DNA of 64,000 bases, from contig NZ_CP102798.1 in NCBI RefSeq assembly GCF_028356935.1, positions 3,534,001-3,598,000 of the forward strand, in the 5' to 3' direction. This DNA comes from Lysinibacillus sp. OF-1 (GTDB lineage Bacteria > Bacillota > Bacilli > Bacillales_A > Planococcaceae). The translations under genes were made by a program, and so were the position numbers. How positions within the stretch are numbered: position 1 is the stretch's first letter; the number at the start of each line of letters is the position of its first letter. The notes under the pieces are model-generated. The model saw only the letters and a program-made list of their open reading frames with translations. It ran no database searches and had not been told where the DNA came from. This document shows, in pieces, positions 1 through 64,000 of this stretch.

Positions 1-967
1 ACATATGGTCATCAGCGACATACTTCATTAAATTATGACCACTTGCTGTTACATAGTAGCTAGAGCGACCATTACGTAAATTAATTTCAAATAGCTTATA
101 CTGCTTGTCTCGAATATCATATTTCATATCGAAATTTGCAAAGCCTGTATAACCGATATCCTCTAAGAAGAATCGTACTTGATCCATTAATTCTTTATCA
201 TAGGTTGTAACGATGGCTGCATAACTTCCGATTCCTTCAGGAGAATGTTCTTCTAGAATAGGATTACCTAGACACATCAGCTTTACTTTTCCATCTTTCC
301 CTACGTAAGCATTTAACACACGCATATAAGAATCATCACCAGGAATAAATTCTTGGATAATCATAGTATCCTGATATGTTGAGCTATAAATCGCTTTTAA
401 TATGGCCGTTTTTTCCGCATCATCATGCGCAACAAATACTTTTTTCTTACCTGGGAATTTACATGCCCAATATTCTACAGAGTTTGAAGCTTTTAAAATA
501 ATAGGGTAATCAAATGGTGGTGTAAAGTTTTCATAGTTATCGGCTGTCACCGTTGTTGTACCTGGATATTTAAAATTATATTGATCACACATTTTATAGA
601 AGTTTTCTTTCAATAAAATTTCATCCATCAACGATTCATCGATGTACGGTACAGTAAAATGCTCTTGTAACGCTGGCTTATTTTTAATAATCAGCTTAGC
701 ATAATCGTCTCCACATGCTAAAAGCAATAGTTTTTTATCAGCATATTTTTTTGCAACTTCTGCAAGTGCAGGTGCAAAAACATCTTGTTCATTTAAACGG
801 TCTATTTCTTGAAATTGTAGGATATGGCTATCTTGAGTCGCTGTTAAATGAGAACGTCCTAAGACAAGTGGTTTAATACCATATGCTTCATAAAACGCGC
901 GTGCCATACCATATGCATTCATATCTGATCCTAGTAAAACTGGTAAAAATGGTTGTTCAGTTGCCAT
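1..967 (-). CDS. D-aspartate ligase, ATP-grasp (partial, runs off the window)
   Basis: The gene starts at 967 and its C-terminus lies beyond base 1; 322 residues are visible. The N-terminus reads PVLLGSDMNAYGMARAFYEA, followed by LLLLACGDDYAKLI and, in the ATP-grasp part, QEFIPGDDSYMRVLNAY, GYTGFANFDMKYD and KLFEINLRNGRSS. From memory this closely follows the Enterococcus faecium D-Asp ligase (Aslfm), which joins D-Asp to the epsilon-amino group of the peptidoglycan stem Lys. Established knowledge: Lysinibacillus walls carry an L-Lys-D-Asp bridge, so the role fits. The enzyme is cytoplasmic and acts on the precursor. No racemase is visible; it may lie beyond the left edge. A less specific carboxylate-amine ligase is the alternative. 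Confidence 0.85.
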   Translation of the reverse strand, partial: MATEQPFLPVLLGSDMNAYGMARAFYEAYGIKPLVLGRSHLTATQDSHILQFQEIDRLNEQDVFAPALAEVAKKYADKKLLLLACGDDYAKLIIKNKPALQEHFTVPYIDESLMDEILLKENFYKMCDQYNFKYPGTTTVTADNYENFTPPFDYPIILKASNSVEYWACKFPGKKKVFVAHDDAEKTAILKAIYSSTYQDTMIIQEFIPGDDSYMRVLNAYVGKDGKVKLMCLGNPILEEHSPEGIGSYAAIVTTYDKELMDQVRFFLEDIGYTGFANFDMKYDIRDKQYKLFEINLRNGRSSYYVTASGHNLMKYVADDHM

Positions 968-1037
968 GTTTATTTCAACTCTCTTTTGTATTTTAGTATC
1001 GTGTTAAGTGTATCATATTTTCTATCCTGTTCACGAA

Positions 1038-1080
1038 CAAAAAAGCGAGGTAATTGACATTTTATATGTCAATTACCTCG
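1038..1080 (-). terminator. Rho-independent terminator after the lactonase gene
   Basis: A perfect 15-bp inverted repeat (1046-1060 with 1066-1080, 5-base loop) is followed on the minus strand by a run of T. It ends the trmB-ytnP transcript and separates it from the D-Asp ligase gene. Confidence 0.88.
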
Positions 1081-1096
1081 GCCTTTGCTGGCGCTA

Positions 1097-1960
1097 TTAA
1101 AATGTAATAACAGCTTGTCTACTACGTTCAAGCTTATTGACAATTTCTTTGCCCGTTTCATCCCATTTAATCATACGGTAATATGCATCGTGATAGAAAA
1201 TAAAGCTATAGCTATTGGTAAGCGCCTCTTTTATAAGTCGCTCTTTGGCAAATACACTTGTCATTGGGTAATCATCATACGCTAATACCCATAATGGATT
1301 CTGGTGAGCATGTGTTGGCATAATATCCGCCATATGCAATAATACTTCACCATTTTGCGTTAGCTTGATAACAGCATGTCCCTCACTATGTCCACCTGTA
1401 TGAATCATTTCGATCCCTGGTACCACTTCCAACGTATCTTCATAGGTTTCAACTAAGTGCTGCACTGGCTCCCAATTCTCTTTCCAATACGTATTTTTAG
1501 AGCGGATATTAGGATTACGCATTTCATCCCATTCAATTTTCGTAACAAAAATTTTGGCATTCGGAAAAGTTGGTACAAGTACATCCTCTTCCCATTGTGT
1601 TAAGCCACCAGCATGATCAAAATGTAAATGAGTCATTAACACTGCATCAATATCCGCTGTTGTTAACCCCAGTTCCTGTAAGCTTTCCGTTAATGAGGAT
1701 TCCTCGGTTACACCAAAGTTTCGTAATTGTTTTTCGTTTAATTTATTAAAACCAACTCCTGTATCAATCAGGTAGTTTTTGCCCTCATATTGAATGAGAA
1801 TGGGTTCTGTTGGTAATTCAATTTGATTTTTTTCATTGACTGGATATTTACGTGACCAAAGCGGCTTCGGTACAACACCAAACATTGCCCCGCCATCTAG
1901 GCACGTAACACCCCCGTTAAGCCATGTTAATGACATTTTGTGAAACTGTAACTGATCCAT
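1097..1960 (-). CDS. ytnP: MBL-fold metallo-hydrolase, YtnP-type lactonase
   Basis: A 287-residue metallo-beta-lactamase-fold hydrolase. HLHFDH (about 111-116) is the HxHxDH zinc motif, and HTGGHSEGH downstream holds further metal ligands. The length and the position directly after trmB match B. subtilis ytnP, reported as a quorum-quenching lactonase acting on lactone signals. The start ATG follows a GGGGG-type ribosome site, and only 11 bases separate it from the trmB stop, so the two genes are cotranscribed. There is no signal peptide. The substrate is inferred from the family, and other small esters or lactones are possible. Confidence 0.82.
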
Positions 1961-1971
1961 CCATATTCCCC

Positions 1972-2622
1972 CTACAATTTAATGATAAATTGTGATTCTA
2001 AGCGATAAATCGGCTGCCCTTTCGCAGAAAATTTCTCCTCATATTCCGTCATCACATTATCCTCTGGCATATTTGCATGTAGGTCGAGAGATACATACTT
2101 TAGTAACATACCATATTCAGACATACTGATTAAAGAATACTCGAACAGACCACGGTTATCCGTTTTAAAATGGACTTCCCCATTATCCACTAAAATCGAC
2201 TCATATAATTTCAAAAAACCCTCGTGCGTTAAACGTCTTTTTGCATGACGTGTTTTTGGCCAAGGATCTGAGAAATTCAGGTATACACGTGATACATCAT
2301 TTTTATCAAAGAATTTATATAAATCTGCGCCATTTACTTTTAGTAAGCGTAAATTCGCTGGAGATTTTGCCTCTAGCACTTTTTCTAGTGCACAAACAAT
2401 CACACTATCATAAAGCTCAATGCCAATATAATTAATCGTTGGGTTTTGCAAAGCCATACCTGTAACAAATTGCCCTTTTCCAGAACCTACTTCAATATGG
2501 ATAGGATTGTCATTTCCGAAAACAGACTGCCACTTACCTTTAAAGTCTTCAGGATTTGGAATAATCACCTCTGGGTGATCTGTAATCATTTCCTCTGCCC
2601 AAGGCTTATTTCTTAATCTCAA
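1972..2622 (-). CDS. trmB: tRNA (guanine-N7-)-methyltransferase TrmB
   Basis: The 216-residue enzyme makes m7G46 in the tRNA variable loop using S-adenosylmethionine. Motif I, EVGSGKG, is at 44-50, and the family signature [12 protein letters not shown] is at 119-130. The length is normal for a bacterial TrmB. The start codon is TTG: it gives the conserved N-terminus MRLRNKPWA and has GAGGA just upstream. It is the first gene of a two-gene unit with ytnP, as in B. subtilis. Confidence 0.95.
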
Positions 2623-2717
2623 TGTTGTTCCTCATTTCTTTCTTGTGAAGTTATTGATGTTTTATAGTATAACGTATTCCCCTACAATTCGCATGAAATT
2701 ATTGCACAATGATATTT

Positions 2718-3650
2718 TTAGGCATCTTTAGCAATAACCTGCCATGCATTTTGCTGTACTGTACAGTGTATAGGGATCCCTTGATTCACAACGCCCACGT
2801 AATTGCCATCCGTATGACAATCAACCTGATGAGCGCGTACACTCATATCAAAGTGTTGGCCCTGTAAAAAAGTAATTTCCTTAAATTTTGTATGCTTTTC
2901 AAAAAAAACAGTGATAAAAACAAGTAATAATTTGATACGTGATATTCCATGGACAATCGTTATATCCACAAGGCCATCATCTGCTTTTGCAGCTGGTGAT
3001 ATTTTCATGCCTCCCCCGAAATAAGGCTGATTACTCATCGCTACAAACCATGCCTGCTGGAATTGCCATTCTTGTTCACCTGAACGAATCGTTACATCAA
3101 AACGCTTAAAGCGAAATAACCCTCTCATAACAGCTACAGCATAGGAAAGCTTTCCTAACCCAATTTTATTGAGATAAAATTTAAGACGAGATGTATTAAT
3201 TGATTTTGTCACATAGGCATCGAAGCCTATACCCGCATTATTAACGAAAATTTCATTCCATTTATCACCGAGCTGAATAATTCCTGCATCCATCTGTGTA
3301 TTGGCCATAGTGTTCCTTATATAGGCCTCTATTTGCCTCGCATGTTGAAAGCTTGGGAAAAAGCGGGCAAAATCATTGCCAGAGCCTGCTCGAACGACAC
3401 CTATAATGACGTATTTATTATGTACAACACCACTAACTACCTCATGGATGGTGCCATCACCACCAACAACGACAAGTAACATGTGTTCTTGCTGTTGCTG
3501 AGCCCATTGTTTGGCTATTTCCTTCCCATGTCCTTCATATTCCGTAAAAGCTACTTGATAGGTGATCGTTAGTTGCTGTTGCAGCTGAAGCCAAACCCTC
3601 TTGCCTTTCCCATTTCCTGCTGCCTCATTGACAATAAATAATACCTGCAT
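2718..3650 (-). CDS. Diacylglycerol kinase-family lipid kinase, YtlR-like
   Basis: A 310-residue protein with a DAGK catalytic domain. NEAAGNGKGKRVW at the N-terminus and the nucleotide-binding GGDGTIHEVVSG (63-74) are characteristic, and GSGNDFARFF follows. The family phosphorylates diacylglycerol or related lipids at the inner face of the membrane. The start overlaps the end zone of the upstream gene (3 bases between stop and start) and is preceded by AAAGGA, so translation is probably coupled. Position and size resemble B. subtilis ytlR. The true lipid substrate cannot be read from sequence; sphingosine or undecaprenol kinases are related alternatives. Confidence 0.82.
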   Translation of the reverse strand: MQVLFIVNEAAGNGKGKRVWLQLQQQLTITYQVAFTEYEGHGKEIAKQWAQQQQEHMLLVVVGGDGTIHEVVSGVVHNKYVIIGVVRAGSGNDFARFFPSFQHARQIEAYIRNTMANTQMDAGIIQLGDKWNEIFVNNAGIGFDAYVTKSINTSRLKFYLNKIGLGKLSYAVAVMRGLFRFKRFDVTIRSGEQEWQFQQAWFVAMSNQPYFGGGMKISPAAKADDGLVDITIVHGISRIKLLLVFITVFFEKHTKFKEITFLQGQHFDMSVRAHQVDCHTDGNYVGVVNQGIPIHCTVQQNAWQVIAKDA

Positions 3651-3653
3651 ATA

Positions 3654-4658
3654 TCAGTCCTTTGTTGGTTGTGGCGCTTGCTGCCAAATGTCTCGATTAA
3701 AGGAGGTTGTTTGGACAGTATTTAAAATTGTTTGAGCAGCCCGTATTTGCATATGCTTCATAGGAGAGGAAACTTTTCTCAACTGCTCTATCCATTCGTG
3801 GTAATTTCGACGATCAACAAAGCGAATCCCAAATGGTGCACCAGGATAATCAAAATAACCATTCCGAGTTAGCACAACTTTACGGATAGGCATATCTATA
3901 TTCTCTTGTTTAAATAATTGCGATAGCACCGATTCCATCCGCCCTAAATTAATTGTTGGATTCAGTACTTTAACGTCCTTAGTTCCCACTTTCTTCATCC
4001 AGAAGCGATCACTCCCACCTACATAGACAGCTTGATTTTCAGCTTCTAACACCGTAATACAAATACATTCTGTTGGTGACATGAGTACTACATCAAGCTC
4101 AATAGGGGCTTTTCTTATTTGTAGAATAGGATAATAAAACAACAAATAGTTATCTGGTAACGTTTGCAATAATGTACGTAGTAAAGAGTCACGCATGAAA
4201 CGAGGATCTACATATGATTTTTCACGTAATGTTGAACTAGCCCATTTCATTTGAAAATGGAAAAATTGATCGATAAACATTCGTTTCAGCTCATGGATGG
4301 ATTGTGGTGCAAACACAATTTTAGGTTCAAATGTGAGCGTCGTTTCTTCTTCTGGAATGGTATCTTCATCACTGACAAGCTCGTTGGATATTTCTAGTTT
4401 TTCAACATCCTCAGTTGCTTCCTTTTGGCGGCCAGCAAAGATTTTTTTGAAGAAGGAAAACCGTTCCTTTTCTTCGAAGGCATTTGTTTCTGCCTCATTG
4501 TCGTCATGTTGCCATTCGCTTATATCCTCTCCCAATTCCCACTGACGCTTAATGCGCTCCCACTGACTTTTCTTTAAGCGCACAAATTGAGTTGGATATC
4601 TCGCTAAATCAATTTGATAGCGTGAAATATAATCTTGTAATTTCACCAATTGTGCCAT
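3654..4658 (-). CDS. Uncharacterised protein with a degenerate NERD-like region
   Basis: A 334-residue soluble protein, not firmly recognised. Residues about 60-115 are acidic and low in complexity, probably a linker. The C-terminal half (about 180-260) has ELDVVLMSPTECICITVLEAEN, which has the shape of the nuclease-related (NERD) core where a D is followed by an E-x-K. Here the expected Lys position appears to be Glu, so nuclease activity is doubtful. It lies 3 bases upstream of the lipid kinase gene in one operon. By position it may correspond to B. subtilis ytlQ, also uncharacterised. The start ATG has GGAGTGA upstream. Confidence 0.6.
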   Translation of the reverse strand: MAQLVKLQDYISRYQIDLARYPTQFVRLKKSQWERIKRQWELGEDISEWQHDDNEAETNAFEEKERFSFFKKIFAGRQKEATEDVEKLEISNELVSDEDTIPEEETTLTFEPKIVFAPQSIHELKRMFIDQFFHFQMKWASSTLREKSYVDPRFMRDSLLRTLLQTLPDNYLLFYYPILQIRKAPIELDVVLMSPTECICITVLEAENQAVYVGGSDRFWMKKVGTKDVKVLNPTINLGRMESVLSQLFKQENIDMPIRKVVLTRNGYFDYPGAPFGIRFVDRRNYHEWIEQLRKVSSPMKHMQIRAAQTILNTVQTTSFNRDIWQQAPQPTKD

Positions 4659-5094
4659 GTAAAGGTCACTCCATTCTTACTCACCATATCTATATTTCTT
4701 TTTATCTTGATTCAGCAATTGTTTTTTGTACTAAAAGCGTGTGTTCAAACGCTCGCTGAAATAGGGAGAACACTGTCAAAAAGCATCATGCCCTGAAGCA
4801 ATGACGACGTGATCTACTCCATGTTGTCCCGAATTCCCCGACGAATGTTACAACCTTTAAGAGAAGATAATTAACTGCTCACACAACAGGATGACTTGAG
4901 GTTAACTTCTTACTTGCAGGCTTGAAAAAAATTTAGACACTATTACACCGAGACATCATGGATTACGATTGCTTTAGTAGAAAAAGAGGCAATTGTATAC
5001 ATTACATCGACATTTGTTCTACGAATTTCAATCTGTAAAATTATTCTTTCCTATCCTTTTTATTTTACATGACGACACTCAACATTACATCCAT
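4659..5094. other. Intergenic stretch without recognised gene
   Basis: This roughly 430-base gap lies between two minus-strand genes. I checked both strands and found no reading frame with a plausible ribosome site and no known RNA motif. A weak inverted repeat (GTGTTC with GAACAC, 4740-4773) lies upstream of the NERD-like gene. The gap must hold the promoter of that operon, but I cannot point to one convincingly. Confidence 0.4.
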
Positions 5095-5128
5095 AAAAAA
5101 GAGAACTATCCTTATTGGTAGTTCTCTA
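5095..5128 (-). terminator. Terminator after dat
   Basis: Inverted repeat AGAGAACTA/TAGTTCTCT (5101-5109 with 5120-5128), followed on the minus strand by a run of six T. It ends the pepV-dat transcript. Confidence 0.8.
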
Positions 5129-5137
5129 AATGTTTTT

Positions 5138-5992
5138 TTATTTTGTATTTGAAGAAAGTGGTAATTTCGCTTCAAAAGCTTGTTGCAATTGACGTGTCCA
5201 TTCCCCTGGTACACCAGCACCAATTTGGTTTCCATCAACATCCACTACAGGCGTCACTTCAGAAGATACAGACGAAACAATGATTTCATCCATCGTTAAT
5301 AAATCAGCTTTTGTCATCGGCTCTTCCACGACAGGTAAATTAATTTCCTCTGCACATTTTAAAATGACTTGACGGGTAATGCCATTTAAAATGAAGTTAT
5401 TCGCTGGATGTGTATAAAGCTTGCCGTCTTTAATACCATAAACATTCGCTGATGAGCATTCTGTCACGATATCCCCACGATGTAATATCGCTTCATAGCA
5501 ACCTTTTTCAGCAGCCTCTTGCTTTGCTAATACGGCACCAAGTAGGTTTAAAGATTTGATATCACAGCGTAACCAACGAATATCCTCAACAAAAGTAGCC
5601 TTTACCCCTTTTTCAAAGTTTTCATATGCACGTTCACCCTCTTTAACATTACCAGTTAATACAGCTGGAACACTCGCATCTGGGAAAACATGATTACGGG
5701 CATTAGCACCACGTGTAATTTGGAAGTATACATGCCCTGTATCTAGATTATTTTTTTCAATTAGCTCATGTAATAATTTGTGTAAAACGTCCTTTGTATA
5801 AGGAATAACAAGACGAATTTTTTCGGCGCTTGCATAGAAACGATCAATATGCTCTTGTGCTGTAAACATATTTCCGTTATAAACTTTGATTACCTCATAA
5901 ATGCCGTCACCGAATTGATAACCTCGGTCTTCTGGAGATATCACAATCGATCCTTCTTCAACAATTTGATCATTCCATAATGAATATGCCAT
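5138..5992 (-). CDS. dat: D-amino acid aminotransferase
   Basis: A PLP enzyme of fold type IV, 284 residues, that interconverts D-amino acids and 2-oxo acids (D-Ala + 2-oxoglutarate to pyruvate + D-Glu). The catalytic Lys is K146 in LRCDIKSLNL. RGYQFGDGIYEV and the C-terminal SSVSSEVTPVVDVDG match the family. The sequence is very close to my recollection of the characterised Lysinibacillus sphaericus enzyme, which supports the genus call. It follows pepV with a 27-base gap. The start ATG has AAAGGA upstream. It supplies D-Glu, and possibly D-Asp, for cell-wall synthesis. Confidence 0.95.
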   Translation of the reverse strand: MAYSLWNDQIVEEGSIVISPEDRGYQFGDGIYEVIKVYNGNMFTAQEHIDRFYASAEKIRLVIPYTKDVLHKLLHELIEKNNLDTGHVYFQITRGANARNHVFPDASVPAVLTGNVKEGERAYENFEKGVKATFVEDIRWLRCDIKSLNLLGAVLAKQEAAEKGCYEAILHRGDIVTECSSANVYGIKDGKLYTHPANNFILNGITRQVILKCAEEINLPVVEEPMTKADLLTMDEIIVSSVSSEVTPVVDVDGNQIGAGVPGEWTRQLQQAFEAKLPLSSNTK

Positions 5993-6019
5993 GTTTTGTT
6001 CATCCTTTTCGTCTTTTAG

Positions 6020-7426
6020 TTATTTTTTTCCTGCAAGTTCAACAATTGCTTCAGCATAAATTGCTGCAGCTTTAACGAGATTTTCAACGACAACAAACTC
6101 ATCTGCACAATGCGCTACATCTGGCTCTCCCGGAAACAGCATGCCAAATGCCACACCTTTTTTCATCACACGTGCATACGTCCCACCACCTGTCGATAAT
6201 AGAGGTGTTTCTCTATCACCCGTTTGACGTCTATAAATAGCTGCTAATGTTTGGATAAATGGATCATCTTCACTGACATAATGCGGTTTGGAATCGTCTT
6301 GAATATCTAGTGAGAACCCTTTTTCCACCGTTAAGCGTTGAGCCGCCGTTATTTTTTCATCGAATGGGTAGGACACAGAATAGCGCATACTAATTACTAA
6401 ACTGCCACCTTTATGAACATCATAGCTGACGATACCTGGATTTAATGTAGTTTTTCCTGACATTGCATCCTCAAACTGTAGCGCAAGCTGATGGCCGTAA
6501 TGATCCTGATAAAAAACATGTGCGATAAAGTCAACAAATTGTTTACTTGCCTCTGTCGTCAACTCTTGTTGTAAAAATGCTGCAAGATAAACAGCTGCAT
6601 TAACACCTTTTTCTGGTTCCATTGCATGGGCTGCTTTACCTTTGATAGTTATTATATAGCGAGAGTCCTCCATTAATAAAGAGCCATCTAGCTGATTTTT
6701 GCTTAAAAATGTTTGAAAATTCTGTTCGAATGACTCGGAGACATGCTGAATTGTTGCTTTCGCAAAATCAGGTACCATATTTGGGCGCTTTCCTGCATTA
6801 AATAGTAGTAGTTGTTCTTTCGTTGCATCACCTATTTTATTTTGAGAGAACACAAGCTCGGCAATGCCTTTTTCCGCATTGATGAGCGGGAAATCCGCAT
6901 CTGGTGCAAAACCAATTGTCGGCATTTCCTCTTGTTTAAAATAGTGGTCGACACAGCGGAATCCTGTTTCTTCATCCGTACCAATAATCATTCGTACTCT
7001 TTTTTCTAATGGAATACCCGCTTCTTTCACAAGCTTCATAGCCATCCATGCCGCAATCGTAGGACCTTTATCGTCAATCGCACCACGTGCATATAACTTA
7101 CCGTCTGCTACTGTACCGCTGAATGGTGGGTATGTCCAGTCAGCTTCGTCTCCAACCGGTACAACATCAACATGACATAAAATACCAAGTAATTCTTCAC
7201 CTGAACCCATTTCAATATGCCCAGCATAATTATCAACATTTTTCGTTTGTAAGCCTTCGTTCTGACCTTTTGCTAGTAACCATTCAAGCGCTTGAAGTGG
7301 ACCATCTCCAAATGGTACTTCAGTAGTTATTGTATCCTCATCAAGAACACTATTAATTTGCACAAGCTCCTGTAACTCTTGTATCAATTCATCTTGCCTT
7401 TCTTTTGCAGCCTGTAACCAATCCAT
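6020..7426 (-). CDS. pepV: Dipeptidase PepV (M20 family)
   Basis: A zinc dipeptidase of 468 residues that cleaves a broad range of dipeptides in the cytoplasm. HVDVVPVGD (metal His near 85), GAIDDKGP (bridging Asp near 118) and GTDEETG (catalytic and metal Glu, 152-153) are intact, and the C-terminal AHCADEF carries the last His. A longer reading from a TTG at 7444 is possible, but the AAGGAGG ribosome site lies inside it, so the ATG at 7426 is chosen. It is cotranscribed with dat. The B. subtilis counterpart is ytjP. Confidence 0.93.
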   Translation of the reverse strand: MDWLQAAKERQDELIQELQELVQINSVLDEDTITTEVPFGDGPLQALEWLLAKGQNEGLQTKNVDNYAGHIEMGSGEELLGILCHVDVVPVGDEADWTYPPFSGTVADGKLYARGAIDDKGPTIAAWMAMKLVKEAGIPLEKRVRMIIGTDEETGFRCVDHYFKQEEMPTIGFAPDADFPLINAEKGIAELVFSQNKIGDATKEQLLLFNAGKRPNMVPDFAKATIQHVSESFEQNFQTFLSKNQLDGSLLMEDSRYIITIKGKAAHAMEPEKGVNAAVYLAAFLQQELTTEASKQFVDFIAHVFYQDHYGHQLALQFEDAMSGKTTLNPGIVSYDVHKGGSLVISMRYSVSYPFDEKITAAQRLTVEKGFSLDIQDDSKPHYVSEDDPFIQTLAAIYRRQTGDRETPLLSTGGGTYARVMKKGVAFGMLFPGEPDVAHCADEFVVVENLVKAAAIYAEAIVELAGKK

Positions 7427-7444
7427 ACCATATACCTCCTTCAA

Positions 7445-7783
7445 AGTATCAACATTATTCTACACCTTACAACATATATGACAATCAGCTTTCTGACAAC
7501 TATTTTCAGTAACTTCTACTGACACTACCACATATAGCATGTTTTTCACGTATTCCCACAAAATACAGTATAAAATTTATATTTCAAATGTAAATTTCTC
7601 TTGCATTCACTAGAAAATTAAGTAGTTTTTCTATATAATGAAGTTATCAGAATAATTGTTCTGACTATAAAATTAGAAAAGGGGATGTCTAAGGCAGCTA
7701 CTTATTAGCCTAAGTGCACTCCGCACATATTGTCGTCCGCTAGTCTTTGCCAAGAGAATTAAGATGAAGGAGTGGTTCATTTA
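7445..7783. other. Divergent promoter region and long leader of the HTH gene
   Basis: This gap separates pepV (minus) from the small HTH gene (plus). A TATAAT at about 7652-7657 has no good -35 partner. The 100-odd bases before the HTH start (about 7680-7765) are richer in GC than the rest and contain short inverted repeats such as GTGC/GCAC. They could form a structured leader, but no known riboswitch class is recognised. Confidence 0.35.
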
Positions 7784-8005
7784 ATGAAACCAACTACTGA
7801 TCGAATGCTTAATCGTATTAAAGACGTGTACATGTTTATTTTAGACAAAGGAACCGTGTCTACACAGGATTTAGTCGAAGAGTTTAGTATCACTCCTCGC
7901 ACCGTTCAAAGAGATTTGAACGTGTTAGCCTTTAACGATTTGGTAATGAGTCCAAGTCGAGGCAAATGGACAACGACGAAGAAAAAAGTAAAAATGACGT
8001 CTTAG
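7784..8005 (+). CDS. ytzE: Small DeoR-type HTH protein, YtzE-like
   Basis: A 73-residue protein made almost entirely of a DeoR-family winged helix: KGTVSTQDLVEEFSITPRTV (about 25-44) is the helix-turn-helix, followed by QRDLNVLAFNDLV. It lacks the sugar-phosphate sensing domain of full DeoR proteins. Size and location next to pepV match B. subtilis ytzE. The start is the ATG with GAAGGAG 11 bases upstream; an in-frame GTG at 7772 abuts that site and is rejected. The function is not known; DNA binding is inferred. Confidence 0.8.
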   Translation: MKPTTDRMLNRIKDVYMFILDKGTVSTQDLVEEFSITPRTVQRDLNVLAFNDLVMSPSRGKWTTTKKKVKMTS

Positions 8006-8041
8006 TTTTACGTTTTGTACGTAAAGCATTGTGTATGGAAA

Positions 8042-8075
8042 AAGAATGACCTTTCGTCGGGGTCATTCTTTTTTG
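8042..8075 (+). terminator. Terminator after ytzE
   Basis: A 10-bp perfect stem (AAGAATGACC 8042-8051 with GGTCATTCTT 8061-8070) is followed by a T run. Confidence 0.88.
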
Positions 8076-8277
8076 TCGTTATAAGCGTATTAGATTTTTT
8101 TATGGCTTATTGGAAGGGCCAGTCATTTCACTATTGTGCATTCAAAACATACCCTTTATGCTCCATACTTACAGAAAAATTTCCCTATGTGCTCCTTCAA
8201 GATTATTTTGACTATTTACAGTTGCTTAACAATCCGTTAAACTCGAAACATTCTAAATGTTGAGAGGAGGATTTTAT

Positions 8278-9447
8278 TTGAAATTGTCAACGTACTTTCA
8301 TCCATTAGTTTGGATTATCTTAGGCGGAACAATATTTACACGTATTGCAAGCTTTATGGCAATGCCTTTTTTAGCTATTTATCTACATAATGAAATTCAA
8401 GCCTCCCCTTTACAAATTGGGTTGACGATTGGAATTGCGCCACTTATTTCCACTATTGGTGGATTTTTTGGTGGTTATCTAACAGATCGCTTTGGTCGAA
8501 AAAGTGTTATTTTACTAACGATTATTGTTTGGAGCCTTGTATTTTTCGGCTTTGCAACTGTTCATACCGTATGGCTCTTTGTCCTATTCAATGCCTTGAA
8601 TGGTCTTTGTCGTTCATTTTTTGAACCTTCCACACAGGCATTAATGATTGATTTTACACCTGCTGATAAACGAAAAAGACTATTTTCGTTACGTTATACA
8701 GCCATTAATATTGCAGCGGTCATCGGCCCTATTATCGGTGTGTACATCTCACAGCTATCAAGTCCAAGTATCCCCTTTATGCTGACAGGTATTATGTATA
8801 TCATTTATGCTGTATTTTTATTTTTCGTGTTAAACCGTTATCAAATGCAACAACCTAAAGCTGTCACTCAAACAAAAATACTAAGTACATTCACAATTTT
8901 ATTAACAAATCGTGTACTACTTAGCTTTATTTTAGGTGCCATCCTAATCAATATAGGATACTCTCAATTTGATTCTACATTACCACAAATCATTGAATTA
9001 AAAATCGAGGAAGGTGCGAAACTTTATTCGCTATTAATCTCTCTCAATGCAGCGGTTGTCTTATTATTACAATTACCAATAAGCATTGTATCAGAGCGGT
9101 TTTCATCGTCCGCAACATTATTGGTAGGTATACTGTTCTTTGCAATTGGTCTATTTTTATTCGGATTCTCCAATAATTATACGCTCTATATCATCGCCAT
9201 GATTATTTTTACAATAGGTGAGATTTTTGCCTTCCCAACAATGAATGTTATGATTGATGAAATTGCACCAGATACACAAAAAGCAACTTATTTGGGCGCT
9301 GCGCAATTTAAAAATTTAGGCGGCTTTATTGGACCCATAATAGGTGGTTGGTTATTGACTCATTATATGAATGCTATGTTTGCTGTCATCGCCATTCTTG
9401 TATTATGTAGTTGTTTCTTTTATAGATCCAAAACGACAACGCATTAA
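8278..9447 (+). CDS. MFS transporter
   Basis: A membrane protein of 389 residues with about 12 hydrophobic segments. GGYLTDRFGRKS (about 70-80) is the conserved loop 2-3 motif of major facilitator superfamily drug:H+ antiporters. The TTG at 8278 is chosen because AGAGGAGG lies 7 bases upstream; an ATG at 8257 would place the ribosome site inside the gene. It stands alone between two terminators. The substrate cannot be predicted; multidrug efflux is the usual guess for this subfamily. Confidence 0.82.
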   Translation: MKLSTYFHPLVWIILGGTIFTRIASFMAMPFLAIYLHNEIQASPLQIGLTIGIAPLISTIGGFFGGYLTDRFGRKSVILLTIIVWSLVFFGFATVHTVWLFVLFNALNGLCRSFFEPSTQALMIDFTPADKRKRLFSLRYTAINIAAVIGPIIGVYISQLSSPSIPFMLTGIMYIIYAVFLFFVLNRYQMQQPKAVTQTKILSTFTILLTNRVLLSFILGAILINIGYSQFDSTLPQIIELKIEEGAKLYSLLISLNAAVVLLLQLPISIVSERFSSSATLLVGILFFAIGLFLFGFSNNYTLYIIAMIIFTIGEIFAFPTMNVMIDEIAPDTQKATYLGAAQFKNLGGFIGPIIGGWLLTHYMNAMFAVIAILVLCSCFFYRSKTTTH

Positions 9448-9497
9448 AAAACGCTCCATTGCTATCATTGGCTAATGATAGAATGGAGCGTTTTTTT
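9446..9497. terminator. Bidirectional terminator between convergent genes
   Basis: A long inverted repeat (CGCTCCATT and GCTATCAT, with ATGATAG and AATGGAGCG) is flanked by an A run on the left and a T run on the right. It can stop both the MFS gene and the convergent diguanylate cyclase gene. Confidence 0.9.
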
Positions 9498-11013
9498 AAA
9501 TACTATAGTCTTCGTCAGCAGCGACCTCAGCATAACTAGAATATTGATCTTTACCTGCATTTTTAGATTGATATAGTGCCTTATCCGCCCGTTCAAATAA
9601 GCTCATTTCTGTCTCTTCAACATGATGATAAATGGCGCCACCCATGCTGACAGATAATACGGACCATTTTTCACTAGCATATCCCTCATATTTTACGGTT
9701 CTGATTTGAGTCAAAATGGCCTCTGCAATTTGTTGCATCTGTTGTTCTGTCGTATCGTACAAGACAATAGCAAATTCATCTCCACCGAATCTCACGACAA
9801 AGCCATTGTTTTTCACTACATGCTTTAAAATCATGGCTGTTTCAATCAGGATACGATCCCCTTCCACATGCCCAAATTGATCATTTACTTGCTTAAAATT
9901 ATCCAAGTCGATTAACAACAAACCAGGCACATTCATTTTTCGTTTTTTTAATAAATTGTCAAACTTCCGAATATAGGTAGCACGATTATAGACACCCGTT
10001 AACGGATCGAATGTGGCAAGATAGATTGTTTTAGATAAAATTTTATTGATGACTAATAGCATAATAAATGCTGTTAGCAAGGCAATGGATAGTAAAATCC
10101 AAAATTGTTTTGTATTTTTTTGGAGCGCTTCTATTTTAGTAGAATTGACAAATTTCACATAAACAAGCCTTTTTGAAGACTCCCCTCTCACTGTCTCTGC
10201 TTCATAAGGCAAAAAAAGATGCGTTTCTATATAACCATGATGTAATGCTTTTTGAAATTCAACTGGCTCCATTTTTTTCTTCGCTAGCTCAAAATATTGC
10301 TGAAATTGTTTGGATTGATCTCGCACGGTGATCTTCTTCAATCTAGAATCATCAAAAAAAACTCCACCGGCGTTAATGATTTGCACTTCTACTAAATCCT
10401 CGTATTTAGCAATTAAGGATTCTGCGGTTTTCTCAAAATTAAAGGTTTGAAAGACTGGATCATTCAGTAAGTCTATGCCTAACTCAAGCAGATATTTCTT
10501 ATCATGCGTTGCCAAATAGCCGAACTTTCGGTATTCTCCTGTCGTTGTCGAAATATCTATTCCATCTGTATAAAACTCACCACTAGCACGCCGCTCATCC
10601 AATAATGCCGAAAAACGCTGACAGCAGCTCGAAAAATCCAAACCAATATCTTTCTCAAATGTCGTGTAAATCACCTTGTTGGATTGATCTACTATGTAAA
10701 TATCCATACCATGCTTCTGTTTCTTCTGTTGCAAATCCCAAGTTTCAATAGCAGGATTTTTGCGATAATCGTTTTGTAATTTTCTAAGTTCCTGTTCCAT
10801 ATTATCTGACATATTTTTATCAAAATAAAAATGAGCATTATCGATCGTTTGCATATCTGTCAGAATATGATTTTCAATTAATACTTTATTCATGGCCACT
10901 TGCTTCTCGATATCTGCCACTAGTATTTGTCTGTTGACATATGAAATGACAGCAACGAGTATGACTGCAAAAGCTATTAAAGATAGTAATAATTTTATAC
11001 GCAGGTTCTTCAT
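9496..11013 (-). CDS. Membrane diguanylate cyclase (extracytoplasmic sensor + GGDEF)
   Basis: A 505-residue protein with a transmembrane segment at 7-27, an extracytoplasmic region of about 275 residues (Cache-like in size and position), a second transmembrane segment at 304-323, and a GGDEF domain. FDPLTGVYNR (335-344) and RFGGDEFAIV (408-417) are intact, so c-di-GMP synthesis is expected. The inhibitory I-site RxxD normally found five residues before GGDEF is replaced by KNNG, so product feedback may be missing. No EAL domain is present. It is a single gene with a GAGGA ribosome site. The ligand is unknown. Confidence 0.88.
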   Translation of the reverse strand: MKNLRIKLLLSLIAFAVILVAVISYVNRQILVADIEKQVAMNKVLIENHILTDMQTIDNAHFYFDKNMSDNMEQELRKLQNDYRKNPAIETWDLQQKKQKHGMDIYIVDQSNKVIYTTFEKDIGLDFSSCCQRFSALLDERRASGEFYTDGIDISTTTGEYRKFGYLATHDKKYLLELGIDLLNDPVFQTFNFEKTAESLIAKYEDLVEVQIINAGGVFFDDSRLKKITVRDQSKQFQQYFELAKKKMEPVEFQKALHHGYIETHLFLPYEAETVRGESSKRLVYVKFVNSTKIEALQKNTKQFWILLSIALLTAFIMLLVINKILSKTIYLATFDPLTGVYNRATYIRKFDNLLKKRKMNVPGLLLIDLDNFKQVNDQFGHVEGDRILIETAMILKHVVKNNGFVVRFGGDEFAIVLYDTTEQQMQQIAEAILTQIRTVKYEGYASEKWSVLSVSMGGAIYHHVEETEMSLFERADKALYQSKNAGKDQYSSYAEVAADEDYSI

Positions 11014-11133
11014 ATATTTGTCCTCTACCTATTTTCACCATCATATTTTAAAAACTTTAGATAATGATAAGCTACATGAGTACATCACAGTAACTCATTC
11101 ATATTATACCGTTACTGTCATCATACTGTATAT

Positions 11134-11168
11134 AAAAAATCCCCGATGCTATAGTAGCACCGAGGATT
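11134..11168 (-). terminator. Terminator after the pseudouridine synthase gene
   Basis: A stem of about 14 bp with G-U pairs (11138-11151 with 11154-11168) is followed on the minus strand by six T. Confidence 0.8.
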
Positions 11169-11171
11169 GTG

Positions 11172-11885
11172 TTAATGATTGTTTTGTAAGCTGGCTAGCT
11201 CTTCTGCAGTTAGTTCACGATATTCACCTAATGCCAGCTTATCATCTAGGTGAAGATTCCCCATAGACAACCGCTTTAAATACGTTACACGTTTACCCAC
11301 AGCCTCAAACATTCGTTTCACCTGATGAAATTTGCCTTCCTGAATTGTCAGCTCTATTTCTGATTGCTGTGCAGATTGTAGAATCACAAGCTTTCCAGGC
11401 TTTGTAACGTAGCCATCATCTAATTCCACGCCATGCGCAAATTTCTCGACATCTTCTTCCGTCACAACGCCCTCAATCTGTGCAAAATAAACCTTTGGCA
11501 CATGTTTTTTCGGAGACAATAAATTATGGGCCAGCAAACCGTCATTGGTTAATAACAGTAACCCTTCTGTATCTTTGTCCAGCCGTCCAACTGGGAAAGG
11601 TTGAAAATGCTGATGCAATGGCTCTAATAATTCAATCACCGTTTCGTCTCTTAAATCTTCTGTTGCAGAAATAACATCAGGTGGCTTATTCATCATAAAA
11701 TAGACAAACTCTGTATAAACAACGCGCTCTCCAAACACTGATACAATCTGCTGTTCTGGGTCTACATGTAGCGCTGCGTCTTTAACATAAGCACCATCCA
11801 CTGTGACAGCCTTTTGCTTTAATAGCTGCTTCACTTCTTTACGGGAACCATACCCCATATTCGCTAGTAATTTATCTAAACGCAT
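11172..11885 (-). CDS. ytzG: RsuA-family pseudouridine synthase
   Basis: A 237-residue enzyme with an N-terminal S4 RNA-binding domain (MRLDKLLANMGYGSRKEVKQ, 1-20) and the RsuA/RluB-type catalytic domain. GRLDKDTEGLLLLTNDG holds the catalytic Asp (about position 103). It makes pseudouridine in rRNA, most likely in the small subunit by comparison with RsuA. It is 10 bases downstream of the flippase gene on the same strand, an arrangement shared with B. subtilis ytgP-ytzG. The exact RNA site is inferred, not shown. Confidence 0.85.
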   Translation of the reverse strand: MRLDKLLANMGYGSRKEVKQLLKQKAVTVDGAYVKDAALHVDPEQQIVSVFGERVVYTEFVYFMMNKPPDVISATEDLRDETVIELLEPLHQHFQPFPVGRLDKDTEGLLLLTNDGLLAHNLLSPKKHVPKVYFAQIEGVVTEEDVEKFAHGVELDDGYVTKPGKLVILQSAQQSEIELTIQEGKFHQVKRMFEAVGKRVTYLKRLSMGNLHLDDKLALGEYRELTAEELASLQNNH

Positions 11886-11895
11886 AGTACCACTC

Positions 11896-13509
11896 CTATT
11901 TCATTCCCAGTTTGCTCATAATGCGCGTTAATCGTTCACCCAATAACTTTTGTGCCAAACCTAAGCGCAGTGATAAAAAGCCGTAAACAGCCACACCAAC
12001 ACCCGCACAAATAATAGAGAATAGTAATGCTGAGAATTTACTATCTACTGGGCCCATAAGCAATTCCAATAATTTATGCACAACGAGCACGCTAATTGCC
12101 ATTGCCATTGTCAATAAAGCAATCAACATAACACGACGAACAACCATTTCTGATCGATAATTCAATGTTTTTCGTAGCACAAGGATATTGATAAGAATCG
12201 ATACACTATAGCCAATTGCAGTTGCCACAATGGCACCATCTGCCTCCAGCCAACGAATGAATGGAATATTTAACGCTAGCTTAACGAATATCCCTGATAA
12301 TAAGCTGAAGACAATCCACTTTTGAAAATCAATCCCTTGTAACAACGCTGCTGTTACTTGGAATAATGCAAATAAAATCGCAACTGGTGCATAATGCGCT
12401 AATATAGTAGCACCCATTTCACTTTCTGAATAAAGCATGAAGTAGATTTCATTAGCTAAAAGAGAAATACCTACTACAGCTGGCAATGTAATAAAAATTA
12501 AAATTTGATAGGTTTTATCCATCGCATGGCGTAGCGATAAATACTCACCCTGTGTGTAATATTTTGTAATCGTCGGTACTAATGCCATTGAAAAGCCTGT
12601 CGCTAGCATGACCGGAATGATGACAACCTTATGTGTCATAAAGTTTATCATCGATAAATAAGTATCTGTCACTTCTGCTAAACCAATGGAAGTCATCGCC
12701 CCATTAAATGTAAGCATGTCAACTAATTGGAATAACGGGTTGGCTACTCCAACAAACACCATTGGTATGGAATAGGTAATCACTTCTTTATAAATATTGG
12801 ACATCGGTAGCTGTGTAGACGTCACACTTTGGCTACGTAATAAGTTGAATTCAGGCTGATATTTTTTCCAGTAGTAATAAAGAACACCTAATCCACCGAT
12901 TGCCCCAATAAAGGCAGCAAACACAGCAAACGAAATCGCTGTCTCTGGCTTCCCTTTGAACACCACAACGACTAAGAAAGAACCACCAAGTAACACAACA
13001 ATTCGCACAATTTGTTCTACCAATTGAGAAACTGCCGTAGGCTCCATTTTGTCATAGCCTTGGAAGAAGCCGCGCCATAGACTCATAAATGGTACGACGA
13101 TTAAGGCAAAGCTGACCCAGCGAATCACCGAAGCAATTTGTTCAACCGTAAAGACTTGTTCCTCACTTTTAATAACTAGCCCTGCTATCGGCGTTGCAAG
13201 CAGGAAGAGTGCGATAAATGCCCCGAAGCCTGTTACCATCATAATGAGTATGCCCGATTTCATCAGCTTGCGACCTGATTGATAGTCTCCCATTGCATTA
13301 TACTTGGAGACAAATTTAGAGACGGCTATTGGCGCACCTGAAATAGCTATTGCCAACATAATAGAATAGGGAATATATGCATACTGATAAAGCGCAATGT
13401 TCTTTTCGCCAACAATTGCATAAAACGGAAAAATATAAATTAATCCGAGTACCTTCGATAAAAACATCCCCAGTGTTAATATCGCAGTACCTTTCATTAA
13501 ATTGGACAT
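11896..13509 (-). CDS. ytgP: MOP-superfamily flippase, YtgP (MurJ-like)
   Basis: A protein of about 537 residues with 14 predicted membrane segments, of the polysaccharide exporter/MurJ group. It follows B. subtilis YtgP closely: ISGAPIAVSKFVSKYNAMGDY, PFMSLWRGFFQGYDKMEPTA and a C-terminal RLGLAQKLLGERL. YtgP is thought to flip lipid II across the membrane together with or in place of Amj. Several ATG codons cluster at the start (13518, 13512, 13509); the last gives MSNLMKG, which aligns best with the family. No strong Shine-Dalgarno sequence separates them. The gene forms an operon with the pseudouridine synthase. Confidence 0.88.
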   Translation of the reverse strand: MSNLMKGTAILTLGMFLSKVLGLIYIFPFYAIVGEKNIALYQYAYIPYSIMLAIAISGAPIAVSKFVSKYNAMGDYQSGRKLMKSGILIMMVTGFGAFIALFLLATPIAGLVIKSEEQVFTVEQIASVIRWVSFALIVVPFMSLWRGFFQGYDKMEPTAVSQLVEQIVRIVVLLGGSFLVVVVFKGKPETAISFAVFAAFIGAIGGLGVLYYYWKKYQPEFNLLRSQSVTSTQLPMSNIYKEVITYSIPMVFVGVANPLFQLVDMLTFNGAMTSIGLAEVTDTYLSMINFMTHKVVIIPVMLATGFSMALVPTITKYYTQGEYLSLRHAMDKTYQILIFITLPAVVGISLLANEIYFMLYSESEMGATILAHYAPVAILFALFQVTAALLQGIDFQKWIVFSLLSGIFVKLALNIPFIRWLEADGAIVATAIGYSVSILINILVLRKTLNYRSEMVVRRVMLIALLTMAMAISVLVVHKLLELLMGPVDSKFSALLFSIICAGVGVAVYGFLSLRLGLAQKLLGERLTRIMSKLGMK

Positions 13510-13737
13510 CATACCCATCCATTCATTGTAAAATCAATATTAATATCGTAACACTTCAAGGATACTTATAAAACATTTTCGTTTCTGTTACTTCAAAGAA
13601 ACCAACATGCAAGCGCTATCACCTTGTGAATAGCATAAGTAAACCAACTGTAATCTTAACATATTTATAGGAAATGAGACGCATAAATACACCAAAAAGT
13701 TCATTCAAAAATACCTGATGAAAAAAGACCTTAAAAT

Positions 13738-13769
13738 AATCGGTGAGGAATGGAACATCCCCACCGATT
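13738..13769 (-). terminator. Probable terminator after asnB
   Basis: AATCGGTG (13738-13745) pairs with CACCGATT (13762-13769). The minus-strand tail is only moderately T-rich (ATTTTAAGG), so termination is likely but not certain. Confidence 0.6.
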
Positions 13770-13780
13770 AACCGTATTTC

Positions 13781-15631
13781 TTATACCATGTCCACAAAGA
13801 ACTTTTTATACCACACTAGGAATACATAAACCGTCCAAATATATCGACCGCGATTTGCTTTCCCTTCATAGTGCTCATCTAGATAGCCCACTAATTGTTT
13901 TGTATCAAAGAATTCATTCGCAAAGTCCGTTGTAAACATTTCTTTGACCATGCTGTAATACTTTTCTTCACGTAACCAGTGACGAATTGGCACTGGGAAA
14001 CCAAGTTTTGGCCGTTTCGCCCATTCCTCTGGTAATTCTTGATGTGCCGCTTGACGTAAAACATATTTTGTATCAATGTCATTGACACGATATCTAGATG
14101 GAATATTTTTCGCTAATTCCATAACTTCTTTATCTAAAAATGGTACACGTAATTCAATTGAATGAGCCATACTCATTTTATCTGCTTTTAATAAAATGTC
14201 ACCAGGCATCCAAAGGTTTAGATCCAGGTATTGCATTTTTGTCACATCGTCATCACCAGGCACTTCATCATAAATACGTTTTGTAATCGATTTTACAGAT
14301 GGCGCATTTTTATAAGCTGGTTTTAAAACATTAATGGCATCTACTTCATCCCACACGACTGCTTCTCCAATAAAACGCTCTTCTACCGTTTGAGCACCTT
14401 TAATAAGGAAGTTCGTATATTGATTTTTCGGTAGGGCTTCTGCCATTCCTCGTAATGTTTTACGAAGACCTAATGGTAGTTTTTCGTATTTTTGCATTTT
14501 CCCTGAGTTTTGATACCAAGCATAGCCACCAAAAATTTCATCTGCGCCTTCACCTGATAGCACAACTGTTACATCTTTTGATGCAAGCTCTGAAAGGAAG
14601 TAAAGTGGCACTGAAGATGGATTGGACTGTGGCTCATCCATATGCCATTGAATTTTAGGAAGAGCTTCAAAGCACTCATCCGCTGTAATATATCTACGTT
14701 CATTTTGAATATTCAACGTATCTGATAAATCTTTTGCAAGATTTGTCTCATTGAACATATCTTCATAGTCAGCAAATCCTACTGAGAAGGATTTATCTGG
14801 GCGTAATAAAGAAGTAATATAACTAGAGTCAATACCACCAGATAAGAATGAACCAACTTTTACATCACTAATTTTATGAGCTTCTACAGACTCTTTAACC
14901 GTTGACTGAATTTCTTCGATATATTTTTCAATCGGTGCGTCTTTTGCATGGAATTTTTTATCCCAATATTGCACAATTTGCTTTTGTCCATTTTGAATCA
15001 GCATATAGTGTGCAGGTGGTAATTTAAAGACACCTTTAAAGAAGGTTTCATCCATTGAAGAATATTGGAATGTTAAGTATGGGCGTATCGCCTGTTTATT
15101 TAATTCTTTAATAAATGAAGGATGTGGTAAAAACGATTTTATTTCAGAACCGAAAATAAATGTACCATCTGTTGTATACTCAGAATAGTACAATGGTTTA
15201 ATACCAAAACCATCACGTGCAATAAATTGTAAATCATTCTTTTTATCCCAAATACAGAAGGCAAACATCCCACGTAGTTTTTTCACAAAATCTACGCCAT
15301 ATTCTACATAGCCATAAATAATGACTTCACTATCTGACTGTGTTTTAAACGTATGACCTTTTTCAATAAGATCTGCACGTAACTCTTGGAAGTTGAAAAT
15401 TTCCCCATTAAATACAAGCACAATATTGCCGTCTTCACTATATAATGGTTGATTTGCTACTTCTGATAAGTCAATAATACTTAATCGACGGAAACCTAAC
15501 GTTACTTTATCGTCACTATGAATACCGCCGCTATCTGGTCCGCGGTGAATAATTGTATTCATCATATTTTCTATTGTTTGATGATGATCAATCACATTTG
15601 TTCCATTAATATAACCAATAAATCCGCACAT
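13781..15631 (-). CDS. asnB: Asparagine synthase (glutamine-hydrolysing)
   Basis: A 616-residue enzyme that converts Asp, Gln and ATP to Asn. The start is set at MCGFIG, because Cys2 must become the N-terminal nucleophile of the glutaminase domain; GAGGTG lies upstream. A longer reading to 15694 would bury this Cys. RGPDSGG (about 30-36) and FNGEIFN belong to the glutaminase domain, and the PPi loop SGGIDSS (264-270) to the synthetase domain. The length is closer to the AsnO/AsnH group than to the 632-residue B. subtilis AsnB, so a sporulation-linked role is possible. Confidence 0.9.
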   Translation of the reverse strand: MCGFIGYINGTNVIDHHQTIENMMNTIIHRGPDSGGIHSDDKVTLGFRRLSIIDLSEVANQPLYSEDGNIVLVFNGEIFNFQELRADLIEKGHTFKTQSDSEVIIYGYVEYGVDFVKKLRGMFAFCIWDKKNDLQFIARDGFGIKPLYYSEYTTDGTFIFGSEIKSFLPHPSFIKELNKQAIRPYLTFQYSSMDETFFKGVFKLPPAHYMLIQNGQKQIVQYWDKKFHAKDAPIEKYIEEIQSTVKESVEAHKISDVKVGSFLSGGIDSSYITSLLRPDKSFSVGFADYEDMFNETNLAKDLSDTLNIQNERRYITADECFEALPKIQWHMDEPQSNPSSVPLYFLSELASKDVTVVLSGEGADEIFGGYAWYQNSGKMQKYEKLPLGLRKTLRGMAEALPKNQYTNFLIKGAQTVEERFIGEAVVWDEVDAINVLKPAYKNAPSVKSITKRIYDEVPGDDDVTKMQYLDLNLWMPGDILLKADKMSMAHSIELRVPFLDKEVMELAKNIPSRYRVNDIDTKYVLRQAAHQELPEEWAKRPKLGFPVPIRHWLREEKYYSMVKEMFTTDFANEFFDTKQLVGYLDEHYEGKANRGRYIWTVYVFLVWYKKFFVDMV

Positions 15632-15918
15632 TCTATTTTTCACCTCATAATTTAGTGCATAACCTTTACCATAATAGCATGAAAAGACGTTCATTTCATG
15701 CTGACAATGCTAATAAAGGAAAACTTTCATCGAAACAATTGTATAACAAAGATTCATGTGTTTCATTCTACTATAAACACTCTTCATCACGAAAGATGAG
15801 ATAAGGAATTATAAAACACTTTTCTATTATTTTCAATGTCCAAGAAAACCCCTCTCTATATAGACTTCATGTATAATAGGAAAGATTCCTAATTTGAACA
15901 GAAAGTGAGTTTCTAACT

Positions 15919-17169
15919 ATGTATGATGTAATCGTGATCGGTGGTGGCCCATCTGGTTTAATGGCGGCGATTGCTGCCGGAGAGCGTAAAAAGAAAGTGT
16001 TATTGTTAGAAAAAGGCGCAAAACTTGGCAAGAAATTAGCCATCTCTGGCGGTGGACGTTGTAATGTTACTAATCGTTTACCTGTCGAAGAAATAGTTAA
16101 GCATATACCTGGCAATGGTCGTTTTCTTTATAGTCCATTTACAGTTTATAATAACGAAGATATTATCGCATTTTTTGAAGGGCTTGGTGTCGCCCTAAAA
16201 GAAGAGGATCACGGCAGAATGTTCCCTGTATCCAATCGGGCACAAGATGTAGTTGATACACTAATTCGTCAGCTTCAACGACTACATATTGAAGTTCGTT
16301 TACACACAGCCGTCAGTAAGCTTCTGATGGACGAAAATAAAATTTTGGGTGTACGTCTTGCGGATGGCTCCGAAGTCCGTAGTCAAGCAGTCATTGTAGC
16401 TGTTGGTGGCAAGGCGGTCCCACAAACCGGTTCAACAGGTGATGGCTATCCTTGGGCAGAGCGTGCTGGTCATACAATCACGACGCTCTTCCCAACAGAG
16501 GTGCCTGTTCTATCAAAAGAGGACTTTATCCAAGCGCGTGAGCTTCAAGGGCTAGCATTGCGTGATGTCGCTGTCTCTGTGCTCAACAAAAAAGGCAAGA
16601 CACTTGTCACACATCAAATGGATATGCTCTTTACCCATTTTGGCTTGAGTGGTCCCGCTGTTTTACGCTGTAGTCAGTTCGTTGTGAAAGAATTAATGAA
16701 AACAGGCTATGAACCAGTGACAATACGTATTCAGACACTGCCTCATTATAATGAAGAAACATGTCTGCAATATTTAAATAAACTAATCAAGGAAGATCCA
16801 AAAAAGGCTGTGAAAAATGTCTGGAAAGGCATTGCACCAGAACGGTGGCTCTTATTCTTATGTGAGCGAGCAAATATCGATGTCCAATCAACAGGTGCTG
16901 AGTTATCCCAAGAGAAAATTCGTCAATTAGCACATTTACTAGTCAATTTCACATTAAAAGTGAGCGGCACACAGTCACTTGACAAAGCGTTTGTTACGGG
17001 CGGTGGTGTCTCTGTAAAAGAAATCGAGCCAAAAACAATGGCATCAAAGAAAAAAGAAGGTTTATTCTTCTGTGGAGAAATTCTTGATATTCATGGCTAT
17101 ACAGGAGGCTATAATATTACCTCTGCGCTCGTAACGGGACGTATTGCAGGAATGCATGCTGCATTATAA
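15919..17169 (+). CDS. ytfP: HI0933-like FAD-dependent oxidoreductase YtfP
   Basis: A 416-residue flavoprotein of the HI0933/YhiN family. The dinucleotide-binding motif GGGPSG is at 8-13, the family signature [12 protein letters not shown] follows near 41-52, and [14 protein letters not shown] closes the FAD site at the C-terminus. The biochemical role of this family remains unclear. It starts with ATG after GAAAGTGAG and is divergent from asnB. In B. subtilis ytfP lies in the same broad region. Confidence 0.88.
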
Positions 17170-17198
17170 TAGAAGAGAAAGACCTTTTGGCAAGGCAA

Positions 17199-17241
17199 GG
17201 GGTTGATTTCCGTTCAAGGGGCGTCCGATAAGCCGCCTCCA
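17199..17241 (-). repeat. Fragment of interspersed Bacillaceae-type repeat, inverted
   Basis: The run GGTTGATTTCCGTTC followed by GGGGCGTCCG and GCCGCCTCC resembles the reverse complement of the 3' end of an imperfect-palindrome repeat that I recall from many Bacillus and relatives. It is truncated relative to that element. The second, fuller piece lies about 200 bases downstream in the opposite orientation. Confidence 0.5.
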
Positions 17242-17423
17242 CCATGTTTCTTTATCTTTCATATAGCTGTTGCAATCGAATAGCCCTTTATTTGTATAAT
17301 GAGAGAAAGAACAGGCTCTTATTTTCAATGTGGAGAAGTGTTTAGTTACAACACGCTTTCATAAATGCTTAGTGAACACCTTCACTTTATTTAAAAACCT
17401 TTGCTAAAAAGTTAAATATTTGT

Positions 17424-17555
17424 GGGTTGAGGTGGCAGGCTACTTGACTCCCATGGGATAGCGAGACAGTTGAAACCCTACACCGAGCGGTAGCGGAGGA
17501 AGCAGCTCGGTGCTCGCCTACAGGAAAGCAAATAGCCAGCAACGGAAATCCATTT
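17424..17555 (+). repeat. Interspersed imperfect-palindrome repeat copy
   Basis: This stretch has the layout of a repeat widely scattered between Bacillaceae genes: GGCTACTTGACTCC near the left end, a GATAGCGAGACAGTTGAAACCC block, an inner hairpin CACCGAGC/GCTCGGTG (17481-17488 with 17505-17512), and GGAAAGCAAATAGCC then AACGGAAATC at the right end. The ends pair with each other (GGCTACTTG with CAAATAGCC). It contains no convincing gene. Attribution to the known family is from memory and needs a genome self-comparison. Confidence 0.6.
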
Positions 17556-17603
17556 TCATCTTTCACAAAAATGCTATTGATTGCTTTGTTTTTCAACACT
17601 ATG

Positions 17604-17640
17604 AAAAAGCGTGTCCAAGAAAAACGGACACGCTCTTTTT
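17604..17640. terminator. Bidirectional terminator
   Basis: GCGTGTCC (17609-17616) pairs with GGACACGC (17626-17633), with A and T runs on the two sides. It ends the minus-strand AIM24 gene and can block transcription arriving from the left. Confidence 0.88.
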
Positions 17641-18331
17641 AGCTTTCACTAGACATATAAACTTCTTCAAACGGCTGGATAATGACAAAGCCTTCACCTG
17701 AAAATGCCATCTGAATGGATTCGCCACTGCCACGACCGATAAATGTACGGAAGCTGATATCTGTTTTAAACTCAGGTGTTAAATTTCCTGACCATGCAAC
17801 AGTAGCATGTGGATCAGTATAAACTGTTTCACCTGGTTTCACTAATAATGTCAATGGTTCAAAATGTGTTGTAATGGCCACTTTCCCTGTTCCTTGTAGT
17901 GTCACATTGAATAGACCGCCTGACATGATGCCAGCCATTTTACGCATTAAGCGTATATCCCACTCAATACTAGGCTCAAAGGCAAGTAAATCATTTCCGT
18001 TTACACAAATACTGTCATTTTTCAAATCAAAGACCGTTACTTTCTTTCCTTGGTCTGCTAAATAAAGTCTTCCCTTTCCGCTTGCTTTCATCAATTGCGT
18101 GCCTTCACCTGTTAAAGCCTTCTTAAACATCTTACCAAGACCATGCTCCAGCACACGCTCACGTTCAAATTTAATATCACCCGTATAGGAAATCATTGCA
18201 CCCATTTTTGACCATACTTCACCGTTTAGATTCACTTCTAATACTCGTTCAGTTTCCAATTCAAAATAATCATTTTCATTGTCATCTTGCTGTGTTTTAT
18301 GAACAAATTCATCTAAAGAAAATTTTCCCAA
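17639..18331 (-). CDS. AIM24 family protein
   Basis: A 230-residue soluble protein of the AIM24 (formerly DUF124) family, a beta-rich fold whose bacterial function is not established. Typical stretches are LNGEVWSKMGAMISYTGDIKFE, GTQLMKASGKGRLYLAD, and the Gly-rich MAGIMSGGLFNVTLQGTGKVAITTH. There is no signal peptide. The start is TTG, with GGAGGG seven bases upstream; a nearby ATG is in another frame. It is monocistronic, flanked by terminators. Confidence 0.82.
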   Translation of the reverse strand: MGKFSLDEFVHKTQQDDNENDYFELETERVLEVNLNGEVWSKMGAMISYTGDIKFERERVLEHGLGKMFKKALTGEGTQLMKASGKGRLYLADQGKKVTVFDLKNDSICVNGNDLLAFEPSIEWDIRLMRKMAGIMSGGLFNVTLQGTGKVAITTHFEPLTLLVKPGETVYTDPHATVAWSGNLTPEFKTDISFRTFIGRGSGESIQMAFSGEGFVIIQPFEEVYMSSES

Positions 18332-18532
18332 GATTCATCCCTCCTAATTACCTTATATACGTTTACATTTGAGAAAAGATTCAAATTTTAGCGGATTGTC
18401 CCTGATTGTGCATTTCGTTACAGAATCTCTCTTTTAATAACAAAATCACTTCATTTCCAGTCATGTTATTGACATCAAATATATACTGTTATACATTAAA
18501 CTAAGAAACGATAATTGTTATATAACAACCGC

Positions 18533-18583
18533 TACAAAAAATAACTATATAAGTGCCATGTGCGAAATGACACTTATATAGTT
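18533..18583 (-). terminator. Terminator after the OFA-family transporter gene
   Basis: A 13-bp perfect stem (AACTATATAAGTG 18543-18555 with 18571-18583) is followed on the minus strand by a T run. Confidence 0.8.
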
Positions 18584-18606
18584 CCTGTCTCAATTGAAAG
18601 TTCACT

Positions 18607-19875
18607 TTATTGAGTAGCGGAGACATCTCCAACATTTTGTGCTGCTTTTAAAGCAGTTTGTTTACGTACATCTGCACGTAGTGTTAACGAAATAATTAAT
18701 GAAGCTGCGATTAACCCAGCAAATACATAGAACACAGGAATATAGCTTCCGTAAGCATTTTTAATTGTACTTACTAACAACGGTCCGAAAATACCACCTA
18801 ATGACCAAGTTGTTAATAAATAGCCATGAATAACGCCAAGTTGCTTTGTACCAAATAGATCACTAGCAAATGCAGGTAAATTCGAGAATCCACCACCGTA
18901 GCAACTAACAACTAAGAAAATAAGTGCTTGGAAAATAATTACGTTTGTTGTATGTGGTAGGACAATAAATGTAATTAATTGTGCTGTAAAGAAAATAACA
19001 AAAACGTTTGAACGACCAATATAATCAGACACAGCGGCCCAAATTAAACGACCACCACCATTAAATAGCCCCATTATTCCTACCATTGCAGCAGCACCAG
19101 CAACTGATAGACCAACAATCTCCTGTGCCATCGGAGAGGCAACAGATATCATCATAATCCCCGCAGTTACATTGACTAAATGCATGGACCATAGCATCCA
19201 GAAATGCTTTGTTTTGACAGCCTCACGCGCTGACATCACTGCTAAATCTTTCTTTACTACTTCTTTGCCTTTATCGGCAGCTGCCTTCATATTCGCTGGC
19301 ATATAACCAGGCTTAGGTGGCGCTATATATGAAGCCCCTAAAATCATTAACGTGAAATAACTTGCCCCTAAAATAAAATACGTTGTAGAAATGCCAACTG
19401 CCTCCATTAAGTTGGCTGCGACTGGCGCTGTAATTAATGCACCAGATCCAAATCCAAGTACGGCCATACCTGTTGCTAGACCACGGCGATCTGGGAACCA
19501 TTTTACAAGTGTTGATACAGGGGCTATATAACCAATCCCCATACCTAACCCACTAAGAACACCATATGTTAACCAGTACATGACAACAGAATCCATTGAA
19601 ATCGCTACACCCGCACCAGCTTGTCCTGCTCCAAATAAGACAGCTGCTACCATCGCCGATTTACGTGGCCCCATTTTTTCTACTAAGCTACCAAATAATG
19701 CGGCAGAGAAACCTGCAAGCCCCATCATAATGGTAAAGGCAACCGTTACCTTTGTTTCACTCCATCCCATTTCTGTGACAATCGGTAGCTTATATACACT
19801 GTATGCATAGGCTCCACCGATTGAAAGGTGAATAGCGATTGCAGATAATGCAATTAACCATCTATTTTTATTCAT
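18607..19875 (-). CDS. OFA-family MFS transporter (oxalate/formate antiporter-like)
   Basis: A 422-residue membrane protein with 12 predicted segments. IHLSIGGAYAYSVYKLPI at the N-terminus and GIGYIAPVSTLVKWFPDRRG (about 135-155) are hallmarks of the OFA branch of the major facilitator superfamily, which includes OxlT and E. coli YhjX. A monocarboxylate such as formate, oxalate or pyruvate is the likely cargo, but this is inferred. The start ATG has GGGGAG upstream. It is a single gene with a terminator. Confidence 0.85.
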   Translation of the reverse strand: MNKNRWLIALSAIAIHLSIGGAYAYSVYKLPIVTEMGWSETKVTVAFTIMMGLAGFSAALFGSLVEKMGPRKSAMVAAVLFGAGQAGAGVAISMDSVVMYWLTYGVLSGLGMGIGYIAPVSTLVKWFPDRRGLATGMAVLGFGSGALITAPVAANLMEAVGISTTYFILGASYFTLMILGASYIAPPKPGYMPANMKAAADKGKEVVKKDLAVMSAREAVKTKHFWMLWSMHLVNVTAGIMMISVASPMAQEIVGLSVAGAAAMVGIMGLFNGGGRLIWAAVSDYIGRSNVFVIFFTAQLITFIVLPHTTNVIIFQALIFLVVSCYGGGFSNLPAFASDLFGTKQLGVIHGYLLTTWSLGGIFGPLLVSTIKNAYGSYIPVFYVFAGLIAASLIISLTLRADVRKQTALKAAQNVGDVSATQ

Positions 19876-20584
19876 AAATTCTCATTTCTCCCCTCTTTTG
19901 CTACCTGTGAAAATTCTATGAACGTCCATGTAAAACAATTTACCACTTAGAATTATTCAAATGCAAGATGTTTTTCTAAAAAATATTATTTCTCCAAAAA
20001 GGATTTTGTTTTTTTATCAATGATTTTTATCACATAAACCTTACAGTCTCTAAGTATAAATTCGTTTTTCCTACAAAAAACATGACAGCTTTTAGCTAAT
20101 ATTACTTTTCTACTCTATTATACTAGGTATCATTAATTATATTAATATAATTATTTTTGTGCATAACTTCACATTCTGATGTTGTATACGTCTTATTTTA
20201 CCAACAATATTTTTATGCTCATTTCTCTAAAAAGGAAGCAGATCAAATTAATGAATAATAGAAATTTTTAGAACAAAAGAGAATTTCACCATATAAATGT
20301 ACGAAATTTTAATTTTTAGAAGTAGCAATAAAAATTAAAAATCAATTCTGTTTTTACTTAAACTTTCAAAAAAATAATTTATTGACAATACAGAGTATGC
20401 ATATTTTATAAATAGCTTTCAATCGCTCCCTATTTTTATTATTCAAATATACATTTTTATTTCAGGAAATTGAATATTAATGGCAACTAAACAAAATCAA
20501 TTGCTTCTTATAGAATACAAATAATCTGGAACAAGACGATTTTCGAAGTCATATTGTTTTTGTAAAAAAATAAAACAAGCGCTA
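19876..20584. other. AT-rich gene-free stretch
   Basis: About 710 bases of very AT-rich DNA lie between two minus-strand genes. No frame with a ribosome site and no RNA motif was found on either strand. It should contain the promoter of the OFA transporter at its left end. Short fragments such as the frame near 20235 are too brief to call a decayed gene. Confidence 0.45.
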
Positions 20585-20623
20585 CAAAAAAACAGCATGT
20601 TAGAAGCTACCTCTAACATACTG
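20585..20623 (-). terminator. Terminator after the DMT transporter gene
   Basis: A 12-bp stem with one mismatch (20593-20604 with 20612-20623) is followed by seven T on the minus strand. Confidence 0.8.
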
Positions 20624-20641
20624 TACAGAAAAATACATTTT

Positions 20642-21547
20642 TTAATTTGTTTTTCCTTTCATAAAAAGCATAACTTTTATTTCTTTATAATAAATACATA
20701 GCAAAATCCCTAGTAAAATCAGTAAGGAGCCATAAATTTGGACACTGGTAGGAAATTGCTTTAAAAAAATCGCACTCAACAGCATGGCAATAGCTGGCTC
20801 AAAATTCAATAACAGCGAAGCATTCGTCGAGCCTATTTCCTTCATTTTTTGATTCCACATTAAATTACTAACCCCATGAATAACGATTGCTGATAAAACT
20901 AGCAAAATCCAATAGGGGTATGTTACTTGCCAATTTGTTTGCGGCAATATAGTAAAAGAAAATGGTATAAGCATCAGTAAGCCAATTAGATTTGTATAAA
21001 AGGTGATGGACTGAGCTGACATTTTTAGACTAAGATGATTCACAATAATAAGAAATAAGGAAAAGCTTAGCATTGTAATTAAACTTAGCACCTCTCCCTT
21101 ACCAATAGAAATGGTGATGAGGGCTCCTTTTGTAATGATGAGACCCACTCCTACAAATGAAATGATCGCACCTAGCCAAAATATGCCGTTCCGTGATTCA
21201 TGATAAATCAATTTATTCAATAATGATGTGACAATCGGTGCACAGGCTAATATTAAAGCCGCAGTGATAGGAGAAGTATGCTGAAGGCTGGCATAAAAAC
21301 TATAGTGATTAATGGAAACGCCCAGTATTCCTGCAATGACCAACAATAGTAAATTCTTGCGCGTAAATATTGTTCGGGTAATAGCTTTCCAACTAATACA
21401 TCCCAAAAATAAAACAATGATAATTAGCCTAAAAATGGCGACTGTTATAGGAGCCCAGTGTTCAATTAAAATCGAGCCAATAATGAAGTTACTGGCCCAA
21501 AAAAATACACAGCTAAATAAAATCATATAGATAGTGAATTGCTTCAT
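20642..21547 (-). CDS. DMT-superfamily transporter (EamA domains)
   Basis: A 301-residue membrane protein with ten predicted segments in two EamA repeats. GILGVSINHYSFYASLQHTSPITAAL ends the first repeat and HGVSNLMWNQKMKEIGSTNASLLLNFEPAIAMLLS belongs to the second. Family members export metabolites such as amino acids, but the cargo here is unknown. Its ribosome site is weak. It lies just beyond the amidohydrolase operon on the same strand but is separated from it by a hairpin. Confidence 0.82.
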   Translation of the reverse strand: MKQFTIYMILFSCVFFWASNFIIGSILIEHWAPITVAIFRLIIIVLFLGCISWKAITRTIFTRKNLLLLVIAGILGVSINHYSFYASLQHTSPITAALILACAPIVTSLLNKLIYHESRNGIFWLGAIISFVGVGLIITKGALITISIGKGEVLSLITMLSFSLFLIIVNHLSLKMSAQSITFYTNLIGLLMLIPFSFTILPQTNWQVTYPYWILLVLSAIVIHGVSNLMWNQKMKEIGSTNASLLLNFEPAIAMLLSAIFLKQFPTSVQIYGSLLILLGILLCIYYKEIKVMLFMKGKTN

Positions 21548-21651
21548 ATTAATCGTACCTGCATGTAAAGAGACTTCTACATAAGTTCTGGGTCAACTAT
21601 TAAAAATCTACTTCCCTTTCCTTTATTAATCTTTTCTATTAAAACATAAGT

Positions 21652-21682
21652 ATAGCAAACTAGAAATCTTCTAGTTTGCTAT
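21652..21682 (-). terminator. Hairpin after the amidohydrolase operon
   Basis: A perfect 13-bp inverted repeat (ATAGCAAACTAGA 21652-21664 with 21670-21682, 5-base loop). The minus-strand tail is only weakly T-rich. Confidence 0.65.
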
Positions 21683-21714
21683 CATATCTAAATAAGGGGG
21701 ATTTAGATTTATAC

Positions 21715-22926
21715 TTAGTTGATAAACTTACCATTTGACATAACCACTCGGTTAGATAGTTTACGTGCAATGACCTCAGCACTTGATACTGCGTCAAAGA
21801 ATACAAAGCTTGCTTCGTCTTTCACATTCGGCCAAACCTTTTGACCATTTGCATCTAATGGTGTTACACCATTTGTAATATATTTTAATGTTTGTCGAAT
21901 AGAGCGTTCATCTAGCTTACGAGAAATATCAGCAAAAGTAGTCGCTTTTTCTAAAATATCTCCAGAGCCATTAGGACTCCAAGAATCATAAAAGCCATCG
22001 CACCCAAAGTGGACATCTACTCCGTGCTCTGTTAGTAAATCAATTGGTGGAATTAAACGTCTTAAATCGAATGGCACAGTAGACATAATTTTCACTTGCT
22101 GTTGTGCGAGACGATCAGCGATTTTATGCTGTTCCATAACGGATACATCCCCAAGTGAAAATGCATGACTAATCGCCGTTCTACCTTGATATTGTGCATC
22201 CTCAACGATATCTATCCATTTATCGATTGTATAATACCCAACATGACCACCATCATGGAGGTGAATATCAACATCTACATTAAACTCCTGTGCGATATCC
22301 ATCACTTCATAAAGAGAAGGCTCAATTGAATTATCAATCCCTGCTGGATCTAAGCCGCCAATCATCGTTGCCCCATTGCGTAAGGCTTCACGCAATAATT
22401 TAGGGATATCATCTCTTAGTAAGCCATGCTGTGGGAAGGCAATGACTTCTGACGTCACGACATCTTTATATTCATCCAATGCCGCTAGTACACCTTCTAA
22501 ATTTTTCAAGCCAATGTAAGGATCAATATTAACATGGGTACGAATATGGTTGGCGCCATTCTTAACGATTTTCTCAATCATTGCAGCTGCACGTTGTTTA
22601 CCTGTTGTAGCAAGAACGGATAACTCTTGTGCTTCACGATCAAGTCGTTCCTTTAAATTTTTTACGGGTACACAAGCCTTCCATGGTAAAGTTAAGTATG
22701 TTTTATCTAAATGATTATGCATTTCCTTAAAGGCAGGTAATAGCAGCTTCCCGTTCATATTTGTTACTTCATTTGGAGAATCGATTACCTGCGTTGCTGG
22801 TACAATTTGAGAAATATAGCCATCTGTAATTTCAAGGTTAAAAAGCTCCACTTTCGTACCAACTGTATCATTTTCTTTTACATATTCTCCTGTTTCAAGT
22901 AGAACATTTGTAAGCCAGTGCTTCAT
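21715..22926 (-). CDS. Cytosine deaminase-like amidohydrolase, copy 2
   Basis: A 403-residue amidohydrolase of the cytosine deaminase/AtzC branch. Metal ligands are visible in FKEMHNHLDKTY (HxH), VDIHLHDGG, AISHAFSLGD and FGCDGFYDSWSPNGSGD (catalytic Asp). It hydrolyses a C-N bond, probably in a heterocycle or amide; the substrate is unknown. The start at 22926 has AAAGGAGA upstream and overlaps the preceding stop as ATGA, so translation is coupled; an upstream start at 23004 is rejected. It is clearly paralogous to the gene just before it (shared AFPQHGLLR, WSPxGxG, YxxxGxTPLxxxGxxVWP). Confidence 0.82.
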   Translation of the reverse strand: MKHWLTNVLLETGEYVKENDTVGTKVELFNLEITDGYISQIVPATQVIDSPNEVTNMNGKLLLPAFKEMHNHLDKTYLTLPWKACVPVKNLKERLDREAQELSVLATTGKQRAAAMIEKIVKNGANHIRTHVNIDPYIGLKNLEGVLAALDEYKDVVTSEVIAFPQHGLLRDDIPKLLREALRNGATMIGGLDPAGIDNSIEPSLYEVMDIAQEFNVDVDIHLHDGGHVGYYTIDKWIDIVEDAQYQGRTAISHAFSLGDVSVMEQHKIADRLAQQQVKIMSTVPFDLRRLIPPIDLLTEHGVDVHFGCDGFYDSWSPNGSGDILEKATTFADISRKLDERSIRQTLKYITNGVTPLDANGQKVWPNVKDEASFVFFDAVSSAEVIARKLSNRVVMSNGKFIN

Positions 22927-24173
22927 CTGAATTCTCCTTTCAACTCTCCTACTTCCTGTTGGTGAATAATTTTGCCCTGTGAAATAACAGTAGAAATTGG
23001 GCATCTTCTTGCTATAACATGAGCAGTGCTAACGCCATCTACTAACAGCATATTGGCTTTATCACCAGCTTGTGGCCAAACACGTTCTCCCACGTCGTTC
23101 AAAGGTGTGATACCACCAGAAGCGTATCTCCAAGCACGACTTAATGAATATTCGTCGATAAAACGGAATCTCTGTGCCATCACATTTAATTTCATAATCG
23201 TATTGCCCGTACCGTATGGTGACCAATGGTCTGTTAAACTATCATGTCCTACAGAAACCTTTACACCATTGTTATAAAGATAAGGCATTGGTATTGTTGA
23301 ACGATTCAGGTCTGTTGGTACAGTTGTTGTGACATCCATTTGTACAGCAGCCATCGCCTGTACTAAATCTTCTAATCGTGACTGTTCTAAATCCGCAAGT
23401 GCCATCGCATGGCTAATTGTCACTTGTCCTTCTTTTTTCGCCTGTTTCGTTAACTCGATTAGCTTATAAAATTCAAATTCACCAAGTGTGTTAGCTGTAT
23501 GAATATGAATATCTATTCCTGCATTATAGTCTTGGGCAATACCCATCGTTGTGTGCAGTGATTTCTCAATATTGCGATCTACAATGGATGGGTCAACGCC
23601 CCCAACGAGCGTTGCACCCATTGCCATTGCTTCACGGATCAATTCTTCCACATTGGAGCGTAATAAGCCATGTTGTGGAAAAGCCACAATCTCATAGGTG
23701 ATTTGATCTTGGTATTTTTCTAATACTTGCTTTGTGATGTCAATGTGTTTTGTCCCAATTTGTGGGTCCACATTACAATGTGAACGAATATGTGTATGTC
23801 CTTGGGAAATAAGCCACTTCACCATTTCCTCTGCTCGATAAGCAGCCGTTGGTAATTGCTTTGGTAATAGCGTTCTTTCTTCTTCAATACGCGTTAATAT
23901 CCCTTTAGTAATGGGTCTTGGTGCTTGCCATTCCCCACCAAAATACGTTTTATCGATATGGATATGCATTTCTCGGAAAGAAGGGACTAATAGTTGCTTT
24001 TGAGCATCCACTACTTCTACGTCTCCATCGGCCACTATATTGTTATCCACTTGTTGAACATGCCCATCTACGATTAGGACATCATAAATACCTGTACGAG
24101 TTGCAACAATATGTTCATTTTCGTGCTCATATGCTTCTTCTAATCTTACATTTTTCAGCAATAGTTTACTCAT
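22923..24173 (-). CDS. Cytosine deaminase-like amidohydrolase, copy 1
   Basis: A 416-residue paralogue of the following gene. FREMHIHIDKTYFGGEW gives the HxH metal motif; IDIHIHTANT, TISHAMALAD and SVGHDSLTDHWSPYGTG supply the remaining ligands, closer to E. coli cytosine deaminase (GHD) than the second copy (GCD). It is the middle gene of a unit with the binding lipoprotein upstream (43-base gap) and copy 2 downstream (4-base overlap). This suggests that the imported compound is its substrate. Cytosine, creatinine-like or triazine-like rings and modified amides are all possible. Confidence 0.82.
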   Translation of the reverse strand: MSKLLLKNVRLEEAYEHENEHIVATRTGIYDVLIVDGHVQQVDNNIVADGDVEVVDAQKQLLVPSFREMHIHIDKTYFGGEWQAPRPITKGILTRIEEERTLLPKQLPTAAYRAEEMVKWLISQGHTHIRSHCNVDPQIGTKHIDITKQVLEKYQDQITYEIVAFPQHGLLRSNVEELIREAMAMGATLVGGVDPSIVDRNIEKSLHTTMGIAQDYNAGIDIHIHTANTLGEFEFYKLIELTKQAKKEGQVTISHAMALADLEQSRLEDLVQAMAAVQMDVTTTVPTDLNRSTIPMPYLYNNGVKVSVGHDSLTDHWSPYGTGNTIMKLNVMAQRFRFIDEYSLSRAWRYASGGITPLNDVGERVWPQAGDKANMLLVDGVSTAHVIARRCPISTVISQGKIIHQQEVGELKGEFR

Positions 24174-24216
24174 AGTTTCCTCCCAATTGGTATTTTTTAT
24201 CTTTCACCAAATTCGA

Positions 24217-25776
24217 TTATTCTACAATTTCAACGCCACCGATTATTGTGTAGTTAGATGCGTCTAACCAGAAACCTTTTACAGCATTGCTGTAGACTGC
24301 TAAATGCTCATAGTTACGAACTGGAATGTATACAGCTTCATCTAACTCTATTTGCATTGCCTTTTTGTAGATTTCATTACGTGCTTCTTGATTTGACTCA
24401 GAACGCCCTTGCTCAATTAGCTTGTCTACCTCTGGATTTGAATAGTAGAAATGGTTGCCTGGAGGTCCCATAGAAGCCGTGTGGAATAGATTAAATTGGT
24501 TATAATCAGCATCCCCAGTAGCATTACCCCAACCACTAATAAATATTTGGTGCTGTTCTTTCGTGATTTCAGAAATAAATGCACCATACTCCATTACTTG
24601 AATTTCAACATCTAATCCAATACCTTTTAATTGAGATTGAATAACCTCAGCCATATTGATACGCTCTTTACGGTCACTTGTCAGTAATTTAACTTTTGTT
24701 CCTTCTTTAACGCCAGCTTCTTTTAGTAACTCTTTTGCCTTTACTACATCATAGTCATATGGTTTTGTTTCACTAGAATAACCAATAATTTTAGGACTCA
24801 TTGCCGAATTTGCAAGTGTACCTACATTATCATAAATACCACTAATAATTGCTTCGCGGTCAACTGCATAACTAATTGCCTGACGTACTTTTACATCTAA
24901 TAATAGTGCATCTTTCACATTGAAACCGATAAATTCTACTGCAAGTCCTTCGGCACGGAATAAATTCATCGTTGAAGAATTTTCTATGCGGTCAATCTCT
25001 GTTACGGGTACTTGTTCAGCGATATGTGCTTCTCCACTTTCAATCATTGCTAAACGAGTAGAGTCCTCTGGTACGACTTTAAATGTTACTTTATCTACTT
25101 TCGGTACAGTGCCCCAGTAATCTTTGTTTGTATTTAATGTAATTTCTTGACCAGATTTCCAATCCTCGAATACAAATGGACCTGTCCCTACTGGATGTGT
25201 TGCTAATTCATCAGCCGCTTCCGCAATAGCTTTCGGGCTGATCATACTACCTTCTTGACTTGCTAAAATAGATAAAAGCGGTGCATATGGTTCTTTTAAC
25301 TTCAACGTGACAACATACGTATCATCTACCACTGCTTCATTAATCATTGATAATTTATCACGTTGTGGTGAACCAGTTGCAGGATCTAAAATACGATCAA
25401 ATGTAGCTTTAACAGCCTCTGCATTAAAATCTGCTCCATCATGGAATTTAATGCCCTCATTTAATGTAAATGTCCAAGTGACATCATCTTTTTGCTCCCA
25501 CTCTTTTGCAAGTAATGGATCAATTTTGCGATCTCTATCAAAAGCAACAAGTGTTTCATATATTTTGCCATGGATAATATTCGCTGACGGAATATCTGTA
25601 ATAAAATGAGGATCAAGGCTTGTCGCATCCGATGCTCTTAGAACAACTAATTCTCCTCCTACACTTTTTGATCCCTCCTTAGAACCTTCTGAACTTTGAT
25701 TACTTGCAGTTGAACATGCCTGTAAAACAAGTACGGTAATGAGTGTCATAAATAAAATCAACTTCATTTTCTTCAT
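24217..25776 (-). CDS. ABC transporter substrate-binding lipoprotein (SBP family 5)
   Basis: A 519-residue extracytoplasmic binding protein. The signal peptide MKKMKLILFMTLITVLVLQACS ends in a lipobox LQAC, so it is lipid-anchored. LKEPYAPLLSILASQEG, HPVGTGPFVFEDWKSGQEI and VRQAISYAVDREAII are family-5 (Dpp/Opp/Nik) features. An ATG two codons earlier would sit only two bases from GGAGG, so the start at 25776 is preferred. It is divergent from the matching permease and ATPase genes. Family 5 carries dipeptides, oligopeptides, nickel and other small organics, so the ligand is uncertain. Confidence 0.88.
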   Translation of the reverse strand: MKKMKLILFMTLITVLVLQACSTASNQSSEGSKEGSKSVGGELVVLRASDATSLDPHFITDIPSANIIHGKIYETLVAFDRDRKIDPLLAKEWEQKDDVTWTFTLNEGIKFHDGADFNAEAVKATFDRILDPATGSPQRDKLSMINEAVVDDTYVVTLKLKEPYAPLLSILASQEGSMISPKAIAEAADELATHPVGTGPFVFEDWKSGQEITLNTNKDYWGTVPKVDKVTFKVVPEDSTRLAMIESGEAHIAEQVPVTEIDRIENSSTMNLFRAEGLAVEFIGFNVKDALLLDVKVRQAISYAVDREAIISGIYDNVGTLANSAMSPKIIGYSSETKPYDYDVVKAKELLKEAGVKEGTKVKLLTSDRKERINMAEVIQSQLKGIGLDVEIQVMEYGAFISEITKEQHQIFISGWGNATGDADYNQFNLFHTASMGPPGNHFYYSNPEVDKLIEQGRSESNQEARNEIYKKAMQIELDEAVYIPVRNYEHLAVYSNAVKGFWLDASNYTIIGGVEIVE

Positions 25777-25816
25777 AAACATTTCCTCCTTATATGATTT
25801 GATCCTTACATTTCGA

Positions 25817-25845
25817 ATTATAAAGAAATAAAATTCACTTGTTTT
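25817..25845 (-). promoter_or_regulatory. Promoter of the binding-protein operon, weak -35
   Basis: A perfect -10 TATAAT lies on the minus strand at 25822-25817. The -35 position 17 bases upstream (about 25840-25845) does not match consensus and is covered by one of two direct repeats. That layout is typical of an activator-dependent promoter. Confidence 0.55.
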
Positions 25846-25870
25846 TTAAAATCTTTACTTATTTTTTAAA
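25837..25870 (-). promoter_or_regulatory. Two direct repeats, candidate response-regulator sites
   Basis: On the plus strand ACTTGTTTTTTAAA (25837-25850) and ACTTATTTTTTAAA (25857-25870) agree in 13 of 14 positions with a 20-base period, close to two helical turns. AraC-type response regulators bind such tandem sites, and the proximal copy overlaps the -35 region. The adjacent YesN-like regulator is the natural candidate. Confidence 0.5.
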
Positions 25871-25896
25871 TTTTCTGACTAATACTCCATTAATCA

Positions 25897-25925
25897 TTTA
25901 CATTCTTTACGCTTTTCACTAAATT
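25897..25925 (+). promoter_or_regulatory. Possible promoter of the permease operon
   Basis: TTTACA (25897-25902), a 17-base spacer and TAAATT (25920-25925) precede the permease start by 32 bases. The -10 matches consensus in four of six positions. Confidence 0.4.
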
Positions 25926-25957
25926 GAAAACAAATCAAATAGAAAAGGAGATTCGAT

Positions 25958-26860
25958 ATGGATAAAGTAACTACTACTATCGATCATTCTGTTTTAGTGA
26001 ATGCACGCAAGGCCTCTAGAAAAAAGAATCTTGTCTCTTTCCTAAACAAAATAAAAAAAAATAAAGCGGCGGTCGCTGGGGGCATCATCATTCTTCTATA
26101 TATATTGATGTTTCTTATCGGACCTATTCTAGCACCTTATGATCCTTACGACGTACAGTTAGATCAAAAATTACAAGGGCCAAGTTTAGATCATCTAATG
26201 GGCACCGATGACAAAGGACGAGATATTTTAAGTCGAATTTTATATGGTTCACGCTTATCCATTGGAGTTGGTATTTCAGCTGTGTTATTTGGTGGATCGA
26301 TTGGCACATTCCTAGGACTTATCGCTGGTTATTATGGTAAATGGGTTGATTCTATTATTAGTCGAATTTTAGATATCATGCTTGCCTTTCCAGGTATTTT
26401 ATTAGCTCTAGCTATTGTCAGTGCATTAGGGCCAAGTCTAATTAACGTCACAATTGCAGTAGGTTTTTTCTCTATCCCCATGTTTGCTCGTATCGTACGT
26501 GGCTCGACAATGGAAGTTAAAAAACTAGAATATATCGATGCTGTCAAAACACTCGGAGCAAATGATATGACGATTTTAATTAAACATATTTTCCCGAACA
26601 TTTTATCACCGATTATTGTACAAGCATCTATGCGTTTAGCAACGGCTATTCTATCTGCGGCAGGTCTATCCTTTTTAGGATTAGGGGCACAGCCACCATC
26701 TCCTGAATGGGGTGCCATGCTATCAAACGGAAGAGATTTCTTATTTACTGCTCCTTATATGGCGCTATTCCCTGGTATTATGATTTCCATCCTTGTTTTA
26801 GGATTTAACTTATTTGGCGATGGTTTACGCGATGCGCTAGACCCAAGAATGAAAAATTAA
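25958..26860 (+). CDS. ABC permease, DppC type
   Basis: A 300-residue inner-membrane permease of the oligopeptide/nickel class. An N-terminal cytoplasmic tail and a first segment near 38-60 lead to a binding-protein-dependent transport domain; GTDDKGRDILSRILYGSR (about 78-95) and the EAA loop near KTLGANDMTILIKHIFPNILSPI are typical, and the end [18 protein letters not shown] is the DppC/OppC signature. It leads the rightward operon; the order C before B is the reverse of the usual one. AAAGGAG precedes the ATG. Confidence 0.9.
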   Translation: MDKVTTTIDHSVLVNARKASRKKNLVSFLNKIKKNKAAVAGGIIILLYILMFLIGPILAPYDPYDVQLDQKLQGPSLDHLMGTDDKGRDILSRILYGSRLSIGVGISAVLFGGSIGTFLGLIAGYYGKWVDSIISRILDIMLAFPGILLALAIVSALGPSLINVTIAVGFFSIPMFARIVRGSTMEVKKLEYIDAVKTLGANDMTILIKHIFPNILSPIIVQASMRLATAILSAAGLSFLGLGAQPPSPEWGAMLSNGRDFLFTAPYMALFPGIMISILVLGFNLFGDGLRDALDPRMKN

Positions 26861-26874
26861 AGGAGAGAAGACAC

Positions 26875-27795
26875 ATGACATTATTTATCATAAAACGGCT
26901 CGCTCAAATTATTCCTGTGACCCTTGGTGTAACGCTTGTTGTTTTTTTAATTATGCAAATGATCCCCGGTGATCCCGCCATTATTTTAGCAGGAGAAGGA
27001 GCTTCTCAAGAAACGGTTGAAGAATTACGTGAAAATTTAGGGCTTAATAAACCATTAGCTATCCAATATACAGATTATATTAAAAATCTTGTACAGGGAG
27101 ATATGGGGCATTCGTTAAAAAATAAACAACCTGTATTTGAGGAAATTACTGCACGTTTACCAATTACAATTGAGCTAGCCTTTTATGGTATTTTAATCAC
27201 TATTATTTTGGGGTTGATTGCCGGCATCATCTCAGCAATCCGTCCATATTCGTTTATGGATGTTGGACTAATGATTGTCGCCTTATTAGGGATTTCCCTA
27301 CCAAGTTTTTGGTTAGGTATTTTATTGATGTATGTTTTCTCTGTACAGCTACACTGGCTTCCTGTAGCAGGTTGGGATAGTGCCAAACATATTATTCTAC
27401 CAGCGGTCACACTAGGTGCTGGTGGCGCTGCAATCGTTGCGCGTATGACTCGCTCTAGTATGCTAGAGGTTGTGAACCAAGACTATATTCGAACAGCGAA
27501 GGCGAAAGGTTTAAAAGGCTATATTATCATTTTAAAACACGCACTACGCAATGCCTTAATTCCAGTTATTACAGTTGTAGGCTTACAGTTTGGTAGTTTA
27601 CTTGGGGGAACAGTATTAGTAGAATCTGTGTTCGCTGTCAACGGCTTAGGACGAATGATTGTAGATGCTATTCGTACACGAGATATACCTGTTGTTCAAG
27701 GCGGCGTTCTCGTAGCCTCATTAATATTTGTTTTCATTAATCTTTTCGTAGACATATTATATCGAATTTTTAATAAACGAATGGATTTAAACTAG
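26875..27795 (+). CDS. ABC permease, DppB type
   Basis: A 306-residue permease with about six membrane segments. The N-terminus [20 protein letters not shown] and [16 protein letters not shown] are standard for DppB/OppB, and the EAA loop reads [20 protein letters not shown]. It pairs with the preceding DppC-type subunit to form the channel, 14 bases downstream of it, with AAAGGAG upstream. Confidence 0.9.
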
Positions 27796-27809
27796 GGAGG
27801 GAAAAAGCG

Positions 27810-28823
27810 ATGAAACAAAATACCGTGTTAGAAGTAAAAAATTTACAAACTTATTTTTATTCGAGTGAAGGCGTTGCCAAAGCTGTGGATGGTGTTTCCT
27901 TTATACTTCAAAAGGGAGAAACGCTAGGCATTGTTGGTGAATCTGGTTGTGGGAAATCAATGACCTCCCTATCGTTACTTCGTTTAGTACCGTCACCTCC
28001 TGGTAAAATCATCAACGGTGAGATTTTCTTAAATAATACAGATATCTTAAAATTATCAGATGAGGAATTACGCAAAATTCGAGGCAATAAAATATCAATG
28101 ATTTTCCAAGAGCCTATGACAAGTCTAAATCCTGTGTTATCCGTTGGGGAGCAAATTGCTGAATCTATTCGCTTACACCAAGGTTTATCACGTAAAGAGG
28201 CATGGCAAAAGGCCGTCGATATGATCCGTCTAGTGGGAATTCCTGCACCAGAAAAAAGAGCGAAGCAGGAGCCGTACCAGTTAAGCGGTGGGATGCGTCA
28301 GCGCATTATGATCGCAATGGCATTAGCGTGTACACCCGATGTTTTAATTGCAGACGAACCTACAACGGCACTTGATGTAACCATTCAGGCTCAAATTATT
28401 GAAATTATACAAAATCTGCAAAAGCAATTAGGCATGAGCATTATTTTCATTACTCACGACCTAGGTGTTGTAGCAGAAATTTGCGATAAAATTGCTGTGA
28501 TGTATGCGGGGCAGATTGTAGAAGAAGGCACAACAGAAAGTCTTTTTGAAAAACCGTTACACCCCTATACAAATGGATTAATACAATCATTACCAAAGCT
28601 CTATGAAGAGCAAGAAGAATTATCTACTATTCACGGAACTGTTCCAAGTCCATACAATTATCCGGTTGGCTGTCGTTATGCAGAACGTTGCCCATTTGCT
28701 ACAGATTTATGTCATGAACAACAACCTGAGCTTATGACTGTGGAGCACGAGAAAAAAGTAAGATGTTGGATGTACAGCAATGAATGGCAAGGGCAAACAA
28801 TGATGAAGGAGATGACAGTATGA
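27810..28823 (+). CDS. ABC ATPase, DppD type
   Basis: A 337-residue cytoplasmic ATPase. Walker A is GESGCGKS (about 43-50), the signature LSGGMRQR near 160-167, Walker [13 protein letters not shown], and the H-loop ITHD. The C-terminal extension has the Cys pattern [14 protein letters not shown], as in peptide importers where an iron-sulfur cluster has been described. It is third in the operon, and its stop overlaps the next start as ATGA. Confidence 0.92.
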
Positions 28824-29812
28824 CAACAGCGCTACAAACACAACCACTCTTACAAGTAAATGATTTAAAACAGCATTTTTTCTTAAAAAAAGAAAAGCTC
28901 TTCGGTCCTCAGCAAATTGTAAAAGCTGTGGATGGTGTTTCCTTTGACATTATGCCTGGTGAAACACTTAGCATTGTTGGAGAATCTGGCTGCGGAAAAT
29001 CAACGACGGGGCGTTCTATTTTAAGATTAGATGAACCTACTTCTGGAGAAGTAATGTTATTTGGTAAAAACTTAGTGAATATGAACAAAAAAGAGCTACG
29101 TGCTGCACGCAAGGACATCCAAATTATTTTCCAAGATCCGTATGCATCCCTTAACCCACGAAGAACCATTCGTAAAATGTTAACAGAGGCCATGTCTATT
29201 CAAAAAATAGTACCACCTGAACAACAAGAGGCACGCATGATTGAATTAATGTCGCTTGTTGGATTACGTCCTGAATACTTAGAGCGCTATCCACATGAAT
29301 TTTCTGGTGGTCAGCGTCAACGTATCGGAATTGCAAGAGCTCTTGCAGTCAATCCTAAAATTATTATTTGTGATGAATCGGTTTCTGCGCTAGACGTTTC
29401 TATTCAAGCACAAATTTTAAATTTATTAAAGCAGCTACAACGAGATTTAGATTTAACATTTTTATTTATCTCACACGATTTAAGTGTTGTTCGACATATT
29501 TCAGATCGTATCATGGTCATGTATCTTGGAAAGGTTGTCGAAATTGCTGATAAGCATTCCCTTTTCACACAGCCATATCATCCTTATACAAAAGCATTAT
29601 TTTCTTCTATTCCAGTAATCGACAAACAACATCGCAAGGAGCGCATTATTTTAAAAGGAGACCTACCGTCACCTCTTAATCCTCCTACTGGCTGTAGCTT
29701 TCACACACGTTGTCCATTCGCCACAGAGAAATGTAAAGCAGAAGTTCCAGCATTACGAGAAATCACTGCAACACATAAGGTAGCTTGCCATTTTGCAGAA
29801 AATTTAGTTTAA
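28820..29812 (+). CDS. ABC ATPase, DppF type
   Basis: A 330-residue ATPase partner of the preceding subunit. GESGCGKST (Walker A), [15 protein letters not shown] (signature), [11 protein letters not shown] (Walker B, with Ser in place of the commoner Pro) and [10 protein letters not shown] are intact. The C-terminal [14 protein letters not shown] carries the same Cys pattern. An earlier in-frame ATG at 28784 lies within the upstream gene; the coupled ATG at 28820 with AAGGAG is chosen. It completes a full importer together with the divergent lipoprotein. Confidence 0.92.
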
Positions 29813-29849
29813 TGTATCTTACACTTATAAAATAAATGGAGAGATCATT

Positions 29850-30602
29850 ATGTTACAACTAGAAACCTTCAACATATATATTCTCCTATGTGTAATTGCT
29901 CCAATTATTGGAGCTTTTCTGCTTACTTTTATATTTATTTTCGAAAAACAAATCGATAGCCTTGAGGAAGAAAAGAGAAGTTTAGAGCTCAAGCAGGATT
30001 TACAACGAGCGAATATTCTTCAGTTAAATCAGCAAATACAACCACATTTCTTTTTTAACGCATTAAATTCATTGCTAAGCCTAGCCCGCATCAATCGTAA
30101 GGAAGATTTGGTTGCGGGTATTGAGGCCTTAGCAACGTTTTTTAAATTTAAATACAATAATCATGAGGTTTTAATCGCGTTAAAGAACGAGATACAATTT
30201 ATGGATAGCTATTTAAATATTCAACAGTTACGCTTTGGACATCGTTTGACGATTCATAAGGATATGGATGATGAAGCTCTATCTGTACAAATACCTCCAT
30301 TTATTTTGCAGACCATTATTGAAAATGCATATAAACATAGCTTTGAAAAGCATATAGGACCTGCTGAGTTATCCATTACGATAAAAAAAATGGACAAGAT
30401 CTTATTAATAGAAATAAAAAATACACAGCCCTTAGAAAAGATAGAAACTGCTATTGAACAGCTAGAAGATGAATTACAGCAAGGTTATGGTCTTGAAAAT
30501 ATTAGACAACGGCTTGAGCTTATTTATGGTCTCGAAAATGTTTTATTTTCGATTCAAAATAATGAACAGTTTTACACAGTTACAATTCACGTTCCCGCTT
30601 AG
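29850..30602 (+). CDS. Short LytS/YesM-type sensor histidine kinase
   Basis: A 250-residue kinase with a single membrane segment (about 10-31), a short coiled coil (33-60), and a His_kinase/HATPase_c pair. QIQPHFFFNALNSL contains the phospho-accepting His66, TIIENAYKHS is the N-box, and GYGLENIRQRL the G-box. There is no extracytoplasmic or multi-span sensing domain, so another protein must deliver the signal; the binding lipoprotein or the membrane protein two genes downstream are candidates. It follows the ABC operon by 37 bases and probably shares its transcript. Confidence 0.87.
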   Translation: MLQLETFNIYILLCVIAPIIGAFLLTFIFIFEKQIDSLEEEKRSLELKQDLQRANILQLNQQIQPHFFFNALNSLLSLARINRKEDLVAGIEALATFFKFKYNNHEVLIALKNEIQFMDSYLNIQQLRFGHRLTIHKDMDDEALSVQIPPFILQTIIENAYKHSFEKHIGPAELSITIKKMDKILLIEIKNTQPLEKIETAIEQLEDELQQGYGLENIRQRLELIYGLENVLFSIQNNEQFYTVTIHVPA

Positions 30603-30640
30603 CCCTTCTATCAATTTGAATGTGAAAGGAGAATCTCACC

Positions 30641-31339
30641 ATGCATATTTTAATCGCAGATGATGAGCCGTTAGAGCTAGAGCAAATGATTTATTTATTA
30701 AAACCGCATTTCCCTAATTGGACATTCCATACTGCTCAGGATGCCTCACAAGCTCTGCAATTAGCTAAAAAACACCGTATGACTATCGCCTTTTTGGATA
30801 TCCAAATGCCTGGGAAAGATGGTATCACTTTGAGCAAGGAATTAAAAGAAATGTATGAAATAGACATCATTATGGTAACTGCTTATCAGACCTTCGAATA
30901 TGCCCAGCAAGCATTGCGTATCGGGGTAAAAGATTATCTTACAAAACCTGTTATTGCTAGTGAATTAGATGCGATTGTGGAGAAATATAAAGTATGGAGC
31001 TCCAACCATGATGCGATTCAAAGTGCGCTTTCCTATATCCATGAAAACTATTATGAAAAGCTCGGTTTAAATATTATTGCAGAAAAGATCCATTTGAATC
31101 CAAGCTACTTAAGTCGTAAATTTTTGGAGGAGCAGTCTATTGGCATTAATGAGTATATAAATAATTACCGCCTCGAAATGGCCGTGAAGAAAATAAATGA
31201 AAACCTGGACGCAAGCATGTCTGCAATTGCGGAGAGCTGTGGATTTAATAGCCAACACTATTTTAGTGTGGCCTTTAAGAAAAAGTATAATCAATCGCCA
31301 CGTCAATATAAATCCGCTAAAATGAGTAAAGGTATTTGA
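30641..31339 (+). CDS. YesN-type response regulator (REC + AraC HTH)
   Basis: A 232-residue regulator. The receiver domain has DDEP (7-10), the phospho-acceptor Asp53 in FLDIQMPGKDG, the switch Thr in VTAY and Lys in LTKP. The output is an AraC-type double helix-turn-helix (about 130-228; NPSYLSRKFLEE and ESCGFNSQHYFSVAFKKKY). It is partner of the preceding kinase, 38 bases away. The pair of direct repeats ahead of the divergent binding-protein gene is a plausible target. Nutrient-uptake control is inferred from YesN-like and YtrA-region systems in other Bacillales. Confidence 0.88.
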   Translation: MHILIADDEPLELEQMIYLLKPHFPNWTFHTAQDASQALQLAKKHRMTIAFLDIQMPGKDGITLSKELKEMYEIDIIMVTAYQTFEYAQQALRIGVKDYLTKPVIASELDAIVEKYKVWSSNHDAIQSALSYIHENYYEKLGLNIIAEKIHLNPSYLSRKFLEEQSIGINEYINNYRLEMAVKKINENLDASMSAIAESCGFNSQHYFSVAFKKKYNQSPRQYKSAKMSKGI

Positions 31340-31343
31340 TGGT

Positions 31344-32606
31344 ATGTTAAAAAATTATTCATTGCTCGTACCATTTGCAAGTTTAAGCACAGCAGCAGGC
31401 GTCATCATTCTTTTAGCAAGATGGATTAACGGTAATTTATTATTGTCCTCTCCCTCAGCCCTTATTTCTTTTGGCTTTATGGCAGGCATTTGTTATACAT
31501 TAGCAACAGCCATTTCATTTATTGTATTGAGCTCCTTGTTAAATAAAAGGAATTACAAGCAAAACCAGCATACACAAAGCTTTTTACTCTTTACCATACA
31601 ACAAAAATTGAGTGGTATGAATTTAAAAGTGATACGACTGTTTTACCTTTTGACAAGCATTGAACTTTGGTTAATTCAATTAATTAGCATTAGTGTCTTG
31701 TCTGAAATCATGTTAAATATCCCGATACCCATTACGCTTTTTTTATTTCTAACCGGTATGTTACTGCTTGATCGCATCATGTCTGTGAAAAGTATACTTT
31801 GGCTAGAAATTTTATTTATCATCGCCCTGTTTTCATTACTTATTTTTATCCCTATTTACTACTTTGTACAAAATGGAGCAAGCACCGTTTATGAAGGCAT
31901 TCGCTTATACCACCCTTATTTATTTTATTTTAAAAATAGCGAAATCCTCCTGTTCTATGTCATTATTCAATTAGCCGTTTTAGGACAAGTACTTTTTGAT
32001 AAATCAACATGGTATTTAATTGCATTTATCAAGCCCAAAAAAATACGTCGCAGCCTATTTTCATCAGGTGTGATTTTAGCATTATTAACATTATCCTTTA
32101 CAGCTATTTTAATGATTGCTTTATACAGTGGCTCCTTTGGTCAGTTTCAAGTGCTAATTTTTACGTTCTTATATGAAGTACAGCCTGGGTTTCTGACATT
32201 CGCTTTCCTTGTCATTGTCCTGTTGGCCGTTGTGACGTCCTTACTTGTAGATATGCGTGCAACAAAACGTTTTTTTATGAAGAAAAGACCCTATTATTTT
32301 TACTTAATTGGACTTATGGTCATTTTACTTACCTTTTTCTTATCTATCGATTTAACGATTTTAGGGGTTATTTATTCTTTCGCGTTCCTGCACATTACCA
32401 TACTGCCGTTTATGTTAATTCTTTTATTTACGAATCGCCGTATTCATAAACATAGTTGGTTTGTCATACTGCTATCTATCCTCATAGGAATTGGCGTTGC
32501 CCTAAGCTTCAATGCACTTTACGGATTAGCAACTAGCTTTATGATCTCTAGCATTTATCAATTAATGCTTCAGACCGATACTATAGAAAAAATGCCTGAA
32601 CCCTAA
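31344..32606 (+). CDS. Polytopic membrane protein, remotely like sodium:solute symporters
   Basis: A 420-residue protein with about 12-13 hydrophobic segments. I do not recognise it firmly. AVLGQVLFDKSTWYLIAFIKPKKIRRSLFSSG (about 210-240) resembles the loop where sodium:solute symporters have a DQxxWQR-type sequence followed by a basic stretch, which suggests an SSS/LeuT-like fold. It starts four bases after the response regulator stop, so it belongs to the kinase-regulator operon. It may be a transporter or a sensor subunit feeding the kinase. No other homology is claimed. Confidence 0.55.
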   Translation: MLKNYSLLVPFASLSTAAGVIILLARWINGNLLLSSPSALISFGFMAGICYTLATAISFIVLSSLLNKRNYKQNQHTQSFLLFTIQQKLSGMNLKVIRLFYLLTSIELWLIQLISISVLSEIMLNIPIPITLFLFLTGMLLLDRIMSVKSILWLEILFIIALFSLLIFIPIYYFVQNGASTVYEGIRLYHPYLFYFKNSEILLFYVIIQLAVLGQVLFDKSTWYLIAFIKPKKIRRSLFSSGVILALLTLSFTAILMIALYSGSFGQFQVLIFTFLYEVQPGFLTFAFLVIVLLAVVTSLLVDMRATKRFFMKKRPYYFYLIGLMVILLTFFLSIDLTILGVIYSFAFLHITILPFMLILLFTNRRIHKHSWFVILLSILIGIGVALSFNALYGLATSFMISSIYQLMLQTDTIEKMPEP

Positions 32607-32941
32607 AATATATGGAGGTCAGGCATTAGTCTGTAGTTAACTAAATATATGTCTTTTATGTTTTCGTAAATAATGATTAGGTAAAAAAATACATCCTAAA
32701 TACCTTCTTCTGCATCTTTAAATAACACCACTCGTACGTTTGCCACAATGGTCAGAACTTCCCAAACACGCCTTACACTTTCACTTCCCTAGTTGGTTTC
32801 CTACGTTTTCATTTACACATTGGTCATAAAATTTTAAAAACTTCACACAATAAAAAAGTGTTTTGACATGAGCTTTTCTTGTTATAGAACTGTATTTATC
32901 GTATTCGTATGCCCTGTTGCATACTTTTTTTCTATTATCTA
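32607..32941. other. Intergenic stretch, nothing recognised
   Basis: A weak inverted repeat spans the end of the preceding gene (ATGCCTGA near 32592 with TCAGGCAT near 32619), without a T run. Beyond it no reading frame with a ribosome site or RNA motif is seen until the nupC promoter. Confidence 0.4.
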
Positions 32942-32971
32942 TTGAATAACTAGCAAAAAAACTGTTATAGT
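32942..32971 (+). promoter_or_regulatory. Promoter of nupC
   Basis: TTGAAT (32942-32947), an 18-base spacer and TATAGT (32966-32971). Transcription would start near 32978, leaving a leader of about 90 bases. Confidence 0.6.
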
Positions 32972-32978
32972 GAGATTG

Positions 32979-32998
32979 TTTGTCTGACGTCTGACTAA
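32979..32998 (+). promoter_or_regulatory. Palindromic operator in the nupC leader
   Basis: The core GTCTGACGTCTGAC lies in a 20-base imperfect palindrome centred on GACGTC, with 16 of 20 positions symmetric. It lies exactly at the predicted transcription start, a repressor position. GntR-family regulators use sites of this general shape, but no regulator gene is adjacent. Confidence 0.55.
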
Positions 32999-33070
32999 TT
33001 AAGATCTTTAGCTGTTCTTCTGAATTTAGAACATCAGGACAAACTATTACACATACTTATGGAGGAACTT

Positions 33071-34252
33071 ATGAGATACTTAATATCCTTTTGTGGATTG
33101 TTACTTGTTTTTGCCCTAGCTTTATTAATGAGTAAAAACAAAAAAGAAATAAAATATAAATATATAGTGGTGATGTTAATCATCCAATTTTTATTGGCAG
33201 CTCTACTACTCAATACGACAATTGGTTTTGTTTTAATCAAAGGAATCACCAAAGTATTTGATCATTTATTGTCTTACGCAAATGCAGGGATATCATTTGT
33301 TTTTGGTGGATTAGCAAATGAAGGAGAGTCTCCGTTCTTCCTAGCTGTATTATTACCGATTGTCTTTATATCAGTCTTAATTGGGATTTTGCAGCATTTT
33401 AAAATTCTCCCTTTCTTCATGAAATGGATAGGATTACTGTTGAGTAAAGTAAGTGGAATGGGGAAATTGGAATCCTATAATGCTGTTGCTTCCGCAATGG
33501 TTGGACAATCGGAAGTATTCATTACAGTTAAAAAACAATTAGATAAGATTGCGCCACAGCGTATGTATACATTATGCGCATCCGCGATGTCGACCGTCTC
33601 GATGTCAGTTGTTGGCGCGTACATGACGATGATTGAACCAAAGTATGTCGTAACGGCGATTGTGTTAAACTTATTTGGTGGTTTTATAATTGTTTCCATC
33701 ATTAATCCGTATACCGTAAAAGAAGAGGAAGATATCTTAACCATTGAAGATGAGCAGAAGCAAGCTTTCTTCCAAATGCTTGGTGAATATATTATGGATG
33801 GCTTTAAGGTAGCCATCATAGTTGGAGCCATGCTGATTGGTTTCGTAGCATTAATGGATTTAATCAATTCATTGTTTGATATGATTATCGGTGTTTCTTT
33901 CCAAGAAATATTAGGCTATATTTTTGCACCAATAGCTTTCCTAATGGGTATCCCATGGGCAGACGCTGTTTCAGCTGGTGGAATAATGGCCACTAAATTA
34001 GTAACGAATGAATTTGTTGCTATGATCAACCTTGGCGACGTCTCAGAGTCCATGAGTGAACGTACACTGGGCATTATTTCGGTATTCCTTGTATCCTTTG
34101 CCAACTTTTCATCCATCGGTATTATTTCCGGAGCAGTTAAAGGGTTAAATGAAAGACAGGGTAATGTCGTTGCTCGTTTTGGCTTAAAGTTATTGTACGG
34201 AGCCACACTTGTCAGTATCCTAACAGCTATTATTGTTGGATTGATTATTTAA
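33071..34252 (+). CDS. nupC: Concentrative nucleoside transporter NupC
   Basis: A 393-residue protein, the same length as B. subtilis NupC, with about ten membrane segments. The CNT-family signatures are present: FVFGGLANEGESPFF (gate region), MGKLESYNAVASAMVGQSEVF, and ASAMSTVSMSVVGAYMTM. It imports nucleosides with protons or sodium. The ATG at 33071 has GGAGG six bases upstream; an ATG at 33059 would swallow that site. It has its own promoter and operator and a terminator. Its position beside the amidohydrolase island may be fortuitous. Confidence 0.93.
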   Translation: MRYLISFCGLLLVFALALLMSKNKKEIKYKYIVVMLIIQFLLAALLLNTTIGFVLIKGITKVFDHLLSYANAGISFVFGGLANEGESPFFLAVLLPIVFISVLIGILQHFKILPFFMKWIGLLLSKVSGMGKLESYNAVASAMVGQSEVFITVKKQLDKIAPQRMYTLCASAMSTVSMSVVGAYMTMIEPKYVVTAIVLNLFGGFIIVSIINPYTVKEEEDILTIEDEQKQAFFQMLGEYIMDGFKVAIIVGAMLIGFVALMDLINSLFDMIIGVSFQEILGYIFAPIAFLMGIPWADAVSAGGIMATKLVTNEFVAMINLGDVSESMSERTLGIISVFLVSFANFSSIGIISGAVKGLNERQGNVVARFGLKLLYGATLVSILTAIIVGLII

Positions 34253-34267
34253 ACATCATCATTTGAG

Positions 34268-34300
34268 CTGCACTCCGATAGTTATGGAGTGTAGTTTTTT
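34268..34300 (+). terminator. Terminator after nupC
   Basis: CTGCACTCC pairs with GGAGTGTAG (34268-34276 with 34286-34294, one G-U pair), followed by TTTTTT. Confidence 0.88.
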
Positions 34301-34333
34301 AAATTATCCACTATAAACTCTTCACGAAAAATA

Positions 34334-34377
34334 AAAAATGTACATCACTAAAATTTCATTTAGTAATGTACATTTTT
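34334..34377 (-). terminator. Terminator after leuS
   Basis: A nearly perfect 19-bp stem (AAAAATGTACATCACTAAA with its complement, one mismatch) gives an A/T run on both sides. It can serve both strands. Confidence 0.85.
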
Positions 34378-34392
34378 ATTATTTAGATCATT

Positions 34393-36810
34393 TTATTTAA
34401 CGACAATATTGACAAGTTTGCTTGGAATAACGATAATTTTCACTAGGTTTTTTCCTGCCATATATTCTTGTACTTTTTCATCAGCAAGCGCTACTTTTTC
34501 GATATCCTCTTTTGAAGCATCTTTCGCTACGACGATTTTTGCACGGACTTTACCAGCCACTTGCACGGCAATCTCCACTTCATCATCCACAAGCTTCGTT
34601 TCATCGTATGTTGGCCATTGCTCGTAAGAAAGTGTTGAATCGTGGCCTAATAGCTGCCATAGCTCTTCTGCAATATGCGGCGCGATTGGTGCTAGCATTT
34701 TAACAAAGCCTTCCGCATACTCTGCTGGAATAACGTCAGCTTTATAGCAATCATTGATAAATACCATCATCTGTGAAATAGCTGTGTTAAAGCGGATACC
34801 TTCGTAATCCTCTGTCACTTTTTTCACTGTTTGGTGGTATGCTTTTTCAAGTGTTTGATCGTTAGACACTTGAATTTTTGATGAAATGGCACCATCTTCT
34901 TCATTAACAAATAGACGCCAAATACGATCTAAGAAACGACGTGCCCCATCTAAACCATTTGTTGACCATGCAACAGATGCCTCTAATGGTCCCATGAACA
35001 TTTCATACAAACGTAATGTATCGGCACCATGTGATGAAATGATTTCATCTGGGTTTACAACATTACCTTTCGATTTAGACATTTTTTCATTACCTTCACC
35101 AAGAATCATACCTTGGTTAAATAATTTATGGAATGGCTCTTTCGTGTGAACAACACCTAGATCATAAAGAACTTTATGCCAGAAGCGAGCGTAAAGTAAG
35201 TGCAGTACTGCATGCTCCGCTCCTCCAATATAAATATCTACTGGTAACCAACGTTTTAGTAACTCTGGATCTGCAATCGCCTCTGTATTTGTAGGGTCGA
35301 TATAGCGTAAGAAGTACCAGCTAGACCCAGCCCACTGTGGCATTGTATTTGTTTCACGGCGACCCTTTTTGCCTGTCTCTGGATCTACAACATTCACCCA
35401 TTCAGCGATATTAGCTAATGGTGATTCACCAGTACCCGATGGACGGATATTATCTGTTTTTGGAAGCACTAATGGTAATTCTGATTCTGGAACAGGTGTG
35501 ATCGTGCCATCTTCCCAATGAATCATTGGAATTGGTTCACCCCAGTAACGCTGACGTGAGAATAGCCAATCACGTAGTCGATAAGAAATTTTCTTCTCTC
35601 CAACGCCTTTTTGCTCTAACCATTCAATTGCTTTCGCAATGCCATCTTCTTTATTTAAACCATTAAGGAATTCAGAATTAATATGTTGACCATCACCTGT
35701 AAATGCTTCTTTGCTAATGTCCCCACCCTCAAGTACAGGAACGATGTCTAAACCAAATGCAGTCGCAAATTCATAGTCACGTTCATCATGTGCTGGCACC
35801 GCCATAATAGCACCTGTACCGTAAGACACTAACACATAGTCAGCAATCCAAATCGGCGCTTTTTTCCCGTTAATCGGATTCACGGCATAAGCACCTGTGA
35901 ATACGCCTGTTTTTTCTTTTGCTAAATCTGTGCGCTCAAGATCCGATTTCATTTTCACTTTCTCTAAATATGCCTCAACAGCTTGACGTTGCTCAGCTGT
36001 CGTTATTTGTTCTACCAATTTATGTTCAGGCGCAAGTACACAATATGTAGCACCAAATAATGTATCTGGACGTGTTGTGAAGACCGTGAAGTTTTGATCT
36101 GAACCATCAATAGCAAATGTTACTTCTGCCCCTTCTGAACGACCAATCCAGTTGCGCTGCATATCTTTAATAGATTCTGGCCAATCAACTTCTTCTAGGT
36201 CATCGATTAAACGATCAGCATATGCAGTAATTTTAAGCATCCATTGTTTCATTGGTCGACGTTCTACTGGATGCCCACCACGCTCTGATTTTCCATCAAT
36301 TACTTCTTCGTTAGCCAATACCGTACCAAGCGCTGGACACCAGTTAACAGCTACTTCATCCACATAGGCTAAACCTTTTTTATAAAGCTGGATAAAAATC
36401 CATTGTGTCCATTTATAATACTCTGGATCCGTCGTGTTAATTTCGCGATCCCAATCATAACTGAATCCTAGCTCTTGAATTTGGCGTTTAAAAGTTGCAA
36501 TATTTTTAGCTGTAAATTCTGCTGGGTCATTTCCTGTATCGAGTGCATATTGCTCAGCTGGTAAACCAAAAGCATCCCAGCCCATTGGATGTAATACATT
36601 GTAGCCTTGCATACGTTTAAAGCGTGATAAAATATCTGTCGCTGTATATCCTTCTGGATGTCCTACATGCAGTCCAGCGCCAGATGGATATGGAAACATA
36701 TCTAATGCAAAAAATTTAGGCTTCGCTGTTTCATTTTCAGTTTTGAATGTTTTGTTATTAGCCCAATATTGCTGCCACTTTTTTTCAATTTGTAGATGAT
36801 TAAAACTCAT
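34393..36810 (-). CDS. leuS: Leucyl-tRNA synthetase
   Basis: An 805-residue class Ia synthetase, the normal bacterial length. The HIGH-type motif is HVGH (48-51) in [17 protein letters not shown]; the editing domain contains [12 protein letters not shown]; the KMSKS loop is intact in [14 protein letters not shown]. It charges tRNA-Leu in the cytoplasm. A T-box leader with a Leu specifier lies just upstream. The start follows GGAGG. It is monocistronic. Confidence 0.98.
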
Positions 36811-36865
36811 TCTTTTTCCTCCTTCGATTGAATCATGTTGCTCTTCATCATAATTGACAAAATAT

Positions 36866-37090
36866 TTAAAAAATAAAAAAACTCGTCCCTTTCTTTATAG
36901 AAGGGACGAGAGAATTTGTACTCCCGCGGTACCACCCAAATTAGTGATTACACTCGGCTCAAGCTTCCTTAACGCGGAAGAAACGACACACGCTGTTTCA
37001 CGCGGGCAGACTCAGAAGGCGAGTTCAACTTGCTTTCTTACTAGCTCCCACCAGCCGCTAGCTCTCTAAAAAGAACGACAAATTTACTAT
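36866..37090 (-). promoter_or_regulatory. Leucine T-box riboswitch upstream of leuS
   Basis: On the minus strand the conserved T-box GGTGGTACCGCGG (36936-36924) is followed by a terminator hairpin CTCGTCCCTT/AAGGGACGAG (36882-36910) and a T run. Stem I elements AGAGAG and GGTGGGAGCTAG lie at the 5' side. The specifier loop reads GAACTCGCC, giving the codon CTC (37023-37021) for Leu. Uncharged tRNA-Leu should stabilise the antiterminator and switch leuS on. Confidence 0.93.
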
Positions 37091-37175
37091 TCCTCATCAC
37101 AGTCTTTACATGATATTGCATTTATTCTAATGGAAAGTATTGAAAAGCACAAGCCTTTGTTTACAGACTAACCCA

Positions 37176-38918
37176 TTACTGAAGAATTAATTCCTCTTCT
37201 TCCTTAGATTTTGATAAATCCTTACATTCATGAAAAGCAAAATGCTGGCATCCGATGCATTTCTTTGTGTCCAAATAGCCGAGAGCCTTAGTAATCGCTT
37301 CTCCAGTATGCTGATAAAAATGATGCGCTCCAATCTTATCGTAAATACCATTGTGCTGAAGAGCTATTTTTAAATCACCTTGCACACCTGTTACCAGAAT
37401 TTTACCACCCTGTGCTGTAAAGTTTTCAATGATATTGCTAAAATATGCTTCACCAGTGGAATCCATAAAGGGCACTTTCCCCATTCGCAATATCAAAACT
37501 CTTGGTTGCTGATGCAAAGTGCTTTCAATTTTTTGTTCAAACATTTGAGCAGCTCCAAAGAACAATGGTCCTTCAATTGTATACATGTTAATTTGCGGAC
37601 AATCATGCTGCTGGTGAACCACATGGGGCTGTACCTTCCCACTTTTGTTTGAATGGTCTGGGAGTACCTTTGTCACAACAAGCTTTTCACTCATGCGTTT
37701 TGCAAATAATAGCACAGCTAATACAAGCCCTACTTCCACTGCTAATGTGAGACTTGTAAACACCGTTAATAAAAAGGTAATCAATAACACTAGCGAGTCA
37801 CCCGATTTTAATTTCACAATATGTGAGAAATGGTGTCGTTCGCTCATATTCCAGGCTACAACCATCAATACAGGAGCCATACTTGCTAATGGAATATGAG
37901 ACGCATATGGTGCTAATAGCAATAATGTAACTAAAACAAATACTCCGTGTATGATACCTGACATAGGCGATACTGCACCTGTTTTAATATTAGTTGCAGT
38001 CCGTGCAATAGCACCTGTAGCTGGAATCCCCCCGAACAAAGGCGTCACGATATTAGCAATTCCTTGACCAATCAGCTCTCGATTACTGTTATGCTTACTA
38101 TTCGTCATCCCATCTGCAACGACTGCCGATAGTAGTGACTCTATGCCCCCTAGCATGGCGATGACAAACGCTGGTCCAATAAGCAGTTGTAGGCGTTCAA
38201 AGGTGATATCAGGTATAGCAAAATGAGGCAATGAATTCGGAATTTGCCCATAAGCTGTCGCGATCGTAGCAACATGTCCTGTAAAGAGGAAAGTGGCCAC
38301 AAGTGTAGAAACAACAATACCTGCTAATGCTCCAGGAACCTTTGGAAAAAACTTCGGCGTCATCAGTATTGTCACAAAACAGATAACAGCCGTCAAAATA
38401 CTATACATATTGGTCGTTCCAAGCTGCTTCATAATTTCTTGTATATTGGCAATAAAATACTCATGTCTTTTAACATTTGTTAACCCTAAAAAGTTGGCAA
38501 TTTGACCTGTAAAAATAATAACTGCTATACCTGCTGTAAAGCCAACTGTTACAGGGCGAGGAATAAATTTAATTAAAGATCCTAACTTAAAAATGCCCAT
38601 TAAGCAAAGCATAATCCCAGCCATTAATCCTGCAAGTAATAAATCCTCATAGCCATAGGTAATGACAATTCCTAATAAAATCGGTACAAACGCCCCTGTT
38701 GGCCCACCAATTTGATATTTCGATCCACCAAAAAGAGAAATAAGAATACCCGCAATACAGGCGGTATAAATCCCATATTCGGGTTTCACCCCCGATGCAA
38801 TGGCAAAAGACATGGCAAGTGGAATAGCGACGATCCCAACTATAATTCCGGATAATAGATCCTTCTTGACGTGATGAACAGAATACCCTTCAAAGCGTCC
38901 TGTAAACAGTGACTTCAT
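37176..38918 (-). CDS. SulP-family anion transporter with STAS domain
   Basis: A 580-residue protein: 10-12 membrane segments of the SulP (SLC26) family, then a cytoplasmic STAS domain (about 445-545) with the conserved FMDSTG loop, then a Cys- and Glu-rich tail (CIGCQHFAFHECKD). LLSGIIVGIVAIPLAMSFAIASG and GGIPATGAIARTATNIKTGA are family motifs. Cargo could be sulfate, bicarbonate or another anion. The ATG at 38918 with GAAGGGAAG upstream replaces a longer start at 38954. It is second in an operon with an ArsR-type regulator, 56 bases upstream. Confidence 0.88.
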   Translation of the reverse strand: MKSLFTGRFEGYSVHHVKKDLLSGIIVGIVAIPLAMSFAIASGVKPEYGIYTACIAGILISLFGGSKYQIGGPTGAFVPILLGIVITYGYEDLLLAGLMAGIMLCLMGIFKLGSLIKFIPRPVTVGFTAGIAVIIFTGQIANFLGLTNVKRHEYFIANIQEIMKQLGTTNMYSILTAVICFVTILMTPKFFPKVPGALAGIVVSTLVATFLFTGHVATIATAYGQIPNSLPHFAIPDITFERLQLLIGPAFVIAMLGGIESLLSAVVADGMTNSKHNSNRELIGQGIANIVTPLFGGIPATGAIARTATNIKTGAVSPMSGIIHGVFVLVTLLLLAPYASHIPLASMAPVLMVVAWNMSERHHFSHIVKLKSGDSLVLLITFLLTVFTSLTLAVEVGLVLAVLLFAKRMSEKLVVTKVLPDHSNKSGKVQPHVVHQQHDCPQINMYTIEGPLFFGAAQMFEQKIESTLHQQPRVLILRMGKVPFMDSTGEAYFSNIIENFTAQGGKILVTGVQGDLKIALQHNGIYDKIGAHHFYQHTGEAITKALGYLDTKKCIGCQHFAFHECKDLSKSKEEEELILQ

Positions 38919-38974
38919 AGATAAATCTTCCCTTCGAAATAATAAGCAAAGCATAATTTTTCAACTTCTTTGAT

Positions 38975-39322
38975 TTACTTATTGCCTTCGTCACCTTCAT
39001 TGCTCGTCATTTCCTCTAATCTCGAAATGGTGTTAACTAAATGGTTATTGAAAATATCCTTTGCCACCCCAAGTAATTCACCAATCATTGGATCACTTAA
39101 AGAATAGTAGACTTTTTTACCTTCCTTCACACCATAAACGATATTTTTGGCGCGTAATACACTTAATTGCTGAGAAACAGCAGAACCCTCTTTCTCTAAG
39201 CAATCTTGAATCTCATTGACACTTTTCTGACCTTCTACAAGGAGTTCCAGTATTCTAATGCGTAACGGATGTGCTAATGCTTTAAAAAAATCCGCCTTAA
39301 ATTGTTGTAAACCCTCTTCCAT
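38975..39322 (-). CDS. ArsR/SmtB-family transcriptional regulator
   Basis: A 115-residue winged-helix repressor: FFKALAHPLRIRILELL, then the recognition helix SAVSQQLSVLRAKNIV and the wing KEGKKVYYSL. Only one Cys is present (QDCLEKEG), and the alpha-3 CxC metal motif and the Cys pair of persulfide sensors (BigR/SqrR) are absent, so the inducer is unclear. The start at 39322 has GGAGGG eight bases upstream; an ATG at 39409 would run through the operator and promoter. It should repress itself and the SulP gene through the palindrome just upstream. Confidence 0.88.
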   Translation of the reverse strand: MEEGLQQFKADFFKALAHPLRIRILELLVEGQKSVNEIQDCLEKEGSAVSQQLSVLRAKNIVYGVKEGKKVYYSLSDPMIGELLGVAKDIFNNHLVNTISRLEEMTSNEGDEGNK

Positions 39323-39344
39323 AAAAAACACCCTCCACATTACT

Positions 39345-39368
39345 ACATATTCAAATATTTGAATATGT
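39345..39368 (-). promoter_or_regulatory. Perfect palindromic ArsR-type operator
   Basis: A 24-base perfect palindrome centred on AATATT (half-site ACATATTCAAAT) lies between the promoter and the regulator start. It matches the ATATTCAA-type operators of ArsR/SmtB proteins and covers the predicted transcription start. Confidence 0.85.
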
Positions 39369-39371
39369 ATG

Positions 39372-39400
39372 ATTGTAAGCCTGTATCGATTATTTTTCAA
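39372..39400 (-). promoter_or_regulatory. Promoter of the arsR-sulP operon
   Basis: Minus strand: TTGAAA (39400-39395), 17-base spacer, TACAAT (39377-39372). Strong sigma-A-type match, with transcription starting at the palindrome. Confidence 0.75.
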
Positions 39401-39410
39401 TAGCTTCAAT

Positions 39411-39456
39411 AAAAAAAGAGCAAAACCAAGTGCTGATCACTCGTTTTTGCTCTTTT
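39411..39456. terminator. Terminator after the yttB gene
   Basis: AAAAGAGCAAAA pairs with TTTTTGCTCTTTT around a second short stem; A and T runs flank both sides. It ends the minus-strand MFS gene at 39469. Confidence 0.82.
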
Positions 39457-39468
39457 CCTTGCCTACTA

Positions 39469-40647
39469 TTAATCTGCAACGATATTATTCTTTTTTAAAG
39501 GATAATCATAAGTTAAACATGGAATAATAGCCAACAGCACAACTACCACTAAAGTTAATACAAGAGGTATCATGCCAAATTGATCCACCATTATCCCACC
39601 GAATAATGGCCCTATCATCCGACCACCTGTCGCTGCACTATTGATAATGCCCTGATAGAATCCTTGTCGACCTTTTGGTGCGAGTTGATTCGCGATGGTT
39701 GGTAATGCTGGGGTATAGAACATTTCACCAAACGTTAAAACAAGCATCGCGGCTCCAAACATTTTAAAATCACTTGCAAAGGCGATGATTCCAAACGATA
39801 GGGCAATCAGAATTACACCAAATACGAGCTGACGCTTTAAATTGTTTTCCCATCTTTTCACAAGCGGTGCAATGAGTGGCTGACCTACAACTATAAGCAA
39901 ACCATTTATTGTCCAAAGTAAACTATATTGCTTTAACCCTAAGCCTAAATCTTGAGTATAGGATGAAATAGTAGCACTCCATTGAGAATATGCAAGCCAA
40001 CATAACACTGAGGATGCGCTAATAATTAACAAAGCATAGAATGGTGCTTTGTTAACAATTCGTTTACTTTCACTGACGACATTTTTAGGGGCAATACTGC
40101 CTGCCTCTAAACGTTTAAATGTAAATAAAGCAATAAAAAAGAATAAAATATACATGCCTAAATTCACTTTAAAAACATAATCAAATTGATAATCAGCCAC
40201 TATACCCGCAAGAGCAGGGCCAACTGCAACACCGACATTCTGTGCCAAATAGATCGCATTAAAGGCTTTTCGTCCGCCCTCAGGCCATGCAGCCCCTGCT
40301 AATGCGAACATACTTGGAAAAACGATGCCCCCACTAAAGCCTAGTATCGTTAAAAACCACACATAATGTGGCCAACCATGCCAAATTGTTAAGCCTATTA
40401 ATGAAGCAATCGTTAGCAGGATGCCAAACATAATCGCCTTATAGCCACCGATTCTATCAAATAAGTAACCACCTAATAGATTGCCCAATACTCCAGCAGC
40501 AGAGTTGAGCATTAAGACAAAACCAGCCATCGCTAAAGTTTTCCCTAAATAATCATGCATATATATGGCATTTAAAGGCCATAAAAAAGAGTTACCTGTT
40601 GTGTTCACAAGCATTCCAATAAGTAAAAACCAAACACGTTTTGGCAT
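39469..40647 (-). CDS. yttB: MFS transporter, YttB-like
   Basis: A 392-residue 12-segment membrane protein. The start MPKRVWFLLIGMLVNTTGNSFLWPLNAIYMHDYLGKTLAMAG and the loop GGYLFDRIGGYKAIMFG resemble my recollection of B. subtilis YttB, which is also near leuS. GGRKAFNAIYLAQNVGVAVGPALAG is the antiporter-like segment 5. The substrate is unknown; drug or metabolite efflux is likely. GGAGG precedes the ATG. Confidence 0.8.
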   Translation of the reverse strand: MPKRVWFLLIGMLVNTTGNSFLWPLNAIYMHDYLGKTLAMAGFVLMLNSAAGVLGNLLGGYLFDRIGGYKAIMFGILLTIASLIGLTIWHGWPHYVWFLTILGFSGGIVFPSMFALAGAAWPEGGRKAFNAIYLAQNVGVAVGPALAGIVADYQFDYVFKVNLGMYILFFFIALFTFKRLEAGSIAPKNVVSESKRIVNKAPFYALLIISASSVLCWLAYSQWSATISSYTQDLGLGLKQYSLLWTINGLLIVVGQPLIAPLVKRWENNLKRQLVFGVILIALSFGIIAFASDFKMFGAAMLVLTFGEMFYTPALPTIANQLAPKGRQGFYQGIINSAATGGRMIGPLFGGIMVDQFGMIPLVLTLVVVVLLAIIPCLTYDYPLKKNNIVAD

Positions 40648-40831
40648 ATGATGACCTCCATTATTTCGCCTCTCTAAATAGCTAGTTTATGCTGAAAACC
40701 TTAAAAGCACAAGAAAAATAATTTTACCCTTTTTACAAGTATGCCATCATACTTTAACTAAGTTTTAAAAGTCTTTTTCTTGTTTTCATTACAATTTTTC
40801 TTCATTGATGTAACGATCAAGCCCTTCCCCC

Positions 40832-40860
40832 ATGACGGAACGAAAAGCACATGATAGAAT
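40832..40860 (+). promoter_or_regulatory. Possible promoter of mnmL-mnmM
   Basis: ATGACG (40832-40837), 17-base spacer, TAGAAT (40855-40860), 23 bases before the ATG. The -35 is four of six. Confidence 0.35.
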
Positions 40861-40883
40861 AAAGCGTTAGAGGAGTGAAATAA

Positions 40884-41840
40884 ATGACAGAAACGAATTT
40901 TCCTTTTCCTTCAGAAGGAAAAAGGTATTATACATGGAATCGCTATTTACGTGATCAATTCGGACATAAAGTATTTAAAGTCGCATTAGACGCAGGCTTT
41001 GATTGTCCAAACCGTGATGGCACAGTCGCTTTTGGTGGCTGTACATTTTGCAGTGCTGCAGGCTCTGGTGATTTTGCCGGTAATAAGGTAGATCCAATCG
41101 ATGTACAATTTGCTGAAATCCGAGACAAAATGCATCAGAAATGGAAGGACGGCAAATATATGGCGTACTTCCAAGCCTATACAAATACACATGCCCCACT
41201 GCCAGTTTTAAAGGAAAAATTTGAAGCTGCTTTAGCACAAGAAGGTGTTGTTGGTCTTTCCATTGCTACTCGCCCTGATTGTTTGCCAGATGATGTCGTG
41301 GAATACTTAGCAGAGTTAAACGAGCGTACGTATTTATGGATTGAGCTTGGTCTTCAAACCGTGCATGAAAAAACAGCGAATCTGATTAATCGTGCCCATG
41401 ATTATGCAACCTATGTGGAAGGCGTTGAAAAATTGCGCAAGCACGGCATACGTGTTTGCTCACATATCATTAATGGCCTGCCTCTTGAAGACTATGACAT
41501 GATGATGGAAACTGCTCGAGCAGTAGCACAGCTAGATGTCCAAGGCATAAAAATCCACTTACTACATCTACTAAAAGGGACGCCAATGGTGAAGCAATAT
41601 GAAAAAGGCATGTTAGAATTTTTAGATCAGGATGTCTATACAAAACTAGTAGCAGATCAATTAGAACTTCTCCCACCTGAAATGGTCATTCATCGTATTA
41701 CCGGCGATGGACCGATTGATTTAATGATTGGACCAATGTGGAGCGTCAATAAATGGGAAGTATTGAATGGTATTGATGCCGAGCTTGAACGTCGTGGCAG
41801 CTGGCAAGGGAAGTTTTATAAGGCTGAGGTTACAAAATGA
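40884..41840 (+). CDS. mnmL: Radical SAM tRNA-modification enzyme MnmL (YtqA)
   Basis: A 318-residue radical SAM protein of the YtqA family. The cluster Cys residues are C41, C53 and C56 in CPNRDGTVAFGGCTFC, the widely spaced CxnCxxC of this family. In B. subtilis YtqA was recently named MnmL and placed in the route from cmnm5 to mnm5 at U34 of tRNA; this is recalled from literature. It overlaps the next gene as ATGA, which supports a joint pathway. The start ATG follows GAGGAG. Confidence 0.88.
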   Translation: MTETNFPFPSEGKRYYTWNRYLRDQFGHKVFKVALDAGFDCPNRDGTVAFGGCTFCSAAGSGDFAGNKVDPIDVQFAEIRDKMHQKWKDGKYMAYFQAYTNTHAPLPVLKEKFEAALAQEGVVGLSIATRPDCLPDDVVEYLAELNERTYLWIELGLQTVHEKTANLINRAHDYATYVEGVEKLRKHGIRVCSHIINGLPLEDYDMMMETARAVAQLDVQGIKIHLLHLLKGTPMVKQYEKGMLEFLDQDVYTKLVADQLELLPPEMVIHRITGDGPIDLMIGPMWSVNKWEVLNGIDAELERRGSWQGKFYKAEVTK

Positions 41841-42412
41841 AACTACAACGTGTTTTACAATATGCACAGCAGCTTTTAAAGGACAGTATAGATGAGGGAG
41901 ATACGGTCGTTGATGCTACTGCTGGAAACGGTCATGATACATTGTTTCTAGCACAGCTTGTGGGAGATAATGGACAAGTTTATGCCTTTGATGTTCAAAA
42001 AGAAGCGGTTGATGCAACACTCCTTCGTCTTTTAGATCACGGTTTAGAACATCGTGCACTGGTCCTTAATAAAGGGCATGAAGACGTAGCACAGTATGTA
42101 CACAAGCCTGTAGCTGCAGCCATTTTCAACCTTGGCTATTTACCTGGCAGCAATCATGACATTATTACAAAGCCCGCTACAACGACACAAGCTATTGAGG
42201 AATTACTAAAGCTTTTGAAGGTTGGCGGCCTAATCATTCTTGTTATTTATCATGGTCATCCTGGTGGTAAGGAAGAACGAGATACGGTTATGGACTATGT
42301 TAGTAGGCTTCCACAAAAACATGTACATGTCTTAAAATACGAGTTTCTCAATCAACAAAATGATCCACCCTTCGTTATTGCGTTAGAGAAAATGAAAGAA
42401 TTTCCTATTTAA
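41837..42412 (+). CDS. mnmM: tRNA nm5(s2)U methyltransferase MnmM (YtqB)
   Basis: A 191-residue class I SAM methyltransferase. VVDATAGNGHDT (24-35) is motif I, AFDVQKEAV motif II, and FNLGYLPGSNH the catalytic NLGYLPG loop typical of YtqB. It has been assigned as MnmM, which methylates nm5U34 to mnm5U34 in B. subtilis. It is translationally coupled to mnmL and forms the end of the two-gene operon. Confidence 0.9.
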   Translation: MKLQRVLQYAQQLLKDSIDEGDTVVDATAGNGHDTLFLAQLVGDNGQVYAFDVQKEAVDATLLRLLDHGLEHRALVLNKGHEDVAQYVHKPVAAAIFNLGYLPGSNHDIITKPATTTQAIEELLKLLKVGGLIILVIYHGHPGGKEERDTVMDYVSRLPQKHVHVLKYEFLNQQNDPPFVIALEKMKEFPI

Positions 42413-42426
42413 TACATGACATGCAA

Positions 42427-42467
42427 AAGGCTATCTACTAGTTTAATAGAAACTAGTAGATAGCCTT
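42427..42467. terminator. Bidirectional terminator
   Basis: A perfect 18-bp stem (42427-42444 with 42450-42467, five-base loop) between the convergent mnmM and amino-acid symporter genes; the flanking T runs are short. Confidence 0.8.
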
Positions 42468-42476
42468 CGTCATTTA

Positions 42477-43985
42477 CTATTTATTTTTACGTTGCTCATT
42501 ATAATCAACCCAGAAATCTGCACCCTTAATGCCTAGTTTACGAGGATCAAAGACAGGGTCTTTCCCCTCTTTTTTCTGTTTCTCGTAATCTTTTAATGCT
42601 ACGATAGCTGGTTTCATAATAATTAAAATAGCAAGAACGTTAATCCAAACCATTAGTCCAAGACCCACATCTCCCATTGCCCAAGCTAGGTCAGACGTAC
42701 GGACTGTACCATAAAAGACAGCAACTAAAATGGCAATTTTCGCAATCCAAATGAAAATCTTCTCCGTGCTACCTCTGAATAAATAGGCGACATTCGTTTC
42801 AGCAATATAGTAATAGGCCATAATTGTTGTAAAGGCAAAGAAGAATAACGCGATTGCTACGAATGGAGCTCCAAAACCAGGTAATGATGAATCAACTGCA
42901 TATTGTGTATAAGCAGCACCTGCTTCAATACTTTTCGCAAATGTCATTTGCTCATCGCCTGCTAATCCGCCACTATTGAATTCCCCAATATGGATAAATG
43001 GATCTGCTCCTTCAGCGGCCTTTTCATCATGTACATTGTACATACCTGTAAATAAAATCATAAATGCAGTAGCAGAACAAATTAATAATGTATCAATGTA
43101 CACAGACGCCGCTTGTACTATCCCTTGTTTAGCAGGATGTGATACTTCCGCAGCAGCAGCAGGGTGCGCCCCTGTTCCTTGACCAGCTTCATTGGAATAG
43201 ATGCCACGCTTCACTCCCCAAGCTATCGCAGAACCAATGATACCACCAAAAATCTCTTGTGCACCAAAGGCACTTGAGAAAATTAAAGCAAAGACTGCAG
43301 GTACCTCAGAAATATTCATAGCAATAATGATAATAGCCATAATAATGTATGCTAATGCCATGAACGGTACAATGATTTGGGCAGCATTCGCGATAGATTT
43401 AACTCCCCCAATAATAATAGCACCTAACAACACTACAATAATCAGTCCTGTAATCCATGTATCCAGACCAAAAGCGTTTTCAACAGCTCCTGCAATGGCG
43501 TTAGACTGCACACCTGGCATTAAAATTAGCATTGCAATCAACGCAGCTACAGCAAAAATAACTGCAAACCATTTTTGACCCATTCCCTTTTCTATGTAAA
43601 AGGCTGGTCCACCACGATATTCCGTATCTTTTTCTTCTTTATAGATTTGTGCTAATGTTGACTCTACATATGCGGTAGCCGCACCAATGAAAGCGATTGC
43701 CCACATCCAAAAGACAGCACCAGGTCCCCCCATCCCAATTGCAGTTGCAGTACCAGCAATATTACCAGTACCTACACGGCCTGATAATGCAATCGACATT
43801 GCTTGGAAAGATGAAATCCCCTTTTCCGATTTCTCCCCTTTAAACATTAAAACAAACATGTCTTTAATGTGTCTTACTTGCAGAAACCTTGTGATGATTG
43901 AGAAAAAAAGTCCAATCAATAAAATACCATAAATAAACCACGGTCCCCATAAAATACCATTCAACTTACCAACGATTACCTCCAT
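42477..43985 (-). CDS. AGCS-family sodium:alanine/glycine symporter
   Basis: A 502-residue membrane protein of the AGCS (AlsT/DagA) family with about 11 segments. GRVGTGNIAGTATAIGMGGPGAVFWMW and YSNEAGQGTGAHPAAAAEV are the family signatures. It imports Ala, Gly or Gln with sodium. The ATG at 43985 has GGAGGGG upstream; an ATG at 44012 would enclose this site. It is a single gene. Cargo is inferred from the family. Confidence 0.9.
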   Translation of the reverse strand: MEVIVGKLNGILWGPWFIYGILLIGLFFSIITRFLQVRHIKDMFVLMFKGEKSEKGISSFQAMSIALSGRVGTGNIAGTATAIGMGGPGAVFWMWAIAFIGAATAYVESTLAQIYKEEKDTEYRGGPAFYIEKGMGQKWFAVIFAVAALIAMLILMPGVQSNAIAGAVENAFGLDTWITGLIIVVLLGAIIIGGVKSIANAAQIIVPFMALAYIIMAIIIIAMNISEVPAVFALIFSSAFGAQEIFGGIIGSAIAWGVKRGIYSNEAGQGTGAHPAAAAEVSHPAKQGIVQAASVYIDTLLICSATAFMILFTGMYNVHDEKAAEGADPFIHIGEFNSGGLAGDEQMTFAKSIEAGAAYTQYAVDSSLPGFGAPFVAIALFFFAFTTIMAYYYIAETNVAYLFRGSTEKIFIWIAKIAILVAVFYGTVRTSDLAWAMGDVGLGLMVWINVLAILIIMKPAIVALKDYEKQKKEGKDPVFDPRKLGIKGADFWVDYNEQRKNK

Positions 43986-44112
43986 TTTACCCCTCCAATT
44001 TGAAAATACCATACTTTAAGTCATTATAGTATTACACTTTTCTGAAAATTACAACATTATATTTAAGTAACAATATTTAAGTAAGTCTTCTAGTAAATGG
44101 AAGGGATAAAAC

Positions 44113-44919
44113 CTATTTAATGATATAACCGATTCTTCGAAGAGCATTATTAATAAAATCACGAATATACATAAAAATCTCTTCTCGTTCTACTTCGTGA
44201 AATAAATTGTGATAGCAATTTGCCCATTCTTTAAATTGAAACTCTGTAAACTCTTGTTGATGGAGCCAATTTCGAGTTTGTCGTGTTTCCGTAATTTTAT
44301 CTTTCTCAGCTGTCATAATGAGCATAGGCATATTCGGAAATTCACCTTTTGGAAGCATCACTAAATTTTTCATCATCTGCTGAAGCTCTCGATACCATTT
44401 CACTGAAACGACTGACATGAATGGTACCTCATCTTTCATTTCGTCCCTACCTTCAACATTGCGTGTAAGGTTCTCATATGAAATATTGTGAGTCATTTTA
44501 ACATTTGCAGTCAATGCACTTAGACTCGTTAAAGCATTTGATAATTTACCTGGTAAAAGCTTTAATTGCAGCCACGGTGATGTCAAAATAATGCCTGCAC
44601 ATTCATATTGCTTCTTTTGCATTGTGTGAAGAACTAACGTTGCTCCAAGCCCATGTCCTATTACAAAAGTTGGTAAATTATATGAAAAAGCATTCTCAAT
44701 CAGATTTCTTGTATATTTATTGTACAATTTGAAGTCCTCATCATGGACACGAGCAAACCTTGCATTCACGCCATGATTAGGTAAATCTCCCATGACTATG
44801 TGGAAGCCTTCCAATCTTAATTTCTCTATCAGCCATGCATACCATCGGTGATTTTCATATGCACCATGAACTATAGCAATCACAGCCTTTGCTTGTCCTT
44901 CAGCTTCCCATTTCCACAT
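44113..44919 (-). CDS. ytpA: Alpha/beta hydrolase YtpA-like, nucleophile Ser missing
   Basis: A 268-residue protein that follows B. subtilis YtpA (lysophospholipase, bacilysocin synthesis) along its length: IAIVHGAYENHRWYAWLIE, HIVMGDLPNHG, SVKWYRELQQMM. The nucleophile elbow should read GHSxG but here reads GHGLG: Gly90 (codon GGG) replaces Ser. The candidate Asp (AEKDKI) and His (CYHNLFHE) remain. The protein is therefore either inactive as a serine hydrolase or uses another chemistry. The frame is otherwise intact, with a good GGAGG ribosome site. It is divergent from ytoA. Confidence 0.8.
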   Translation of the reverse strand: MWKWEAEGQAKAVIAIVHGAYENHRWYAWLIEKLRLEGFHIVMGDLPNHGVNARFARVHDEDFKLYNKYTRNLIENAFSYNLPTFVIGHGLGATLVLHTMQKKQYECAGIILTSPWLQLKLLPGKLSNALTSLSALTANVKMTHNISYENLTRNVEGRDEMKDEVPFMSVVSVKWYRELQQMMKNLVMLPKGEFPNMPMLIMTAEKDKITETRQTRNWLHQQEFTEFQFKEWANCYHNLFHEVEREEIFMYIRDFINNALRRIGYIIK

Positions 44920-45053
44920 TCACATAGTCCTCCTAAAAAATAATTACACATTGATTATATCGAAATAAATAGCTCATTTTAATTTTATATTTCCATAAAG
45001 TTGCGTATTTGATACGATAATACTACATTATAGAAAGAATTGAGGCGATTTTC

Positions 45054-45566
45054 ATGATTTATCCATTTAAAGATAAAATGCCAAAGATCGATCCATCTGT
45101 CTTCATTGCTGATTACGCAACTGTTACGGGCGACGTAACAATTGGTGCTGAAACAACCATTTGGTTTAATACGGTCATTCGTGGTGATGTTTCCCCAACC
45201 ATTATTGGGAAACGTGTCAGTATCCAAGATCTTTGTTGCTTACATCAAAGCCCAAAATTTCCGCTAATTATTGAAGATGAGGTAACAGTTGGACACCAAG
45301 TCACTTTACATAGCTGTACAATTCGCAAAAATGCTTTAATTGGTATGGGCTCCATTATATTAGACGGGGCAGAGATTGGAGAGGGTGCATTTATTGGGGC
45401 AGGAAGCCTAGTACCTCCTGGTAAAGTCATTCCTCCGAATAGTTTAGCATTAGGTCGTCCGGCAAAAGTAGTCCGTGAATTAAATGCAGAAGATAAAGAG
45501 GATATGGAACGTATCGTGCGCGAATATGCAGAAAAAGGACAATATTATAAATCCCTTCAGAAGTAA
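45054..45566 (+). CDS. ytoA: Gamma-carbonic-anhydrase-like hexapeptide protein YtoA
   Basis: A 170-residue left-handed beta-helix protein with repeated hexapeptides (ADYATVTGDVTIGAETTIWFNTVIRGD). The three zinc His of the gamma carbonic anhydrase family appear in CLHQSP and VGHQVTLHSC. It could hydrate CO2, though many relatives show no activity in the tests made. The gene order ytpA-ytoA is as in B. subtilis. The start follows TTGAGGCGA. Confidence 0.87.
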   Translation: MIYPFKDKMPKIDPSVFIADYATVTGDVTIGAETTIWFNTVIRGDVSPTIIGKRVSIQDLCCLHQSPKFPLIIEDEVTVGHQVTLHSCTIRKNALIGMGSIILDGAEIGEGAFIGAGSLVPPGKVIPPNSLALGRPAKVVRELNAEDKEDMERIVREYAEKGQYYKSLQK

Positions 45567-45595
45567 ACAATATACACAAAAATTCAATATTAACG

Positions 45596-45658
45596 AAAAA
45601 AATACCTCGCATTTCCGTGTAACCAAAATGTTCACGGATCGTAGCGAGGGATTTTTTG
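45596..45658. terminator. Bidirectional terminator between ytoA and metK
   Basis: Outer stem AATACCTCGC/GCGAGGGATT and inner stem TCCGTG/CACGGA, flanked by A and T runs. It serves ytoA and may also stop transcripts arriving from metK. Confidence 0.8.
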
Positions 45659-45694
45659 TAAAACAAAGGGGACAATATTGCCCCTTTCCTTTTT

Positions 45695-45723
45695 AATACA
45701 TTAGAATAATTTTCTAATGTATT
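45695..45723 (-). terminator. Hairpin after metK
   Basis: A perfect 12-bp inverted repeat (AATACATTAGAA with TTCTAATGTATT) begins 20 bases past the metK stop; the tail has few T. Confidence 0.5.
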
Positions 45724-45743
45724 CATTACTTTAGCTCAATAGT

Positions 45744-46940
45744 TTATAGATGTGCCTTTTCTCGTAGAGCATCTGCTTTATCGATTTGTTCCCATGGTAC
45801 ATTTAAATCTGTACGACCAAAATGACCATAAGCTGCCGTTTGTTTATAAATCGGACGACGTAAATCTAGCATTTTAATAATACCTGCTGGACGTAAATCA
45901 AATAGCTCACGTACCCACTCTACGATTGCGCTTTCTTTCACTTTACCTGTACCAAATGTGTCAACCGCAATGGAAACTGGTTGAGCCACACCAATCGCAT
46001 AGGCAAGTTGTACCTCAGCGCGTTCTGCCAAGCCAGCTGCTACAATGTTTTTTGCTACATAACGTGCCGCATAAGCCGCTGAACGGTCTACCTTTGTTGC
46101 ATCCTTACCAGAGAATGCGCCACCACCGTGACGTGCATAACCACCGTATGTATCAACAATGATTTTACGTCCTGTTAAACCAGCGTCCCCTTTAGGTCCA
46201 CCGATAACAAAACGGCCAGTCGGGTTAATAAAGTATTTCGTGTTTGCATCTAATAATTCACTTGGCACAACGGGTGCAATAACAAATTCTTTCAGATCAG
46301 CTTGAATTTGTTCAAGTGTTGCTTCTTCATCATGTTGTGTTGAAATAACAATTGTATCCACTCGCACAGGTACATTATTGTCATCATATTCAATCGTTAC
46401 TTGTGTTTTTCCATCAGGACGTAAATACGCTAATTCACCTGATTTACGAACTTCTGTTAATCGGCGTGCTAATTTATGTGCTAAGCTGATTGGCAATGGC
46501 ATTAGTTCAGGTGTTTCATTACATGCATAACCAAACATTAGACCTTGGTCACCAGCACCAATTGCTTCAATATCAGCATCTGTCATAGAGCCTTCACGAG
46601 CCTCTAAAGCTTGGTCAACACCTTGTGCAATATCAGGCGATTGTTCGCCAATAGCTACAAGCACCGCTAGATTTTCAGCATCAAAGCCATATTTACCACG
46701 TGTATAGCCAATTTCTGCTACAGTATCACGAACGATACCTTTAATATCAACGTAAGTAGAAGTAGTTATTTCTCCTGCTACTAATACTAATCCTGTTGTG
46801 ACAGTTGTTTCACACGCTACACGTGCATTTGGATCTTCTGCTAAAATAGCATCTAAAATGGCATCCGAGATTTGGTCACAAATCTTATCTGGATGTCCTT
46901 CTGTTACACTCTCTGATGTAAACAGTCGACGGTTTGTCAT
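45744..46940 (-). CDS. metK: S-adenosylmethionine synthetase
   Basis: A 398-residue enzyme that makes SAM from Met and [19 protein letters not shown] (about 10-25) holds the methionine/ATP site, and [12 protein letters not shown] and [19 protein letters not shown] the phosphate and metal loops. Length is standard. A SAM-I riboswitch upstream gives feedback control. It is divergent from pckA, as in B. subtilis. The ATG has AGGAGG upstream. Confidence 0.98.
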
Positions 46941-47133
46941 TTGGTTTTCCTCCTATTACTCTTACAAAAAGTAGTTGTGTATGAATACGGTACTCATTAC
47001 CCATGTCAAGTCCGCTCCTAAGGATTGAACTCTCAAGCCGTTACTGCTGCTTTTAACACGAGGATTTCGAAAGATCTGTCATTATAATAAGGAAAGAACT
47101 ACATATACTTACCTTTACATTCTTTTTTAGCAA

Positions 47134-47177
47134 TAAAAAAATCCTTTACTCACGTTACTGCACATGAGGAAAGGAAT
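47134..47177 (-). terminator. Expression-platform terminator of the metK riboswitch
   Basis: ATCCTTTACTCA (from 47141) pairs with TGAGGAAAGGA (47166-47176), and seven T follow on the minus strand. It lies just after the SAM aptamer and should form when SAM is bound. Confidence 0.82.
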
Positions 47178-47189
47178 AATGACTTCGTA

Positions 47190-47320
47190 ACCTTTCACTC
47201 TTATCGTTCAAGGGATGTTCCCTTGCATCAGGTTGGCACCAACGCATGCTGTGAAATAAAACATGCAGGTTGCCGGGTTTCACAGGGCCTGACCCTCCAC
47301 CAGCTCGGGATAAGAGTATC
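47190..47320 (-). promoter_or_regulatory. SAM-I (S-box) riboswitch upstream of metK
   Basis: On the minus strand the aptamer starts CTCTTATCCCGAG, continues GGTGGAGGG and GAAACCCGGCAACC, then GGTGCCAACC, and closes with GATAAGAG that pairs with the 5' strand (P1). These are the core S-box elements. SAM binding should lower metK expression through the terminator downstream. Confidence 0.95.
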
Positions 47321-47705
47321 CGTTCATTTTCATGTTACTGAAAAGGTTGAACGTTGTCAAATATTTTCTTATGTATTACTGTATAGAAAGGAAGGAACTG
47401 ATTACACAAAAACTTTTCATACTTGGATGATGATGTAAATAGAAGCAAATTAATCCCTACAACATACCTAGCTACTTGTGGTAACATATGTGTGGCTCAA
47501 TTTTTGCGCCTAATTACAGTAGGATTGATCGGATTCTACTCGAAAAACATTATTTTTTGTCAGTTTATTGAAAAGTGATAAAAACTCTAAAATAATTTCT
47601 TAATTAGTATAGATTATTTAAGCAATTGTGTTATACTATTTTTGAAATTAAGAAAAAATCCCTCTAAATCAAGGGAATACTATAAAAAAGGATGGTATTT
47701 AATCG
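47321..47705. other. Intergenic region between the metK leader and pckA
   Basis: It holds the promoters of both divergent genes. A TATACT near 47633 with a weak upstream TAGATT is a possible pckA -10 region. A short inverted repeat TCCCT/AGGGA (about 47660-47676) precedes the pckA ribosome site AAAGGATGG. No gene is seen. Confidence 0.35.
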
Positions 47706-49292
47706 ATGAATTCAGTAGAAATTGCAAACGAACTGAAGGAATTATTAAACGGCGGTAACATTAATGTTCAACTTTCAGTACCACAATTAGCAGAAAAAGC
47801 TACATCTCGTGGTGAAGCAATGTTAACAGTAGATGGCGCAGTTCGTGCAGAAACTGGCAAATACACTGGTCGTTCACCTAAAGATAAATATACGGTAGAA
47901 GAAGAAAGCACAAAAGATCAAATTGACTGGGGTAAAGTCAACCAACCGATTTCTTCTGAAGTGTTCGATAACTTATATGTAAAAGTAATAAAATATTTAA
48001 AAGAACGTGACGAGTTATTCGTATTTAAAGGCTTCGCAGGTGCTGACAAAGATTCACAATTAAGCATCCAAGTAATTAATGAATACGCTTGGCACAACCT
48101 TTTTGCTCATCAATTATTTATCCGTCCAACTGAAGAAGAATTAGCTTCTCATGTTGCAGACTTCACTGTCATCTCTGCTCCTAACTTTAAAGCAGACCCT
48201 GCAGTTGATGGTACTGCTTCTGAAACTTTCATCATTGTATCACTTGAAAAGAAAATGATCTTAATCGGTGGTACTGAATATGCTGGTGAAATGAAAAAAT
48301 CTATTTTTGGTATCATGAACTACTTATTACCACAGCAAGGTATCCTTTCAATGCACTGTTCAGCAAACGTTGGTGAAGCTGGCGATGTGGCATTATTCTT
48401 CGGTCTATCTGGTACTGGTAAAACGACATTATCCGCTGATCCAGATCGTAAGCTAATTGGTGACGATGAACACGGCTGGTCTGATAATGGTGTATTCAAC
48501 ATTGAGGGTGGCTGCTATGCAAAAACAATCAACCTTTCTGCTGAGAAAGAACCAGAAATCTACAATGCAATCCGCTTCGGTTCTGTTTTAGAAAACGTAG
48601 CTGTTGATCCAGAAACTCGTATTTGTGACTATGATGATGGTTCATTAACAGAAAATACACGTGTAGCTTATCCAATCCAATACATCGAAAATATTGTTGA
48701 TCCTTCTGTTGCAGGTCATCCAAAAACAATCATCTTCCTAACAGCTGATGCGTTTGGCGTATTACCTCCAATCAGTAAATTAACAAAAGAGCAAGCAATG
48801 TATCACTTCCTAAGCGGTTTCACTTCTAAGCTTGCTGGAACTGAACGCGGTGTAACAGAGCCAGAACCAGTATTCTCTACTTGCTTCGGTTCTCCATTCC
48901 TTCCACTTCCAGCAACAGTGTACGCAGAAATGTTAGGTCAAAAAATTGACGAGCATGGTGCACAAGTATTCCTAGTGAACACTGGTTGGACTGGTGGCGA
49001 ATATGGTACAGGTAGCCGTATGAAGCTGTCTTACACACGCACAATGGTACGTGCAGCAATCGACGGAAAATTAACAAATGTTGAAACGACACAAGATGCT
49101 GTCTTCGGTTTACACATTCCAACAGCAGTTGAAGGTGTACCGTCAGAAGTGTTAAATCCTCGTGAAGCATGGGCAGATAAAGCTGCATATGATGCGAAAG
49201 CTGCTGAACTTGCAGGCTTATTCAACGAAAACTTCAAGAAATTCTCAAACGTTTCTGATGCCATTACTACACTTGGTGGCCCATTAAAATAA
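47706..49292 (+). CDS. pckA: Phosphoenolpyruvate carboxykinase (ATP)
   Basis: A 528-residue enzyme for the first step of gluconeogenesis, oxaloacetate + ATP to PEP + CO2. The kinase-1 loop GLSGTGKT is at 233-240, followed by LIGDDEHGW; the oxaloacetate site TGRSPKDK is at 54-61. Length and motifs are typical of the ATP-dependent class. It pairs divergently with metK. No CcpN site was identified. Confidence 0.97.
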
Positions 49293-49310
49293 CGACTAGA
49301 CACAAGAATC

Positions 49311-49340
49311 AAAGGGAACGAATTCATTCGTTCTCTTTTT
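49311..49340 (+). terminator. Terminator after pckA
   Basis: AGGGAACGAA pairs with TTCGTTCTCT (one G-U pair) and runs into TTTTT. Confidence 0.82.
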
Positions 49341-49377
49341 CTTTACCTTGAAGGTAGCTAGTATTAGGGAGATACAT

Positions 49378-50334
49378 ATGACAAAAAAATATAAAATACT
49401 ATTTTCTATTCTTATAATGTTGTTAGCTTTATTTGTTGGCGCTGGTTTTTTTGCAGGAAATTACTTTTATAATCTGGCATTAAATCCTGACACTGATAAA
49501 ACAGCAGTGCTAGATGCACCTCATAATGTAATAGCTGTCAATCCTCTGGAAGCTAAAGAGAAAGAAACAACTGAGCAATGGTTTCATAAGCAATATGAAG
49601 ATGCTTCGCTTCAATCCTATGATTCGCTAAAGCTCCATGCTTACTCCATCCAAAATGATCACCCCACTGACAAATGGGCTATCATCTTTCATGGCTATTC
49701 AAGCGAAGGCGCACAAATGACAAAGTATGCTAAACATTTTTATGATATGGGCTATCATGTACTTATTCCAGATGCGAGAGGCCATGGTAAAAGTGAAGGA
49801 GATTATATTGGCATGGGCTGGCATGATCGTTTTGATGTTGTTTCATGGGTCAATCACATTGTCAGCTTAAATGAGAGCGCTGAAATTGTTCTTTATGGTG
49901 TTTCGATGGGTGGAGCCACTGTCATGATGGCTTCAGGAGAGAATTTACCAACAAACGTTAAAGCAATCATTGAGGATTGTGGCTATTCTTCAGTATGGGA
50001 TGAATTTTCCTATCAGTTGAAAGCAATCTTTCACTTACCTGCATTTCCAATCATGCATTTCTCTTCTGTAGTGACGAAACTAAAAGCAGGCTATACATTA
50101 GGTGAAGCGAGTGCAGTTGAACAAGTGGCAAAATCGAAGACACCCATGTTGTTTATTCATGGAGACAACGATACGTTCGTTCCATCTACCATGTTGAATG
50201 AAGTATATGAAGCGGCAAATGTACCAAAGCAAAAGTTGATTGTTGAGGGAGCTGGGCATGGTGGCGCAGAAAGTGTTGCAAGCGAGCTTTACTGGGCTAC
50301 CATACAACAATTTTTAGAAAGTAACATGAAATAA
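49378..50334 (+). CDS. Membrane-anchored alpha/beta hydrolase
   Basis: A 318-residue hydrolase with an N-terminal uncleaved signal-anchor segment (about 6-28), so the enzyme domain faces outward. The elbow GVSMGG contains Ser176; IPDARGHGKSEGDY, HGDNDTFVP (Asp) and GAGHGGAES (His) complete the triad. It resembles the FrsA/YqkD-like group of Bacillales. Substrate unknown. The ATG at 49378 with AGGGAG is preferred over an earlier ATG at 49348. Confidence 0.82.
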   Translation: MTKKYKILFSILIMLLALFVGAGFFAGNYFYNLALNPDTDKTAVLDAPHNVIAVNPLEAKEKETTEQWFHKQYEDASLQSYDSLKLHAYSIQNDHPTDKWAIIFHGYSSEGAQMTKYAKHFYDMGYHVLIPDARGHGKSEGDYIGMGWHDRFDVVSWVNHIVSLNESAEIVLYGVSMGGATVMMASGENLPTNVKAIIEDCGYSSVWDEFSYQLKAIFHLPAFPIMHFSSVVTKLKAGYTLGEASAVEQVAKSKTPMLFIHGDNDTFVPSTMLNEVYEAANVPKQKLIVEGAGHGGAESVASELYWATIQQFLESNMK

Positions 50335-50349
50335 TCATCGCCCCTTTAT

Positions 50350-50420
50350 TGCCCCCTACTCCTTAACATAGCTATCTTGCCTGAAGTGGATAGCTATTCT
50401 AAGGGAGGGGGTATTTTTTT
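50350..50420. terminator. Long bidirectional terminator
   Basis: GCCCCCT and ATAGCTATC in the left arm pair with GATAGCTAT and AGGGGGT in the right arm, with seven T after the right arm. It separates two convergent hydrolase genes. Confidence 0.85.
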
Positions 50421-50425
50421 ATCAT

Positions 50426-51202
50426 TCATTGCTGTTTCATCCATTCACAAAGTGCACGGACGGTTTCACGATTTTTTGCTGGTGGGTATTGATGTGCATG
50501 GTCTGGATCATACCAGGTTTCGTATGATTTATTCGCATCTTCTAAAAAAAAGGCTAGTTGTCTGGCATGTTCTATATCTACATTTTCATCACGATAGCCA
50601 TGTATGATTAATACAGGCGCAGTGATCTGCTCTATCTCGAAAAGTGGGGTTCGCGCATCATATGCTTCTGGTACACGATTCGGTGTTCCGCCAATTACAC
50701 GCTTCATCATTCTGCGCATATCCGTACGTTCCCAATAAGTGGCTGTTGCGTCCGAAACACCTGCCCATGTGACGACCGAGGTAATATCCTTTCTTAAAAT
50801 GGCTGTCCAAAGAGCCATAATTCCCCCACGAGAAAAACCAAAAACATGTATATTGTCATTACAATATTGCTTGAGAACATCTACGGCATAAACAGCATCA
50901 TAACGGTCTGCTCCTGCAAACTCATCACGGCCTTCTCCACCACGATTTCCACGATAGTATGGGGCAAAAACGATAAAGCCCTGTGCAGCAAATTGGGCAA
51001 TACGTGAAGGTCTTACCATCCCAATGCTTTGCATGCCCCCTCTTAAATATAAAAAACCATCATATGTACCTTCTGCCTTTGGCTCTGCTAATAATCCTTT
51101 TATACGTAAGCCCTGTGATAGATAGGTTATTTCTGTTAGTCGTATGGCTGGATTCGGTGAGGGATAGGCACGTTTTTCCACAATTTCACCATTGTATGTC
51201 AC
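50426..51202 (-). CDS. ytmA: Prolyl-oligopeptidase-type hydrolase YtmA
   Basis: A 258-residue single-domain alpha/beta hydrolase. FGFSRGGIMAL holds Ser124, VLIIHGYRDENVD the Asp, and DPDHAHQYP the His. APYYRGNRGGEGRDEF is the typical oxyanion-side loop. It is cytoplasmic and probably an acyl-peptide or ester hydrolase. The start is GTG with GGAGGAG ten bases upstream, inside the end of ytkD, which it overlaps by 17 bases. The pair is also neighbouring in B. subtilis. Confidence 0.85.
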   Translation of the reverse strand: MTYNGEIVEKRAYPSPNPAIRLTEITYLSQGLRIKGLLAEPKAEGTYDGFLYLRGGMQSIGMVRPSRIAQFAAQGFIVFAPYYRGNRGGEGRDEFAGADRYDAVYAVDVLKQYCNDNIHVFGFSRGGIMALWTAILRKDITSVVTWAGVSDATATYWERTDMRRMMKRVIGGTPNRVPEAYDARTPLFEIEQITAPVLIIHGYRDENVDIEHARQLAFFLEDANKSYETWYDPDHAHQYPPAKNRETVRALCEWMKQQ

Positions 51203-51653
51203 GGTCTTTCAACTCCTCCAGCATTTTCTTCATACCCTCATCCTTCATATGAAAGCTTAAATTAGGATGATGAGCAAATTCTTCATCCGTTAGCCAAAGC
51301 ATACCCGATGTTTCTAAATCAAATTCAATGTCCTCCTGCGTTAAAAATTGTGCAGTAAAAACAGATTTACAAAACACAATGGCATCATGAACGGCATATT
51401 CTGCGAACCATTGGAGATTTTTCACACGGACACCCGTCTCTTCGAAAACTTCCCGAATAGCCGCCTCCTCTAAAGTTTCACCTTGCTCTAATTTGCCCCC
51501 TGGCACCTCTACACCACGTCGTTTATGAATAGTACATAGCCATTTATTTTCATGCTTTAACAAAACAAGGACGTGCTTTGGCTCGACTTCAAATTCCCCT
51601 CTTGAAAAACTCAAATCTACTTGTAGACCATGTAAATCTGTAAATGTTAGCAT
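51186..51653 (-). CDS. ytkD: Nudix nucleoside triphosphatase YtkD
   Basis: A 155-residue Nudix hydrolase. The box is GGKLEQGETLEEAAIREVFEE-TG in sequence order, with all catalytic Glu present. B. subtilis YtkD is a nucleoside triphosphate pyrophosphohydrolase with MutT-like antioxidant roles. The ATG at 51653 with GAGGT upstream is chosen over an earlier one at 51686. It is the first gene of a coupled pair with ytmA. Confidence 0.87.
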   Translation of the reverse strand: MLTFTDLHGLQVDLSFSRGEFEVEPKHVLVLLKHENKWLCTIHKRRGVEVPGGKLEQGETLEEAAIREVFEETGVRVKNLQWFAEYAVHDAIVFCKSVFTAQFLTQEDIEFDLETSGMLWLTDEEFAHHPNLSFHMKDEGMKKMLEELKDRDIQW

Positions 51654-51854
51654 ATTTTCAACCTCACGTTCTTTCTTGATGACCAATAGAAGCTATACCT
51701 ATTCTTTGCTCCTATTTTATGGACAGGATCTAATGTTGGTTCCTAGTTTAACGGAATGCTAGATGCAAAATGTTTCCTTTCCTCTAGCTTATCTATGTTA
51801 ACTATAGTGTAATCCTACAAAGACAAGCAACTGTAAGCTATAGTGAGGTAAAGC

Positions 51855-51888
51855 AAAAAAGCGTGCTTCATATGAAGACACGCTTTTC
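51855..51888 (-). terminator. Terminator after the M29-like gene
   Basis: AAAAGCGTG pairs with CACGCTTTT around a self-complementary CTTCATATGAAG; a T run follows on the minus strand. Confidence 0.85.
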
Positions 51889-51889
51889 C

Positions 51890-52813
51890 TTAGATGACTT
51901 GCTGACCATCGAAATAGACAGTCGGGTTTTTCACAACGCAATCAATATGGACATCAGCCATATTTGCTCCACCGAATGGCTTATTACTACCAAATGCAAT
52001 ATGGATTGTCCCATACACCTTCTCATCCTCTAGTACATTACCACATAGGATGGCACTTTTATTCGCTCCGATGCCAAACTCTGCAATGATTCTACCATTT
52101 CCTTCACCAAGTAAAGCAAGTAATTGAGGACCATCAGGACCGATTGCCTCCTCTAAACGACCATTCGTGATTTTTAATAATAATGGCTCCTTTAAAACAC
52201 CTATATTAGCAATCGAACCATCCACTAAAATCTCTCCATTCGCAGATGTTTCTAGTGGTGCAATATAAGATTCTCCAGAAGGGATATTTCCATGCTCTCC
52301 AGCTTGGCGTATAACACCTGTAGAACGAATTCCCAAACGATTTTCTACACTAAACGTTAATGTATGCCCGTCTTTGTCAATGCGAATATTTTTTGCTGCA
52401 TCAAGTAAATGAACATATTTTCCTACCATATCTTCTATTTCCTGTGCATCTGCATGTAGCGCACCTTGCTCTAGCATATCCATTGTAACACCTGGCATTG
52501 TCGCCACTCGGCCACCCTGTTCACAGGCGTTTTTACGAGCAGCTGTATGTGTTAATGAGTGCGAGGTAATACAAAGCGTGACATCGACATTCGTCATCAG
52601 CGTCGAAACAGCTTGGATTGGCTCCTGTCCAGATTTATCTAATAGCGGCATTACCATTAACATTGTCTTCGCTGTAATAGATTGCCCAGCTTTATAAAAG
52701 ATTTGCGCAATATCTTGCTTATGAATATCTGTTAAGATTAACAGTGTTTCAGATGATTGAACATTTAGATTACCTTTTAGTATAGTAAGTGCAATATCAT
52801 GTAAATGTTGCAT
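51890..52813 (-). CDS. M29/COG2309-like metalloprotein
   Basis: A 307-residue protein of the aminopeptidase T (M29)/NicX-like superfamily. Candidate metal ligands are visible: Glu in GNIPSGESYIAP, Glu in IAEFGIG, His in GTIHIAFG, and His and Asp in DVHIDCV. It is shorter than true M29 aminopeptidases (about 410), so an aminopeptidase or a ring-cleaving dioxygenase-like role cannot be distinguished. It is last in the leftward cluster, 11 bases after the IclR regulator, with AAGGAG upstream. Confidence 0.65.
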   Translation of the reverse strand: MQHLHDIALTILKGNLNVQSSETLLILTDIHKQDIAQIFYKAGQSITAKTMLMVMPLLDKSGQEPIQAVSTLMTNVDVTLCITSHSLTHTAARKNACEQGGRVATMPGVTMDMLEQGALHADAQEIEDMVGKYVHLLDAAKNIRIDKDGHTLTFSVENRLGIRSTGVIRQAGEHGNIPSGESYIAPLETSANGEILVDGSIANIGVLKEPLLLKITNGRLEEAIGPDGPQLLALLGEGNGRIIAEFGIGANKSAILCGNVLEDEKVYGTIHIAFGSNKPFGGANMADVHIDCVVKNPTVYFDGQQVI

Positions 52814-52824
52814 AATAAAACTCC

Positions 52825-53586
52825 TTAATTAAAATTCAAATGATATCTACGAATAATTCCTTCTATTTCATTTCTCGCCTCTTTTAATGGTTCTAAAACT
52901 TCTGGAACACGTTGTTCCGTAAAACGATAGATTGGTCCAGAAACAGTAATGGAGGCTACGACCTGATCTTCACTATTGAATATGGGCATGGCAAGTGCCA
53001 GTACATCAACAGAATATTCACTGTTACTGAGTGCATAACCACACGCACGAATTTTTTCCAACTCTGCTCGTATTTCATTAGCATCTGTCATCGTATTATT
53101 CGTATAGGCTGTTAAAGGCTCGTCAATCACCTTGGCAATTTGCTCTTCATTTAGAAAAGCAAGCATCGAACGATAGGATGCCCCTACATAAAGTGGGGAT
53201 CTACTTCCTCTTGAAACGGTGAATTTCACCTTATTAACAGGTTCGGCTTTTAGTAATGTTAACGCTTCCAGTCCATTCAGTACAGTAAAAATAGCTGTTT
53301 CGCCTGTGACATCTTTTAATTTCTCAAGAACCGGCATACATAGCTGATCTATGTTTAATGAATCATACATATTCATACCAATCTCCCATAAAGCAATACC
53401 GAGTGAGTATTTTTTTGTTACAGGATCTTTTGTAATAAACCCATTATTTTCAAAGGTTTCAAGAATGCGATATAAATTTGTATGATTCATATTCATCGCC
53501 ATTGCTAACTCTCTTCCACCCCATATGGGCTTTTCTTTTGTAAACATTTTTAAAACCGCAATTGATAAATTTAACGTCTTTAGCAT
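52825..53586 (-). CDS. IclR-family transcriptional regulator
   Basis: A regulator of 253 residues: winged HTH (about 15-65, IWGGRELAMAMNMNHTNLYRILETF), then the IclR effector domain (ITGETAIF-like VTGETAIFTVLNG, GASYRSMLAFL, ISNSEYSVDV-like ALSNSEYSVDVLALAMPIF). It probably senses a product of the pathway. The start at 53586 has AAAGG nine bases upstream. It is in line with the M20 and ABC genes and is the natural candidate to bind the repeated element in the divergent promoter at 59.9-60.0 kb. Confidence 0.9.
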   Translation of the reverse strand: MLKTLNLSIAVLKMFTKEKPIWGGRELAMAMNMNHTNLYRILETFENNGFITKDPVTKKYSLGIALWEIGMNMYDSLNIDQLCMPVLEKLKDVTGETAIFTVLNGLEALTLLKAEPVNKVKFTVSRGSRSPLYVGASYRSMLAFLNEEQIAKVIDEPLTAYTNNTMTDANEIRAELEKIRACGYALSNSEYSVDVLALAMPIFNSEDQVVASITVSGPIYRFTEQRVPEVLEPLKEARNEIEGIIRRYHLNFN

Positions 53587-53618
53587 ATCTCTCATCCTTT
53601 TGATCTATTTATCTGTAC

Positions 53619-53669
53619 AAACGGCTGCAAATCTTTCTCTTAAAGGGGGAAATAAGCGACAGATTTAGC
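53619..53669 (-). repeat. Inverted repeat upstream of the IclR gene
   Basis: ACGGCTGC-AAATC (from 53619) pairs with GATTT-AGCAGCCGT (to 53669) around a long loop. It may be an attenuator or an operator; there is no T run. Confidence 0.45.
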
Positions 53670-53693
53670 AGCCGTCAGCACCTGATATCACTT

Positions 53694-53733
53694 TATCAAA
53701 AGTAAGAGAGTAGCTAATCTCTTACTTTTGATA
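53694..53733 (-). terminator. Strong hairpin overlapping the M20 stop codon
   Basis: A perfect 16-bp stem (TATCAAAAGTAAGAGA 53694-53709 with 53718-53733, 8-base loop) includes the stop codon of the M20 gene. The tail on the minus strand is not T-rich, so it may be an RNA-stability element or weak attenuator within the operon. Confidence 0.65.
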
Positions 53734-54990
53734 TAGGAAATCAACAGCAGCAGTAATATATACTTTTGCACAGCGTACGATATCCTCAACACGCACTTTT
53801 TCATTGTAACCATGAATACTTGGTAAATAGGCTGGGCCGTACTGCAATACAGGAATATTATATTGTCTGAAATGTCGAGCATCACTACTTGCCCATTGCA
53901 TAACGCCATATGCCTCTTGCCCTGTTACAAATGAAATATTTTCCACAATGGATTGGCATACAGGATTTTCGGCAGGCGTATAATTTGCTACACTTTTGAA
54001 GCCAAAACGTTTGATTGAATAATCGATAGCCAAACCATCTAGTTTATGTTTCAAAATTTCTGTTACTTCTTCTTGTGTAATACCGAATGGTAAGCGACAA
54101 TCGACCTGAACCTTGCAATAATCTGGGATTACGTTGGACTTCGTACCTCCCTCAATTGTACCAATATTTACAGTAATTTTCTCTAAAACTTCTTGATATT
54201 TCAAACGATCTTTTTCCACCTCACGCATGTATTTTTTAGATACCTCGATAAGTGGCAGTACCTCTTCTGGGATCGTAATTTCCAAATCCCATAGTGTACG
54301 AATCTCTTGAATAGCTCGAATGGCATCGACAATAGCATTTCTCCCAGCTAAAGGTGAGAGGCTTCCATGTCCAGGTTCCCCACGAACCTCTAATTCAAAC
54401 CAATAAGAACCCTTTTGCCCAATGGTTGGATTTAGCGGTGAAGAAGGCTCAGCGATTAAGCAACCATCTCCTTGCACAAAACCTCGCTCTAACAACCACG
54501 GAACACCAAATTCGCCGCCTGTTTCTTCATCTGGCACAATCGCCAATGTTAGTTTCCCTGGTAATTCAATATTCAATTTCTTTAGTAGCTTTGTTGCAAA
54601 AATAATACCAGCTAAACCAGCTTTCATATCACTTGCACCACGGCCCAGCATCCAGCCATCCTTCACCTCCCCTGAAAATGGATTGAATTCCCACTTTGAT
54701 AAATCACCAACAGGAACAACATCTGTATGACCACAATAAATGAGTTCCTTGCCCTCACCACTCCCAATAGAAGCTACTAAATTAAACATTTTATCTGCAG
54801 CTTCGTATTTTTGATAAGTAATGCCAACATCCTGTAAATAGTTTTCGATAAAAGCTGTTATTTCAGTCGTATCTCCTGGAGGATTGACACTAGGAATTTG
54901 AATGAGTTTCGAACAAAATGCAATCAGTTCATCTTGATGCTTTTCAACTTCCTCTAATAATTGCGCTTTGAGTGCTTGTAAATCATTCAT
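53722..54990 (-). CDS. M20-family deacylase/peptidase (ArgE/DapE/ACY1)
   Basis: A 422-residue zinc hydrolase. Metal and catalytic residues are visible: H88 and D90 in YCGHTDVVPVGD, Asp in GRGASDMKAG, Glu-Glu in PDEETGGEFG, and the final His in LPSIHGYNEKV. It resembles ArgE/DapE enzymes that remove acyl groups from amino acids or cleave dipeptides. The start at 54990 overlaps the DUF1177 stop by eight bases and has AAAGAGG upstream, so the two are coupled. Its substrate is presumably what the adjacent ABC importer brings in. Confidence 0.88.
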   Translation of the reverse strand: MNDLQALKAQLLEEVEKHQDELIAFCSKLIQIPSVNPPGDTTEITAFIENYLQDVGITYQKYEAADKMFNLVASIGSGEGKELIYCGHTDVVPVGDLSKWEFNPFSGEVKDGWMLGRGASDMKAGLAGIIFATKLLKKLNIELPGKLTLAIVPDEETGGEFGVPWLLERGFVQGDGCLIAEPSSPLNPTIGQKGSYWFELEVRGEPGHGSLSPLAGRNAIVDAIRAIQEIRTLWDLEITIPEEVLPLIEVSKKYMREVEKDRLKYQEVLEKITVNIGTIEGGTKSNVIPDYCKVQVDCRLPFGITQEEVTEILKHKLDGLAIDYSIKRFGFKSVANYTPAENPVCQSIVENISFVTGQEAYGVMQWASSDARHFRQYNIPVLQYGPAYLPSIHGYNEKVRVEDIVRCAKVYITAAVDFLYQK

Positions 54991-55936
54991 GTGTATATAC
55001 CTCTTTTCCTTTCGTTTGTAGATGATGCATGCTTCCATATAAATTTTTCATATGTGTAAACTGCTTTTCGTCAAAGAAGGAACATTTATGAGCTCCATAC
55101 GTTTTTGCTACTTCTAACACAAATCGAACTACATTTTCTACATCTGTTACATGTGTGGCGCCTGTTGCACAGCCTGCCACGACAGATTCTGTTGTGATAG
55201 CCACACCTACAACAGGGCTTGTTGTTGCCACAGCTGGTTGTAAAATACTATTAATATGGAATAAACCATTGCCATATGGTGTAATGTCTTGCATGGTAAT
55301 CGGTAGTACAACTGGAGAAATTCCTGCTGCTTGTGTGTAAACATGCAATAAATCATCACTGATTTTTAATATGTAACCTTCTTTGACTGTTGGCGTAATG
55401 GCAAACCCTTTATGGTTACATACTTGATTGCCTTTCGTTGTATCGATTGATAGAATGGCATCCATTGTTTCATCCACTTCATTTTCGTTCATGACACTAA
55501 TATCCACTGGAGAGTTCATAAATGGCACTGGCTCATGTGGCAAAGTGGGTGCTGTTGGACAAATATGCGTTGAGAAAATAACATCTCCTTCTAACTGATC
55601 ACCCTTTAACGCCATATCAATGGCTTTGGCTGCACCTGCCATACATGCTAGTGCTCCATCTCCATCTGATACAAAGCCTGTCATTTCAGGACGTGCTCCA
55701 ATACCACCGAGACGACCAATAATTCCTAACGTCGGTGCCTGACCACCAGAGGATTTTCCTTGCTTTCCTTTCACTAGTACACGCACAAAATCCGTTGAGC
55801 CACTTTCACCTTTAATCGTTTTGATCTTCACATCTGCTGTTGGATCAATGCTGTGTAAATAGGCTTTAATCGTTTCTCCGTTAACATGGAAATTATCCAT
55901 TACCTCGTATAATTCAATAACATGCTTCAATGACAT
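54983..55936 (-). CDS. DUF1177 family protein
   Basis: A 317-residue protein that I recognise as DUF1177 (no known function). It is Gly- and Ala-rich in the middle (GIIGRLGGIGARPEMTGFVSDGDGALACMAGAAKA), has conserved His/Pro stretches (STHICPTAPTLPHEPVPFM) and conserved acidic residues (MNENEVDETMDAILSIDTTKGN). There is no signal peptide or membrane segment. It sits between the ABC ATPase and the M20 gene, coupled to the latter. The family tends to occur beside AroM-like and peptidase genes; here an AroM gene begins at the right edge of the window. Confidence 0.78.
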   Translation of the reverse strand: MSLKHVIELYEVMDNFHVNGETIKAYLHSIDPTADVKIKTIKGESGSTDFVRVLVKGKQGKSSGGQAPTLGIIGRLGGIGARPEMTGFVSDGDGALACMAGAAKAIDMALKGDQLEGDVIFSTHICPTAPTLPHEPVPFMNSPVDISVMNENEVDETMDAILSIDTTKGNQVCNHKGFAITPTVKEGYILKISDDLLHVYTQAAGISPVVLPITMQDITPYGNGLFHINSILQPAVATTSPVVGVAITTESVVAGCATGATHVTDVENVVRFVLEVAKTYGAHKCSFFDEKQFTHMKNLYGSMHHLQTKGKEVYTHE

Positions 55937-55986
55937 AATCAGTCCGCTCCTTTTTACTTCTATAATTTATTCAATTACTTTCTGCT

Positions 55987-56994
55987 CTAAGTCGTCGACA
56001 CTTCTTGCTGTATCGACGAAAATAAATGACAAGAAACTTGATGTGTAGCTGTCACAGTATCAAGTGTCGGTTGGACGTCTGCACATTTGTCTGTAGCAAA
56101 ACGACAACGCTTGTGGAATGCACAGCCACTCGGTGGATTTACTGGACTGGGAACATCTCCAGATAAAATAATACGGTCCTTTTTATCAAAGGGATTTTCC
56201 TTAGGAATTGCCGATAATAAGGCTTGTGTGTAGGGATGTTGAGGGTTCTCATAAATTTCCTTATATGTCCCGATTTCCACAATTTTACCCAAGTACATGA
56301 CGGCAATCCGATCACACATATAATTCACAACATTTAAATCATGTGAAATAAAAATATATGTTAAACCGAAGTCTCTCTGTAAGTCTTTTAATAGATTGAT
56401 TACCTGTGCTTGTACAGAAACATCTAATGCTGAAACAGGTTCATCGCATACAACAATATCTGGATTAAGCGCAAGGGCACGAGCAATATTGATACGTTGT
56501 CTTTGTCCCCCAGAAAATTCATGTGGATGGCGCTTTGCATGATAAGCACTTAATCCTACTGTTTCAAGTAATTCAATAACACGCTTTTTACGTGATGCTT
56601 CATCACCAATACCATGGATGACTAATGGCTCAGCAATGAGATATTCAATCGTTTTTCGAGGATCGAGTGATGCATATGGATTTTGGAAAACCATTTGTAT
56701 CGACTTTCGAGCAGAGCGAATATCCTTTGTATTTAAGCTTGCTAAATCCGTACCCTTAAACTCTACGATTCCCTCTGTTGGAGAAATCAGCTGGTTGATT
56801 AAACGAGCAACCGTCGATTTCCCACAACCTGATTCACCTACAATCCCAAGTGTTTCGCCCTTATATAATTCAAAACTGACGCCATCTACTGCTTTCACAA
56901 ATTGTGTTGATTTTTTAAAAGGGATTGAACTTTTAATGGGAAAATGCTTTTTTAAATTACTTACCTTTAAAACAAGTTCATTGTGCTGTTGCAT
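55987..56994 (-). CDS. ABC ATPase, DppF type
   Basis: A 335-residue ATPase. GESGCGKST (Walker A), [27 protein letters not shown] (Walker B) and SHDLNVVNYM are intact; the C-terminal CAFHKRCRFATDKC is the family Cys pattern. The start at 56994 has AAGGAGGG upstream, inside the previous gene, overlapping it by 17 bases; a start at 57021 is unlikely. It is the fourth gene of the leftward ABC operon. Confidence 0.92.
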   Translation of the reverse strand: MQQHNELVLKVSNLKKHFPIKSSIPFKKSTQFVKAVDGVSFELYKGETLGIVGESGCGKSTVARLINQLISPTEGIVEFKGTDLASLNTKDIRSARKSIQMVFQNPYASLDPRKTIEYLIAEPLVIHGIGDEASRKKRVIELLETVGLSAYHAKRHPHEFSGGQRQRINIARALALNPDIVVCDEPVSALDVSVQAQVINLLKDLQRDFGLTYIFISHDLNVVNYMCDRIAVMYLGKIVEIGTYKEIYENPQHPYTQALLSAIPKENPFDKKDRIILSGDVPSPVNPPSGCAFHKRCRFATDKCADVQPTLDTVTATHQVSCHLFSSIQQEVSTT

Positions 56995-58000
56995 TAAAAA
57001 TTCCCTCCTTCCTTGCGACAATTTGATTTTTCGCTTGTAAATGGCAGGCTACAAAATGATTGTCCTGCACTTCCACTAAGTCGGGTACTGTATGACGACA
57101 AATATCTGTTGCTAAAGGGCAACGTGATGAAAAGTGACAGCCGCTATGTGGCATTGTTAAATCCGGTGGACTACCTGGAATGGCCGGCAATCTTTGTTGC
57201 TCCTGTGTGCCCATTGTAATTTGAGACTCTAATAATCCCCACGTATAAGGATGTAAAGGTTTTTCATAGAGCTGTCTTGTTGTAGTCGACTCAACTGTTC
57301 GACCTGCATACATAACATTTACTTTGTCACATAACTCCCAAACCACACCTAAATCGTGTGTAATCATAATGATGGCTGTATCATGGTCTTGTTGTAATTT
57401 TTTCATTAAATCAAGAATTTGAGCTTGTACAGTTACATCCAGTGCAGTTGTTGGCTCATCGGCAATGAGTAGTTTCGGGTTACAAGCAAGAGCAATAGCA
57501 ATCATGACACGCTGACGCATGCCTCCTGAAAATTCGTGAGGATACATTTTTAATCGTTTCTCTGGCTCAGGAATACCAACCATTTTTAACATATCGACAG
57601 CTTTGATAGCGGCATCTTTCTTCGAGATCTTTTCATGTGCTTGGATGACTTCAATAATTTGATTGCCCACTGTTAATACAGGATTCAAACTTGTAATAGG
57701 ATCTTGGAAAATCATTGAAATATCATTACCTCGCACATTGCGCATTTCTTTTTCAGAAATGCCAATTAAATCACGACCATTAAAGTCAATTTTTCCATTC
57801 GTTATTTTTCCTGGCGGAGATGGAATTAAACGCATGAGAGCAGTGGCTGTAACACTTTTTCCCGACCCTGATTCTCCAACAATCCCTAGTGTTTCCTTCT
57901 TATTTAATTGTAAATTTACTCCATTGACAGCTTTCATTGTAGAGCCGCCACTTTTAAATTCTACTGTTAAATTTTCTACATCTAGTAAACGTTCAGTCAT
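56978..58000 (-). CDS. ABC ATPase, DppD type
   Basis: A 340-residue ATPase. Walker A GESGSGKS, signature [15 protein letters not shown], Walker [13 protein letters not shown] and the H-loop ITHD are present, plus the C-terminal Cys pattern [14 protein letters not shown]. The start at 58000 has GGGGGTGGAG upstream; an ATG at 58018 overlaps the previous stop. It is the partner of the following ATPase. Confidence 0.92.
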
Positions 58001-58017
58001 GACTCCACCCCCTTCCA

Positions 58018-58884
58018 TTAAACTTTCATTTTCGGATCTAACGCATCACGTAATCCATCTCCTAAAAGGTTAATACCAAGAACTGTTAATAAAATACAGA
58101 TTCCTGAAAATGTCGCCATTTGAGGATTTAATACTAAAAAATCTTTACCATCTTTTAAAATACTACCCCACGAAGCTGTTGGCGGTTGAACTCCTAATCC
58201 TAAAAAGCTCAGTGCCGCCTCCGAAATAATAGCGCCCGCTGTACTCATCGTTCCATAAACAATTAAAGGAGCTAAACAGTTCGGTAATATATGGCTAAAA
58301 ATAATTCGACTATGTGTAGCACCTAGAGAATGCGTCACTTCGATGAATTCTTCTTCTTTTACACTTAAAACCTGACCACGAACAAGTCTTGCGAACCCTG
58401 GAATGTTTGCAACACCAATAGCAACAATAACGTTGACAAGTCCTTGCCCTAATACCGTCATTAGTGTAATAGCAAGTAAAATGAATGGGAATGCAAAAAG
58501 ACCATCCATCGTACGCATAATGATCGAATCAATGCGACCACCGAAATACCCTGCCACTAACCCTAATAATGTTCCAAACACAGCTCCAAATAGCACCGCT
58601 GCAATGCCGACAATCATCGATATTTGTGTACCGTAAACTAAACGACTAAACAAATCACGTCCATAATTATCCGTTCCTAGCAAATGCCCTTCTGTGTTCA
58701 TTGGTAAAAATGATTTACCGACAATCATTTCATTTGGTGGATGGGTAGCAATCAATGGTGCAAAAATTGCAACAATGGCCATCAAGGTGACAATGACTAA
58801 CCCAATTGTCGCTAATTTATTTTTTAGCAACTTGCGCAACAACGTATTTCTTTTTCTTGTTTCATTGACGATTGCTTGAGTCAT
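58018..58884 (-). CDS. ABC permease, DppC type
   Basis: A 288-residue permease. [18 protein letters not shown] (about 72-89), the EAA loop [20 protein letters not shown] and the C-terminal [18 protein letters not shown] are DppC/OppC features. It follows the DppB gene by two bases and carries GGAGGG upstream. Confidence 0.92.
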
Positions 58885-58886
58885 TG

Positions 58887-59849
58887 TTATTTTTTCCCTC
58901 CATCCGATTCTAAATTGACCTTAGGATTGACAACTTTATAAAGCACGTCCACTACTAAGTTAACAAGTACAAAGATAAATGCGATGAAAATAACAGTACC
59001 TTGTACAACAACAAAATCACGTTTATCAATGGCATCTACAATTAGTCGCCCCATTCCAGGCCAACTAAAAATCGTTTCTGTTAAAACCGCTCCCCCCAGT
59101 AAATTGGATATCTGCATCCCTAATACCGTTAAAATAGGTGTTAGCGCATTTTTAAAGGCATGTTTACCAATCACTAAATATTCTTTAATGCCTTTAGAAC
59201 GAGCTGTTTTAATATAATCTTGCGAAATAACCTCTAACATGCTTGAACGGGTAATCCGTGCAAATGTCGCCATTGGAATCGTTGCTAATGCAAATGCTGG
59301 CAAAATTAAATGTTTCAAATAGGTCCATAGACCATCACTGATGTTGCCCATTCCAGTGGCTGGGAACCAACCAAGATTGACACTAAAGAATAAAACAAGC
59401 ATGATCCCCAACCAAAAAATGGGCATGGATACACCAACTAATGATACAAGCATGACAATATAATCAATGATTGTATTTTGCTTTCTAGCAGCTAATATTC
59501 CTGCTGGGATACCGACCACAACCGCTATAAACAAGGCTGCCAATGCTAGTATCACTGTGTTAGGGAATCTTTCTATAATAAGCCCGATGACAGACTCACT
59601 ATAAGAATAGGAATATCCTAAATTTAACTGTGCTAAGTCTCCTACATATGAAATAAATTGCGAAGGCATTGATTTATTTAATCCTAGCTCTTCTCTTAAA
59701 TTCTCTACATCTTCCACACTGGCTTGTGGCCCAAGCATTACTGAAGCTGGGTCACCTGGAATCATTCGCGTAATAATGAAGACGATGATTCCTACTACTA
59801 GCAGTGTCGGGATAAGGTTGACTAACCTTTTTAAAATAAATGAGCCCAT
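58887..59849 (-). CDS. ABC permease, DppB type
   Basis: A 320-residue permease with six predicted segments. ILKRLVNLIPTLLVVGIIVF, MIPGDPASVMLGPQAS and the EAA loop DYIKTARSKGIKEYLVIGKH are standard for DppB/OppB. It is first in the leftward operon, with AAAAGGAGG upstream, and divergent from its binding lipoprotein. Confidence 0.92.
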   Translation of the reverse strand: MGSFILKRLVNLIPTLLVVGIIVFIITRMIPGDPASVMLGPQASVEDVENLREELGLNKSMPSQFISYVGDLAQLNLGYSYSYSESVIGLIIERFPNTVILALAALFIAVVVGIPAGILAARKQNTIIDYIVMLVSLVGVSMPIFWLGIMLVLFFSVNLGWFPATGMGNISDGLWTYLKHLILPAFALATIPMATFARITRSSMLEVISQDYIKTARSKGIKEYLVIGKHAFKNALTPILTVLGMQISNLLGGAVLTETIFSWPGMGRLIVDAIDKRDFVVVQGTVIFIAFIFVLVNLVVDVLYKVVNPKVNLESDGGKK

Positions 59850-59876
59850 CTTATTAAGACCTCCTTTTCATTATTA

Positions 59877-59899
59877 GAATCAGTGGTTCATATTGTGAA
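59877..59899 (-). promoter_or_regulatory. Repeated operator element, copy 1
   Basis: A 23-base element ending in GGTTCATATTGTGAA, almost identical (21 of 23) to copy 2. Its right part TTCATATTGTGAA is a near-palindrome. It lies at the predicted start of the leftward transcript, a repressor position, 28 bases before the permease ATG. Confidence 0.7.
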
Positions 59900-59906
59900 T
59901 AACCAC

Positions 59907-59936
59907 ATACTACACCATGTGATAATTATTTGTAAA
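59907..59936 (-). promoter_or_regulatory. Promoter of the leftward ABC operon
   Basis: Minus strand: TTTACA (59936-59931), 18-base spacer, TAGTAT (59912-59907), next to operator copy 1. Confidence 0.55.
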
Positions 59937-60008
59937 TATATTTTTTCTGAATTTTTTTAATTTTATATTTACTTTCTGTTTACAAATGTGCTAATTTTAA
60001 TTCGAACC

Positions 60009-60014
60009 TATCAT
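60009..60014 (+). promoter_or_regulatory. Possible -10 of the binding-protein gene
   Basis: TATCAT differs from TATAAT in one base and lies just before operator copy 2. No good -35 is spaced correctly, so activation may be needed. Confidence 0.4.
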
Positions 60015-60018
60015 TTTT

Positions 60019-60041
60019 GAATCAACGGTTCATATTGTGAA
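60019..60041 (+). promoter_or_regulatory. Repeated operator element, copy 2
   Basis: Same 23-base element and same orientation as copy 1, 142 bases away, 24 bases before the lipoprotein ATG. It also contains a GAATCAACGGTTC half with GAA/TTC symmetry. The IclR-family protein of this cluster is the likely binder. Confidence 0.7.
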
Positions 60042-60065
60042 ACAAAATAAAGGAGGCTTATGCAG

Positions 60066-61667
60066 ATGAAGAAGATAAACGTAAAAAAACCTTTACTACT
60101 ACTCTTTTTAACTTTATTAATTGGTGTTTTAGCAGCTTGTGGTGGGAACACAGAAAAAAGTAATTCTTCAAATGAAAAAGATGGAGAAGTCACTTCAGGT
60201 GGCAAATTAAATGTTGGTCTTTCAGCCAATGCCAAAACATTTGACCCTATCAAATATACAGGGGTTTATGAATCGCAAGTTATGCGTCAAATGGGTGATA
60301 CTTTAGTTGTTTATAACAAAGATCTATCAGATATCATCCCCTCTTTAGCAACAGAATGGAAAGTGTCAGATGATATGTTAGTCTATACGTTCAAATTACG
60401 TGAGGGTGTGAAATTCCAAAAGGGGCAATACCAGGATGGCCGTGAAATGACAGCGGAAGATGTGAAATATTCTTTAGAGCGCTCCGCCAAAGAATCCGCT
60501 ATGAATCGTTTAAGTGGTGTGACAGAAGTTAAAGTGTTGTCAGATTATGAAATAGAAATTCACTTAACTACACCGAATGCTGCCCTTCTTGCTATGCTAA
60601 CGGATGCAGGAAATATCATTATTCCAAAAGAAGAGGTTGAAGGCTGGGGCGATAACTTCTCAGAACACTTCATTGGTACAGGCCCATTCCAGTTAACAGA
60701 ATGGAAAAAAGACCAAGAAGTAAAACTAGTTCGCCATGACAATTATTGGGGTGAAAAACCTCACGTTGATAATTTATCCATGAAGTTTATCTCCGATCAA
60801 AATATGATGACAAATGCATTACGTTCTGGTGACATAGATATTGCCATGGATGTCAAAGGCCAAAACAGAGAAATTATTAACCAAGATAGCAACCTTGAGC
60901 TTTTAACGAATCCAGGTTTATCTATTGTTTATCTTGACCTTAACAACAAAGTTGGTCCGACTGCTGACAAACGTGTTCGCGAGGCACTTTATATGGCAAC
61001 AAATGTTGAGGAAATCATTTCTGGTGTTAACCAATGGGGTGGCGGTGATGTTTCTTATTTACCATTACCACCAGGTTCATGGGGATATGATAAATCATTA
61101 GTTGATTTAGTACCAAAATATAATCCAGAAGAAGCAAAAAAATTGCTAGCAGAGGCTGGTTATCCTGATGGCTTCAAAACAGAGATTTATGTATCAGAAG
61201 CACGTGTGCCTTACGCAACGATTTTCCAAAGTCAATTAAAGAAAAACTTAAACATTGATGTGGAAATTAAAGTGCTTGAATGGGGTACTTACAGTGATAC
61301 TGTTGCAAAAGGGAACGCTCCAATGAATATTGGTGGCTGGACTTGGTATCCAGATCCTTATTTCTTCCTATATCAATTATTCCACACAAATCAAATCGGT
61401 GCGTTAGGTAATGGGAAAGGCTATAGTAACCCAGAGGTAGATAAATTATTAGAGCGTGCCGTATCTGAAACAGTGGTACAGGAAGAACGTGCTAAATTAT
61501 ACCAAGAAGCATTAAAACTGATTTTAGCAGATGTTCCGCGTATTGAATTAGAAGCAACACAAACCGTTGCAGGTGTAAACAAAAAAGTACAGGGCTTTGA
61601 GGTTTCTACTGACAACTCCGTACAAATTGTACATCCAAACGGTACGAACGTATCCATTTCTAAATAA
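60066..61667 (+). CDS. ABC transporter substrate-binding lipoprotein (SBP family 5)
   Basis: A 533-residue binding protein. The signal peptide ends in LAACGGN (lipobox LAAC), so it is anchored outside the membrane. SLATEWKVSDDMLVYTFKLREGVKFQ and GTGPFQLTEWKKDQEV are family-5 features. An ATG two codons earlier (60060) sits too near GGAGG, so 60066 is used. It serves the divergent permease/ATPase operon. A hairpin after the gene probably sets a higher level for it than for the following enzymes. Confidence 0.9.
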   Translation: MKKINVKKPLLLLFLTLLIGVLAACGGNTEKSNSSNEKDGEVTSGGKLNVGLSANAKTFDPIKYTGVYESQVMRQMGDTLVVYNKDLSDIIPSLATEWKVSDDMLVYTFKLREGVKFQKGQYQDGREMTAEDVKYSLERSAKESAMNRLSGVTEVKVLSDYEIEIHLTTPNAALLAMLTDAGNIIIPKEEVEGWGDNFSEHFIGTGPFQLTEWKKDQEVKLVRHDNYWGEKPHVDNLSMKFISDQNMMTNALRSGDIDIAMDVKGQNREIINQDSNLELLTNPGLSIVYLDLNNKVGPTADKRVREALYMATNVEEIISGVNQWGGGDVSYLPLPPGSWGYDKSLVDLVPKYNPEEAKKLLAEAGYPDGFKTEIYVSEARVPYATIFQSQLKKNLNIDVEIKVLEWGTYSDTVAKGNAPMNIGGWTWYPDPYFFLYQLFHTNQIGALGNGKGYSNPEVDKLLERAVSETVVQEERAKLYQEALKLILADVPRIELEATQTVAGVNKKVQGFEVSTDNSVQIVHPNGTNVSISK

Positions 61668-61674
61668 TTAACTG

Positions 61675-61706
61675 GAAAAGTGGAGATGCTTGTCTCCGCT
61701 TTTCTC
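61675..61706 (+). terminator. Attenuating terminator after the binding-protein gene
   Basis: GAAAAGTGGAGA pairs with TCTCCGCTTTTC (one G-U pair) and a short T-rich tail follows. It lies between the lipoprotein and the amidohydrolase genes, so partial read-through is expected. Confidence 0.65.
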
Positions 61707-61729
61707 TTCATAAGGAGAGATCTAATTCC

Positions 61730-62800
61730 ATGACTCGATATATAAATGGACTTGTTTTTAACTCTGAGACACGTAGCTTTAACAAACAGTCATTTCAAGT
61801 ACAGGGGCAATACTTTGCTCCATCTTCTACAACGTCTGAAATAGACATCGATTTAGATGGCTATTATATTACACCTGGCCTTATCGATAGTTGTTCACAA
61901 ATTGGCTTAGCTGAAATAGGGATTCGTTGGGAGGGAGATGATAGCTATGAATTTGACTCACATCTGGACTATTCTGTAGTTGATGGCATTTATCCATTCG
62001 ATGCTGCCTTTCAAAAAGCTATCTCCCATGGGGTGACAGCCTCTCATATCGTTCCCTCCCCTAAAAGCTTGGTCGGTGCAAAAACAGCTATTATTCATCA
62101 TACACATACAACGGTTGATGAAATGGTCATTGCCAAAGATATTGCTTATTCCTTCTCCATTGGACACCAAGCAAAAAGCACTTTTTTCGCTGAAAGGAGA
62201 AAGCCACTAACCCGTATGGGGATTGCCAAAATTTTAAGAGAAACATTGCAACAGATTCAGCAGCAAGAACCTTTAATTAAGAAAATTGTCATACGGGCAC
62301 ATAAAGCTGTGGATCTTGAATTCATTGACCGTCTTCAACAAGAGTTTAAGTCTACTTTTGATTTTCATATTATTCACGGCACTGAAGCTTCACTGCTTCA
62401 AGGGACATCCTTCAATACGGTCATTGCTGGCCCAACGTTTCGATATATCGAGCATAACGAGATGATGGCATTATCACCAAAACTATACCGCCAGTTGTCC
62501 CAACAACATACTCCGTTTGTTTTTTGTACGGATCATCCTGTTAGTAGCACCTCTCACCTAACATTAGAAGGTTGCTTAGCTGTAAGAGAAGGGCTGACAC
62601 GTCAGGATGTTCTGTATGCACTAACAACAGGAGCTGCTAATTTCCTTGGAATCGCTCATAAAACTGGCACTATTCGTGATGGCCTTCTAGCTGATTTTGT
62701 CATATGGGATAAGCATCCATTAAATTTAGATGCACAGGTTGTAGCTACTTTTATTAAAGGAACAAAAGTTTATGCAAGGGAAGAAGGGTTCTCAGAATGA
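61730..62800 (+). CDS. Amidohydrolase-family protein lacking the HxH metal motif
   Basis: A 356-residue protein of the imidazolonepropionase-like amidohydrolase group (COG1228). Where active members have GLIDxHxH, it reads GLIDSCSQIG: Cys55 and Gln57 replace the two His. FHIIHGTE and FCTDHP near the C-terminal side remain. The frame is open and has a strong ribosome site (AAGGAG), so it is not a decayed gene. It overlaps its intact paralogue as ATGA. It may be a regulatory or structural partner in a heteromer, or use a single metal. Confidence 0.8.
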   Translation: MTRYINGLVFNSETRSFNKQSFQVQGQYFAPSSTTSEIDIDLDGYYITPGLIDSCSQIGLAEIGIRWEGDDSYEFDSHLDYSVVDGIYPFDAAFQKAISHGVTASHIVPSPKSLVGAKTAIIHHTHTTVDEMVIAKDIAYSFSIGHQAKSTFFAERRKPLTRMGIAKILRETLQQIQQQEPLIKKIVIRAHKAVDLEFIDRLQQEFKSTFDFHIIHGTEASLLQGTSFNTVIAGPTFRYIEHNEMMALSPKLYRQLSQQHTPFVFCTDHPVSSTSHLTLEGCLAVREGLTRQDVLYALTTGAANFLGIAHKTGTIRDGLLADFVIWDKHPLNLDAQVVATFIKGTKVYAREEGFSE

Positions 62801-63939
62801 TTATTTATCATCATGCAAAGTTTCTCACAGTCAATGAACAAAATGATATTTTTGAACAGTTATGGATCGAAGATGGACGTATAGTCTATGTCGGTCCAGC
62901 CAAAGATTATCCTCCTCAAGCAGAGTTAGTCGATCTTCAGGGAGCTTATGTCACACCAGGCTTAATTGATATTCACGCCCATGTTGGGACATGGGCAGAG
63001 GTTACTGAAGACATTAATGATGCTAATGAATATAGCGAGCCCTTTACACCTCTTATGCATGCTCTAGATAGTGTAGATATCCGACACTTTTCCTTCCAAC
63101 ATGCGTTAGAAGGTGGTGTGACGACTGTACAAACTGGTCCAGGTAGTGCCAATGTCATTGGGGGCATTTGGAGTATTCTTAAAACAGCAGGGCCCACTCT
63201 TACCTCTCGTGTTTTAGTAGAACGAAGCGGCTTAAAGGGCGCGTTAGGAGAAAATCCAAAGAATGTTTTTGGCAATCAATACAAACGAAAGCCAATGACT
63301 CGCATGGCCATTGCCCAGCTTTTACGTGATGGTTTCCAACGTGCAAGTCAACTGAATGAACAACAACGGGCTGAGCAAATTAAACAAAATTCAGAGTTGC
63401 GTCCATTCATTGAAGTGCTACGAGGTGACATGCCCCTTCGCCTTCATTGTCACAGAGCAGATGACATTATGACAGCTATAAGAATTGCTAAAGAATTTAA
63501 TGTGAAGCTCCATTTAGAGCATTGCACAGAAGGCTATTTAATGGTCGATGCGGTTAAAAACAGTGGCTTTCATGCAACACTTGGGCCCTATATGTTAACG
63601 CCATCTAAATATGAAACACGTAATTCTACACCGGCGATTGCAGCTATTTTTAAAGAGCATAATATCCCATTTGCCATCATGACAGACCATCCATTCGTAC
63701 CAATTCAGTACTTAAAATATTGTGCTACTGAAGCTATTCGCTATGGTTTAGATGAGGACACCGCCTTAAAAAGTATTACAATAAATGCCGCTAAGCTCGT
63801 ACAGCTAGATCACCGCATTGGCAGCCTTGAGGAAGGCAAGGATGCTGATTTTGTTGTTTGGTCACACCCTATTTTTGAAACAGAAGCAAAGGTCTTACAA
63901 ACGTATGTCAATGGACAAAAATATTACGAAGCGGAGTGA
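62797..63939 (+). CDS. Amidohydrolase (COG1228, imidazolonepropionase-like)
   Basis: A 380-residue metal-dependent hydrolase. H60 and H62 in GLIDIHAHVG, RLHCHRADD, LHLEHCTEGY and the catalytic Asp in IMTDHP are all present. Segment KPMTRMAIAQLLRDGFQ is shared with the upstream paralogue (KPLTRMGIAKILRETLQ). No signal peptide. Relatives cleave cyclic imides or peptide-like amides; the substrate here is unknown. It is translationally coupled to the paralogue. Confidence 0.85.
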   Translation: MIIYHHAKFLTVNEQNDIFEQLWIEDGRIVYVGPAKDYPPQAELVDLQGAYVTPGLIDIHAHVGTWAEVTEDINDANEYSEPFTPLMHALDSVDIRHFSFQHALEGGVTTVQTGPGSANVIGGIWSILKTAGPTLTSRVLVERSGLKGALGENPKNVFGNQYKRKPMTRMAIAQLLRDGFQRASQLNEQQRAEQIKQNSELRPFIEVLRGDMPLRLHCHRADDIMTAIRIAKEFNVKLHLEHCTEGYLMVDAVKNSGFHATLGPYMLTPSKYETRNSTPAIAAIFKEHNIPFAIMTDHPFVPIQYLKYCATEAIRYGLDEDTALKSITINAAKLVQLDHRIGSLEEGKDADFVVWSHPIFETEAKVLQTYVNGQKYYEAE

Positions 63940-63944
63940 GCTTA

Positions 63945-64000
63945 TTGAAACATTCAAAAATTGCCGTAGTCACAATTGGTCAAGCGCCTCGCAAAGATAT
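63945..64000 (+). CDS. AroM-family protein (partial, runs off the window)
   Basis: Only the first 18 codons are visible. The sequence KIAVVTIGQAPRKD is the start typical of AroM-family proteins, whose function is unknown and which may share the Asp/Glu racemase fold. A TTG start at 63945 with GGAG eight bases upstream is preferred; an in-frame GTG at 63936 overlaps the previous stop. It continues the rightward operon, next to two amidohydrolases. Confidence 0.75.
   Translation, partial: MKHSKIAVVTIGQAPRKD

Follow-up and report, generated by a model that had tools for sequence, protein, structure and literature searches.

A divergent gene cluster in the soil bacterium Lysinibacillus that appears to import and dismantle a peptide-like, perhaps ring-shaped compound

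Two divergent operons at the end of a window of 64,000 nucleotides (the whole stretch of DNA that was analysed) from Lysinibacillus sp. OF-1 raise the question of which compound their products handle and whether proteins from such different families serve one pathway. The original prediction listed an oligopeptide-type importer, an M20 hydrolase, an M29-like metalloprotein, DUF1177, AroM, two amidohydrolases (here AH1 and AH2) and an IclR regulator, and proposed uptake and stepwise hydrolysis of a single compound. The ORF list together with profile searches showed all the named genes to be present as open reading frames, each matching its family, and the following features were identified.

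51855..51887, minus strand, terminator-like hairpin with a T run at the end of the minus-strand operon (read by eye)
51890..52813, minus strand, M29-like metalloprotein of 307 aa (ORF, PF02073 profile match, alignment)
52825..53595, minus strand, IclR-family regulator (ORF, IclR_C profile match)
53691..53736, minus strand, strong hairpin lacking a T run, across and past the stop codon of M20 (z -7.55)
53722..55038, minus strand, M20 (ArgE/DapE-type) hydrolase (ORF, profile match)
54983..55936, minus strand, DUF1177 protein with a predicted zinc-aminopeptidase fold (ORF, profile match, fold prediction)
55987..57021, minus strand, OppF-type ATPase (ORF, profile match)
56978..58018, minus strand, OppD-type ATPase (ORF, profile match)
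58018..58884, minus strand, OppC-type permease (ORF, profile match)
58887..59849, minus strand, OppB-type permease (ORF, profile match)
59874..59899, no strand assigned, operator-like repeat copy 1 with a TTCA-N5-TGAA dyad at 59887 (repeat and dyad scans)
60016..60041, no strand assigned, operator-like repeat copy 2 with a dyad at 60029 (repeat and dyad scans)
60060..61667, plus strand, solute-binding protein, family 5 (ORF, profile match)
61730..62800, plus strand, AH1, amidohydrolase-family protein without the HxH metal motif (DSCSQIG; ORF, Amidohydro profile, alignment)
62797..63939, plus strand, AH2, amidohydrolase with HxH (DIHAHVG; ORF, Amidohydro profile, alignment)
63936..64000, plus strand, first 65 bases of aroM, which runs on to 64616 in window numbering (ORF, profile match)

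Neighbouring frames on one strand are spaced by -56 to +126 bases according to the ORF coordinates, with overlaps of 4 bases for both AH1/AH2 and AH2/aroM, in agreement with the predicted two divergent and tightly coupled operons. The importer is likewise complete, with a family-5 binding protein, two permeases and two ATPases (Pfam SBP_bac_5, BPD_transp_1 twice and ABC_tran with oligo_HPY twice); judged from its sequence it is of the oligopeptide/dipeptide ABC type, and transport by this Opp-type system is probably inward. For the M20 gene a start at about 54990 is equally plausible. A scan for consensus terminators gave 10 sites against 13.6 expected from shuffles and did not list the hairpin at 51855..51887; since the scan did no better than shuffles, the terminator after the M29-like gene is a reading by eye only. 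Of 13 close relatives, 12 are likewise predicted to form the hairpin at the M20 stop codon.

When analysing the intergenic region, the shared repeated element of the original prediction was found to be a direct repeat of 26 nt between the divergent operons, its two copies being 88% identical and each lying upstream of one of the divergent start codons, at distances of 24 and 18 bases. The repeat core GGTTCATATTGTGAA, with at most 1 mismatch, has 2 sites in the 4.71-Mb genome, both in this intergenic region, while the reversed control of the core has 0 sites in the same genome. TTCA-N5-TGAA dyads occur in the same intergenic region in Neobacillus, Peribacillus, Sporosarcina, Oceanobacillus and Lentibacillus. 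The IclR protein may bind to the two repeat copies and act as a repressor.

For both amidohydrolases the top PDB sequence match was the amidohydrolase 3ooq (E 1.2e-73 for AH2 and 1.5e-36 for AH1), from which AH1 differs in lacking the HxH and in having Arg where the second HxH has its first His. All 16 AH1 copies carry Cys-Ser-Gln or Cys-Ser-Ser in place of the first-strand HxH, which all 17 AH2 copies keep. The two proteins may form a complex. AH2 scored 54.8 bits against the NCBIfam dipeptidase model (cut-off 500) and 39.1 bits against the D-hydantoinase model (cut-off 393.25).

AroM (profile match 199.6 bits) has in fold searches the racemase fold of the Asp/Glu/hydantoin racemase superfamily. 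Its residues C101 and C192, which we take to be the catalytic cysteines of that superfamily, do not vary across an alignment of 42 AroM proteins. An HHalign comparison with 18 neighbouring hydantoin racemases (97.1%, E 7.8e-11) pairs each of the two residues with a cysteine of those enzymes. From sequence and model AroM is predicted to be a two-cysteine member of the superfamily with racemase or isomerase activity, and a single-cysteine, arylmalonate-decarboxylase-like AroM was rejected because both cysteines are invariant and aligned with those of hydantoin racemase.

The DUF1177 protein (profile match 443.5 bits) gave a predicted model with pLDDT 89.0 and pTM 0.91, for which fold searches returned the aminopeptidase fold (M28/M42/M17/M20) as closest, with 9–17% identity to such zinc aminopeptidases in the first three matches. 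Homology to M42, suggested by motifs seen by eye, found no support in HHalign profile alignment: the probability was 0.1 with 20 frames taken as the longest of each M42 locus, some of them visibly not M42 proteins, and 0.8 with 7 selected M42 sequences, the DUF1177 alignment being of low diversity (Neff 2.1). After this failed alignment the zinc aminopeptidase fold is a prediction supported by the fold searches. When motif order is compared by eye with the five-ligand di-zinc site and catalytic Glu of zinc aminopeptidases, DUF1177 keeps D91, D93 and D165, but Arg75 (79/79) takes the place of the usual His and Thr123-His124 (79/79 and 78/79) that of the usual Glu-Glu; its many invariant polar residues include D91, D93, H134, D165, D217 and H227.

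The M29-like protein matches PF02073 with 39.6 bits (cut-off 27), and E181, E245, H271, H289 and D291, presumably the M29 metal-ligand positions (Glu, Glu, His, His, Asp), are invariant in 26 aligned rows. In the alignments, E181 and E245 stand opposite Glu residues in both PepS and AmpS, H271 is paired with a His of AmpS, and H289 and D291 match His and Asp of 2,5-dihydroxypyridine dioxygenase as well as of PepS, in the latter case where the alignment is very weak. The dioxygenase gave the top profile score (E 1.6e-12); a dioxygenase role was rejected, as Glu245 stands, like in the M29 protein AmpS, at the aligned dioxygenase His, which we assume to be an iron ligand. The M20 protein has its best NCBIfam match in the ArgE/DapE subfamily and scores 287.8 bits against TIGR01910 (cut-off 217.6).

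DUF1177, AroM and the M29-like protein are found as a group in further bacteria and also in an archaeon. Among 398 genomes of the phylum 36 have both DUF1177 and AroM, 10 DUF1177 only, 5 AroM only and 347 neither (Fisher p 1.3e-36), and in 28 of the 36 the two genes lie at most 12 kb apart. The close M29 subfamily, defined by a score of at least 417 bits, is found in 20 of the 398 genomes, 16 of which also have DUF1177, in all 16 cases within 3.2 kb. In a set of 80 loci selected for the presence of DUF1177, AroM is present in 61 when whole loci are counted (60 within 9 kb), M29 in 43, both in 38 and neither in 14. In 16 of these loci DUF1177 has the AH1-AH2 pair nearby, in 33 it has M20 and in 41 Opp/Dpp-type permeases. 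The original prediction let the single pathway depend on DUF1177 and AroM keeping these partners in most genomes, and here the outcome is mixed: DUF1177, AroM and the close M29 subfamily stay together, while the amidohydrolase pair, M20 and the permeases accompany DUF1177 only in the numbers just given. With such counts, the proposed opening by an amidohydrolase followed by deacylation by M20 can describe this branch only. The variation in gene content among genera, together with the 18 changes of transporter label needed on a quick tree built from 79 DUF1177 sequences, could also indicate a loose set of unrelated amide-using genes with a common importer and regulator and no single pathway. 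We consider this very unlikely given the linkage of DUF1177, AroM and M29 in the 398-genome sample, the identical set of 12 genes in all 13 loci from Lysinibacillus and Metasolibacillus and a repeat that the genome has nowhere else. Conservation of gene content and of dyads across related genera speaks for one import-and-hydrolysis unit.

Neighbours of DUF1177 elsewhere agree with a cyclic amide as substrate, since hydantoin racemase (19/80), S-Me-THD/DUF917 (25/80), NCS1-type permease (9/80) and hydantoinase A (HyuA, 6/80) are typical of the use of ring amides rather than linear peptides; nitrilase and cyclodipeptide-oxidase-type genes are also found there, and in other phyla the DUF1177 loci have hydantoin- or peptide-type neighbours. 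These neighbours make it rather unlikely that the cluster handles a linear di- or tripeptide with D-residues or blocked ends (from cell-wall or protein turnover, for example), epimerised by AroM and cut by M20, the M29-like protein, DUF1177 and the amidohydrolases as peptidases or acylases with no ring being opened, although the Opp/Dpp-type permeases, the aminopeptidase fold nearest to the DUF1177 model, the residues that the M29-like protein shares with M29 peptidase ligands and the dipeptidase among the NCBIfam matches of AH2, far below cut-off, would all fit. DUF1177 could itself be the ring opener, with S-Me-THD, HyuA or the AH pair as accessories for different side chains, as all other candidate ring-openers vary among the DUF1177 loci and a metallohydrolase fold with many invariant polar residues is predicted; however, the loci were picked by DUF1177, so that its constancy is built in, and with R75 and T123-H124 at the positions of the peptidase His and Glu-Glu such a role seems improbable.

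Hydantoin utilisation clusters consist of hydantoinase, hydantoin racemase and carbamoylase. The present cluster resembles them in uniting an amidohydrolase-family enzyme, AroM of the racemase superfamily, an M20-type deacylase and an importer, and in several loci hydantoin racemase, HyuA, NCS1 permease and nitrilase adjoin DUF1177. It differs in that AH2 falls far short of the hydantoinase-type models among its listed matches, the importer is oligopeptide-type and AroM is a Pfam family separate from hydantoin racemase; among its 12 proteins there was no Hydant_A match, and the D-hydantoinase score of AH2 is below cut-off. To our knowledge DUF1177 and the M29-like protein are no part of any hydantoin utilisation system.

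Searches of a literature collection returned nothing on a breakdown pathway for cyclised or stereochemically awkward peptide fragments, a paper on cyclodipeptide oxidase (PMC11055893) alone being relevant; one other paper names DUF1177 a single time. According to PMC11055893, cyclodipeptide-oxidase clusters without CDPS are enriched in PF01177, DUF917 and AroM, in ABC dipeptide/oligopeptide and OPT transporters and in many peptidase genes, the same kinds of neighbours as in this Lysinibacillus cluster, whereas DUF1177 has 0 occurrences in the paper (PMC11055893). Of 49 DUF1177 genomes searched for CDO-B, 5 contain it; a Paenibacillus locus contains cyclodipeptide-oxidase genes, and a Thermococcus locus has a CDO-A-like frame at the contig end, with a CDO-B gene elsewhere in the same genome on a different contig. 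For the present cluster a role in cyclodipeptide oxidation was unsupported, CDO-B (PF19585) having no match in a same-species genome.

We tentatively favour, at not quite an even chance, an inducible catabolic unit for a small alpha-amino-acid amide in which importer, IclR, AH1/AH2, AroM, DUF1177, M29-like protein and M20 act together. The Opp-type ABC importer would bring in a small amide built of alpha-amino acids, candidates being a hydantoin, a diketopiperazine or an N-carbamoyl or N-acyl amino acid or dipeptide, and IclR on both repeat copies would repress both divergent operons until the substrate arrives. AH2, with AH1 as partner subunit, would open or trim the amide, AroM would invert the alpha carbon and so make both stereoisomers usable, and DUF1177 (with its predicted zinc-aminopeptidase fold and changed site), the M29-like protein and M20 would complete the cleavage to free amino acids; both the order of the steps and the class of substrate are what we infer from the gene set. 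As the operator-like repeat is unique and conserved, a reporter strain would allow direct screening for the inducer and, through it, for the class of substrate.

DUF1177 and AroM, widely distributed families of no known function, are thereby placed in a testable common context and given predicted folds as well as residues that are candidates for catalysis. A bolder idea, to which we give only a small probability, is that DUF1177 constitutes a novel metallohydrolase family that opens rings, with a zinc-aminopeptidase fold and a rebuilt metal site. Together with AroM, then a racemase subfamily of a new kind, and the short M29-like protein, it would form a general salvage route of bacteria and archaea for peptide ends that have cyclised or been damaged, such as hydantoins and diketopiperazines; lineages would add their own importers and auxiliary hydrolases, among them a heteromeric amidohydrolase in which one subunit is metal-deficient. 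The favoured catabolic unit, if right, would show how cyclised or stereochemically awkward peptide fragments are used by bacteria and some archaea, and would provide enzyme candidates for chiral amino-acid production.

The window lies in a 4.71 Mb genome consisting of a single contig, and the region 51890–64616 (window numbering, the final 616 bases lying beyond the window) contains twelve genes in two divergent units:

Minus strand (read outwards from the centre): oppB, oppC, oppD, oppF, DUF1177, M20, iclR, M29-like
Plus strand: solute-binding protein (SBP), the amidohydrolases AH1 and AH2, aroM
59874–59899 and 60016–60041: shared element, a direct repeat with a TTCA-N5-TGAA dyad, immediately 5' of each divergent start codon

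All family assignments were backed by Pfam and ten also by NCBIfam. The gene catalogue of the original prediction was correct despite only 65 bases of aroM being inside the window, and the divergent catabolic cluster with its shared repeat is borne out. In AH1 (L016:3137-4207 and orthologues) a Cys occupies the first metal His position in 16/16 copies examined. Downstream of aroM (L015:14640-14930) GC-rich, inverted-repeat-like blocks were seen, which by eye look like extragenic repeats.

Across the whole genome there are two copies of the 15-base repeat core (up to one mismatch allowed), and both sit in this intergenic region, while the bare dyad is found five further times elsewhere in the window, and specificity is therefore assigned to the longer repeat. 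Of the 13 close relatives (L016–L028), all but L021 showed two dyads; L021 showed one, probably due to the shorter stretch examined there (197 bases). The more distant loci L029–L035 carry one to three dyads at the same place (7/7); L036, where the binding-protein gene is not divergent, was left out of the comparison. The IclR protein is a putative repressor acting at the repeat. A very stable hairpin of 16 pairs (-27 kcal/mol, z -7.55) spans the M20 stop codon (53691–53736), and a similar one is predicted at the same place in 12/13 close relatives (exception L022), with sequence changes in L026–L028. None was predicted there in L029–L036, other hairpins being located nearby in L033, L034 and L035. 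The hairpin has no T run and may therefore tune iclR-M29 levels relative to the genes upstream.

Among 398 genomes drawn evenly from the phylum, DUF1177 (fragments counted) was found in 46, strong AroM matches in 41 and both in 36 (Fisher p 1.3e-36); for AroM, 45 genomes were matched, of which four with weak matches only (E 6.9e-7 or weaker) had been dropped, one of these four with DUF1177. The two genes are at most 12 kb apart in 28 of the 36 genomes (at most 3.4 kb in 27 of these), on different contigs in seven and 44 kb apart in one. The M29-like family is broader (110/398 genomes, 30 with DUF1177). Its closest subfamily, defined by a cut of at least 417 bits chosen after the scores were seen, occurs in 20/398 genomes, 16 with DUF1177 and all 16 within 3.2 kb of it, closeness to the model and linkage not being wholly independent since DUF1177-linked proteins served to build it.

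A genome_contigs scan (one genome per species, 84,980 species) using conserved peptide patterns gave 217 DUF1177 relatives, of which the best 80 were retained, a sample thereby biased to close relatives.

Partners within 9 kb of DUF1177 (loci of 80; best match to single seed proteins, names by Pfam check of one representative per family; lower bounds, some contigs stopping near DUF1177)
AroM: 60
SBP: 42
M29-like: 41
Opp permeases: 41
M20: 33
IclR: 33
S-Me-THD (DUF917): 25
PucR: 24
Hydantoin racemase: 19
OPT: 18
AH2-like: 18
AH1: 16
NCS1: 9
Unnamed family of ~300 residues beside DUF1177 (e.g. L069:10843-11757), no match in Pfam or NCBIfam: 8
Hydantoinase A (HyuA): 6
Nitrilase: 6

The expected partnership thus holds for DUF1177 with AroM but less so for AH1, AH2-like proteins and M20. 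Against its constancy, when 19 genomes of AroM-less loci were searched, AroM was matched elsewhere in seven and nowhere in 12. In 19/80 loci DUF1177, AroM and M29 share a strand and fit within ~5.5 kb, including loci from Bacillota, Synergistota, Spirochaetota and Thermococcus, while in the Lysinibacillus-type locus AroM is on the opposite strand from the other two. Paenibacillus MSJ-34 (G440) has a second DUF1177-AroM-M29 trio at L129, its locus L036 being of the Opp type. In 19/80 loci DUF1177 is preceded on its own strand by S-Me-THD, at a distance of no more than ~640 bases.

When transporter type was mapped onto a quick tree of DUF1177 proteins (79, with L094 excluded), it needed at least 18 switches versus 37.8 in shuffles, showing that transporter types are clustered yet repeatedly swapped. 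Within Lysinibacillus 21/32 genomes gave a DUF1177 match, two by fragments only: in G017 (C9:171887-172195) the gene ends remain with the middle absent, and in G031 (C16:33946-34074) the tail alone, which suggests recent loss within the genus. Another genome of the genus, G001, has two full-length DUF1177 genes.

Several DUF1177 loci, L070 among them, resemble hydantoin-use loci and others peptide-use loci. Gene orders of L070 and of a Paenibacillus locus:

L070: racemase, NCS1 permease, nitrilase, DUF1177, AroM, M29, S-Me-THD, HyuA, HyuA
L091 (Paenibacillus): PucR, racemase, OPT, S-Me-THD, DUF1177, AroM, M29, nitroreductase, CDO-A-type nitroreductase, CDO-B

In Thermococcus (L064) the same gene set is followed at the contig end by a frame like cyclodipeptide-oxidase CDO-A (E 2.3e-16 to the CDO-A-type gene of L091), with CDO-B on another contig of that genome; CDO-B was found in 5/49 DUF1177 genomes searched, taken from the 80 loci. 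A cyclodipeptide-oxidase paper (PMC11055893) describes neighbours of the same types around CDO clusters that lack CDPS and terms AroM racemase-like yet uncharacterised; the term DUF1177 does not occur in that paper. Among the PubMed Central papers searched, DUF1177 is mentioned a single time, in one paper, and neither PF06675 nor pfam06675 appears in any of seven papers listed.

The idea of a single pathway remains plausible, with DUF1177, AroM and the M29-like protein rather than the amidohydrolases as its core. Judging from gene neighbours and folds, the cluster most likely takes up an amino-acid amide, cyclic or end-blocked, and breaks it down step by step with racemisation.
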